A stretch of DNA of 43,919 nt from Candidatus Hydrogenedentota bacterium (GTDB lineage: Bacteria > Hydrogenedentota > Hydrogenedentia > Hydrogenedentales > JAGMZX01). Below are positions 1 to 43,919 of this stretch, piece by piece; positions within the stretch are counted from its first letter, which is position 1; the number at the start of each line of letters is the position of its first letter. Both the position numbers and the translations under genes were made by a program. The stretch lies in the NCBI GenBank assembly GCA_018005585.1, contig JAGMZX010000001.1, positions 27,077-70,995 of the forward strand, in the 5' to 3' direction. The notes under the pieces were generated by a model. It had not been told where the DNA came from and searched no databases. It saw only the letters and a list, made by a program, of their open reading frames with translations.

Positions 1-897
1 GCGAACATCGCCGCGCAATTGTTCGACGGCGAGTATTTCGTCAACAAACCGGACCCAAATCACAGCGAGGCGATCAACAGCGGCTCCGGCTGCGAAATCG
101 ATCAGGTGCTCGGCCAGAGTTGGGCCTGGCAGGTGGGCCTGGGCCGCGTGCTGCCAGAGCAGGAGACCTTGTCCGCCCTCCGGTCCCTGTGGCGCTACAA
201 CTTCACACCCGATGTCGGACCGTACCGCGAGGCCAACAAGCCGGGCCGCTGGTACGCGATGCCCGGCGAAGCGGGGTTGCTGATGTGCACGTTCCCGCGC
301 GCGGACTGGGACTACGACAAGGCCAAGGGCACGGGGCCGGGCTGGGCCGCGGGCTATTTTAACGAGTGCATGAACGGGTTCGAATACCAGGTAGCCGGGC
401 ACATGATCTGGGAGGGGCTGCTGCTCGAGGGGTTGGCCGTCGCGCGCGCCGTGCACGACCGCTACCACGCCTCTCGGCGCAATCCGTGGAATGAGATCGA
501 GTGCGGCGATCATTACGCGCGGTCGATGGCCAGTTACGGCGTGTTTCTGGCCGCGTGCGGCTTCGAATACCATGGCCCCAAGGGACACATCGGCTTCGCG
601 CCGCGCCTGACGCCTGAAAACTTCAAGGCCGCCTTCACCAGCGCCGAGGGCTGGGGCACTTTCTGGCAACGTATCGAAAACGGACGCCAGAAAGATGAGA
701 TCGCGTTGAAACGGGGCGCGCTCCGCCTGCGCACGCTCGCGCTGGCCCCGGCGGGACCGGTCTCGACCGTCACGGTGACCATCGCTGGACGCGAAGCCGC
801 GTGCGAACATCGCGTGGAGGACGGCCGGCTGCTGATTACCTTGTCGGAGCCCGCGGAAATCCATGAGGAGGAAAGACTCAGCGTTTTCATCGCGTAG
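1..897 (+). CDS. GH116-type glucosidase/glucosylceramidase, C-terminal part (5' truncated by window edge)
   Basis: The reading frame is open from base 1, so the N-terminal part lies outside the window. The visible 298 residues match the C-terminal (alpha/alpha)6 catalytic domain of glycoside hydrolase family 116 (DUF608). I see a GCEIDQVLGQSWA block, which in the family carries the acid/base aspartate, then NECMNGFEYQVA and NEIECGDHYARSMASYG, which line the substrate pocket. About 70 further residues form a beta-rich tail ending at the stop. Family members cleave beta-glucosides or beta-xylosides. Substrate and export cannot be judged because any signal peptide is outside the window. The next gene is convergent, on the minus strand. 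The family call is firm; the exact specificity is not known. Confidence 0.85.
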   Translation, partial: ANIAAQLFDGEYFVNKPDPNHSEAINSGSGCEIDQVLGQSWAWQVGLGRVLPEQETLSALRSLWRYNFTPDVGPYREANKPGRWYAMPGEAGLLMCTFPRADWDYDKAKGTGPGWAAGYFNECMNGFEYQVAGHMIWEGLLLEGLAVARAVHDRYHASRRNPWNEIECGDHYARSMASYGVFLAACGFEYHGPKGHIGFAPRLTPENFKAAFTSAEGWGTFWQRIENGRQKDEIALKRGALRLRTLALAPAGPVSTVTVTIAGREAACEHRVEDGRLLITLSEPAEIHEEERLSVFIA

Positions 898-1303
898 GAG
901 GCAAATGTTGCGCTTTCATTGTCGTTGAGAACGGGAGTTGTCCTCTGTGGCGCACATCCTGCGATAAGCTTGGAGAATGAGGCGTATCGACGGGGCTCAA
1001 TTGCCTTCCGCGAGTTACTGCATGGCATAGAAGACGCAGATCATCGGGAAACTGTCCGAGCCTTCAAGCAAGTCCGCTATGGGGCCGGTCACCGGACGGG
1101 CAGTCATGTCATCCTTCGTCAGCGCCAAGCCCCACATCGCCGCACAACCGTTCCGAATCACAGAGAGCTGGCGAGAAGCGCGCTTCGACCTCTTGTTCGC
1201 AGGGCCGGGCTCACGGTTGAGGACTCTAACGAACTCCGCTGAACATGCGGCCAGGAACGTCTTCCTCTCCCGATGTGATACAGATCCCGGTTTGTTGCTC
1301 CGG
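898..1303. other. Convergent intergenic region without a recognised gene
   Basis: About 400 bases lie between two convergent genes. No clear rho-independent terminator is visible, only a short palindrome (CCGGT-C-ACCGG near 1088). A minus-strand frame of 48 codons with a GTG start runs from 1161 to 1015. Its codon choice looks plausible, and it stays open upstream without another start. I recognise no family in it, so it may be a gene remnant or chance. Confidence 0.4.
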
Positions 1304-3994
1304 TTACTCCTGTCCCGGCGCCCGGAGTTCCGAGACGAGCTGCTCCGCGTTCAGCCCCGCGAGTGCAATCTCCGGATCATGGATCAGCGTCGCGAACCGG
1401 TAACTCACAGTCTGCGGGGGACCCGCGTGCAGCTGCACCGCAATGTTGCCGGCGCGTTCACCCGAGGGGTCCACGCAGGCAACGCCGAGCGTGCCGTTGA
1501 TGGCGGTCCAGATAGCCGGGCCGACGGCGAGTATCTCGTAGCGGTTCCACTCGCCCGGCTTGACGGCCTTCTCCGCGCGGTCGAGCCAGAACAATTTGCC
1601 GCGGCCATGTTCATGGTAGAGCCGGCCCCAGACATCCTGTCCGATGTCGGCCTGGTAACCGAGGGCCTGTCCGTGTTCGTCGATTTTCTGCGAGCGGAAC
1701 TGCACGCCGGAATTGGCCGTGTTCGGTTCCAGCCTGACGTCGAAGGCCAAGTAAAAGTCGCGGACTTCGCCGTTGAACCAGATGAATTCACTGCGCGGTA
1801 TCTGCGCGTCGCTGTGACCTGTGAGCGCGCCGTCCTCGAAACGCCAGAAATCCTTGTGCCCCGTCCAGCCGGGCAACCCCTCCGTGGCCACGATGCTCGC
1901 GTCCTCGCGCGGCGCAGCGCCCAGTTTCCGCGCAATGGCGATGGCGGCCTGGACGCTCTCCGCGCGCACGGCTTCGTTCCCATACTGCTGCAGCGCGAGG
2001 TCGAACGCGTCCGCCAGCGGCACGTCGGACAGTCCGCTGAGCACGAGTTTGCGGTCGTCGTCGGATTCGGACTGTTCCATGAGCAGCGCGTAATGCCGCA
2101 GCCGCTCGCCGTTTCCGATCGGGCCTTCCCGCAGCAGGCGCACCGCGCCGCGGCGCGCCAGAAGTTTCACGCGCGCGTCCGTGGACGTCGCGGCCAGTTC
2201 CATGACCGTGGGGAACGCGTCGAAAACCGGCCATTCGCAAATCTCGCGCAGGGCCGCGTCCTGGAGCGCGCCTTCGCCCCGCGCGGTATTCATGACGACC
2301 TCGAACGCCTTCGGGCTGCCGGTCGCGCCCAGCAGCCGCAGCATGGCGAGTTTGGCCTCGCCCTGAGCCACGTCGAACGCCGAAACGAAGGCGTCTACCA
2401 GGGCAGCGGGCGCTGCCGGCGTCGCGAACACGAGCGTTTCGCCTTCCGCGGCGGTTTTAGTCGTGGCCACGCCGTCCAGCGTGTAGGTTACGCGCAGCCG
2501 CTTCACAACGCCCGGGGCCGTGTCGCCCGCGAGGCCGTTCGAGGCTACGACCGACGTCGCGCCGGACGCCACCAGTTGCGCGATCTTCTCAGTCACATTG
2601 GCCGAGGGGCCGTCGGGCAGGTCGCCGTAGGCTGCTTCCTGAATGACAATGTCGCCCGTGGGCGCGCGCTTCTGCCGTGTGCATAACGCCTGCAGGGCGC
2701 TTTCGGCCGCTTCGCGCTCCGGCTGTGCCGCGGCGGCAAGCACCTGTTCCAGCAGGGCGGCCACCTGGTCCATGCCGGCGTGGGTGCGCAACGCCTGCAA
2801 TGCGGCCACGCGCACGCCTTCGTCCGCATCGGATTTGGCGGTGCTCATTAACAGGTCAACGGGTTCATGCAGACCACCGCGCCCGATCAGATCGATGGCC
2901 AGCTTGCGCGCCTCGACCTTATCGCTCCGCAGCAGCGCAGTGAGCCGCGCGTCGCCCGCCTCGCCGGGGAAATAGCTCAGTGTGTCCTGCGCGACCGTGG
3001 CCAAGGCCGCGTCTTCAGACCAGATCAGTTGTTCGGCCAAGTCCAGCGCGGGCGCATAGCCCACGCGCGCGAGCGCCCGCAGCGCCGCCACGCGCACCTC
3101 GACGGGCCCCTCTTTCGCCTCATTCATCAGCGCAGAACCCGCGGCGTCGCCGCCGCGACAGGCCAGCGCCTCGATCAAACGCGCCTTGCGCTCGACGGGC
3201 AGCGACGGAAGCACATCCGCAAGCCCCTTCGTGACCGCGTCGCCGCCCTCCATCTCCCGCGCGATGCGCAACGCGACGGCAAACAGGTCTTCGTTGTCAC
3301 CGCGCAAGGCTTCCGTCAACAGCGCCAGCCCTTCCTCCATGCCGCGCGTGAGAATAGCCCCGCGCAGGGCCCCGGCGGGCACCTCCGGCGGCGGGTTGTC
3401 CAACGCGCGCAGCCGGTCATAGACCGCCGCGGCCTGCTCGCGCTGGCCTTGTGCGGTCATCTTCTCGGCGCATTCGAGCAAAGCCGCGCAATAGATGCGC
3501 AGCTTGCCCACGGGCATCCCGCCCTGGCCTATCGCAGCATCCAAGGCCTGCGCGGCCTCCAGCGTGCCGATATTGCCCAGCGCCTCGGCGGCGGCCTGCG
3601 ACACAACGATGTCCGTCGCGGGCAGCAGCGCGATCAGCGCGGGTGCCGCCTGCTCGTCGCGGCGTTCTCCCAGCGAACTGATAATGCCCGCCTGAAGCGT
3701 GCCCCTCGTTTCCTGCAGCGCGGCGCGCAGCGCCGCGCCCGCCTCGGGATACGGCATCGTCTCCAGCGCGAGCCGCGCCATGTGAGAGAGTCTCTCGTCG
3801 CGCAGCAACGGAGCAAGCGCGGGGATGGCGTCCGCGCCGCCCTTTATGACGAGCGCGCGGCATGCTTCCGCCTTCTCCTCGAAGGGCGCATCGGACTTCA
3901 AGACGGCAATCGGGCCGGATTCCTGCGCCGGGACCGGCGCCGCCGCATACAGCAGAATGCCCGCGAGGGCCAGCAGGATTATGGTGTTCCGCAT
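1304..3994 (-). CDS. Secreted HEAT-repeat protein with C-terminal DUF1080 (3-keto-disaccharide hydrolase-like) domain
   Basis: The 896-residue protein starts at the ATG just before a signal peptide (MRNTIILLALAGILLYAAAP). Upstream in-frame ATGs would put a charged stretch before the hydrophobic core, so they were not used. Residues from about 30 to 430, and again from about 540 to 690, form HEAT/armadillo-like helical repeats (for example ALRALARVGYAPALDLAEQL). About the last 185 residues are a DUF1080 beta-sandwich (Pfam 3-keto-disaccharide hydrolase), recognisable by GLPGWTGHKDFWRFEDGALTG and NSGVQFRSQ. DUF1080 proteins are secreted, concanavalin-like domains, some of which hydrolyse 3-keto-glycosides. 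The gene begins 29 bases after the end of the upstream oxidoreductase gene, so the two are probably one operon, which fits oxidation followed by cleavage of glycosides. The role of the long HEAT part is unknown; it may be a binding scaffold. Confidence 0.82.
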   Translation of the reverse strand: MRNTIILLALAGILLYAAAPVPAQESGPIAVLKSDAPFEEKAEACRALVIKGGADAIPALAPLLRDERLSHMARLALETMPYPEAGAALRAALQETRGTLQAGIISSLGERRDEQAAPALIALLPATDIVVSQAAAEALGNIGTLEAAQALDAAIGQGGMPVGKLRIYCAALLECAEKMTAQGQREQAAAVYDRLRALDNPPPEVPAGALRGAILTRGMEEGLALLTEALRGDNEDLFAVALRIAREMEGGDAVTKGLADVLPSLPVERKARLIEALACRGGDAAGSALMNEAKEGPVEVRVAALRALARVGYAPALDLAEQLIWSEDAALATVAQDTLSYFPGEAGDARLTALLRSDKVEARKLAIDLIGRGGLHEPVDLLMSTAKSDADEGVRVAALQALRTHAGMDQVAALLEQVLAAAAQPEREAAESALQALCTRQKRAPTGDIVIQEAAYGDLPDGPSANVTEKIAQLVASGATSVVASNGLAGDTAPGVVKRLRVTYTLDGVATTKTAAEGETLVFATPAAPAALVDAFVSAFDVAQGEAKLAMLRLLGATGSPKAFEVVMNTARGEGALQDAALREICEWPVFDAFPTVMELAATSTDARVKLLARRGAVRLLREGPIGNGERLRHYALLMEQSESDDDRKLVLSGLSDVPLADAFDLALQQYGNEAVRAESVQAAIAIARKLGAAPREDASIVATEGLPGWTGHKDFWRFEDGALTGHSDAQIPRSEFIWFNGEVRDFYLAFDVRLEPNTANSGVQFRSQKIDEHGQALGYQADIGQDVWGRLYHEHGRGKLFWLDRAEKAVKPGEWNRYEILAVGPAIWTAINGTLGVACVDPSGERAGNIAVQLHAGPPQTVSYRFATLIHDPEIALAGLNAEQLVSELRAPGQE

Positions 3995-4023
3995 GGTATT
4001 CCCTTCCATGTCGTGGCCGTGCT

Positions 4024-5322
4024 TCAGATGGTCCACGGTTCGCGCTGTGCCCGTGCAAGCAGGCGGTTCGCTTCCTCATCGTTCACGAATCTCTCGGCAA
4101 CCGGGTCGAATTCGAGGTCGCGCTCGAGCCACATGCAGATGTTCGCGGCGTGCACGGTGCTCATCGACCGGTGCATCACCGTCGGATTGGCGACGGTCTC
4201 CTCACGTGATTTCACGCAGTCGAGGAAGTTGCGCATGTGGTCAAGCGCGCGCCCCGTGCGTGCCGTGTATTCACCGACCACCTCGTCGTACTCGGCGAGC
4301 AATTCCGGCGAAGACACGTCCGGCGCGGCGTAACCGTCCGCCGCCGCGGCCCAGCCGCGCTCGCCGTCGAAACGTTCGCCGCACGAACCGTACCAGTACT
4401 GGTCGCCCCGGGAAAGAACCAGTCTCTGGCCCGTGGCGAAGGTGCAGACCATGCCGTCGCCCGAATCGTTGTTCACGTATGCGTATTTGACGGGGCAAGT
4501 ATCGCCGAGGCCGAGGCCTGCCTGCGCCTGCGCAAAGGTATGCGCGCCCCACTCGCCGATGCAGCTCGTGTGGAAATCGTAGTCGCCGCGCCAGCCGCCC
4601 TTCACATACTCGATATTGAACGGACGCCACGGGCACGGCCCCAGCCAGATGTCCCAGTCGATCTCATCGACGGGCGGCTGCTCCTGCGCAGGCATCCAGG
4701 CGTGGGGCATCTTCGCCGCGTCCCACGGCGCGATGTGCGCGTAGGCCGTGTGCACCTTGCCCAGCCGGCCCGTGCGCGCCATTTCAATCGCGAACACGTG
4801 GTTCGCCTCGCTCAGCCGCTGCGTGTCCGTCTGGTAGACGCGCCCGAACCGCCGCGCCGCCTCGACCACCGCCTGCCCTTCCGCAATCGTCATCGTGGAC
4901 GGCTTTTCCGTAAACACGTCTTTGCCCGCCCGCATCGCGCGGATGGACGCCTGCGCATGCCAGTGGTCGCCCGTGGCGATCAGCACCGCATCGATATCGG
5001 GCCGTTCGACGAGGAACTCGCGGATATCGCGGTACATGACGCAGTCTTTGTTGCCATACGTCTCGTCGACAAACGCTTTCACCGCCTCGCGCTGCTGCTT
5101 CCAGATGTCACAGATGGCAAGCACCTGCACGTCGTCGTTCCCGATCATCCAGCGCAGGTCGTGGAAGCCGCGGCCATGTATGCCAATGCCGGCCGCCGTG
5201 ATCCTCTCGGAGGGCGGCGTGGCCCCGTTTCTGCCCAGCACCGCCGCCGTCACGATGTTCGGCGCCGCAACGGCCGCCCCGGCCGAGCACAAAAAAGTCC
5301 TGCGGGATATCTTGTTCTTCAT
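4024..5322 (-). CDS. Tat-exported Gfo/Idh/MocA family oxidoreductase
   Basis: The 432-residue protein opens with a twin-arginine signal (KISRRTFLCSAGAAVAAP), so it should be exported folded with its cofactor. A Rossmann-type NAD(P)-binding fold follows, although the glycine motif is unusual (AAGIGIHGRG, about residues 43-52). The family's catalytic E-K-P triad is at residues 139-141 (DVFTEKPST), and a DHWHAQA segment stands at about 119-125. The C-terminal half is the alpha/beta substrate domain (CIGEWGAHTF, MHRSMSTVHAANI). Family members oxidise or reduce sugar or inositol hydroxyls. Exported versions are abundant in Planctomycetota and Hydrogenedentota and often sit with DUF1080 and xylose-isomerase-like genes, as here. 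The specific sugar cannot be named. Confidence 0.9.
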   Translation of the reverse strand: MKNKISRRTFLCSAGAAVAAPNIVTAAVLGRNGATPPSERITAAGIGIHGRGFHDLRWMIGNDDVQVLAICDIWKQQREAVKAFVDETYGNKDCVMYRDIREFLVERPDIDAVLIATGDHWHAQASIRAMRAGKDVFTEKPSTMTIAEGQAVVEAARRFGRVYQTDTQRLSEANHVFAIEMARTGRLGKVHTAYAHIAPWDAAKMPHAWMPAQEQPPVDEIDWDIWLGPCPWRPFNIEYVKGGWRGDYDFHTSCIGEWGAHTFAQAQAGLGLGDTCPVKYAYVNNDSGDGMVCTFATGQRLVLSRGDQYWYGSCGERFDGERGWAAAADGYAAPDVSSPELLAEYDEVVGEYTARTGRALDHMRNFLDCVKSREETVANPTVMHRSMSTVHAANICMWLERDLEFDPVAERFVNDEEANRLLARAQREPWTI

Positions 5323-5783
5323 CCGGACTTCCTCCGAGTGTTGCGATGCGCGCCAATGCGCGTTTCCTGGCGCCGCATCCCCGAAAGGCGCATTGTGCGT
5401 TCAAACCGGTGCCCGAGTCAAAGCACTTGCGAGGAAAGGGTCATGCAGAAACAGCTTCGCGCTCGTGATCCACAAACCGATGCGCAACCTGCCCCGCGTC
5501 CATGGCGGCCTTTGGCGGGGCGTTTCCCCGGGCAGACCTGCGGGAGATGGCGGTGGCCTGCCGCTATCATCCCGTCCAGAATCATCCCCTTCCCTGCGGC
5601 AATACGCGGACACGCGCCGGAACGGCGCTCCTGTTCCTCGTTCTCGACAGTTACGAAGCGCGCGTCCCCGGACCAACTCGCTGTCTGCTCGCCCCGCGCG
5701 GCAAGCATGTCAGCTCCAATGCCGCCGCGTTCTTGCGCACGCTCACGGCCCCCGTAGACTGCCCATTCCGCCTCAAAAGGCGT
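5323..5783. other. Intergenic region, no supported gene
   Basis: The 461 bases lie upstream of the minus-strand oxidoreductase gene and downstream of the monooxygenase-like gene. Several open frames cross it on both strands, but they are arginine- and proline-rich, share no recognisable motif and lack good ribosome binding sites. The oxidoreductase promoter should lie in the part just above 5322, but I could not assign -35 and -10 boxes with confidence. Confidence 0.5.
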
Positions 5784-6203
5784 TCAGGCCGGCTGCATTA
5801 CCTGAAGCGTCACGTTCGCGACGAGGTTCTTCACCTGCTCGCGGTACGCGGCCATGTGCGGGGCCTTCAGGTGTGTGCGCAACGACTCGATACTCGCCCA
5901 TTTTTCGACGACGGTCACCACGTCTTCGCGGAGGGGCGCCTGAGACCCGATGCCCGAATTGAAATCGACAACGGGCTCGTACAATATGCAGCCGCTCTCC
6001 GCTACGACGTTCGGCACATTACCCTTGAATATCTCGATGAATTCGGCGCGCTTGCCGTGCTTGACCTCGATCACCGCAACAACAAAGACAGGCCTGCCGC
6101 CGTCGTCCGCCGCGGCCCCGCCGCCGGTCGTGTCCGCCGCGAACGCCGCGCCCGCGCCCGAAAACAACAATGCCGCAACAAAATCTCTCCGTGAGAAATT
6201 CAT
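5784..6203 (-). CDS. Tat-exported antibiotic-biosynthesis-monooxygenase (ABM) domain protein
   Basis: The 139-residue product starts at the ATG before a twin-arginine signal (MNFSRRDFVAALLFSGAGAAFA); an upstream in-frame extension contains no signal-like or conserved sequence. The remainder is a single ferredoxin-like ABM domain: VFVVAVIEVKHGKRAEF, then ESGCILYEPV, then VVTVVEKWASIESLRTHLKAPHM. ABM proteins include quinone and heme monooxygenases and many proteins of unknown role, usually acting as dimers without a cofactor. An exported version suggests action on a small molecule in the periplasm. The family is clear; the substrate is unknown. It is transcribed divergently from the lipoprotein gene. 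Confidence 0.82.
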   Translation of the reverse strand: MNFSRRDFVAALLFSGAGAAFAADTTGGGAAADDGGRPVFVVAVIEVKHGKRAEFIEIFKGNVPNVVAESGCILYEPVVDFNSGIGSQAPLREDVVTVVEKWASIESLRTHLKAPHMAAYREQVKNLVANVTLQVMQPA

Positions 6204-6256
6204 TCGAAAACCTCCGTTGACACAGTGGTTCCGTGCCGGTTGACCCAACGGACGCG

Positions 6257-6285
6257 ATTGTAGCATCCGTTCCGCGCCGGCCCAA
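6257..6285 (-). promoter_or_regulatory. Candidate sigma-70 promoter for the ABM protein gene
   Basis: Read on the minus strand, TTGGGC and TACAAT are separated by 17 bases, about 50 bases upstream of the start codon at 6203. The -10 box is good and the -35 box is moderate. Confidence 0.4.
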
Positions 6286-6373
6286 AGGCACACCCAGCAT
6301 TTGAGGTGCGCACCGGCACGAAAGAGGGGTATGCTGGGGGAATGTGGGAGAACCAATAGCGGAGGGGTTTGAC

Positions 6374-8113
6374 ATGCGTCGCGTCGTTCACATGCGTCTT
6401 GCACTCATCTTCATCGTGGGACTGCCATGGGCGCTGCTTTTCGCCGGTTGCGGCGGTTCGGACGGCAAGGAGGAGGCGCCCGCGGCGGCAGAGCCCGTCG
6501 CAGGAGCCGCGGCGCGGCCCCAAGCCGCCGCACTCGCTCCGCCGGCCGGGCCACCGGACCTATCGGAGCCGGATTTGACGGTGCTGGCATGGTTCGACCG
6601 CTTGCCCGCGGGAGACGTCGACCGGCTGCTCGAGCTGGTGGACCCCACCAGCGCGTTGGCCAGCGGCACGGAAGACATGCGTGAGGAACTTGCGCAGACG
6701 CCGGAAAGCGAGTCTGTGCAGGACTTGAAGCTGACGCAGGCCGCTATCCCGCTTGTGTATGCGAAACTGGTATGCACACCGAAGATCAAGGATGTCTCCA
6801 TTACGGACCGTGACGCCGTCGTCAGCGTCGTGATTGCGAAGGACGCCGACGGAGACGACATCGTGCACGAGTTTGCGCTAAAGAAGCGGATCGACGAAAC
6901 AACGCGTGAATTCGGCTGGTACATCGTCGAAGCGCGGCATTCAAGCTCGATTCAGGTCTACTTTGAGAGATTCTTGAGCGACGCGGACGGCCTCATAGAG
7001 ACAGCCATGGCGGAGGATGCCGCTTTCCGCGAGGCGGTGTTTGACCTGGGCGAGCGCATGGGACCCGGCAGCCGCCGCGAAATGATTGCGGAGGAGCGAG
7101 CCAAGTTGCGCACGAGCGAGCAACGCATCGGGCGTTTGGCGGATGCGCTGAAGGCATACGCAGCGGACCACGAAGGGGAAGCCGGTCCGAAAGACCTGGT
7201 GGCGGGCCTGTTCCCGGCCTATATCGACTCACAGGAGGCCTTCAAGGCGCCGGGAGACACTGATGCCGCCTGCGGCTATTACTATGCGCCCCCCGAGCGC
7301 CCGGTCGGCGCAACTGACGCCGACCCCAGGCGTCTGGTTCTTTGCGAGAAGCGGCCCAACAGCCGGGTTGGAGTCTTCGCCCTTTTCGAGGACGGCCAGA
7401 TTCGCATCATGGAGGAGGAGGATTTGGAGGACCTGATAGATACCTACGTCCCGTCCGTGGCCGCCGCGGAAGACAGCCAGAACAATCTGAAGCAGTTTGG
7501 CCTGGTGCTCAAGATGTTCGCCAACGAGAGCCGGGGCGAGAAGTTCCCGCCTCTGGCGCCGCGCGCCGGCGTGCTGATGTTTGACGGCGCCGTGGTCTAC
7601 CCGGAATATCTGACGGACCTCACGATTCTCGTCAACCCGGCGCACCCGGACCGCGAGGCGCAGGCACAACGCCTCAGCGGGGGCATTCCCGGCCAGGAGC
7701 AAGTGTACGATTTCGTAAACGATGTGGGTTACGTGTATCTCGGATACCTGCTGGAAAATGAACAACAGGGGCTCGTCTTCTGCAGGGCTTATCCGTCGCT
7801 TGTGGCCGAAGGCAAACTGGACGATGACCTGCTTGTCGGCATGGGCGAAGGCAACGTCGGCGGCAGCAGCATCTACCGCTTGCGCGAAGGCATAGAGCGG
7901 TTTCTGATTACCGACATCAATAACCCCGCGGCGACGGCGCAGGCCCAGTCGGCCATTCCGGTGATGTGGGAATGGCCATTGCCCCATTCGGACGGCAGCA
8001 TCAGCGTGTTGTACATGGACGGCCACGTCGACCGCGTCCCAAAAGGCCTGTTCCCGAACACGGATGCGTTTCTCGACGCACTACGCGGGGTGCAGGCTCT
8101 GCGCGCCCCCTGA
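6374..8113 (+). CDS. Lipoprotein with pseudopilin-like segment and C-terminal 'H-X9-DG'-type motif
   Basis: The 579-residue protein starts at an ATG preceded by GGAGG with 8-base spacing. It has a type II signal peptide ending in a lipobox (LLFAGC), so it should be lipid-anchored. A low-complexity Ala/Pro linker follows. The middle is acidic and unassigned. A segment at about residue 365 (NNLKQFGLVLKMFANES, then EKFPPL) resembles the stretch after the N-terminal helix in DUF1559/type II pseudopilin-like proteins of Planctomycetota and Hydrogenedentota. The end (LPHSDGSISVLYMDGHVDRV) matches their conserved tail motif. Here these elements sit on a lipoprotein with no prepilin helix, so assembly into a pilus is unlikely. 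The function is unknown. A DUF4091 glycosidase gene follows 106 bases downstream on the same strand. Confidence 0.75.
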   Translation: MRRVVHMRLALIFIVGLPWALLFAGCGGSDGKEEAPAAAEPVAGAAARPQAAALAPPAGPPDLSEPDLTVLAWFDRLPAGDVDRLLELVDPTSALASGTEDMREELAQTPESESVQDLKLTQAAIPLVYAKLVCTPKIKDVSITDRDAVVSVVIAKDADGDDIVHEFALKKRIDETTREFGWYIVEARHSSSIQVYFERFLSDADGLIETAMAEDAAFREAVFDLGERMGPGSRREMIAEERAKLRTSEQRIGRLADALKAYAADHEGEAGPKDLVAGLFPAYIDSQEAFKAPGDTDAACGYYYAPPERPVGATDADPRRLVLCEKRPNSRVGVFALFEDGQIRIMEEEDLEDLIDTYVPSVAAAEDSQNNLKQFGLVLKMFANESRGEKFPPLAPRAGVLMFDGAVVYPEYLTDLTILVNPAHPDREAQAQRLSGGIPGQEQVYDFVNDVGYVYLGYLLENEQQGLVFCRAYPSLVAEGKLDDDLLVGMGEGNVGGSSIYRLREGIERFLITDINNPAATAQAQSAIPVMWEWPLPHSDGSISVLYMDGHVDRVPKGLFPNTDAFLDALRGVQALRAP

Positions 8114-8219
8114 ACGGGGCCGCGGGCAACCGTTGCCTGGAGGTCAGGCGACGGGTTTCACGGCAAAAATGCCCGCGCCGCCGGCAAGGCATGCGATGCG
8201 GGCCGCAGGAGGGACTATC

Positions 8220-11200
8220 ATGCGGATCAGTTGCGCGTTTCTTCTCCCGGTTTGCCTGACCCTGACCGCAGCCACATTCGCGCAGCAGGTTGGTGTGCCG
8301 AATCCGTCTTTCGAGAGTGCCGCCACAGATGGCACGAGCGCTCCAGATGCCTGGACCCTCTCGGGAGGGGAAGGCGCGTGGGATGCCGGCGCGGCCGACG
8401 GAGCGCGCTGCGTCAGCGTGACGGGAAACGGCGCGCCCGGCAGCAGCAACTACTGGCGCACGGCAGCCCTGCCGTTCGCGCCGTTCACGGTCTGCCGCCT
8501 GCGCTTCGAGGCGCGGCGCGTTCATGGAGGAGGCGGCTGCGCGATCACCGGGCCGGCATTCTGCAACCGGGATCTCGGCGAGCTGACGGACTCGTGGCAG
8601 GAATGCACATCGGTGTTCGTGACGCCCAGCGAACCGGGAACGGACCAGCGGTGGCTGCGGTTCGGCCAGTGGGAAATGAACGGGACGGTCGCCTATGACA
8701 CGGTGGAATTGGCGCCCGCGCAGGCCGTTTATCGCAGCATGAATGGCATCGCGCTCGGCGAAGGGGAAAGCATTGCCGGGGACGAGTACGTTTTTCGCGC
8801 ACCGTACGAGAGCCTTTGCACGAACCACGCGCGACCGCTCGCCGTGAACCGCTGCACGTTTAACACCTGGCGCTGGGCATTCGGGACGGACAGCGAGGTC
8901 GTCTACCGCCACGAAATCGGGGGCATCGCGCAGACCCGGGCGCGTGTCGAACTGAACATCGGCCATTATGTTTCGGGCGCGCTCGCCGTCGAGGCTTCGC
9001 GCGACGGCGCCGTGTGGCAAACCATCGGCACGCTCGCGGCCCCGGGCACAGGCGCGTTCGACATTCCCGCGGACCTGCTGCCCGCGCCGGAATTGCGGGT
9101 CCGCCTCTCGGCGCGCGCGGACGCCGCCGCACCCGCTGACCTCCAGGTCAACGCGTACACCTACACGGCCAGGCTCGAGCGCGCGCCGGGCGACCTGCGC
9201 GGCGCCACGCAATATGTCGCGATTGCGAAGAGCGACCCGCGCCTCGAAGTCGAGATTCTCTCCCTCGGCGACGCGATCCCCGGCGGAGACAATGTGTTTC
9301 GCGCGCGCGTGCGCAATCTCACCGATCACGTGATCGCAGCGCGGCCACGGCTTGTGGTCACAGGCGGCGGCGTGGAAACGCGCGAACGCACCGCGATCGA
9401 TCTGGCGCCGGGCAACAACGAAATCGCGCCCGCGTACACGCTCCGCGCGACCGGCCGCAACGATGCGGTCTTCTCGCTCGGGGGCGGCATCGCATTTCGC
9501 GCGGAGACCACCTTCCACGTGGCGGACCTCTATTGCGCGGATTTCGGCGCGGTGCTGCCGGATTCGAGCGACGCCGTGGGTCTGTGGTGGGCGGCGTCCG
9601 GCTGGAAAATCAGCGACACCCGGCCTGTCCCCGGGAGCAAAGACAAGGCGTTGCGCATCCAGGCCGCGCGCAACGAAACGGAAGCAGCGCAACTGGTGGT
9701 CCGCCCGAGCATGGGCTTGCAGGGACTGACCGCAACGGCCGGCCCGCTGGATGGGCCCGGCGGCGCGCGCATTGGCACCGAAAACATCGACGTGTTGCGC
9801 GTGCGCTATGTGCCGGTGACGCGGCCCACGGACCGCACGGGCGCGGTGGCCCCGTGGCCCGACCCGTTGCCGCCGTTCTCAGGGCCAATTACCGTGGCCG
9901 CGAACAAGAATCAGCCGCTCTGGGTGCGCGTGCACGTGCCGGAAGACGCCGCAGCGGGCGTGTATCGCGGCGCGATCATGCTGCGCGCCGAAGGATTTCA
10001 GGCGCTTGCTCCAGTCGAGGTCGAGGTGTTTGATTTCACAATGCCCGACCGCATGACCTGCGTGACCGCGTTCGGTTTCGGCCTCGGGCGCGCTTTCGAG
10101 TACCAGGACATCAGCGACCCGTCGCATCAGCGCCAAGTCTGCGACCAATATCTTGCCGCGTTGAGCGCGCACCACATCACGCCCTACAACCCCGCGCCAA
10201 TGGATTCGCTCCTGTACACATGGCCCGAAATACCGAAGGACCGTGCCTTGACACCGGAAGAAATCGCGGCGCTGAAGCCAACGTTCCAGTGGGACGCCTG
10301 GGACCGCGCCATGACGAAGGCCTTCGACGAATACCACTTCAACAGCTTCTCCGTAGGCGTGCCCGGCATGGGCGGCGGCACGTTTCATTCGCGCCACGAA
10401 CCGGAATTGCAGGGATTCAAGGAGGATTCGCCGGAGTATCAGGCGCTCTTCAACTCCTGGTGCGGTCAGGTGGAGGCGCACCTGCGCGGGAAGGGCTGGC
10501 TCGACATGTCCTATGTCTACTGGTTCGACGAGCCCGACCCGAAGGACTACGCATTTGTCATGAACGGCTTCCGCAAATTGAAGGAGGCCGCACCGGGCAT
10601 CGGACGCATGCTGACCGAGCAGGTAGAGCCGGAGTTGACCGGCGGGCCGAACATCTGGTGCCCGGTCACGCCGGAATACGACCATGATGCGGCGGAAGCG
10701 CGCCGCGCGGAGGGCGACCATTTCTGGTGGTACGTCTGCACGGGGCCGAAAGCGCCCTACGTCACGCTGTTTATCGACCACCCCGGCACGGAGATGCGCG
10801 TGTGGCTGTGGCAGACGTGGCAGCGCAAGATCGAGGGCATTCTCGTCTGGGAGACGACCTACTGGCACAGCCCCGAGGCATACCCGGACCGTCTGCAGAA
10901 CCCCTACGAAGACCCCATGGGCTGGACCACCGGGTACAGCACGCCGTCGGGCACGCGCCTGGCCTGGGGCAACGGCGACGGGCGGTTCCTGTATCCGCCC
11001 GAAGCCGCCGCGGACGGCAATCCCGGCAGGCCGGTGCTCGACCCGCCCGTCGACACGGTCCGCATCGAGATGTTGCGCGACGGCATCGAGGATTATGAAT
11101 ACCTTGCGATGCTGCGACGGCTACTCGCGGCCGAAGGCGGCGACCTCTCCGCGCGGCAACGGGCGGATTACGAGGCGTTGCTCACGGTGCCGGCCGAGAT

Positions 11201-11294
11201 CACAGCCAGCATGACCGAGTTCACGAAAGACCCCGCGCCCATTGCGCGCCACCGCGAAGCCGTCGCCCGCGCCATCGAACACCTTTCCCGGTGA
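8220..11294 (+). CDS. Secreted DUF4091 / GH123-like glycoside hydrolase
   Basis: The 1024-residue protein starts at an ATG with an AGGAGGG site 6-8 bases upstream and has a signal peptide (MRISCAFLLPVCLTLTAATFA). Residues about 22-165 form a beta-sandwich carbohydrate-binding-like domain (VPNPSFESAATDG). Further beta domains follow to about 610. The C-terminal 400 residues are the DUF4091 TIM barrel related to GH123 N-acetylgalactosaminidases. An Asp-Glu pair in YWFDEPDP (D770-E771) stands where GH123 has its catalytic DE pair for substrate-assisted cleavage. VRIEMLRDGIEDYEYLAML near the end is the usual family signature. It probably releases a 2-acetamido sugar outside the cytoplasm; the exact glycan is unknown. 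Confidence 0.85.
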   Translation: MRISCAFLLPVCLTLTAATFAQQVGVPNPSFESAATDGTSAPDAWTLSGGEGAWDAGAADGARCVSVTGNGAPGSSNYWRTAALPFAPFTVCRLRFEARRVHGGGGCAITGPAFCNRDLGELTDSWQECTSVFVTPSEPGTDQRWLRFGQWEMNGTVAYDTVELAPAQAVYRSMNGIALGEGESIAGDEYVFRAPYESLCTNHARPLAVNRCTFNTWRWAFGTDSEVVYRHEIGGIAQTRARVELNIGHYVSGALAVEASRDGAVWQTIGTLAAPGTGAFDIPADLLPAPELRVRLSARADAAAPADLQVNAYTYTARLERAPGDLRGATQYVAIAKSDPRLEVEILSLGDAIPGGDNVFRARVRNLTDHVIAARPRLVVTGGGVETRERTAIDLAPGNNEIAPAYTLRATGRNDAVFSLGGGIAFRAETTFHVADLYCADFGAVLPDSSDAVGLWWAASGWKISDTRPVPGSKDKALRIQAARNETEAAQLVVRPSMGLQGLTATAGPLDGPGGARIGTENIDVLRVRYVPVTRPTDRTGAVAPWPDPLPPFSGPITVAANKNQPLWVRVHVPEDAAAGVYRGAIMLRAEGFQALAPVEVEVFDFTMPDRMTCVTAFGFGLGRAFEYQDISDPSHQRQVCDQYLAALSAHHITPYNPAPMDSLLYTWPEIPKDRALTPEEIAALKPTFQWDAWDRAMTKAFDEYHFNSFSVGVPGMGGGTFHSRHEPELQGFKEDSPEYQALFNSWCGQVEAHLRGKGWLDMSYVYWFDEPDPKDYAFVMNGFRKLKEAAPGIGRMLTEQVEPELTGGPNIWCPVTPEYDHDAAEARRAEGDHFWWYVCTGPKAPYVTLFIDHPGTEMRVWLWQTWQRKIEGILVWETTYWHSPEAYPDRLQNPYEDPMGWTTGYSTPSGTRLAWGNGDGRFLYPPEAAADGNPGRPVLDPPVDTVRIEMLRDGIEDYEYLAMLRRLLAAEGGDLSARQRADYEALLTVPAEITASMTEFTKDPAPIARHREAVARAIEHLSR

Positions 11295-11380
11295 GACAAG
11301 CCCGCAAACCGGCGACGCCGGCGTAACGCAAGGAACCCGGCGGCAAGCAGGCGACGGTCATGCCGCGGACGGTCCGCCGT

Positions 11381-12637
11381 TCATGTCTCCGGCGCATCCG
11401 GCGAAGCCGCGGCCTCCGGAACCGGTTGTGCCGGGGAATTGAGACTGGGCCCGGCTTCGGGCGGAGACGGCGCCGCGCCTTCCGCAGGTTCGGGAAGCGC
11501 CGGAACGGGCGGCGTCAACCCGGTGTCGGCCAGGCGGCCGTCGCGCCAGAGAAAGAGGAACAGGCTGATGCCGCGCCCATAGTTCTTCACGCCTTCCTTG
11601 ATGCCTTGCGCCTGGAGGTACTTGTCGTAGGCGCGCCAACTGGCCTTCTGCAGCCATTCGATACGGTAGCGGGCGGCTGCCTCGCGGGCCTTCTTGAGGT
11701 CTTCCCGCGCGATTTCCGGCAGCCGCTCCATGGCGGATTTCATCGCATCGCCCGGCAACTGGCGCACAAGGTCCATGTACATGTCGAGCGCCACGGCGTA
11801 GCGCGCATACGGGTCCGCGGCGCGCACCCCGGAGACAAACCCGATCAGCGTGGCCTCGGCTTCGGTGCACATGCCCGCGATGTGGCCCAGTTCGTGCGCG
11901 CCCGTCGAGACGAACGCGGTATCGGGCAGCCCCCCATCGACGTGCGGCTCAAGCGTAAAGGGCGTGCAGATGCCGGAGGTGCCGTTCGCCAGGAGCAGCC
12001 CTTCCGGCGTCGCCTTCACGCCATCGGGCAGCCAGAGCGAGTGGCCGTCCCATTCCTTGATAGTGGTTTTCATTGCGGCGGCGACAGCGGCAAGCGCGCG
12101 GTTCGCATCGCGGTCTTCCGGCGCCTGGGGTTGATCGTTGAGGATGGTCTCGAGCAGTTGCCCGCGCAACAGCGCCGATTCTTCGTCCGAGATCGCGCTA
12201 GTATCGAGTTTCAGCCGCTCCTCCGGCGCCAGCCGCTGGTAGCCCGCGCCCCAGAAGACCAGGAACCATATGGCGATGATGGGCGTGAGGAAGAAGGCCC
12301 ACTGGAAGCCCCAGAAAAGACCCCGCCAGTGCGAGCGCCCCTTCACGAAACGCAGATACAACCAGTTCAAGGTCCACAGAAGCGGAAACCCCGCGACCAA
12401 AGCGATGGTCAGGGCAAGCGCAACGGAGAAATCCGCGCTGTTGGTCAGCGGCGCGACGCCAGCCACGATGACCCGGTAAACAAACCGCGTGTAGAACCCT
12501 TCGACGAAGGCCTGGGGCGGCGGAAATGCAAACCAAAGCCCTAGACCGGCCCAGCAGAACAAGCCGAGCACCATCCAGAACTTGCTCCAGCGCGAAACGC
12601 GCCGCGCCGGCTTCACGGCATGCGAGGAACTTGGCAT
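11381..12637 (-). CDS. DUF3810 membrane protein with HExxH metalloprotease-like motif
   Basis: The 418-residue protein has three predicted membrane helices at about 20-38, 70-92 and 108-131, followed by a large soluble domain. That domain carries an HELGH motif at 248-252 and a downstream acidic cluster (TEAEATL, 258-264), the pattern of a zinc metallopeptidase. The layout fits DUF3810, a family of presumed membrane-bound zinc proteases with no established substrate. The start ATG has a strong GGGAGGGG site. The C-terminal about 60 residues are proline- and alanine-rich and probably disordered. The gene is the last of a minus-strand run, 31 bases after the cysteine synthase gene. Confidence 0.8.
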   Translation of the reverse strand: MPSSSHAVKPARRVSRWSKFWMVLGLFCWAGLGLWFAFPPPQAFVEGFYTRFVYRVIVAGVAPLTNSADFSVALALTIALVAGFPLLWTLNWLYLRFVKGRSHWRGLFWGFQWAFFLTPIIAIWFLVFWGAGYQRLAPEERLKLDTSAISDEESALLRGQLLETILNDQPQAPEDRDANRALAAVAAAMKTTIKEWDGHSLWLPDGVKATPEGLLLANGTSGICTPFTLEPHVDGGLPDTAFVSTGAHELGHIAGMCTEAEATLIGFVSGVRAADPYARYAVALDMYMDLVRQLPGDAMKSAMERLPEIAREDLKKAREAAARYRIEWLQKASWRAYDKYLQAQGIKEGVKNYGRGISLFLFLWRDGRLADTGLTPPVPALPEPAEGAAPSPPEAGPSLNSPAQPVPEAAASPDAPET

Positions 12638-12668
12638 GTCCCCTCCCTTGTGCGTTGTGGCCGCGGGC

Positions 12669-13631
12669 TCACGGCGGGCATTTCGCGCAGACCGACCGGA
12701 ACAGCGCGGTGCTCAGGTACCGGTCGCCCCGGTCCGGCAACAACGTGACCACGGTCCCGTGGTCCATGCGCTCGGCGATGCGAATCGCCCCGGCGACCGC
12801 GGCGCCGCTGGAAATGCCCACGAAAAGCCCTTCCTGCATGGCCAGGCGCCGCGCGGCCTCGAACGCCGCGTCGTCCTGCATCATGATCTTGTCGTCGAGT
12901 TGGGCCGGGTCGTAAATCTCCGGCGCGAGCGACTCTTCGAGGTTCTTGAGGCCCTGAATCGCGTGGCCGGGCGTGGGCTCGACCCCAACGATCTGGATAC
13001 GCGGCGACCGTTCTTTCAGATACCGGGACACCCCCATCAGCGTGCCCGTGGTGCCCATGCCCGCCACAAAGGCGTCAAGACGGCCGCCCGTCTGGGCGTA
13101 GATTTCCGGCCCGGTCGTCTCGTAATGGGCCAGCGTATTGTTCTCGTTCACGAACTGGTTCGGCATGTAGTAGAGGTCCGGCTGCTCCGCCAGCACGGCG
13201 TGCGCGCGCCGTCGCGCGCCATCGGTGCCTTCGCATCCGGGTGTGATTTCGACGTGCACACCGAACGCCTCGAGCACGTGGCGCCGCTCTTCGCTCACGC
13301 ATCCGGGCAGCATGAGCTTGACCTTGTATCCCTTCAGCGCGCCGATCATGGCCAGCGCGATGCCTGTGTTGCCGGATGTCGGCTCGAGGATCGTCTTGCC
13401 CGGATGGAGTTCGCCCGATTCCTCGGCCTTCTTGATCATGTAGTAGGCGGTGCGATCTTTTACCGACCCGCCGGGGTTCGCCCCTTCGAACTTCGCGAGA
13501 ATGCGCACCCGCGGGTTCGGGCTCATCCGCTGCAATTCGACCAGGGGCGTGCAGCCAATCGCGCCGAGCACGCCCACCGCATGTCCCGCCGCCGCTTCCA
13601 CGCCTGAAGCCGCCACACCGCTTTCTTGCAT
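12669..13631 (-). CDS. Cysteine synthase family protein (PLP-dependent, fold type II)
   Basis: The 320-residue enzyme makes cysteine from O-acetylserine (or O-phosphoserine) and a sulfide donor. The PLP lysine is K58 in GGSVKDR, the substrate loop is TSGNTG (85-90), and the phosphate-binding loop is GMGTTGT (191-197). The start was taken at the ATG with a GGAGGA site; a longer in-frame extension overlaps the previous gene and is not conserved in style. The C-terminus reads RYLSTALFRSVCAKCPP; the Cys-x2-Cys at the very end is unusual for the family. CysK and CysM cannot be separated by eye. The gene begins 19 bases after the 117-aa gene. Confidence 0.92.
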   Translation of the reverse strand: MQESGVAASGVEAAAGHAVGVLGAIGCTPLVELQRMSPNPRVRILAKFEGANPGGSVKDRTAYYMIKKAEESGELHPGKTILEPTSGNTGIALAMIGALKGYKVKLMLPGCVSEERRHVLEAFGVHVEITPGCEGTDGARRRAHAVLAEQPDLYYMPNQFVNENNTLAHYETTGPEIYAQTGGRLDAFVAGMGTTGTLMGVSRYLKERSPRIQIVGVEPTPGHAIQGLKNLEESLAPEIYDPAQLDDKIMMQDDAAFEAARRLAMQEGLFVGISSGAAVAGAIRIAERMDHGTVVTLLPDRGDRYLSTALFRSVCAKCPP

Positions 13632-13650
13632 GACCGCCGTCCTCCGCGCG

Positions 13651-14004
13651 CTACTCACCCACGCCTTGGAACCGGTCTTCCTCGTCCCGGAACAGGACAT
13701 TGAAGGTCGTCAGGCTGCCGTATGCGCGCGAAATCAGTTTCTGTAACTCCAGCTTGTCCTCGTGGCCAAGCGAAGCGTGATTGTTGATCTTCTGCTCCAT
13801 CACACGCAATTTTTCGCGCACCGATGTGATCTTCTTGAAAAAAGCCTCGATCGGGACTTCTTTCGTCTTGAGGCCCGGGTCGGCGGGTTTCAGCACCAGC
13901 GTGCCGCCGGACCACTTCGGCGCAATCTCGCAGCGCCCCATGCCCAGTTCCTCTTCGAGCACCTCGCGCAACAGCGCCTTGACCGTCTGCCAGCTCAGTT
14001 CCAT
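13651..14004 (-). CDS. Small conserved-looking hypothetical protein (117 aa)
   Basis: I do not recognise the family. The product is 117 residues, charged and without a signal peptide. Its N-terminal part is alpha/beta-like (MELSWQTVKALLREVLEEEL, then a GGTLVLKP strand). A helical stretch (about 55-105) is rich in Lys, Glu and Leu and could form a helical hairpin or coiled coil. The start has a good GAGGAG site. It sits 15 bases after the propeller gene and 19 bases before cysteine synthase, so it is almost certainly co-transcribed with both. A cytoplasmic nucleic-acid or protein-binding role is possible but not shown. Confidence 0.75.
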   Translation of the reverse strand: MELSWQTVKALLREVLEEELGMGRCEIAPKWSGGTLVLKPADPGLKTKEVPIEAFFKKITSVREKLRVMEQKINNHASLGHEDKLELQKLISRAYGSLTTFNVLFRDEEDRFQGVGE

Positions 14005-14019
14005 AGCGCGTCTCCTCTG

Positions 14020-15300
14020 CTACGATTCCGGCCATGCCAGTTCCAGCACATACACCTGGCGCGTGCCCTCGTGCGTCGAGTCGATGCACACCCGCTTGCC
14101 GTCGCGGCTCCAGCGCGGATGCAGGTCACAGCGCCAGTCGCGTTTGAACGTGTCCGGTTCGTGAAACCGGGCCGCCTCGTATACCTGTTCCGTTTCCATG
14201 TCGCCGAGGAAGAACCGCCGCATCCGCCGCGGCCCCTCGGGGTAACTGTCGCTCACAAGCCACCGCCCGTCCGGCGAGAAATGACAATGGCCGTCGCGGT
14301 TGAGCACATCCGGCGCAACAGGCCGGTGGTCCTGCAATCCGTCCGTCAGCATCACGTGCAGCCATTTCGGCCCCGCCTCGAACCGCGACGAGACCATCAG
14401 CTGTCTCCCATTGCGCCAGTCGAAATGCGAGTTGTTCCACGCGTATGGCACGACACAGCGCAGCCCGCTCCCGTCTGGGGCAACGGTGTAGGCCGCGGAG
14501 ATCAGGCTGCCCACGGGATTCTTGAAGCGGGCCAGGAAGAAAATGCGCGAGTCGTCGCGGCTGAAGAGCACGTGGTTGAACCACATGACGTCGTCCGCGC
14601 GGTCTTCCGGCGGCGGCTGATCATGAAAGACCTGATCGATGGTCACGATGAGATGGGTCTCGCCGGACGCGAGATCCATCACGTAGAGACCGTCATCGTC
14701 CGGGTGCGGGTCGTCCGTGGTGGATTCGCTGACGGCGGGATAGCCGTAGCCGGGGCGCGTCTTGTTGAGCCGCGCATAGCTGATGCAGGCCGCGCGTGCG
14801 CCGTCGTGGGACACGGCGGAGACGGCGCGCGGCAATTCGCGCCGGTCTCCCGAAAATACGTCTAGGATGACGGATTTCGCCGCGCCATTCGCGCAATCGT
14901 TGTAAATGATGCGGCGGTCCGGCGCCGTGCCGAGCCAGTGCGTCAGCGAGCCTTGCTGGAAGTTCCATGCGCGCGTCGTGGCAAGGGCGCGAAGTTCGCC
15001 CGAGACCGTATCCAAGAGACAGATGCGCGCCGCGTCGCCCGCGCGCACCTCGCGCCCGTCGAAGTCCGATTCCATGCAAACGAGGTAGCGGCCGGACGCG
15101 TTCCACGGGCAGACACCGTAATAGCTGCAGAAATGCGCCCTGGGTCCCTGGGTCAATGCGCGCACTTCCGTCACGCGCGGAAGGCCTTCCGGAACACCTG
15201 CGGCAATTTCAAAGCGCGCGGACTCTTCTTGTGCCGAGCCGCACCAGGCGAAGGCGGCAACCGCAAATACCACCAGACAGCAGGCTGCTCGTGCACTCAT
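14020..15300 (-). CDS. Secreted TolB/oligogalacturonate-lyase-like beta-propeller protein
   Basis: The 426-residue protein has a signal peptide (MSARAACCLVVFAVAAFAWCGSA) followed by repeated beta-propeller blades of PD40/WD40 type, for example HCHFSPDGRWLVSDS and HPRWSRDGKRVCIDSTHEG. The sheet layout and the histidine/tryptophan-rich strands recall the seven-bladed fold shared by TolB and PL22 oligogalacturonate lyases. The PL22 metal-binding residues cannot be assigned safely by eye, so lyase activity is only a possibility. It precedes the 117-aa gene by 15 bases and follows the R2-like oxidase gene by 60 bases. Confidence 0.75.
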   Translation of the reverse strand: MSARAACCLVVFAVAAFAWCGSAQEESARFEIAAGVPEGLPRVTEVRALTQGPRAHFCSYYGVCPWNASGRYLVCMESDFDGREVRAGDAARICLLDTVSGELRALATTRAWNFQQGSLTHWLGTAPDRRIIYNDCANGAAKSVILDVFSGDRRELPRAVSAVSHDGARAACISYARLNKTRPGYGYPAVSESTTDDPHPDDDGLYVMDLASGETHLIVTIDQVFHDQPPPEDRADDVMWFNHVLFSRDDSRIFFLARFKNPVGSLISAAYTVAPDGSGLRCVVPYAWNNSHFDWRNGRQLMVSSRFEAGPKWLHVMLTDGLQDHRPVAPDVLNRDGHCHFSPDGRWLVSDSYPEGPRRMRRFFLGDMETEQVYEAARFHEPDTFKRDWRCDLHPRWSRDGKRVCIDSTHEGTRQVYVLELAWPES

Positions 15301-15360
15301 GGCCTCACATCCTTTCCCGATGGTGTTGAAGTCTCACTTCCCGGCACGCGCATTCGAGCC

Positions 15361-16260
15361 TCACGCGTCGCCTGTTTCCACCACCGTTTGTGTTTCGGCA
15401 ATCACTTGGTCAAAGCTTAGGTCGCGCGCACGTTCGAGCCGCTGAAACCGTTTCTGATACTGCGCCGCCGCGTACCCGAGGAATTCGTCCTGGCTCACCC
15501 CGAACGGCGGCGGGTCATAGTGCGAGAAAATGTGCGTCACCACGGCCAGCCCCACCGGGAACAGGTCGTTCAACGTGGATTCGACAATGGACCACAGCGA
15601 AGGGTCCGCGGAAATCAGGCGGCTGAGCAGGTAGACGCCATACGCGATATGACGCGACTCGTCCTGCTTCAACTTGCCGATGCCTTCCCGCACGCCCGGC
15701 AGGATGCCGCAGCGGTCGATAATCGTGAAATAGGCGTGATACCCCGTTTCCGCGAGCATGCCTTCGACAATCATATTGTAGACGGTCGACGCGCGCGCCT
15801 GGGCCGCGGGCGAATGGTCCACTTCAAGGACGCGCAACGCCATAGGCAGCGCCTCGCACACGATCTTCCTGTAATTCGGCTCCTGGTAGGCGGTCAGGTC
15901 GGCCGGCGCCCCGCACACCTCCGCCAGCACGCGGCTGAAGAAGTCCACGTGCTTCGCCTCCTCCCACAGGAAGGTCGCCAGATACAACTCCTCCTCCGTC
16001 CGGCCCTCGTTCGCAACGACCCGGATAAGCGGCAGCAGGTCCAGCGTAACGGCCTCTTCGCCCGCGACGAACATCGACGACAGCCGCAGCACGATATCCT
16101 TTTCCTGGTGGTTGAGGCGGGCCCAGTCCGCCTTATCCTTCGAGAAATCGATCTCGCTCGGGTTCCAGACGCCCAGCTTCTTTGCGCGCTCGAACAGCAG
16201 CATGGGCGGCGTATCCCGGCGCAACCCCCGCGTGGTCGTCGTGAATCTGGAATGCGGCAT
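15361..16260 (-). CDS. R2-like ligand-binding oxidase (R2lox), Mn/Fe type
   Basis: The 299-residue protein belongs to the ferritin-like R2lox group, related to ribonucleotide reductase R2 but not serving it. All six expected metal ligands are visible: E68 in AGEEAVTLD, E101 and H104 in WEEAKH, E166 in YNMIVEGMLAE, and E201 and H204 in KQDESRH. V71 and Y161, which form the tyrosine-valine ether cross-link in characterised R2lox proteins, are also in place. The N-terminal FTTTTRGLRRD is typical of the family. Known members assemble a Mn/Fe centre and bind a long-chain fatty acid; their physiological reaction is not settled. The gene heads a minus-strand run with a propeller, cysteine synthase and a DUF3810 protein. 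Confidence 0.92.
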   Translation of the reverse strand: MPHSRFTTTTRGLRRDTPPMLLFERAKKLGVWNPSEIDFSKDKADWARLNHQEKDIVLRLSSMFVAGEEAVTLDLLPLIRVVANEGRTEEELYLATFLWEEAKHVDFFSRVLAEVCGAPADLTAYQEPNYRKIVCEALPMALRVLEVDHSPAAQARASTVYNMIVEGMLAETGYHAYFTIIDRCGILPGVREGIGKLKQDESRHIAYGVYLLSRLISADPSLWSIVESTLNDLFPVGLAVVTHIFSHYDPPPFGVSQDEFLGYAAAQYQKRFQRLERARDLSFDQVIAETQTVVETGDA

Positions 16261-16407
16261 GGCGGTCGGCTCCCTTCTGCTGCATGACGGCCATTCATTT
16301 TAACAGCCGGAGGCAAATCCGCCCAACCTGGCCCGGCACTGCGGAGGAACGCGGCCGAACAGGCAGGATAGCGCCTGACAGGAGCCCCCTAATTTGGACC
16401 CCGAAGC

Positions 16408-16437
16408 TTGACTTGCGCGGAGGGGGATCATTATGGT
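16408..16437 (+). promoter_or_regulatory. Candidate sigma-70 promoter for the RRM protein gene
   Basis: TTGACT (16408-16413) and TATGGT (16432-16437) are separated by 18 bases. This would start a transcript near 16444 with a leader of about 180 bases. Confidence 0.5.
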
Positions 16438-16523
16438 AGGCTGGTGAGCGTGGTACTGTGTCTCTTTGATGGCTCGATGCGTGGCGTCCTGCTATCGAAT
16501 GGACGGTCCAGGCACCGAGGAAC

Positions 16524-16547
16524 GATACCTGCCGGGAAAGAGGTATC
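16524..16547 (+). promoter_or_regulatory. Leader hairpin upstream of the RRM gene
   Basis: GATACCT and AGGTATC pair perfectly (7 base pairs) around a 10-base loop, about 75 bases before the start codon. A weaker 5-bp stem (TGTTC/GAACA) follows. A structured long leader is common for cold-induced RNA-binding proteins, so post-transcriptional control is possible; that is inference. Confidence 0.4.
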
Positions 16548-16622
16548 ATCGAAGAATGTTCCGCGCCATGAACACATGATTCGATTGAACTGAAACCAGA
16601 TGGCGCGCCAGGAAGAGAAGCG

Positions 16623-16961
16623 ATGAAACTGTATGTAGGCAATCTCCCGTACCAGACGAACGACCACTCCCTTGAAGCCCTGTTCCAGGCTTACGGCGAG
16701 GTCGAATCCGCCAAGGTCATCACGGACCGCGACAGCGGCCGCTCGAAGGGCTTTGGTTTCGTCGAAATGCCAAACCGCGAAGAAGCGTTGGCTGCGATCG
16801 ACGGGCTCAACGGCAAAGAAGTCGATGGGCGCACGATCACGGTTAACGAAGCGCGTCCGAAGCCGGCAGGCGGCGGCGGCGGCGGCGGTGGCCGCGGCGG
16901 CCGTGGCGGCTACGGCGGCGGCGGCGGCGGCGGCTACGGCGGCGGACGCGGGCGCTACTAG
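16623..16961 (+). CDS. Glycine-rich RRM (RNP-1) RNA-binding protein
   Basis: The 112-residue protein is one RNA-recognition motif followed by a glycine-rich tail. RNP2 is LYVGNL (residues 3-8) and RNP1 is KGFGFVEM (about 42-49), with the aromatic residues needed for RNA stacking present. Residues from about 83 to the end are almost only Gly with Arg and Tyr (RGG/GYGG type), like cyanobacterial and plant cold-responsive RNA-binding proteins. It probably binds RNA as a chaperone in the cytoplasm. An AGAAG-type site precedes the ATG. A monocistronic transcript is indicated by its own promoter and an efficient terminator. Confidence 0.93.
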   Translation: MKLYVGNLPYQTNDHSLEALFQAYGEVESAKVITDRDSGRSKGFGFVEMPNREEALAAIDGLNGKEVDGRTITVNEARPKPAGGGGGGGGRGGRGGYGGGGGGGYGGGRGRY

Positions 16962-16990
16962 CTCCCACTCCCCCATCCGATAATTCCGAC

Positions 16991-17038
16991 CTCAGGCAGG
17001 GAAGGTGTGTCTGCGCCTTCCCGCCTGAGTTATTTTCC
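16991..17038 (+). terminator. Rho-independent terminator after the RRM gene
   Basis: CTCAGGC-A-GGGAAGGTG (16991-17007) pairs with CGCCTTCCCGCCTGAG (17014-17029), with one bulged A and one G-U pair, followed by TTATTTT. The stem is 16 base pairs. Confidence 0.85.
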
Positions 17039-17054
17039 CCATATCTGGCAGATA

Positions 17055-17118
17055 GGGGACGGCACAAGCGCCTCCGTGCTTCGCGGGGGAAGCGCGCCTG
17101 ACCCCGGTGCTGTCAAGG
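17055..17118. repeat. Candidate structured palindromic element
   Basis: An outer stem GACGGCAC (17058-17065) / GTGCTGTC (17107-17114) with one G-U pair encloses an inner hairpin GCTTC (17078-17082) / GAAGC (17089-17093). It lies between the RRM terminator and the stop of the aldo/keto reductase gene, in non-coding sequence. It has the look of a dispersed intergenic element, but only one copy is in the window. Confidence 0.35.
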
Positions 17119-17144
17119 GAATGGGCGCGCCCCGGCGCGGGCCG

Positions 17145-18017
17145 TCACGCCCGAAGTGCTTCCTCGACCCGGCGGCACGTGTCGTCTATTTCTTCCGGCT
17201 TGATAAAACCGACCGTGACCGCGTGAATGCAGCCAAGCCCGAGCACGTACCGCAGCGACTCGGTCAGCCGGTCGGCGCACTTGCCCTCCCCCGCGACCTT
17301 CATGCCGATCATGCCCTTGCCGTTGTCCCAGGCGCGCTGCAACACGCCCACGACCTCTTCCTGCGTGCCGTCCATGTGCAGGCCGTACGGGTTGATGCGC
17401 GAGAGCATTACGTCGACCCAGGGGTGTTCCGAGGCCACCTTCATCGCATCGAGGTTGTGGCACGAGACGCCGTGCGCGCGGACCAGGCCCTTTTCCTTCG
17501 CCTCCGCCAGCACGTCCATGCACGGCTTCAGTTTTTCGGCCCAATCGCCCGACTGCATGCAATGCAGCAGCACGATATCGAGATAGTCGGTCTGCAATTC
17601 CTGCCGGAAGCGCTCGATGTCCGCGCGGCACACCTCCGGATGCTTCGCGCCCGTTTTCGTCAGCAACATCACTTGGCTCCGGTCCATCGACGCCTCGCGC
17701 ATCGCATCGCGCAGATACTCGTGGGCCCCGTACGAGTCGGACATGTCGAAATAACGCAGACCGCGCTCGTAAGCGTGCGCGATCGTCCGCATGAACGCGT
17801 CGCGGCCTTGCCGGTTCTGCGCGGACGATTTCCGGCTCGCCTGCGTGCCCGTGCCCATGCCCAGCAACGTCGAGACGATCCCGGTTTTCCCAAGCGTCAC
17901 CGGCGAGGTCGCGCACGACGGTTTGGCGGCCTCGGCCAATGACACGCGCGGCGCGCCCGCACTCAACGCCGCCGCGGCGGCGGCCTGCATGAAACTCCGG
18001 CGATTGATCCGATTCAC
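17145..18017 (-). CDS. Tat-exported aldo/keto reductase
   Basis: The 290-residue protein starts with a twin-arginine signal (MNRINRRSFMQAAAAAALSAG). The TIM-barrel aldo/keto reductase tetrad is present: D91 and Y96 in FDMSDSYG, K121 in LLTKTG and H152 in LLHCM. The C-terminal cofactor loop reads VTVGFIKPEEID. Family members reduce aldehydes and ketones with NAD(P)H. The exported version should be secreted folded with cofactor, and such proteins are frequent in Planctomycetota-like genomes. The region upstream of its start has clearly lower GC and belongs to the neighbouring island. Confidence 0.9.
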   Translation of the reverse strand: MNRINRRSFMQAAAAAALSAGAPRVSLAEAAKPSCATSPVTLGKTGIVSTLLGMGTGTQASRKSSAQNRQGRDAFMRTIAHAYERGLRYFDMSDSYGAHEYLRDAMREASMDRSQVMLLTKTGAKHPEVCRADIERFRQELQTDYLDIVLLHCMQSGDWAEKLKPCMDVLAEAKEKGLVRAHGVSCHNLDAMKVASEHPWVDVMLSRINPYGLHMDGTQEEVVGVLQRAWDNGKGMIGMKVAGEGKCADRLTESLRYVLGLGCIHAVTVGFIKPEEIDDTCRRVEEALRA

Positions 18018-18165
18018 GGCGGCTTCTCCTGTTGCTCCCGGCCCTTTGCAAGAGGATTATACAGAATCCACAAGTGGCTTGGCGTTCCTCTACCAGCATT
18101 CCGACTGCAACGGTCTTCACCATCCGTGCATTGAACAGCCAAGCGAGTAACGCACTCGTATTCCC

Positions 18166-18194
18166 TTGACTTCTCTGCATACATAAAGTAATGT
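18166..18194 (+). promoter_or_regulatory. Sigma-70-like promoter for the broken nuclease-like gene
   Basis: TTGACT (18166-18171) and TAATGT (18189-18194) have a 17-base spacer. They stand about 68 bases upstream of the ATG at 18262. This is among the best promoter matches in the window. Confidence 0.6.
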
Positions 18195-18261
18195 TTCTGC
18201 TGGAAAAATGAGCAAGTAAGCCAAGGCAATTGATTGCGGCGGAAGAGAGGGGATATTCTCG

Positions 18262-19098
18262 ATGCATCGGGTTATTATCACAGAGAATCAACTCGATGAA
18301 TTCGTGCGCGCAAATGCTGAATATGCTAAAGGACTGATAGTTGAGTTGGTTTGTCGTCTCGTCTGCGCATCGGCTCCAAATCCGCGAAAAAGACGGTTCC
18401 CCCTTGGCGATAGTATTGGCCAATCAGGCCCCGATGGAATCCTTGATACATAGACTGATTACCAGCCATTTGTGCCCGCAGGCACTAGTTATTGGGAGGT
18501 CGGAACAGCGCTAAGAGCACGAGAGAAAGCGAGCAAAGATTACGATGATTGCACCCAGGCAGTGCTAGCTCCTGCGCGTATCGAATCAACCTTTATCTTT
18601 GTGACGCCTCTTTCGGGAAGAAGGGGTTTTCCACATACTTGGACGCGCAACGGCCAAGCCTCCTGGATTGACGAGAAGCGCCAGCGATGCGAGTGGAAAG
18701 ATGTTCGAATCTTGGACGGGACCAATCTGGTTGACTGGATGAGTCACTTTCCTTCCGTTCAGCGACGGCTCGCCAGACAAATGAATCTGCTTGCCGAAGG
18801 CTTTACGACGCCAGAACTACATTGGGCAGAGCTGCGAAGAACGGGCGAGCCTCCTCCGCTGTTTTCTGAAGTATTCCTCGCGAGTAGGGACGAGGCCTGC
18901 AAGGCCATGCCTGGCGTTGGCGAGATGCGAATTGCTGTGCGTTATGAGGTCACATCGGTGTCCGGTGACACGCGGACGGCACTACTGAAACCGATCTGTG
19001 CCATGACCTTCACCAAAGGTGCTGGTGCCACGACGACGGTTGAATTGCAGACATCCTCCGTGGACGGCTGGATTTTGTTCGATGTCGAGAAGGGATGA
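18262..19098 (+). pseudogene. Nuclease-like N-terminal region of a large defence-type ATPase, interrupted by an in-frame amber stop
   Basis: The first open part (63 codons, start ATG with AGAGGGGA 8 bases upstream) ends at TAG 18451-18453. The same frame continues unchanged to 19098 and carries the rest of one domain. Before the stop I see FVRANAEYAKGLIVELV and GPDGILDT; after it come DYQPFVPAGTSYWEVGT, KASKDYDD, STFIFVTPLSGRR and EWKDVRILDG. From memory this order is found in the N-terminal region of long bacterial NTPases whose spacing of Asp, Glu and Lys resembles PD-(D/E)xK nucleases. The match also ends early: after PPPLFSEVFLASRDEAC the last about 60 residues are unfamiliar and no ATPase follows. 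It is thus probably a remnant. Promoter and ribosome site are intact, so recent decay, readthrough or a sequencing error remain possible. Confidence 0.6.
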
Positions 19099-19460
19099 CC
19101 TGTGCGCCGAACAGCGGGGGATAAAGATTGATTGACGGGTTGGGCCGCCAATATTGACCACCGGAAGGAGCCAAGCGCGCACAGATTCCGTGCGGTCTAG
19201 CATTTGCGAGGCACAACTCAATGATGCTAAACTGAACTCTATTGTCCGGCTTGACACGCAGTGCGTCGGCGGTAAGGCACGCCCTCTATGCCATGCGAAC
19301 TGGGAATACTTCGAGACGGAACAGCCGAAAAGGGGCATTGAGGTCTCCTCGGAAGATGGCGTGGGTTCGACGGCAGCAGTGCGGAGGGGGCAAGTGTGAA
19401 GGTTAATGCAACGGGTAGATTCGTGTTGCGCATTCTCTCGTTCAGAAGGACCTGTCGCGT
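19099..19460. other. Intergenic region in the low-GC island
   Basis: The 362 bases hold short open frames on both strands but no recognisable protein and no convincing terminator. AGAAGGA at 19444-19450 is the ribosome binding site of the next gene. Confidence 0.5.
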
Positions 19461-21218
19461 ATGATGTCTCATAAGGTCTCATCGGATAGTCCGGAAAGCA
19501 GGGAAGGCATGCATGGAATGATGACATTCCTGATGGAATTGTATCCCGGTGCCACGTACGCCGACTCATTTCCGGCTGCCCTCGCGTATTCATATCCGGA
19601 CATCGCAGAAGCCTGGAAAAATGCAGAGTTCTGGCCAAGGAAATGGTGGGAACGATCTGTCGCTGACCTTAGAGAGGCCGCCGGAAGAGAACGCCGCGAG
19701 CACGAAGAGCGTTTGGAGAAATGGCTCGCAGGCGAGAGATTTGAAAGATGTAGTGATTGCCTTGGAAGGGGGACGGTGTGCGTCGGTACACACTCCGTTA
19801 CAGTCCGTGGTTACCTCGTCCATGGCCAAAGCTCCTCGGGGAGAGACTCCATTGCCGCTGGTGGAAACCGTCTCCCTAGGCCAACGGGACCCCGCGTGGT
19901 GCCGGGCGAATGCCCCACTTGTGGAGGTACAGGCCGAGTAATCAAGGTAACAACGGCAACTCGGTATGCCCGGCCGATCTGTGGACCCAGCGATCCCTCG
20001 CAATGGACGCCGGTCGGCTCGCGATACGAAGAAGAGGTGGCGTGTCCGACATGTGACGGAGGAAGGACCGTCACAACGACAGAGCAAGCGGTCTGGGAAG
20101 AATGTGGCCGTTGCAAAGGCGAAGGCCGAGTTCCGGTCTCTCACCCGGAACAGCCGGAAGACCTGGAACGCATTGTCCGAAGAATGGACAAAATGCCTGA
20201 CCTGATCCGACGGAACTTTGATTTCGTATCACTGAGATCTGTTCTTGCAGCCCCTGCACTTGGGGAGCGGCTCCTATCAATGTTCTCACGTTCTCAAGAT
20301 GCGCGGCAGGAGGCGAGCCGTTTCATATCGGACCTGTTTCAGAAAGGCGGATACTCACTCGCACGAGCGACACTTGCGTACATTGAACTCTCTGGAAGAC
20401 GCGACCACCCGGGGACATTGGCCGAACATAGCCTTGCGCTTGATTTCATGCTGGAGCTGAGGACGACTTTCCGGGGGACGGTATTCATTGAGCATTTCGA
20501 TGAGATCAGTCGTACGGCAAAGGGGATAGCTGAGTCTCTCCATTCCACCGCCATTTCTGATGCGGCGTTGAACCTGTTTCGAGAGCTTACCAGAGGAGAG
20601 GTTAACAAGGCTGTACAGGCCTTAAGCCGAGCGTGGAGATCAATCAAACAACCACAACCTGTCGGTTCGCCGGAACGAAGAGCTGCAGCAGGGAAACTTC
20701 GAAACCTGCTTTCGATGGTCTCGCGTTTTCCTGAAGAGGAACAGAATCAAATGGGCGTCGAAGAGGCCGTCGCAGAACTGAAGGCCTATGAAGATTCTGG
20801 CATTGATCCAGAAGAGTCGACTTCGGCGCAACTTGCGGGCAATAACGGAGAGAGGATAGAGGAGAGGCCCCAGGAACTCACGGGGCTTCAGTCGATGTTC
20901 TTTTTTGGAGGCATGCTTTTTGCGGTTACCGTTGCGGTTGTCTGCTGGTGGAAACTGGGACTTGGACTCATCACGAGTTGCTGGATTCTACTCTTGACAT
21001 TCGTTCTCTTCGGAATATCAATCCCAATGTTTTTGGAATCACCTTCGATGTCGCAGGCGGATGAGGCGAAGGGACTACTATGGGGATCGATCGCAGGGTT
21101 GGCGGTCACCGGATTGACGTGCTCCATTGGACTTGGCATGTTCTGGTGTTTGGGCTTAAGCATCTGCGCGGCATTGGCCGTTCTCGGATTCTTATTCTCC
21201 GGATCTGCGGAAAGGTGA
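19461..21218 (+). CDS. Membrane protein with DnaJ-like CxxCxGxG zinc-finger motifs
   Basis: The 585-residue protein is of unknown function. The start has AGAAGGA 10 bases upstream; an internal ATG at 19518 is an alternative. Four cysteine motifs of DnaJ type are spread over residues 97-224: CSDCLGRG (97), CPTCGGTG (151), CPTCDGG (195) and CGRCKGEG (215). They should bind two zinc ions, as in the DnaJ cysteine-rich domain, although the first spacing is longer than in DnaJ and no J domain is present. Residues about 230-470 are helical and charged. The C-terminal 110 residues form four membrane helices (about 479-497, 502-524, 537-557 and 559-580). Codon use is less GC-rich than in the neighbours, suggesting transfer. 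The likely topology is a cytoplasmic zinc domain anchored to the inner membrane. Confidence 0.75.
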   Translation: MMSHKVSSDSPESREGMHGMMTFLMELYPGATYADSFPAALAYSYPDIAEAWKNAEFWPRKWWERSVADLREAAGRERREHEERLEKWLAGERFERCSDCLGRGTVCVGTHSVTVRGYLVHGQSSSGRDSIAAGGNRLPRPTGPRVVPGECPTCGGTGRVIKVTTATRYARPICGPSDPSQWTPVGSRYEEEVACPTCDGGRTVTTTEQAVWEECGRCKGEGRVPVSHPEQPEDLERIVRRMDKMPDLIRRNFDFVSLRSVLAAPALGERLLSMFSRSQDARQEASRFISDLFQKGGYSLARATLAYIELSGRRDHPGTLAEHSLALDFMLELRTTFRGTVFIEHFDEISRTAKGIAESLHSTAISDAALNLFRELTRGEVNKAVQALSRAWRSIKQPQPVGSPERRAAAGKLRNLLSMVSRFPEEEQNQMGVEEAVAELKAYEDSGIDPEESTSAQLAGNNGERIEERPQELTGLQSMFFFGGMLFAVTVAVVCWWKLGLGLITSCWILLLTFVLFGISIPMFLESPSMSQADEAKGLLWGSIAGLAVTGLTCSIGLGMFWCLGLSICAALAVLGFLFSGSAER

Positions 21219-21407
21219 AATCCCGGGGTGGTATTGACACGCTCGTGTCCAGAGTCGCCACTCCATCCGTGCAAACATTGGCAACTACTGTCGTTCGCAT
21301 TTATTCGTCCTCGTTGGTGCCATTCAACTTACATCATCTGCCACCAGCACGAAAGCTGCTTTTCGCGATACAAACGCCCACCAAGAAACTCTCCATCAAC
21401 ACAAACA

Positions 21408-23678
21408 CTATGCCCCTGCTTGCGCGCGGATGAGGTTGAGCGCGCCGCCGGCCTTGTACCACGCGACCTGGGCGTCGTTGTACGAGTGGTTGACGTTGAA
21501 CTCGTCCGTTGTGCCGTCGGCGTGTCGCAGCACGAACTTCAGGGGCTTGCCCGGCGCGAACGTGTCGAGCCCGAGGATATCGATCTCGTCGTCTTCGCGA
21601 ATTCTGTCGTAGTCGGCGGGATTCGCGAAAGTGAGCGCGAGCATGCCCTGCTTTTTCAGGTTGGTTTCGTGGATGCGCGCGAAACTCTTCACCAGCACGG
21701 CGCGCACGCCGAGATGCCGCGGCTGCATGGCCGCGTGTTCGCGCGACGAGCCCTCGCCGTAGTTGTCATCGCCCACGACGATGCTGCCGATGCCCTGCGC
21801 CTTGTACGCGCGCTGCACCTTGGGCACTTCGCCGTATTCGCCCGTGAGCACGTTCTTCACCTTGTTCGCCTCGTCGTTGAACGCGTTGATGGCGCCGGTG
21901 AGCGTGTTGTCTGAGATATTGTCCAGATGCCCCCGGAAGCGCAGCCACGGCCCGGCCATCGAGATGTGGTCGGTTGTGCACTTGCCCTTCGCCTTGATCA
22001 GCAGGCGCAGCCTTTTCAGTGCGCCTTCCGTGTTCGGCTTGAACGGTTCGAGCAGTTGCAGACGCTTCGAGTCCGGCTGCACCCGCACCACAACGCCGCT
22101 GCCGTCGGCGGCGGGCGCGGCATAGCCCGGGTCGTCGCAGCCGAAGCCGTTCGGCGGCAACTCGACGGGCGTGGGCGGGTCGAGCCGCACGGGGTGTCCC
22201 TCCTCGTTCATCAGGGTATCCGTCGCGGGGTTGAACGCGAGGTCGCCCGCGAGCGCGAGCGCCGTCACCAGCGCGGGCGACGCGACGAACGCGTGCGTTT
22301 TCGGGTTGCCGTCATTGCGTTTGGCGAAATTGCGGTTGAACGAAGTGACAATCGTGTTCGGCTGGTCGCTGCCGCCGTGGCGGTGGCGCGCCCATTGGCC
22401 GATGCACGGCCCGCACGCGTTCGCCATCACCACGCCGCCGATGGCCTCGAAATCCTGGAGCAGGCCGTCGCGCTCGATAGTCGCACGCACCTGCTCGGAG
22501 CCCGGCGTGACCGTGAACTCGGCCTTCGCCTTCAGTTTCTTTTCGCGCGCCTGCCGCGCAATCGAGGCCGCCGCGGTCATGTCCTCGTAAGACGAATTCG
22601 TGCACGAACCGATGAGCCCCACTTCGACCGCGTGCGGCCAGCCGTTCTTTTCGCATTCGACGCGCATCTGCGACACAGGTGTCGCCCGGTCCGGCGTAAA
22701 GGGACCATTCAAATGTGGTTCGAGCGCGCTCAGGTCAATCTCGATCACGTGGTCAAAATACCTTGCGGGGTCTTGATAGACCTCGGGGTCAGGCCGCAGG
22801 TGCTCGGCGACTTGCCTCGCCGCGGCGGCCACATCGGGCCGCGCGGTCGACTCCAGATAGCGCACCATCGATTCGTCGAACGCGAAGGTTGATGTCGTCG
22901 CGCCGATTTCGGCGCCCATATTGCATATTGTGCCCTTGCCCGTGCAGGAGAGATTCTCCGCGCCTTCGCCGAAGTACTCGACGACCGCGCCCGTGCCGCC
23001 TTTAACGGTGAGGATGCCCGCCACCTTGAGAATCACGTCCTTGGGCGAGGCCCAGCCGCTGAGTTTGCCCGTGAGATGCACGCCGATCAGCTTCGGAAAC
23101 TTCAGTTCCCACGCCATGCCGGACATGACGTCCACGGCGTCCGCGCCTCCCACGCCGATGGCGAGCATGCCGAGCCCGCCCGCGTTCGGCGTGTGCGAGT
23201 CGGTGCCGATCATCATGCCGCCCGGAAACGCGTAGTTCTCGAGCACGACCTGATGGATGATGCCCGCGCCCGGCTTCCAGAAGCCAATGCCGTACTTGTT
23301 CGAGACCGACGCGAGGAAATCGAACACCTCACGGTTGAGGTCGAGCGACTTCTTAAGGTCCGCGGCCGCGCCCGCGTCCGCCTGTATCAGGTGATCGCAA
23401 TGGACCGTCGAGGGCACGGCCGTCTTCGCCTTGCCCGCCTGCATGAACTGGAGCAGGGCCATCTGCGCCGTGGCGTCCTGCATGGCGACGCGGTCCGGCG
23501 CGAAATCGACGTAAGACTCGCCCCGCGAATACGCCTGCGCGGGCGTGCCGGCCCGCAGGTGCGAATAGAGGATTTTTTCCGCCAGCGTCATGGGGCGGCC
23601 CAACAACTCCCGCGCCGCCGCCACCCGTTCCGGCAGCCGCGCATACACGCCTTTAATCGTGTCAAAATCGAAAGCCAT
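21408..23678 (-). CDS. acn: Aconitate hydratase
   Basis: The 756-residue enzyme interconverts citrate and isocitrate in the TCA cycle through a [4Fe-4S] cluster. The three cluster cysteines are visible in [11 protein letters not shown] and [11 protein letters not shown]. The N-terminal domains contain [22 protein letters not shown], and the C-terminal swivel domain has [21 protein letters not shown]. The length and these segments fit the mitochondrial-type aconitase rather than AcnB. The start is the ATG before [17 protein letters not shown], preceded by AGGAGA; an upstream in-frame extension is not conserved. It is convergent with the island gene on its left. It is probably a single-gene unit, since 159 bases separate it from the gene upstream. 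Confidence 0.97.
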
Positions 23679-23837
23679 GTTCTTTATACTCTCCTCTTCC
23701 CTGTTGCCGGCGCGCTTGTCGAGAGTAAGACGGGCCCGTGACCGCGCATCAGGCAAATATGATAGAAAACAGGCGCGATCCCCCGCAAACCCCGGCCAAC
23801 TCGCGGAACACGCCCGCGCGCCGCACTTATTCCGCGC

Positions 23838-25832
23838 CTATTCCACCGTCACCGGGAACGAGGCCGCGGCCTCGTTCTTGTGCGTGTCGGTTACCGTCAG
23901 CGTGACGGCATATTCGCCGGGCGCGTCATAGGCGAAGCTGACGCTCGTCCCCTTCGCCCGGTCACCGTTGCCGAAGTCCCACACCGCCCTCTTCACAAGC
24001 GCCGCGGTATTGAAGGACACCCCCGCCCCCACCGGAAACGCGTCTGAAACCGTCACGGGCAGCCGCGCCGCCGGGCAGCGCAGCCACGCGCCGGCGTCAA
24101 ACGGATACGGTTCGCCGGCGCGCAGGCGCAGCGGCGCCCCCGGCACTTGAACAGCCACGGGCAATTCGCCAAGCAGCAGATTCGCCACGGCGCGCATGCT
24201 CAGCGCCAGATTGCCCGGCGCGCAATAGGCGAGGACTATGGCGTCGGCCTTCGCGAACCGCGCCAGCGCGTGCGGGTAGCCGAGCAGCACAACGGCCACG
24301 CGCGCGCCCGTCGCGCGCAGCGCGTCCACCAGTTGCCCCTGCCCCTCCGTGCGCACCGTGTCGGTCACGACGCACACAATCGTGCGAACGCCTTCGTTGC
24401 GGTCCGTAATCCGCTTGATCTCGAAGTCCTCGACATTGCCCAGCCGCAGCGCCGTCGTGATGCGTTGCTGGCTCATGGGCTTCACCCGTTTCTCGAGCAG
24501 CGCGAACAACTCGTCGACGCCCGCGACGCCCGTGACCAACAGCGGCCCCGAAGCTTCCTTCTGCAGCGGCAGCACGCCGCCTTCGTTCTTGATCAGCGTG
24601 ATGCTCCGCTGTTCGACGGCGTAGCACAGATCGGTGAAATCGCGGCGAGAGAGAAGCTTTTCAATGTCCCGTTCAGCGGCCGGGGCGGGCGGGGCCAGCC
24701 GGTGCGCCAGCTTGACATCGAGCACCCGCCGCAGCGACCCGTCCAGCGCCTCCAATGACAAGCGCCCCGCCTGGACCGCGTCGCTGATGCGCATTACCGC
24801 CTTCAGCAAGATCGCGCCGGACTGCGCAAAGTACACCATGTCCGCCCCTGCCGCGAGCGCCTGGACGGCCGCCTCCGCGGGGTCGGCGATGGAAGTCACT
24901 TCGCGGCTGTCCATGGGCCCGGCGAGGATCACGCCCTGAAACCCGAGCTGGTCGCGCAGCAGGCCGCACATCACCTTCGCCGAAAGACATGCGGGCAGGC
25001 CGAGCGGGTCCACGGTGGGAACAAGCGTATCGCCCACGTGGATAATCGATGCGCCACCCTCAATGGCGCGGCGATAGGGCAGCAGGTCCTGGCCGTCCAG
25101 CAGGGCGGCGGGTGTCAAGAGCACCGCCGCCGAACCGCCCTTGCGGTTCGTGCCGCCGCCGGGAAAGCCCATCGGCGCCGCGAGCACGCCATGCTCGCGA
25201 AGGACGGAAACCATGGTGGCGCCCGCCTCGCCCGTGAAAGCGGGGTCCGAGCCAAGGCAGCGCAGGCTGCCCGTTGCGCCGGGAAGCGTCGGCGCCAGGA
25301 CCAGCGCGGGCCCCAAGTGCAGGTCGAAGCCCATGCCGCGCATGTAGGAACCGACTATGCGCGCGGCATCGCGCGCGGCGGCCGCGTCATGCGATGCACC
25401 CACGGCCAGCAAAGACGGCGGCTGGAGGAACGCGCTGGACCGGCCCGGTTCCTGGTAAGCGAGCCCGTACAGGTCCGCGGCAAGCCAGATCGGCAGGCCC
25501 GTGCGCAGTTCAAGCGGGCGCAGCCGCGCGGTATAGGCCGCTGCCGCCGCCGGATTGCTGCTTCGCTGAACAATCACCCCGCCCGGCGGGCACTGCTCCA
25601 AATAGGCAAAATCGGCCGTGGACGGCGCGGTCCGCCCCTCCGCCGTCACAAGGATGAGTTGTCCGATGCGCTGCGGCGCCGTCAATTTCCCGATCGCGGC
25701 GGCTATCGCGTCCGGCGCCAGTTCAATCGGCTTGGCGGGCTCGTCCTCCGCGAGCGCCGCCGCACCGAACAATAACAGGACAGACAGCGCGCGGGAAAAT
25801 GCGCCCGTGCGCCGTCTATCTTCGCCAGGCAT
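23838..25832 (-). CDS. Secreted GH3-fold protein lacking catalytic residues, with C-terminal PKD domain
   Basis: The 664-residue protein has a signal peptide (SVLLLFGAAALAE) and aligns well with the GH3 (NagZ-like) barrel: QRIGQLILVTAEG, GGVIVQRSSNP, then SAKVMCGLLRDQLGFQGVI. The active site is lost. The usual KHFPGHG is MGFPGGG (221-227), which removes the Lys-His pair and the NagZ catalytic histidine. The nucleophile position in GVxxSD reads ILAG, with G305 where the Asp should be. D120 of the substrate-binding D-x-EGG is kept but EGG is not. An alpha/beta sandwich domain follows, and the last about 75 residues are a PKD-type domain (WDFGNGDRAKGT, YAVTLTVTD). A binding or structural role is more likely than hydrolysis. 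It begins 10 bases after the isomerase-like gene. Confidence 0.82.
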   Translation of the reverse strand: MPGEDRRRTGAFSRALSVLLLFGAAALAEDEPAKPIELAPDAIAAAIGKLTAPQRIGQLILVTAEGRTAPSTADFAYLEQCPPGGVIVQRSSNPAAAAAYTARLRPLELRTGLPIWLAADLYGLAYQEPGRSSAFLQPPSLLAVGASHDAAAARDAARIVGSYMRGMGFDLHLGPALVLAPTLPGATGSLRCLGSDPAFTGEAGATMVSVLREHGVLAAPMGFPGGGTNRKGGSAAVLLTPAALLDGQDLLPYRRAIEGGASIIHVGDTLVPTVDPLGLPACLSAKVMCGLLRDQLGFQGVILAGPMDSREVTSIADPAEAAVQALAAGADMVYFAQSGAILLKAVMRISDAVQAGRLSLEALDGSLRRVLDVKLAHRLAPPAPAAERDIEKLLSRRDFTDLCYAVEQRSITLIKNEGGVLPLQKEASGPLLVTGVAGVDELFALLEKRVKPMSQQRITTALRLGNVEDFEIKRITDRNEGVRTIVCVVTDTVRTEGQGQLVDALRATGARVAVVLLGYPHALARFAKADAIVLAYCAPGNLALSMRAVANLLLGELPVAVQVPGAPLRLRAGEPYPFDAGAWLRCPAARLPVTVSDAFPVGAGVSFNTAALVKRAVWDFGNGDRAKGTSVSFAYDAPGEYAVTLTVTDTHKNEAAASFPVTVE

Positions 25833-25842
25833 GGCTTTCGCC

Positions 25843-26730
25843 TCAGATCTGCGCGAGGCAGGCGAGCGTCGCGCGCAGCGTGTCCTCGTAATTGTCTGTT
25901 GAATGGCCGCATTCGAGAGCCACAAAACCCTCGTAGCGCGTCCGCGCGATCGTCTTGAAGATATTCACGTAATTGAGTTCGCCCGTGCCCGGTTCCTTGC
26001 GGCCGGGGTTGTCGGCGACGTGAAAATGGCCGATATTGCGGATATTCGACCGGAGATTGCGGATCACGTTGCCCTCGGTGATCTGCTGGTGATAGATGTC
26101 AAACAGCATCTTGACGCTGGGGCTGCCCACCGCCTCAATGATCTCCATGGCGTGGTCCGTGCGGCACACGAAATAGCCCTTGTGGTCGACCAGCGGGTTC
26201 AGCGCCTCGAGCACGAGCGTGACGCCGTTCGCCTCCGCGATGGGCGCGAGCCGCTTCAGGCACGTAATCACGTGCTGCGTCTGCTCCTCGCGCGGGATGT
26301 CGTCGCGCTCATTGCCGCTGAGCCCGACGAGCCGCTTGCAGTTCAGGCGCTTCGCCAATACAACCCGCTCCTCGAACTGCGCGACCACCTTGTCGTGGTC
26401 CGCCGGATTCACCATGCCGCCCGGCGCGATTGCGCCCGCGCCCACGATGCAACTGAGTTCGAGACCGAGCGCGTCCGCTTTCGCGCGGATCGCGTCGAAA
26501 TCGCCTTCGGGACCCAGCCACTCGTAGGCGGGCAGGCCCCACGCCGCGACATGGTCCAGCTTGTCCTCCGGCTTGTCGCCCGGGAACCAGTCCAGCGGCG
26601 CGGACATGCGCAGCTTCGCGCCCGCGAAGGGTTTGTCCCCCGGCGGCGCGGCAAGCACCGGAGCGCTCTTGCAGAAGGCGCTCCCAACGGTAGCCGCGGC
26701 ACACATGCTCACAAAAGTCCGGCGATTCAT
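25843..26730 (-). CDS. Tat-exported hydroxypyruvate-isomerase-like TIM-barrel protein
   Basis: The 295-residue protein has a short twin-arginine signal (MNRRTFVSMCAAATVGSAF) and an AP-endonuclease-2/xylose-isomerase-like barrel. The metal-binding acidic residues of the hydroxypyruvate isomerase group appear as the Glu in TLVLEALNP, the Asp in MLFDIYHQQ, the His in GHFHVADNPGR and the Glu in FVALECG. The start is the ATG with AAGGAG upstream; a longer frame adds no signal. Family members isomerise or epimerise sugars or small keto-acids, and exported forms of unknown substrate are common in Hydrogenedentota-like genomes. It is probably co-transcribed with the GH3-fold gene 10 bases downstream. 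Confidence 0.88.
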   Translation of the reverse strand: MNRRTFVSMCAAATVGSAFCKSAPVLAAPPGDKPFAGAKLRMSAPLDWFPGDKPEDKLDHVAAWGLPAYEWLGPEGDFDAIRAKADALGLELSCIVGAGAIAPGGMVNPADHDKVVAQFEERVVLAKRLNCKRLVGLSGNERDDIPREEQTQHVITCLKRLAPIAEANGVTLVLEALNPLVDHKGYFVCRTDHAMEIIEAVGSPSVKMLFDIYHQQITEGNVIRNLRSNIRNIGHFHVADNPGRKEPGTGELNYVNIFKTIARTRYEGFVALECGHSTDNYEDTLRATLACLAQI

Positions 26731-27005
26731 GGCGGTAGACTCCTTCGTTTGGCCGCCGAAGCGGGTATTCCTGGCGTTCACGACATGCGCGGGACTCGTC
26801 CCGCCTGTCTCGTTGCGATTCCTGTTCGATGCACATCGAAATGCTCGCCGCGAGCGCTTGATTGCGGTATTCGCGGGGTCCGTTCCCACGAACCGGCTCG
26901 ACACGTCCCGATGCGCAAAGCCGGCGAATCCTCAAGCATCGCATAATGGTACTTGCGCCACGTCCGTCTCGCAAGCTGCCTCCCTGCGGCGGGTCCACCG
27001 GCCGT

Positions 27006-28874
27006 CTATGCCTGCTCCTCCGGAAACGTCATGGCCATGGCGAATTCCAGGTCGAAATCCGGGTCGCGTGAAAGGTCCACGTGCCGCGTGCGCCGGGCAA
27101 GCTCCTCGGCGCGTTCGCGCGCGTCCGTCGAGAGCAACGCCCACCGCGCGCCGCTGAGCGACGCGTTGCCCACGTTGTGGATGCGGCTGCGGTCCACTTC
27201 GCCCGGGAGCAGGCCAATGCGTTGCGCGTTGCTGCGGCGAATAAAACTGCCGAACGCGCCCGCGACCCGAATGCGTTCCAGGTCCCGCGCGCCGATGCCC
27301 GCTTCCTTGAGCAGAATGCTGATTCCCGCGCGGATCGCCCCGCTCGCCAGCTGCAATTCCCGGATGTCCCGCTGTGTCAGCGCCACCGGGGCGGTGCCCT
27401 CCGCGAGGAGGAACGCCGGCTCGCCGCGCCGGTCGCGACGAATCCGCAGGCGCAGCGGCTCGGGCGTTCCGGGAGGCAATTCGTCCGCGTCGCGCAGCTT
27501 GCCCTGTGGCGCAACGATACCGCAACGCAGCATCTCCGCGACAGCGTCGATCAGCGCGCTGCCGCACAACCCGACCGGCGGCGCGTCGGCGATGACGCTG
27601 CACCGCACGTCCTCGTCCATGACGATTTTTTCGATCGCGCCAGCCGTGGCGCGCATGCCGCACGAGATACGCGCCCCCTCGAAAGCGGGCCCCGCCGCGG
27701 TCGAGGCGGCCCAGAGCCGGCCGTCATGCGCCAGGACGATTTCGCCGTTCGTGCCGATGTCGACCATCAAGGTAGGGCCGTCCTGTTCGTCAATGCGCGC
27801 GGCGAGCATGCCCGCTACGGTATCGCCGCCCACGAACCCGCCGATAACCGGAAACACATAAACCAGGCCGCGCGGGTGAATAGGCAGCCCCAGGTCCGCG
27901 GCGGAGAGGAGCAGGCCGCGCGCGAACACGGGCGTGAAGGGCACCTGCCCCAGCGCGGAAGGGTCCAGCCCGCAGAGCAGGTGCTCCATGGTCGTGTTGC
28001 CTGAGAACGTGACCTCGTAGATATGTTCCGCGCGCACCCCGGCGCGCCCGGACAGCTCCGCAATCATCCCCGCGATTTCCGCGGCCATCGCGTCGCGCAG
28101 GGCGTCCAGCCCCCCCGGCTTCTCCGTTGCGTACAGGATGCGTGAAAGCACGTCGTCCCCGTAACGGACCTGCGGATTCATGCGCGAAGCCACGGCCAGC
28201 TCCCGGCCCGTGGTCAGGTCGACAAGCACGCCAACCAGCGTAGTCGTGCCCACGTCAAACGCTACGCCGTGGCGCGAACCGGTCGTGTCGCCCGGCTCAA
28301 AATCGATGATGTGATGGCCGGTCAGCACGGCCGTGCCCCGGAAGCCGGCGCGGCGCAACTTGCAGGGCAGTTCGCGCAACAGGGACGCATCGGCCCGAAT
28401 ACGTCCCAAGTGCTGTTCGAGCCGCAGCAAATCCGGTTCGGCGGACGCGATCGTCGGCGCTTCGAGCACCACGTAGGCCTTGCGCACGGCGGGGTGCAGT
28501 TCAGCTCCTGCCGCCGTCTCGGTCGCGGTAAGAATCTGGTGCCGGCTGCCGAAGAGCGAAGTCTCGGGCACATACACGGTAGCGGGCGCATCCAGGTGCG
28601 TCTGACAGGCGAGCCGCCAGCCCTCCCGCAATTCCGCGGGTGAAAACACCCGCGCGTCCGCGGCGCCCGGCCGCGGCGCGCCCGCCACAAACTGCACGCG
28701 GCACTTGCCGCAGTTTCCGGTGCCGCCGCACGGCGTCTCAATGCTCAAACCGGCGCAAGCCGCTCCCTCGATCAGGCTGCTGCGCACGAGCACGGCGGTT
28801 TCGCGACCGTGCGGCTGAAACACCACGCGGACATGGCCGCCGGGCTCCTCTGCTGCCGGCTGTTCCCGCCTCAC
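27006..28874 (-). CDS. RACo-type corrinoid activation / ASKHA protein (DUF4445) with N-terminal [2Fe-2S] domain
   Basis: The 622-residue protein starts at GTG with GGGGAGGA 6 bases upstream. Residues about 14-105 form a plant-type [2Fe-2S] ferredoxin domain with ligands C49, C55 and C58 in PCGGTGNCGKC and C90 in RLACQ. After a linker, an ASKHA ATPase fold shows two phosphate-binding segments, AFDVGTTTLVGVLVD and LMVDIGTNGEIVL, and the conserved SGNTTMEHLL and GGFVGGDTVAG. This is the layout of reductive activators of corrinoid proteins, which return Co(II) to Co(I) using ATP. No corrinoid protein or methyltransferase gene is in the window, so the partner is elsewhere. A ferredoxin gene lies 89 bases upstream and probably supplies electrons. 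Confidence 0.92.
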   Translation of the reverse strand: MRREQPAAEEPGGHVRVVFQPHGRETAVLVRSSLIEGAACAGLSIETPCGGTGNCGKCRVQFVAGAPRPGAADARVFSPAELREGWRLACQTHLDAPATVYVPETSLFGSRHQILTATETAAGAELHPAVRKAYVVLEAPTIASAEPDLLRLEQHLGRIRADASLLRELPCKLRRAGFRGTAVLTGHHIIDFEPGDTTGSRHGVAFDVGTTTLVGVLVDLTTGRELAVASRMNPQVRYGDDVLSRILYATEKPGGLDALRDAMAAEIAGMIAELSGRAGVRAEHIYEVTFSGNTTMEHLLCGLDPSALGQVPFTPVFARGLLLSAADLGLPIHPRGLVYVFPVIGGFVGGDTVAGMLAARIDEQDGPTLMVDIGTNGEIVLAHDGRLWAASTAAGPAFEGARISCGMRATAGAIEKIVMDEDVRCSVIADAPPVGLCGSALIDAVAEMLRCGIVAPQGKLRDADELPPGTPEPLRLRIRRDRRGEPAFLLAEGTAPVALTQRDIRELQLASGAIRAGISILLKEAGIGARDLERIRVAGAFGSFIRRSNAQRIGLLPGEVDRSRIHNVGNASLSGARWALLSTDARERAEELARRTRHVDLSRDPDFDLEFAMAMTFPEEQA

Positions 28875-28963
28875 GTGAGTCCTCCCCTGCCCCGTGGAAT
28901 CAAAAGACCGCACGCGGCGGCGCCGCAGCGGCCTTTTCGGGTCTGTACACGCAGTTTCCGTGC

Positions 28964-29143
28964 TCAGGACGGAATGCTGATCGCCTCGCTCGGGCAGGCT
29001 TCCACGCATGCCGCACATTCATTGCACGTTTCCGGGTCCACGACGGCTTGCCCGTCGTCATTCAGTGTGATCGATTCGGTGGGGCACTCTTCCACGCACG
29101 CGGCGCAACCCGCGCAGAGGTCCGCATCTACTACCGCTGCCAC
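28964..29143 (-). CDS. 2[4Fe-4S] ferredoxin
   Basis: This 59-residue protein starts at GTG with AAAGGA 8 bases upstream. It has the full bacterial two-cluster pattern: C10-x2-C13-x2-C16-x3-C20-P and C40-x2-C43-x2-C46-x3-C50-P, in a duplicated CAACVE(E/A)CP arrangement. It is acidic, as expected for a low-potential electron carrier. It is easily missed because of its size and GTG start. It lies directly upstream of the RACo-like gene on the same strand, which makes it the obvious candidate electron donor to the [2Fe-2S] domain of that protein. Confidence 0.93.
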   Translation of the reverse strand: MAAVVDADLCAGCAACVEECPTESITLNDDGQAVVDPETCNECAACVEACPSEAISIPS

Positions 29144-29447
29144 AATACTATCCTTTCTCTTCTGCCCGCGCGTTCAACAACGCTCGCGGGTCTACTCCTG
29201 ATATTCACATGGCGGGGACAAGAAGCGTCCCCGCCACCTCCTCATCATAGCATCTTTTTCCGGCGGAATTCCTCTTTTTCTTGTTCCCCGGACGCGGGCC
29301 GGGGGCCGAAACCCCGGCACACTTTATTTCCGCCCCGGTTTTTCGGTAGAATAACACCACCCATCCGGTCAGTCCCCCATGCGCATAGCCGGGTGCAACG
29401 GCCAAGGGACTGTAAGAAAACGTATCAAACGACGGGAGTGCTCTATC
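29144..29447. other. Divergent intergenic region between ferredoxin and asd
   Basis: About 300 bases contain a perfect hairpin at 29210-29236, T-rich patches near 29250-29285 and the asd ribosome site (GGGAG near 29435). No gene was found and promoter boxes were not resolved. Confidence 0.5.
29210..29236. repeat. Perfect 10-bp inverted repeat (hairpin)
   Basis: TGGCGGGGAC (29210-29219) and GTCCCCGCCA (29227-29236) pair without mismatch around a 7-base loop. It stands between two divergent genes, so it is not an end-of-gene terminator. It may be a dispersed repeat, an operator or an attenuator. Confidence 0.5.
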
Positions 29448-30452
29448 ATGACACCGAAGACGGTCGCAGTCGCCGGGGCCACAGGCCTCGTAGGCCGGCA
29501 GATGCTCGAAATGCTCGAAGCGCGGGATTATCCGGTCAAGAGCCTCAAGCTCCTGGCTTCGGAACGCTCCAAAGGCCGCACGCTCACGTTCAAGGGCCAA
29601 GAACTCCCCGTCGAGGTACTGACCGAGGACTCCTTCAAGGACGTCGAGGTGGCGCTCTTCAGCGCGGGCGGCGGCACCAGCAAGAAATTCGCGCCGTGCG
29701 CCGCGAAGGCCGGCTGCGTCGTGGTGGACAATTCGAGCGCGTGGCGCATGGACGCCGAGGTGCCGCTGGTCGTTCCGGAAGTGAACCCAGGCGACGTGAA
29801 GTGGCACAAGGGCATCATTGCGAACCCGAACTGCTCGACGATCCAGATGGTCGTGGCGTTGAAACCGCTGCACGACGCCGCCCGCATCGAGCGCGTTGTC
29901 GTCTCGACGTACCAGGCGGTTTCCGGCGCGGGCAAGAGCGCGGTCGAGGAACTTAAAGCCCAGACGCGCGACATCCTGGACGGAAAGCCGGCGCGGCCCG
30001 CCGTGTTTCCGTATCAAATCGCGTTCAACTGCATCCCGCAGATCCCGCAGAGCGCGGCGTTCATCGAGAACGGCTACAGCACCGAAGAGATGAAGATGAT
30101 CAACGAGACCAAGAAGATCATGGGGGATGACAGCATCCGCGTGACGGCGACCACGGTGCGCGTGCCGGTGTTCAACGGGCACAGCGAGTCCGTCAACATT
30201 GAAACGGAAAAGAAACTGACCGCGGCCGAAGCGCGGGCACTGCTTGCCAAGGCGCCCGGCATCATCGTGCAGGACGACCTGGCGAGCCAGCTGTACCCGC
30301 TCGCGACGGCATCTTTGGGGCGCGGCGAGACCTTCGTCGGCCGCATCCGCGAGGACCTGTCGCACCCGCGCGGCCTCTGTTTCTGGGTGGTTTCGGACAA
30401 TCTGCTCAAAGGCGCCGCCCTGAATGCGGTGCAGATCGCGGAATTGTTATAA
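29448..30452 (+). CDS. asd: Aspartate-semialdehyde dehydrogenase
   Basis: The 334-residue enzyme reduces aspartyl phosphate to aspartate semialdehyde with NADPH, the branch point to lysine/diaminopimelate, threonine and methionine. The N-terminal Rossmann motif is VAGATGLVGRQML (8-20), the phosphate-binding region has FSAGGGTSKK, and the nucleophile is C129 in NPNCSTIQM. The proton-relay histidine is in FNGHSESV. Diaminopimelate supply fits a Gram-negative wall. The start was set at the ATG preceded by GGGAG; an upstream in-frame start lacks a site. It opens the plus-strand housekeeping block but is 205 bases from lpxA, so may be transcribed on its own. Confidence 0.96.
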   Translation: MTPKTVAVAGATGLVGRQMLEMLEARDYPVKSLKLLASERSKGRTLTFKGQELPVEVLTEDSFKDVEVALFSAGGGTSKKFAPCAAKAGCVVVDNSSAWRMDAEVPLVVPEVNPGDVKWHKGIIANPNCSTIQMVVALKPLHDAARIERVVVSTYQAVSGAGKSAVEELKAQTRDILDGKPARPAVFPYQIAFNCIPQIPQSAAFIENGYSTEEMKMINETKKIMGDDSIRVTATTVRVPVFNGHSESVNIETEKKLTAAEARALLAKAPGIIVQDDLASQLYPLATASLGRGETFVGRIREDLSHPRGLCFWVVSDNLLKGAALNAVQIAELL

Positions 30453-30657
30453 TTAACGGCGGCGTGACGGTGCGGCACGCCCGGGCGGGGCGCCCGCACC
30501 TTGGTTTCGCGTCCATTTTCAAGCGAATGGCTTGAATTTATGGCCTTGTTGTGTTATCTGGAGTGGCATTGCCCGCAGTTGTGCGGGCCCAACTCAGGTT
30601 CACGCCTCCTCGCCGTACCGATTGGGGGCCGGGGCGTCCTGCCTGTGGGAACACGAG

Positions 30658-31446
30658 ATGAACATCCATCCGACCGCCATTGTGCATCCCAAGGCGGAAC
30701 TGGCCGAAGACATAGAGGTCCAGGCCTTCAGCATCATCCATGAACACGTGCGCATCGGGCGCGGCACCGTGGTGGGGCCGCACTGCGTCATTACGGGCCG
30801 CACCGTCATCGGGGAAGACAACCGTTTCTTCAGCGGCGCCCAGATCGGCATCCTGTCGCAGGACCTCAAGCATAAGCCGGGCCTCGTCGGGCGCACGCAG
30901 ATCGGCGACGGCAACATGTTCCGGGAATTCGTGACCGTCAGCGCCAGCACGCTCGAACATGACGACGATGAGCAGCGCGTCACGGTCATCGGCGACCACT
31001 GCCTGTTCATGGCCTGCACGCACATCGGCCACGACTGCAAGCTGGGCAGCGGCGTCATCATGGCGAACAATTCGGCGCTGTCCGGGCACGTGCAGGTCCT
31101 GGACTACGTGACGCTGGGCGGCCTCGCGGGCGTGCATCAGTTCTGCCGCGTCGGCACGCAGGCGTTCATCGGCGGCATGTCGCGCATCAACATGGACGTG
31201 CCTCCCTACATGATCGCCGAGGGCCACCCGGCGCGCTGCTACGGCCCGAACGCGGTGGGCCTGAAGCGTCACGGCATCGACAAGGACGCGAGGGCGACGA
31301 TCAAGACCATGTATCGTATCTTGTATCGCTCCGGGCTGAACACGTCTCAGGCGCTGGAAGAGATCAAGAAATCCGTTCCCGACTGCGTCGAACGGCGCAC
31401 CTTGCTCACGTTTATCCAGGAATCCACGCGCGGCATTCTCAAGTAA
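30658..31446 (+). CDS. lpxA: UDP-N-acetylglucosamine (or GlcNAc3N) O/N-acyltransferase LpxA
   Basis: The 262-residue protein shows left-handed beta-helix hexapeptide repeats through residue about 190 and a helical C-terminus (DKDARATIKTMYRILYRSG). It performs the first step of lipid A synthesis, moving a hydroxyacyl chain from ACP to the 3-position of the UDP-sugar. H125 in THIGHDC coincides with the E. coli catalytic His125. The residue matching E. coli G173, the hydrocarbon ruler, is still Gly (G172 in IGGMS), which permits a long acyl chain; that is inference. The start is the ATG after GGGAACACGAG. The GnnA-like gene follows, so the substrate may be the 3-amino sugar. Confidence 0.95.
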   Translation: MNIHPTAIVHPKAELAEDIEVQAFSIIHEHVRIGRGTVVGPHCVITGRTVIGEDNRFFSGAQIGILSQDLKHKPGLVGRTQIGDGNMFREFVTVSASTLEHDDDEQRVTVIGDHCLFMACTHIGHDCKLGSGVIMANNSALSGHVQVLDYVTLGGLAGVHQFCRVGTQAFIGGMSRINMDVPPYMIAEGHPARCYGPNAVGLKRHGIDKDARATIKTMYRILYRSGLNTSQALEEIKKSVPDCVERRTLLTFIQESTRGILK

Positions 31447-31508
31447 TCGCGTGCGTCGCGACACGACGCCCGCGGCGGATTCGTAAAACACCATTGCGAG
31501 ACATGCAC

Positions 31509-32465
31509 ATGGCCGCTATACGCACAGGGGTCGTCGGGGTGGGGCACCTCGGCTATCACCACGCGCGGCTCTACGCCGCCCTGCCCGGAGCGGAACTTGC
31601 CGGCGTCGTCGACACGGACGAGGCCCGCCGCGTCCGCGCGGCGGAGGAATTCACCGTGCCCGGATTCAGCGACGTGCGGGGTCTGCTCGAACTGGGCGTC
31701 GACGCCGTGTCCGTGGCTACACCCACTACCGCGCACCATGACGTCGCAATCGACCTGCTGTGCAACGGCGTTCACGTGCTCGTCGAGAAACCGATAGCCG
31801 CGACCGTCTTCGAAGCGGAGACCATGGCCGCCGTAGCACGGGCGCACCACCGTGTATTGCAGGTGGGCCACGTCGAACGGTTCAATGGGGCGGTGCTTGC
31901 TCTGTTCAACGCCATCAAGCGGCCGCGGTTCATCGAGTGCCACCGGCTGAGCCCCTATCCGAAACGGAGCACCGACATTAGCGTCGTGCTCGACCTCATG
32001 ATCCACGACCTGGATATCGTGCTGGCTCTTGCGGGAACGGAAGCCACCCTGCTGGACGCGGTGGGCGTGCCCGTGTTTTCGGAGGAAGAGGACATCGCGA
32101 ACGTGCGGCTGCGCTTCGCCTCGGGCTGCGTCGCAAACCTGACCAGCAGCCGCGTCTCCGTCGAGCCCATGCGCAAGATCCGCATTTTCGAAGAGAATGC
32201 GTACGTTTCCACGAGTTACAGCGACCAAGAAGTGCTCGTGTACCGGCGAACACCGGAGCCTCTTCCGCCCGGCGCCAATCCGATGGAGCACATCAGCATC
32301 GAGCCGCTGCCGGTCCAGCGCGAAGAACCCCTGCGGCTTGAACTCGCGTCGTTCCTGGAATGCGTGCGCGGGAACAACCGGCCTGTCGTGTCAGCGGAAG
32401 ACGGCATCCGGGCGCTCAAACTCGCGCACGAAATCCTGGAGTGCATCCGAAAACAGCGAACCTGA
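31509..32465 (+). CDS. Gfo/Idh/MocA oxidoreductase of the lipid A cluster, GnnA-like
   Basis: The 318-residue cytoplasmic enzyme has a Rossmann motif GVVGVGHLGYHHA and the family E93-K94-P95. The segment HRLSPYPKRSTDISVVLDLMIHDLDI is typical of the version found between lpxA and lpxB. In Acidithiobacillus and Leptospira the related GnnA oxidises the 3-hydroxyl of UDP-GlcNAc, and the aminotransferase GnnB then makes UDP-GlcNAc3N for amide-linked lipid A. No GnnB-like aminotransferase is next to it here, so either gnnB is elsewhere or the enzyme does something else. The start at 31509 was preferred over 31503 because of GAG spacing. Confidence 0.8.
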   Translation: MAAIRTGVVGVGHLGYHHARLYAALPGAELAGVVDTDEARRVRAAEEFTVPGFSDVRGLLELGVDAVSVATPTTAHHDVAIDLLCNGVHVLVEKPIAATVFEAETMAAVARAHHRVLQVGHVERFNGAVLALFNAIKRPRFIECHRLSPYPKRSTDISVVLDLMIHDLDIVLALAGTEATLLDAVGVPVFSEEEDIANVRLRFASGCVANLTSSRVSVEPMRKIRIFEENAYVSTSYSDQEVLVYRRTPEPLPPGANPMEHISIEPLPVQREEPLRLELASFLECVRGNNRPVVSAEDGIRALKLAHEILECIRKQRT

Positions 32466-32695
32466 CGGATGAGTCCCCCAAGCATGAAGACAACGCCGAC
32501 AACCGACATATATCGCGTTGCGAGCCTTTCCGCATCTGTGCCCCGCCGGCCGCGTCGAACGTATATGAAGACTCTGGAACAGAGGCCCCATGCCGGTCTT
32601 GCGCAGGAAAGTCGCGAACCGTCAAATGGCGCCGGTTCTGTCCCACTCGTCCGACTCCGCGCGGGTCCGGCCCACCGAACAGGCGGTCTCTCCCC

Positions 32696-33811
32696 GTGAC
32701 CCGGCTCTTCTTCTCAGCCGGTGAAAGCTCCGGAGACGCCCACGGCGCGGTACTGATCCGCGCGTTGCGCGCGCAAGCGCCAAATATCGCGTGCGAGGGA
32801 CTGGGCGGCGCCGGCATGGCGGCCGCGGGCATGCAGTTGCGCCACGACCTGGCGCGTGAAGCGTTCATGGGCTTCTTCGAAGTGGCGCGCCATCTCCCGA
32901 AAATCCGGCGCATTTTCCTCGATACGGCGGCCTATTTGGAGCAATCGCGCCCCGACGCGCTGGTGCTCATCGACTATCCAGGGTTCAACATTCGCCTCGC
33001 GCAGCGCGCGCACGCGGCGGGCATCCCCGTCGTCTATTACGTCAGCCCGCAGGTCTGGGCCTGGAAAAAGAAGCGCATCCAGACCATCGCCAAGTGCGTG
33101 CGCCGCATGCTCGTCATTTTCCCCTTCGAGCAGCCGCTCTACCAGAGCGCGCGCGTAGACTGTGTCTACGTGGGCCACCCCCTGCTCGACCATATCGCCG
33201 CACACCGGCCGAAACAGCCCGCCGCCGGGCCGCCCTTGATCGGGCTGTTGCCGGGCAGCCGCGCACAGGAGATCGCGCGCCTGCTGCCCGTAATGATCGG
33301 CGTGGCGCGCGGCGTTCGCGAACGGCGCCCGGAAATGCGCTTCGCCGCGGCGGCCGTGAACGAGGAACGCGCCCGGCAGGTGCGCGAAATCGCAGCCGGC
33401 TTTCCGCTGGAGGTGAGCGTCGGCGGCATGTACGACCTGCTCGCCGAAGCCCGTTTCTGCATGGTCGCGTCGGGCACGGCCACGCTCGAGACGGCGCTGT
33501 TCGGCGTGCCGCTGGTGATTCTGTACCGGGTCAGTCCGCCCACGTATTGGCTTGCACGGCTGCTGGTGGACGTGGAGCACATCGGTATGGTAAACATTCT
33601 CGCGGGGAAGAGCCTTGTGCCGGAGTTTATCCAGCATGAAGCTTCCGCGGAGAAGATCCTGCCGCAGGCGCTCGAACTCATCGATGAGACACCCGCGCGG
33701 GCGCGGATGATCGACGCATTGCGCGACGTGCGCGAGCGCCTCGGCGCGGGCGGCGCATCAGAGCGCGCCGCGTCGGCGATACTTGAAGTGGCAAGAGCAT
33801 CTCGCCCGTAG
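32696..33811 (+). CDS. lpxB: Lipid-A-disaccharide synthase
   Basis: The 371-residue glycosyltransferase (GT19) joins UDP-2,3-diacylglucosamine to lipid X. I see the N-terminal FFSAGESSGDAHGA, then YYVSPQVWAWKKKR, VIFPFEQPLY, YVGHPLLDH, GLLPGSRAQEI and VASGTATLETALFG, all family hallmarks. The start is a GTG at 32696; the longer frame upstream has no family similarity. The 230 bases before it contain a 76-codon open frame whose stop overlaps this GTG (GTGA). polA follows after 39 bases. Confidence 0.95.
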   Translation: MTRLFFSAGESSGDAHGAVLIRALRAQAPNIACEGLGGAGMAAAGMQLRHDLAREAFMGFFEVARHLPKIRRIFLDTAAYLEQSRPDALVLIDYPGFNIRLAQRAHAAGIPVVYYVSPQVWAWKKKRIQTIAKCVRRMLVIFPFEQPLYQSARVDCVYVGHPLLDHIAAHRPKQPAAGPPLIGLLPGSRAQEIARLLPVMIGVARGVRERRPEMRFAAAAVNEERARQVREIAAGFPLEVSVGGMYDLLAEARFCMVASGTATLETALFGVPLVILYRVSPPTYWLARLLVDVEHIGMVNILAGKSLVPEFIQHEASAEKILPQALELIDETPARARMIDALRDVRERLGAGGASERAASAILEVARASRP

Positions 33812-33850
33812 CAAACGCGCGGCGCCCACGCTGCCCGGGAAAGGTCCGTG

Positions 33851-36574
33851 ATGACGGATAAGATATATCTCATCGATGGAATGGCCTTCGCGTTCCGCAG
33901 CTTCTATGCCATACGCGCGGACCTGACGGACGCGAAGGGCCGCCCCACCAATGCCGTGTACGGGTTCGCGCGAGTGCTGCTCAAGCTGCTGCGCGAGCAC
34001 GACCCGGCGTACGTCGCCGTTGTCCTCGACGCGCCCGGCGAGACCTTCCGCGACCAGATGTACGCCGCGTACAAGTCAACACGCCGCGAGACGCCGCCGG
34101 CGCTGCTGAGCCAGTTTCCCATGATCCGGGAACTGGCCGAGGCCATGAATATCACGACCTTGTGCGTGCCCGGCGTCGAAGCCGACGACGTGATCGGAAC
34201 GCTGGCGCGCCAAGCGGAGGCGCAAGGCCTCGACGCCGTCATCGTCTCCGGCGACAAGGACCTGCTTCAACTCGTGAGCGACCGCGTTGTGGTGTACGAT
34301 CCCGGCAAAGGCGATGCGGGCGCATGGCTGAAACGCGAGCAGGTGGTGGAACGCTTCGGCGTGGGGCCGGAGCACGTGCCGGATGCGCTCGCGCTGATCG
34401 GCGACACGGCGGACAATGTCCCCGGCGTGCGCGGCATCGGCGAGAAGACCGCGAAGACGCTGCTGGCGAAATACGGGTCGCTCGACAATTTGTACGCCCA
34501 TCTCGAGGAACTGAAGGGCAAACAGAAAGAGCGCCTCGCCGAAGACCGCGACCAAGCCTACTTCAGCCGCGAACTCGTTACGGTACGCATCGACGTGCCG
34601 CTCGATGCCTGTATCGCGGATTGCCGCCGCCGCCCGCCGCAGCCAGACCGCATCATCGAGGTCTTTGGCGCACTCGAGTTTCATTCCCTCGTGAACGAAA
34701 TACTGCCGGACACGAGCAAGGAATCCAAGAACGAACAGGATTACCGGCTCGTGCTCACGGAGGCGGAGCTGGATCGCGCGCTGGCGGAGATGCGCGCCGC
34801 CGGCGAATTCGCCATCGACACGGAGACCACGTCCACCGATCCCATGCGCGCTGAACTGGTCGGCGTCTCGCTCAGCGCAAAGGAAGGCACGGCCTACTAC
34901 ATCCCCGTAGGGCACACGCCGGAGGCGCTGTGCAGGCAGCGTGACCCGGACGACCTCACGTCGATTGAGCAGCTCACGCCCGCGCCAAGGAAGACCGTGC
35001 TTGAGCGGTTGCGCCCTCTGCTGGCCGATTCCGCGTTCGGCAAGATCGGCCACAATATCAAGTACGACCTCGTGGTGCTCGCGCGCGCGGGCGCGCCCAT
35101 GAACGGAATCGCCATGGATACCATGGTTGCGTCCTACTTGACAGACCCCTCGCGGTTAAGGCACAATTTAAATGAAGTCAGCCTCCAGTATCTCCAGCGT
35201 AAGCTGATCCCGATAACCGATCTGATCGGCAAGGGTTCTAAGACTATCACCTTTGATCACGTTTCCGTTGACCGTGCGTGCGAGTATGCGTGCGAGGACG
35301 CGGATATGGCGCTGCGGCTGGCGGCCGTATTCCGGCCGCTGTTGCGGGAACGCCAGCTGGGGTCTCTGTTCGACAACGTGGAACTTCCCCTGATCCGGGT
35401 GCTGGCGCGCATGGAACAGCGGGGCGTGGCCCTGGACCTGAACCTCTTCGCCGCGTTGCGCGAAGAAATGGAAATGCGCCTGGGGGCGCTGGAACGCGAA
35501 ATAGTTGAATTAGCCGGAGAGCCGTTCAACATCAACTCTCCCAAGCAGCTTCAGGAAATCCTGTTCGGCAAGCTCGGGCTCCGGCCGGGCCGGAAGACAA
35601 AGACGGGCTTCTCCACGGATGTGGAGGTGCTGGAAGAACTGGCCCGGGAACATCCGCTGCCGGAAAAAGTGCTCGAATACCGAACGTTGGAGAAGCTGCG
35701 CGGAACGTACGTGGACGCGCTGCCCAAACTGGTGCATCCGGAAACAGGGCGCGTGCATACGTCGTTCAACCAGGCCGTGGCAGCCACGGGCCGGCTCTCG
35801 AGCAGCGAACCGAACTTGCAGAACATACCGGTTCGCACGGAGATCGGGCGCCGGATCCGGGAGGGATTTGTCCCCGGCGGCAAGGACATGTGTTTGATAT
35901 CAGCGGACTATTCACAAATCGAGTTGCGCATACTGGCGCATCTGTCGGCTGACAAGAATCTGCGGGATGCCTTCTTTGCGGACGCCGACATCCACCGGGA
36001 TACCGCTGCCCGCGTCTTTGGCGTAGCGCCGGAGCGCGTCACGCCCGAGATGCGGCGTCAGGCAAAGGCAGTAAACTTTGGCGTTGTGTACGGCATCAGT
36101 CCTTTTGGGCTGGCTCGTAACTTGGGCATTGCGCAGACCGATGCGGCGCGTTTCATCGACGCGTACTTCGCGCAGTACCCGCAAGTGCGCGCTTGGCTTG
36201 AGGCCACGATCGAGCAGGCCCGCGCCGATGGCTATGTGACGACGCTGCTGCAGCGGCGGCGGTATCTGCCGGAATTGCAGAGCGGAGACATGAACACGCG
36301 CCGGGCCGCGGAGCGGGCCGCAATCAACACGCCCGTGCAAGGCAGCGCGGCGGACATCATCAAGCTGGCCATGCTGCGCACGGATGCCACCCTCGAGAAG
36401 ACGGATGCGCACCTGCTCCTGCAGGTGCATGACGAATTACTGGTGGAGGCGCCGGCGCAGGCCGCGGACCGCGTGGCCGCCACGATGAAACAGCTTATGG
36501 AAGAGGCAATAACCCTCGATGTGCCGCTGAAAGTCGATGTGGGCATCGGGAAAAATTGGGCCGAGGCGCATTAG
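33851..36574 (+). CDS. polA: DNA polymerase I with active-looking 5'-3' and 3'-5' exonuclease domains
   Basis: The 907-residue enzyme handles Okazaki fragment maturation and repair synthesis. The 5'-3' exonuclease domain (1 to about 290) has YLIDGMAFAFRSFYA, GVEADDVIGTLA, SGDKDLLQLV and the helix-hairpin-helix GVRGIGEKTAKTLL. The proofreading domain keeps D323 and E325 in IDTETT, with GHNIKYDLVVL and YACEDADMAL, so unlike many bacterial homologues it should still proofread. Polymerase motif A is DYSQIELRI (D686), motif B is RRQAKAVNFGVVYG with the Phe that discriminates dideoxynucleotides, and motif C is VHDEL (D861). The ATG follows GGGAAAGG at good spacing; a GTG one codon upstream is an alternative. 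Confidence 0.97.
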   Translation: MTDKIYLIDGMAFAFRSFYAIRADLTDAKGRPTNAVYGFARVLLKLLREHDPAYVAVVLDAPGETFRDQMYAAYKSTRRETPPALLSQFPMIRELAEAMNITTLCVPGVEADDVIGTLARQAEAQGLDAVIVSGDKDLLQLVSDRVVVYDPGKGDAGAWLKREQVVERFGVGPEHVPDALALIGDTADNVPGVRGIGEKTAKTLLAKYGSLDNLYAHLEELKGKQKERLAEDRDQAYFSRELVTVRIDVPLDACIADCRRRPPQPDRIIEVFGALEFHSLVNEILPDTSKESKNEQDYRLVLTEAELDRALAEMRAAGEFAIDTETTSTDPMRAELVGVSLSAKEGTAYYIPVGHTPEALCRQRDPDDLTSIEQLTPAPRKTVLERLRPLLADSAFGKIGHNIKYDLVVLARAGAPMNGIAMDTMVASYLTDPSRLRHNLNEVSLQYLQRKLIPITDLIGKGSKTITFDHVSVDRACEYACEDADMALRLAAVFRPLLRERQLGSLFDNVELPLIRVLARMEQRGVALDLNLFAALREEMEMRLGALEREIVELAGEPFNINSPKQLQEILFGKLGLRPGRKTKTGFSTDVEVLEELAREHPLPEKVLEYRTLEKLRGTYVDALPKLVHPETGRVHTSFNQAVAATGRLSSSEPNLQNIPVRTEIGRRIREGFVPGGKDMCLISADYSQIELRILAHLSADKNLRDAFFADADIHRDTAARVFGVAPERVTPEMRRQAKAVNFGVVYGISPFGLARNLGIAQTDAARFIDAYFAQYPQVRAWLEATIEQARADGYVTTLLQRRRYLPELQSGDMNTRRAAERAAINTPVQGSAADIIKLAMLRTDATLEKTDAHLLLQVHDELLVEAPAQAADRVAATMKQLMEEAITLDVPLKVDVGIGKNWAEAH

Positions 36575-36649
36575 CCGCGTCTTCGGGCCGCGCCGGAACG
36601 ATGCGGCCCGGCCGCGGCGATGCCCGTCACACAATTGGAAAGGTGGAAC

Positions 36650-38101
36650 ATGCCTGAGAAGCCAATGAGCGATAAACAGCAGCGCCAGCGCCGGCCTATG
36701 CCGCGACGCCAGAACCAGGGCGGCGGTCATGGGAACAACCGGCAGATGCAGAACCGCGGGCGTCACAACGCGCCGTACTACAGCCGGCCCGCGCGCGTCA
36801 TGGACGTCGAAAACGAAGAGGTGCATCTGCCCCAGCCCGGCGGTCCCGAGATCGCCATGCGCGATCTCAAGACCATGACGATGCAACAACTGCACGACAC
36901 GGCCCGCGACCTCGGCGTCGACGACTACGCCAACCTGAAGAAGCAGGACCTGATCTTCGTCATCCTGCAGCGCAGCATCGAGAAGGCGGGATCGGTTTAC
37001 GGCGAAGGCACGCTCGAAATCCTGCCCGACGGCTTCGGCTTCCTGCGTTCGCCCGACTACTCGTATCTCCCCGGGCCGGACGATATCTACGTGTCTCCGT
37101 CGCAGATACGCAAGTTCGCGCTGCGCACCGGAGACAGCATCCAGGGTCACGTGCGCCCGCCCAAGGAAGGCGAGCGCTACTTTGCCTTGCTCAAGGTCGA
37201 ATCCGTGAACGGCGAGTCGCCGGAAGTCGCCCGCGAGCGGCTGCTCTTCGACAGCCTCACCCCGCTGTTCCCCGATGAACGTTTCCGCCTCGAAACGGTG
37301 ACCGAAGAGATCGCGCCGCGCATCGTGGACCTGATCGCGCCCATCGGCAAGGGCCAGCGCGGGCTCATCGTCGCCGCGCCGTTCACCGGCAAGACCGTGC
37401 TGCTGCAGAAGATCGCCAACAGCATCGTGGCCAACCATCCGGACACGTATCTGATCGTGCTGCTCATCGACGAACGGCCCGAGGAAGTCACGGACATGCA
37501 GCGTTCCGTGAAAGGCGAGGTCGTCGCGTCCACCTTCGACGAGCCGCCGGAACGGCACATCCAGGTCGCGGAGATGGTCCTCGAGAAAGCGCGGCGCCTC
37601 GTCGAGCACAAGCGCGACGTGGTCATCCTGCTCGACTCGATAACGCGCCTCGCGCGCGCCTACAACACGATCGTGCCCGCGAGCGGCAAGGTGCTGTCGG
37701 GCGGCGTCGACTCAAACGCGCTGCAGCGGCCCAAGCGGTTCTTCGGCGCGGCGCGAAAAGTCGAGGAGGGCGGCAGCCTCACGATCCTGGCCACGGCCCT
37801 CGTCGAAACCGGCAGCCGCATGGACGAAGTGATCTTTGAAGAGTTCAAGGGCACCGGCAACATGGAAATCCACCTGGACCGGCGCCTGATGGAAAAGCGC
37901 ATCTTCCCGGCAATTGACGTGCAGAAATCGCGCACCCGCCGCGAAGAACTCCTCCTCGAACCCGAGGAACGCGACCGCATCTACCTGCTGCTGCGCGTCC
38001 TGAGCCCGCTCGAAACCGCCGAAGCTACGGAGCTCCTCATCGAAAAGCTCAAGAAGACCAAGAGCAACAAGGAATTCCTCGCGATGATGCAGAAGATGTA
38101 A
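36650..38101 (+). CDS. rho: Transcription termination factor Rho
   Basis: The 483-residue hexameric RNA helicase ends transcription of untranslated RNA. The N-terminal about 65 residues are a Gln/Arg/Asn/Gly-rich insertion, then come the Rho N helical domain ([15 protein letters not shown]), the cold-shock-like RNA-binding domain ([33 protein letters not shown], reading FGFLR) and the RecA-like motor. Walker A reads AAPFTGKT (242-249), where most Rho proteins have PPKAGKT or PPRTGKT. Walker B is [16 protein letters not shown]; the Q-loop and R-loop region is SGGVDSNAL. The start is the ATG with AAAGGTGG upstream. A clear terminator follows. Confidence 0.96.
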
Positions 38102-38128
38102 GCGCGGAAACCGTAACCGATCATTCAG

Positions 38129-38158
38129 CGGCCACACGGCGCAGTGTGGCCGTTTCCA
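38129..38158 (+). terminator. Rho-independent terminator after rho
   Basis: CGGCCACAC (38129-38137) and GTGTGGCCG (38144-38152) form a perfect 9-bp stem, extendable by two pairs, with a 6-base loop, followed by TTTCCATTATTTC. It lies between convergent genes and may serve both. Confidence 0.85.
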
Positions 38159-38185
38159 TTATTTCTTGCAGGAAGACTCTCCCCT

Positions 38186-39571
38186 TCACGGGCTGTAGTA
38201 ATTCCACGTAGTCTTGCTGCGGCGGTACTCGGGACGTGCCCACAGGCGCGGATGGCCGGGCGCAGGGTTCGGTTCGGGATTGTGATAGACACGGAGCCGG
38301 CTGCCGGAAAGCACGATCACCTCTTCGCGCCAGTCGCCGCTGACGTCCGCGACGTAGAGGCGGTCGGCCTGCTCAGGGATGCGGTGCACAAAGGCGCCGG
38401 TGACCGGGTCGAACACGGCCACGTCGCCGGATTCGTGGCGTTCCTTCGCGGCAGCAAGCTGCTTCGGGGCGCCGGTCCAGTCGATGGCCCAGATGACTTC
38501 GACGCCGGAATCGGTCCAACCCTCGGGCGCAACATTGTCCATTTCATATCGCGCGATCAACTTGCCGCGCGCGTCGAATACGAACGGCTTCTGGTGCGTG
38601 TCGAATCGGCTGCGGCACCAGACTTCCAGGCCCGCGCGGCCCGGGTCGAACTCGCCCACGGCGGCATTCTGCGGCTCCCAGCCCTCGTAGTCCGCGGTCC
38701 AGAGCACCTGGTCCTTGCCGCAGAGAAACACGCGATTGCCTCCCCCCTCTTCGAGCACAACGACCTCGAGTCCGGGCAGGTCCGGCCGCACGTCGTACAC
38801 AAAGACCGAATCGATGTGACCCCGGAGCGGAATGGCGCAGCAGAACCCGCCATCCGGTCCAATGATTGTGCCGCCAAGGACCTCGTCGCGGCCGTCGCCG
38901 TCGAGGTCGGCGACGCGCGCCCCGTTGTGCGCGCAAGCCGTGAAATCATCGCGTGACCAGAGTGGCGCGGCCTTGCCCGCTGCCAGGTCCGCGATCACAA
39001 AAGCCGCGACATAACGCCCGGTGCGGTACCCGTCCGCGTTCGTCGCCTGAAGCAGCAGGTCTCGGCCGCCCGCGCCGCGGAAATTCGCGATGACCAGGTG
39101 CTCCCAACGCTCGGCGCCTCCGGGCACAGGCGGTTTTGCGGTCCAGCGTTCCCGGCCCGTTGCGCCATCGACCGCGTGCAAGACACCGTCATTGGTCAGG
39201 TACAACGCCTCCGTCTGCTGGTCGCCGTCGATGTCACCCGCCGCCACGCCCGGGCCGTGGTGCCCGGGCAGTCCCTCGCGTTCCGAGGAGCCGCCGACAC
39301 GGACGTCGACGTCGTGCGCCCATAGCCGGCGGCCATCATGTGCATAACAAGCCACGTGACCACGCACCGTGACGAGATAGTCCGGCAGCCCGTCGTTGTC
39401 CGCGTCCGCCGCTACGATGCCGCCCGCGCTGTCTTCGCCCGGGCCGGGGATGCTCAGGCTGATCTCGAAGGGGTTCACCGCGTATTGCGGCCATTCCGCG
39501 GCCAAGGCGGATGCGCAGGCGAAGAGGCATGCGGCAGACATCCAGCGCGCGGCGGGCATCCGCGTAACCAT
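38186..39571 (-). CDS. Secreted VCBS/FG-GAP-type beta-propeller protein
   Basis: The 461-residue protein has a signal peptide (MPAARWMSAACLFACASALA). Repeated blades carry calcium-type Asp loops: VAADADNDGLPDYLV, VAAGDIDGDQQTEALYL, VADLDGDGRDEVLGG. This is the integrin-like FG-GAP/VCBS fold. The C-terminus (WARPEYRRSKTTWNYYSP) recalls the end of PL11 rhamnogalacturonan lyase-like propellers, but the lyase residues cannot be confirmed by eye. The start follows AGAGGAGGAG. It begins 35 bases after the thioesterase gene and is probably in its operon. Confidence 0.8.
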   Translation of the reverse strand: MVTRMPAARWMSAACLFACASALAAEWPQYAVNPFEISLSIPGPGEDSAGGIVAADADNDGLPDYLVTVRGHVACYAHDGRRLWAHDVDVRVGGSSEREGLPGHHGPGVAAGDIDGDQQTEALYLTNDGVLHAVDGATGRERWTAKPPVPGGAERWEHLVIANFRGAGGRDLLLQATNADGYRTGRYVAAFVIADLAAGKAAPLWSRDDFTACAHNGARVADLDGDGRDEVLGGTIIGPDGGFCCAIPLRGHIDSVFVYDVRPDLPGLEVVVLEEGGGNRVFLCGKDQVLWTADYEGWEPQNAAVGEFDPGRAGLEVWCRSRFDTHQKPFVFDARGKLIARYEMDNVAPEGWTDSGVEVIWAIDWTGAPKQLAAAKERHESGDVAVFDPVTGAFVHRIPEQADRLYVADVSGDWREEVIVLSGSRLRVYHNPEPNPAPGHPRLWARPEYRRSKTTWNYYSP

Positions 39572-39606
39572 GGCGTTTCTCCTCCTCTGCGCAAGCGGGT
39601 CGCGCA

Positions 39607-40023
39607 CTACATCAGGCGCTCGAGCTTCTCCCGCAAGTCCGGCGAAATCTCGATCGGCTTGCCGGCGGCGCGATCGATCCACACGACGATCGACCGCGCA
39701 TCCGCGGCCAGTGTGTCCGTGCCTTCGAAAAAAACGCCATGCTCGAAATGGAACGAAGTGCGGCCGATCTTGCCCACGCGCGTGCCGACTTCAAGCGTCG
39801 CGGGATACCGCACCGGAACCCGGTAATTGCAGGTAATTGACCCGAGCACCGGCCCTTGCGCGGCATGCTGCCAGTCGCCGTCCCACGCCAGCGACCGGAA
39901 TATCTGGATGCGTCCCATTTCGAGATACGTCATGTATTTCGCGTTGTTTACGTGGTTATAGGCGTCCATGTCGCTCCAACGCACGGCGACGCGCACCCAG
40001 TCCCGAAATACCGATCGGTCCAT
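39607..40023 (-). CDS. YbgC/4HBT-type acyl-CoA thioesterase
   Basis: The 138-residue hotdog-fold protein has the 4-hydroxybenzoyl-CoA thioesterase signature RWSDMDAYNHVNNAKYMTYLEMGR; D18 occupies the catalytic aspartate position. The central strand ITCNYRVPVRYPATLEVGTRV is also typical. It should hydrolyse an acyl-CoA in the cytoplasm; the chain type is unknown. Length matches the family. The dCMP deaminase gene is divergent, 143 bases away. Confidence 0.92.
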   Translation of the reverse strand: MDRSVFRDWVRVAVRWSDMDAYNHVNNAKYMTYLEMGRIQIFRSLAWDGDWQHAAQGPVLGSITCNYRVPVRYPATLEVGTRVGKIGRTSFHFEHGVFFEGTDTLAADARSIVVWIDRAAGKPIEISPDLREKLERLM

Positions 40024-40094
40024 CGTTGCCTCCGGTCGTTCCGCCGGCGTCCAAGACACGCGGTACGGCGGCGGACCCGGACTCGCGGACCTTT

Positions 40095-40122
40095 TTGCGC
40101 CTGTGCAACACTTGCGTATACT
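40095..40122 (+). promoter_or_regulatory. Candidate promoter for the dCMP deaminase gene
   Basis: TTGCGC (40095-40100) and TATACT (40117-40122) are 16 bases apart, or TTTGCG at 40094 with 17. The -10 box is good. The start codon is 45 bases downstream. Confidence 0.5.
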
Positions 40123-40166
40123 GGGCGTCCCACGGCAGGATTTGCAAGTGAAAGGCACGGTGCAAC

Positions 40167-40655
40167 ATGTCTGAGAAATACGAACGTCCCTCGTGGGATG
40201 ACTACTTCATGGAAGTGGCGCACACCATCGCGAAACGGGCGACATGCGACCGCGGGCGCAGCGGTTGCGTCATCGCGCGGGACCGCCAACTGCTCGTTAC
40301 GGGGTACGTCGGCTCGCCGATGGGATTCGCCCATTGCGACGAGGCAGGTCATCAACTCAAGCAGGTGGTGCATGAGGATGGAACGACGACGACGCACTGC
40401 GTGCGCACCGTGCACGCGGAGCAAAACGCGATCTGCCAGGCGGCCAAGCTTGGCGTGAGCATCCGCGGCGCAACGCTGTACTGCCGCATGACGCCCTGCC
40501 GCGTCTGCGCCATGCTCATCATCAACTGCGGCATCGAACGCGTCGTCTGCGAGCGCCGGTACCACGCGGGCGCCGAATCGGAGGCGATGTTCCGCCAGGC
40601 CGGAGTGAAGATCGAATACAAGTATGACGAGGTCCAGGAATACGACAAGCAATAG
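40167..40655 (+). CDS. dCMP deaminase (ComEB-like)
   Basis: The 162-residue zinc enzyme converts dCMP to dUMP for thymidylate synthesis. The zinc and catalytic residues are H83-A-E85 in TVHAEQNAI and P110-C111-x2-C114 in MTPCRVC. The N-terminal SWDDYFMEVAHTIAKRATCDR and GYVGSPMGFAHCDE match the dCMP deaminase group rather than free cytidine deaminases. The ribosome site (AAAGG) is about 12 bases from the ATG, so translation may be modest. It converges with the ASPA-like gene, 9 bases apart. Confidence 0.93.
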   Translation: MSEKYERPSWDDYFMEVAHTIAKRATCDRGRSGCVIARDRQLLVTGYVGSPMGFAHCDEAGHQLKQVVHEDGTTTTHCVRTVHAEQNAICQAAKLGVSIRGATLYCRMTPCRVCAMLIINCGIERVVCERRYHAGAESEAMFRQAGVKIEYKYDEVQEYDKQ

Positions 40656-40664
40656 CCGCCCGCG

Positions 40665-41765
40665 CTACCGCAGCGTGATGTTCGTCGCAAGGTCATCCTG
40701 AATGCGCGCATAGAGGCTCGTGGCGGCGCGCACGGCCATCTTGCGCTCCGTCTCCTCGAACTTCCGTTGCGACAACGCCGCGAGGTGGTACACGACGCCG
40801 CCGGGATTCACCATCGGCATGGTCGTCATGCCGAGCACGATGCCGTCGGCCGGCGAAAGCAACGATGTCTGTTCGCGCCCGAAAATGTTGTAGATCGTGG
40901 CGAGCCCCTGGTTCTTGCGCACCAGTTGGCCCGGCCGCACATGAAAACCCAGCAACCCGCCGAGTTCCGAGCGCACCCAGAGCGTCTTTGTAATCGTCAA
41001 TTGGAACGAAGGCGGCTCGGGCTTGCCCTCGATCATGCCCAGGTCTTTCAACGCGTTCAGACAGCCGCGCACGCCGATCTCGACCACGCGCGGCTCGATT
41101 TTCCAGACCTCGCCCGCCTCGAGGATGATCGTCGGCACGCCCGCCTCGACCGCGGCGTACCGCAGCGAACCGCGCGGCCCCTTCGAACTCACGATAAGTT
41201 CGCAGCCAAACGCTTTGGCCAGCCGCTTCGTGCCCGCATCGCGCATGCTGGCGCGCACGTTCGGGTAGTTCGTGCGGCGCAGCGCCGCGCTGTGGAAATC
41301 GATGCCGTAGTCGCACTGGGCCACAATCTCCGTAAATATCGCGTGGGCCAGGCGTCTGGTCAGGCTTCCGTTCGGCGAGCCGGGGAATGACCGGTTCAAG
41401 TCGCGCCGGTCCGGCATATAGCGCGAGTGACGTTCCAGCCCCTGGATATTCGCCACGGGAATGATCACCAGCGTGCCCTTCAGCAATTTCGGCGGCTGGT
41501 CGTAGAGCAGTTCGCGCACGATGCCGATCCCGTTCAATTCGTCACCGTGGATCACGCCCATGATGAAGACGCGCGGCCCGTCGGCGCGCGCCCGCATCAC
41601 GTACACGGGAATCGACACCGGCGTACCCAGGTACGTGGCGCCAAAACGCAGCTGCAGTTCGCGCGTCTGGCCGGGCCGGATGCGTTCCCCCGCAATGACC
41701 AGCGTGCGGCCGCGCCGGCGCGGCGCTGGCGGCTGTTGCGATGCTGGCGGTTCACCAGGCGTCAT
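40665..41765 (-). CDS. AstE/aspartoacylase-like zinc carboxypeptidase-fold hydrolase
   Basis: The 366-residue protein belongs to the succinylglutamate desuccinylase/aspartoacylase group. Zinc ligands H73 and E76 are in IHGDELNG and H158 is in IDFHSA. R125 in DLNRSFPG binds the substrate carboxylate, and the general base is Glu in IILEAGEVW. The C-terminal about 100 residues form a beta-barrel, lipoyl-like domain (GQLVRKNQGLATIYN). These enzymes hydrolyse amide bonds of acylated amino acids or terminal glutamates. It begins 8 bases after the RimK-like gene, so all three genes from 43419 to 40665 should form one operon. A role in trimming glutamate added by RimK is attractive but unproven. Confidence 0.88.
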   Translation of the reverse strand: MTPGEPPASQQPPAPRRRGRTLVIAGERIRPGQTRELQLRFGATYLGTPVSIPVYVMRARADGPRVFIMGVIHGDELNGIGIVRELLYDQPPKLLKGTLVIIPVANIQGLERHSRYMPDRRDLNRSFPGSPNGSLTRRLAHAIFTEIVAQCDYGIDFHSAALRRTNYPNVRASMRDAGTKRLAKAFGCELIVSSKGPRGSLRYAAVEAGVPTIILEAGEVWKIEPRVVEIGVRGCLNALKDLGMIEGKPEPPSFQLTITKTLWVRSELGGLLGFHVRPGQLVRKNQGLATIYNIFGREQTSLLSPADGIVLGMTTMPMVNPGGVVYHLAALSQRKFEETERKMAVRAATSLYARIQDDLATNITLR

Positions 41766-41773
41766 GGCAGACC

Positions 41774-42934
41774 CTACGTTTCCCTGCGGCGGCGGCGCTT
41801 GCGCTCGGGCATCATCATGCGCAGCTCATGAAGGTCGCCGAAACAGAGCAGTTCGTCGCCCGGATGGATCACGGTGTCCGCCTTCGGGTTTGTAATGACC
41901 TGGTCATGCCTCGTGATAAGCATCACATGGATGTTATGCGCGGAAAGCGCGGTGTCGCGCAGCGCCTTGTTCTCGAGTTGCGGCATCCCGCGCACGGTGA
42001 ATTCGGCGATGCCGTAGCCGCCGGTAAGCGCAAGCCGCTGCCGCAAGTCGACCTCGGGGAACAGGACCTGCTGTTCGAGGTGCCGGATGATCGTGCCCGC
42101 AACGTCGATCCCCGTCGCCTTCTCGATACCCTCAAAGCCGGGGGACGAATTCACCTCCAGCACCTGCGGGCCACTCTCCGAAATCAGCATGTCCACGCCC
42201 GCCACGCGCAGGCCCATGATTTGCGCCGCACGCACCGCCGTCCTCTCGTATTCGGCGTCCAGCTTGATCGCCTCCGTCGAGCCACCCCGGTGCACGTTGC
42301 TGCGGAATTCGCCCGGCTGCGCCTTGCGCTTCATCGCCGCCACCACGTGATCGCCCACGACCAGCGCGCGGATGTCCTGCCCCTGGCTTTCCCGCACAAA
42401 CTTCTGGATGAGCACGTTCTGCCGCGCGCTGTGCAGCGTCTGAATAATCGCTTCCGCCACCTTTTCCGTCTCGGCGAGAATCACGCCTACGCCCTGCGTG
42501 CCTTCGAGCAGCTTGATAATCACCGGCACCTCGCCGACGCGCCGGATCGCGTGGAGCACGTCGTCGCGGTCGCGCACGAACGCCGTCGGCGGCAGCCCGA
42601 TGTCGTAGCGGCTCAACATCTGCACGGCGCGCAGCTTATCGCGCGACCGCGCGATGGCCATCGAGTCGTTCAGCACGTACATGCCCATCTGCTCGAATTG
42701 ACGGAGCACCGCGAGCCCGAAAAACGTGATCGACGCGCCAATGCGCGGAATCACGGCATCGAAATCGTGCACGCGCCGGTGGCGGTAGAACAGCAAGGGG
42801 TTCTCGCGCTCGATAAGGATCGAGAACTTCAGCGTGTCCATCACCTGGACTTCGAAACCGCGCGCAATCGCCGCTTCGCGCAGGCGCCGCGTGCTGTAGC
42901 TGCGCCCGGCGCGGCTCAATATGGCAATTCTCAT
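41774..42934 (-). CDS. RimK-type alpha-L-glutamate ligase fused to an RCK_C (TrkA-C) domain
   Basis: Residues 1 to about 295 are a complete RimK ATP-grasp ligase: MRIAILSRAGRSYSTRRL, VIPRIGASITFFGLAVLRQFE, VIIKLLEGTQGVGV, FRSNVHRGGS and the metal-binding QVLEVNSSPGFEGIE. RimK adds glutamates to the C-terminus of ribosomal protein S6. The E. coli protein ends near residue 300. Here about 80 more residues follow, and 305-373 match an RCK_C/TrkA-C domain: LENKALRDTALSAHNIHVMLITRHDQVITNPKADTVIHPGDELLCFG contains the NP-x(5)-I-x2-GD-x-LL signature. A basic tail (KRKRRRRR) ends the protein. The start overlaps the upstream stop by ATGA, showing translational coupling. The fusion is described under findings. 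Confidence 0.9.
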   Translation of the reverse strand: MRIAILSRAGRSYSTRRLREAAIARGFEVQVMDTLKFSILIERENPLLFYRHRRVHDFDAVIPRIGASITFFGLAVLRQFEQMGMYVLNDSMAIARSRDKLRAVQMLSRYDIGLPPTAFVRDRDDVLHAIRRVGEVPVIIKLLEGTQGVGVILAETEKVAEAIIQTLHSARQNVLIQKFVRESQGQDIRALVVGDHVVAAMKRKAQPGEFRSNVHRGGSTEAIKLDAEYERTAVRAAQIMGLRVAGVDMLISESGPQVLEVNSSPGFEGIEKATGIDVAGTIIRHLEQQVLFPEVDLRQRLALTGGYGIAEFTVRGMPQLENKALRDTALSAHNIHVMLITRHDQVITNPKADTVIHPGDELLCFGDLHELRMMMPERKRRRRRET

Positions 42935-43419
42935 GGGGAGTTGGTCTTCTTTCGCTGCTTCTTGGCCCTGCGCCGCCCGCCAAGCATCCGGCGCCGGCTG
43001 ACATCCACCAGGAAATCCCGCGTAAGCGCGCGCCGGCCCAGCAACATCCGGTACAGCATCTTTTCCCGCGAAACCAGAGACAGTTCGACCTCTTTCTCAA
43101 CGGGACCCACGCGGATACGGGTCTTAACAAAACAGCGAACCGTATAATGCCCGCTGCTCGAACGCACGCGCCCCCATTTCACCACCTTCGCGCACACCGC
43201 CGTGCGGCGGAACGGCCGCTTCCGCCCCGTCACCACGTGAAACCGCACCTGACCGTCGCCCAACGCTTCGATGTCCTCGACATGCAGCGCGCTCGTCCGC
43301 GCGCCCGTGTCCACCTTCGCACGCACCCCGAGAATGCCCCACTCCGGAAAATCGACATACTCCGACCACCCGATGACCGTCCGGGAGTCGGGATGCTTGC
43401 TTTCCGGTCTGACGCTCAC
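42931..43419 (-). CDS. RimB-like retropepsin ('ATP-dependent zinc protease' family)
   Basis: The 162-residue protein has the family segment GWSEYVDFPEWGILGVRAKVDTGARTSALH, with the aspartic-protease-like D37-T-G-A40. LLGRRALTRDFLVDVSR near the end is also conserved. In Pseudomonas and E. coli relatives, RimB is a retropepsin-like protease that acts with RimK to trim glutamate tails; the old 'zinc protease' name is not supported by metal ligands here. The last 20 residues are very basic. The stop overlaps the rimK-like start by 4 bases (ATGA). Confidence 0.9.
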   Translation of the reverse strand: MSVRPESKHPDSRTVIGWSEYVDFPEWGILGVRAKVDTGARTSALHVEDIEALGDGQVRFHVVTGRKRPFRRTAVCAKVVKWGRVRSSSGHYTVRCFVKTRIRVGPVEKEVELSLVSREKMLYRMLLGRRALTRDFLVDVSRRRMLGGRRRAKKQRKKTNSP

Positions 43420-43660
43420 GCCGGATGGACCTTCTTTCCGTCACGCCGCGCCCGCCGCGGCCGTCCGCGCCGATTATACACGGAACCCGCCCATCACCGC
43501 GGATATGCGCGAAGCCGCGACGCGGCTGTCGGTCTTGGGGCATTTTCCGGCGAGACTTGGAGCCGCGCGCTGTTTTCAGACAGTGCAGGGGATGTCCCTC
43601 TCTGGGCGCACGTAATGGGGCAGCAGGGCCTGTGTGGACTGCGACATGTGGCGCCTACCT

Positions 43661-43912
43661 CTACAAGGCCTCTGCGTCGATGCCCAACCGTTTTGCCACG
43701 TCCGACGCGGGGACTTCACCTCCTTCTTGAGACCTCCTTTGGAGGAAGGAGAGGAACTTGTCGCTGTTCCCAAGCGCAGCCACTTCCCGCTCGAATTCGT
43801 CCGCTTCCTCCAATATGAATTCCGCTCCATCAACCGCGTAAACGAGAACGGGCCCCGGCTTCGCAATTTCGATGATCTCGGACATGCTCCGATCGCCGTC
43901 AGCCCAATTCAC
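43661..43912 (-). CDS. Small acidic hypothetical protein (up to 83 aa)
   Basis: I do not recognise the family. The frame begins at GTG 43912 or at ATG 43885, giving 74 residues (MSEIIEIAKPGPVLVYAVDG). GGAG is only 3 bases before that ATG, and the GTG is too near the window end to judge. The product is acidic with a beta-strand start, a helical middle (EEADEFEREVAALG) and a C-terminus like a short helix-turn-helix (VPASDVAKRLGIDAEAL). Size and composition recall antitoxins, but no toxin partner is visible because the window ends. Confidence 0.5.
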   Translation of the reverse strand: MNWADGDRSMSEIIEIAKPGPVLVYAVDGAEFILEEADEFEREVAALGNSDKFLSFLQRRSQEGGEVPASDVAKRLGIDAEAL

Positions 43913-43919
43913 TGTCTTC

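Follow-up and report, generated by a model that had tools for sequence, protein, structure and literature searches.

A RimK-type glutamate ligase carrying a C-terminal RCK_C (TrkA-C) domain is encoded in a 43,919-nucleotide stretch of Candidatus Hydrogenedentota DNA (the window, meaning here the whole stretch that was analysed), and this fusion is a conserved family trait, not a local oddity. RCK_C domains are known as sensors in channels, in transporters and in a single transcription factor. In the literature searched, no paper was found that describes RimK joined to TrkA-C or RCK domains, and the architecture may be catalogued automatically in InterPro. The explanation that we prefer as a whole, which we hold to be nearly, but not quite, probable, is that the RCK_C domain would act as a built-in allosteric sensor of the RimK ligase, in a three-gene module devoted to ionic and osmotic functions.

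Domain architecture of the fused ligase

The ligase gene occupies positions 41774-42934 of the window on the minus strand, begins with an ATG start and encodes a RimK-type ATP-grasp ligase of 386 amino acids, with the following parts:

42653..42934, minus strand: Rimk_N, the RimK pre-ATP-grasp domain (residues 1-94; PF18030, E 1.6e-36)
42080..42643, minus strand: RimK ATP-grasp ligase domain (residues 98-285; PF08443, E 1.5e-58)
42008..42079, minus strand: linker (residues 286-309), strongly conserved across fused proteins
41813..42007, minus strand: RCK_C / TrkA_C domain (residues 310-374; PF02080, PDB profile, fold search and conservation)
41777..41812, minus strand: basic C-terminal tail PERKRRRRRET (residues 375-386), Lys/Arg-rich

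Both the Rimk_N and the RimK ATP-grasp domains score above their curated cut-offs, TIGR00768 is matched with 254 bits (cut-off 143), and the AlphaFold2 model of the whole protein (pLDDT 84.7) matches RimK structures with a TM of 0.95, the closest PDB relative of the ligase being P. aeruginosa RimK (7qyr, E 1.5e-104). By its domains the fused protein is thus a RimK-family glutamate ligase, with ATP-dependent glutamate addition as its predicted activity. It shares the ligase fold of the E. coli and Pseudomonas RimKs (PDB 4iwx, 5zct, 7qyr, 7qys), at about 50-58% identity over residues 1-289, and, like Pseudomonas RimK, has the protease RimB as a partner. In contrast, the known RimKs comprise about 300 amino acids and end after the ligase domain, and the fused forms stand across a supported branch, with diagnostic residues of their own.

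An RCK_C domain had been called by eye at residues 305-373, and residues 310-374 are indeed a genuine one by sequence, profile and fold. TrkA_C (PF02080) is matched in the full ligase with 33.7 bits (E 3.5e-8; curated Pfam cut-off 27) and with 36.3 bits (E 5.1e-9) when the tail segment is scanned alone, and it is likewise matched in 41 of 41 homologous tails, each scanned singly. When the PDB was searched with a profile of these 41 tails, 23 distinct sequences were matched, every one an RCK protein (among them KtrC at E 2.8e-6, KhtT, the S. aureus KtrA RCK_C, PH0236, KtrA, MthK and TrkA TM1088B). Modelled by AlphaFold2, the tail (pLDDT 75.4) has only RCK-type chains among its 50 best PDB folds, including KtrA, MthK, c-di-AMP-bound KhtT and BusR (E 4.5e-5 and up); the linker is modelled with low confidence (pLDDT 56-65). 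The limits drawn by eye were close, as the domain starts nearer 305-310 and ends at about 374, before the Lys/Arg-rich tail. A chance or misread domain is ruled out by the Pfam match, the 41 tails, the PDB profile and the fold search, and an assembly or MAG artefact by the occurrence of the fusion in named isolates and in a same-genus genome at 91% identity.

Distribution and origin of the fusion

Among GTDB contigs sampled at one genome per species, the RCK_C fusion is present in all of the 80 best homologues, which span at least ten phyla and include isolates as well as many MAGs. Since none of the 80 lacks the tail, which gives both an RCK_C match and an RCK fold, the original prediction stands as far as the domain is concerned. 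The phyla bearing the fusion are the Hydrogenedentota, Planctomycetota, Verrucomicrobiota, Omnitrophota, Armatimonadota, Myxococcota, Actinomycetota, Acidobacteriota, Gemmatimonadota, Bdellovibrionota and Krumholzibacteriota, together with a few Pseudomonadota; the isolates include Nocardioides (N. marmorisolisilvae), Microbacterium and Marinobacterium. In whole-genome samples, full-length fused proteins were found in 18 of the 68 genomes of the window's phylum, in 16/119 Planctomycetota, 11/246 Actinomycetota and 9/96 Myxococcota genomes, and in 1/299 Pseudomonadota genomes (with a RimK-type match in 107/299), each of these four last samples including a fusion-bearing genome used as centre, which for the Pseudomonadota is the one positive genome itself (Marinobacterium). 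The scores of fused and unfused proteins are split bimodally (about 440 bits or more for the fused, at most 352 for the unfused, and 347 for one divergent fused form), and both forms occur together in several genomes (e.g. G032, G035, G417, G419, G440, G466 and G513).

Did the fusion arise once, or several times? In a quick-method maximum-likelihood tree built from the ligase domain alone (87 rows, covering the first 292 residues), one branch with an SH-aLRT of 99 parts 63 fused from 24 unfused sequences, and the fused/unfused labels change once on the tree, against about 21 changes when labels are shuffled. Because a single supported branch lies between both forms, one ancient fusion event, retained since, is suggested as the simplest reading of these sequences, with the qualification that the tree is midpoint-rooted and does not formally separate a gain of RCK_C in one branch from its loss in the other. 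Repeated independent fusions are unsupported by the ligase-domain tree. The fused form at locus L165 is divergent and sits on a long branch.

Conservation within the fused family

Among 110 fused proteins, identity reaches 94-99% at the linker residues F292, P293, D296, R300, L301, G306 and Y307; 31 unfused RimKs have other residues at positions 292, 293, 296 and 300. Of the 110, D296, L301 and R342 are 99% conserved, and P350, D360, C364 and G366 are identical in 110/110. Such a near-invariant linker and RCK_C core, maintained across many phyla, is as expected of a working interface. Many residues of the ligase domain are also invariant (60 fused proteins), and diagnostic differences between unfused and fused forms, seen in most, are C37F, M82Q, F167L, A172Q and R251E.

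Two of these positions deserve a separate description. C364 (window 41843-41845) is a mark of the family, as the aligned KtrA, KtrC and KhtT chains carry other residues there; a redox or metal role is possible for it. Residue 251 (window 42182-42184), near a conserved GVD motif (residues 246-248), is Glu in most fused proteins, Arg in 30 of 31 unfused ones and Ile in the window protein, and the difference may mark an altered substrate use. More generally, the RCK_C domains of KtrA/KtrC, KhtT and MthK are alike to that of the window in sequence profile and predicted fold, but the latter is found on a soluble ligase, without RCK_N, and has an invariant C364 and other pocket residues.

RCK_C domains can act mainly in dimerisation, which counts against a sensor. 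Could the domain then be a structural or recruiting module without small-molecule ligand, that dimerises the ligase or, jointly with the basic tail, anchors it to a polyanion, the ribosome or a membrane partner? The tail that follows RCK_C is strongly basic in 104 of the 110 fused proteins (net charge of at least +4 over the first 14 residues after 376), the known c-di-AMP pocket positions are not conserved, and RCK_C domains are dimeric by nature, even ligand-free in BusR (PMC8517857). RimK is however already tetrameric without RCK_C (PMC10092738), and an invariant RCK_C and linker core across many phyla suggests more than a generic dimeriser. We view such a structural role as unlikely.

The rimB-rimK-astE module and its neighbours

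In the window, the fused gene lies in an operon with the order rimB-rimK-astE, whose other two members are:

42931..43419, minus strand: RimB-like retropepsin (Zn_protease; PF05618, E 6.9e-24; DTGA motif), overlapping the rimK start by 4 bases
40665..41765, minus strand: AstE/AspA family protein (succinylglutamate desuccinylase/aspartoacylase; PF24827, E 3.9e-38; HxxE and FH zinc motifs), located 8 bp past the end of rimK

The RimB model NF052261 gives 99 bits on the retropepsin gene, under its cut-off of 200, and no EAL (RimA-type) gene was found among the operon genes scanned with Pfam. Many of the 80 relatives have the trio too, and it is likewise seen where RimK is unfused. Another type of fusion, in which a RimB-like retropepsin is joined to RimK in one ORF, apparently at its N-terminus, was observed at loci L174 and L175, and at L186 and L182 as judged by gene length. 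In P. aeruginosa, an ATP-grasp protein and a retropepsin are likewise paired in the Rlo operon (ATP-grasp RloC; retropepsin RloA, RloB), which is linked to hypo-osmotic stress (PMC12239564). Unlike the window operon, Rlo involves secreted proteases and a transglutaminase-like membrane protein, RloC is 24% identical to RimK, and no RCK_C is reported.

No transporter is found next to the operon in this window. Around other fused loci, Mg2+ transporters (MgtE, CNNM, CorA) and MscS, a pressure-sensitive channel, recur: MgtE occurs around four of them (L017, L035, L036, L041), CNNM around three (L017, L036, L041), CorA around five (L028, L056, L057, L075, L141) and MscS around four (L028, L040, L056, L064). 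The end of the CNNM gene at L036 lies immediately ahead of rimB, and at L041 (1826-10141) an unfused rimK-astE, CNNM, the fused rimK-RCK_C and, further on, MgtE follow each other on the same strand. In the flanks of the 80 fused loci, 5 MscS genes were observed where 0.56 were expected, and 4 CorA where 0.17 were expected, in a rough test based on genome densities (161 MscS and 49 CorA in 190.8 Mb) and with an MscS count that includes a gene at L057, counted for its homology to the L056 gene that Pfam confirms. With close relatives merged, 4 MscS and 2 CorA are left (P ~0.003 and ~0.013, a guide only, as the families were picked after seeing the data). A minority of the fused loci, some of them in related taxa, show the transporter association. 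When 124 flanking ORFs were scanned with Pfam in aggregate, no neighbour outside the trio proved universal, Mg2+ transporters and MscS forming only a recurrent minority.

Comparable neighbours accompany unfused RimK, strikingly so in independent annotated loci. The trio is arranged as rimK-astE-rimB-mgtE-corA-mscS on a Vibrio europaeus plasmid (L184), as mscS-mgtE-rimB-rimK-astE in two Salinivibrio (L180, L183) and as rimK-astE-rimB-mscS in V. nigripulchritudo (L177); a ZntB gene lies upstream of an unfused RimK locus in Phaeobacter, and a cation:proton antiporter lies 1.2 kb after astE in Acaryochloris. Five annotated loci without the full trio have no such ion-transport neighbour. Since transporters are also found with unfused RimK, the association speaks for the module and not for the RCK_C domain, and suggests a place in ionic/osmotic adaptation for the Rim module as a whole. 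Rlo retropepsin operons act in hypo-osmotic survival (PMC12239564), and K05844, to which rimK belongs in KEGG, has a higher frequency in brackish genomes than in marine ones (PMC10219603). The ion state that had been proposed as one of two signals to which glutamylation could be coupled fits with this context, which suggests ionic/osmotic adaptation.

The same neighbourhood can be read in another way, namely that the trio makes and degrades a small glutamate solute, either poly-alpha-glutamate or an N-acyl-glutamyl peptide, which would serve the cell as a counter-ion, an osmolyte or a buffer for Mg2+, with RCK_C sensing K+ or Mg2+ directly. Mg2+ transporters as neighbours would agree with this, and the AstE/AspA neighbour belongs to a family of N-acyl amino-acid hydrolases. 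According to work cited in PMC12239564 and PMC10219603, free poly-alpha-glutamate is made by E. coli RimK, and PMC10219603 also cites mammalian RimK relatives that make N-acetylaspartylglutamate and beta-citrylglutamate. The RimB partner, on the other hand, acts as a protease on the polyglutamate of proteins (PMC11957791), and a solute pathway appears unlikely to us.

Candidate ligands and acceptors

RCK_C domains bind c-di-AMP in KtrA, CpaA, KhtT and the transcription factor BusR (PMC8517857). In the latter, a GntR-type repressor (PDB 7b5t), the domain is a c-di-AMP sensor outside transporters, involved in osmolyte control (PMC8517857); the effector of BusR is a DNA-binding domain, whereas the partner domain in the fused RimK is an enzyme. 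Pseudomonas RimK, which has no RCK_C, is a tetramer allosterically stimulated by c-di-GMP, not by c-di-AMP (PMC10092738), and small-molecule allostery thus has a precedent in the ligase itself. Of the regulatory idea put forward in the original prediction, a sensory role is therefore plausible, given the RCK_C precedents and the c-di-GMP-stimulated Pseudomonas enzyme, while the ligand is something that we only infer.

A diadenylate cyclase is encoded in the window genome (G000), in 59 of the 68 genomes of its phylum and in 24 of 30 fusion hosts, the six others being those of loci L049, L051, L055, L058, L061 and L077. When the fused family is aligned to S. aureus KtrA (4xtt), KtrA N175 and P191, taken as c-di-AMP contacts, fall on variable or Gly positions. 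Among the 110 fused proteins, position 336 is variable (commonest N, 27%), position 352 is mostly Gly (46%) and V337 is conserved; conserved c-di-AMP pocket residues were not found in the family with this alignment and contact list. The cyclase missing from 6/30 hosts and the variable pocket weaken the earlier guess of c-di-AMP, which is unsupported as a sole or universal ligand, and possible but not favoured as a ligand.

What is the acceptor of the added glutamates? The ribosomal protein S6 ends with ESRDDGD in the window genome, with RPDAH in Nocardioides and with KIGK or KVEA in Armatimonadota. Because S6 has no acidic C-terminal tail in several fusion hosts, S6 is doubtful as a universal acceptor, judging from these termini, and the case for the ribosomal target that had been envisaged for the ligase is weak. 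The fused protein could still polyglutamylate S6 (RpsF), like its Pseudomonas and E. coli counterparts, with c-di-AMP replacing c-di-GMP via RCK_C in order to tune translation. It passes the NCBIfam S6--L-glutamate ligase model NF007764 (350 bits, cut-off 331) and has a RimB partner in its operon; the cyclase of the window genome and its phylum, and the fold matches of the tail to c-di-AMP-bound KhtT and BusR, are in line with this combination. Yet the NCBIfam model spans the ligase part only, and the hosts without cyclase, the variable pocket positions and the S6 without acidic end in Nocardioides, Armatimonadota and others make it, in our judgement, quite improbable.

Proposed mechanism

The preferred reading, a RimK ligase with RCK_C as its built-in allosteric sensor, starts from what is observed, namely domain identity, conservation, the fused/unfused branching, the operon and the recurrent Mg2+-transporter/MscS neighbourhood. 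From these we infer allostery, ligand, acceptor, physiology and direction of control. RCK_C would have been acquired once, in an ancient branch of the RimK family. The ligase would add alpha-linked glutamates to an acceptor, either a protein C-terminus or a small acyl or peptide acceptor, the RimB retropepsin would trim the added glutamates, and the AstE/AspA-type hydrolase would remove or recycle the acyl or amino-acid product. The role of the rimB-rimK-astE module would be to adapt the cell to ionic and osmotic conditions (K+, Mg2+, turgor). In response to an ion or a nucleotide, the RCK_C dimer would tune the ligase, probably through altered packing in the RimK tetramer. A more specific version, in which an ancient multi-phylum ligase branch is gated directly by an ion or nucleotide via RCK_C, in a Mg2+/K+/turgor operon family and with a main substrate other than S6, is conceivable, though we lean against it.

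Implications

As the curated S6-ligase model accepts the fused protein, databases probably list it as a ribosomal modification enzyme, whereas its genomic company suggests a salt or osmotic physiology. The fusion is open to experiment, since some of its hosts are in culture (Nocardioides marmorisolisilvae, Microbacterium and Marinobacterium). If RCK_C is a sensor here, the ion or second-messenger state of the cell would be linked to glutamylation with no channel in between, and if the ligase is directly gated, glutamylation would respond rapidly to the same kind of sensor module that governs potassium channels.
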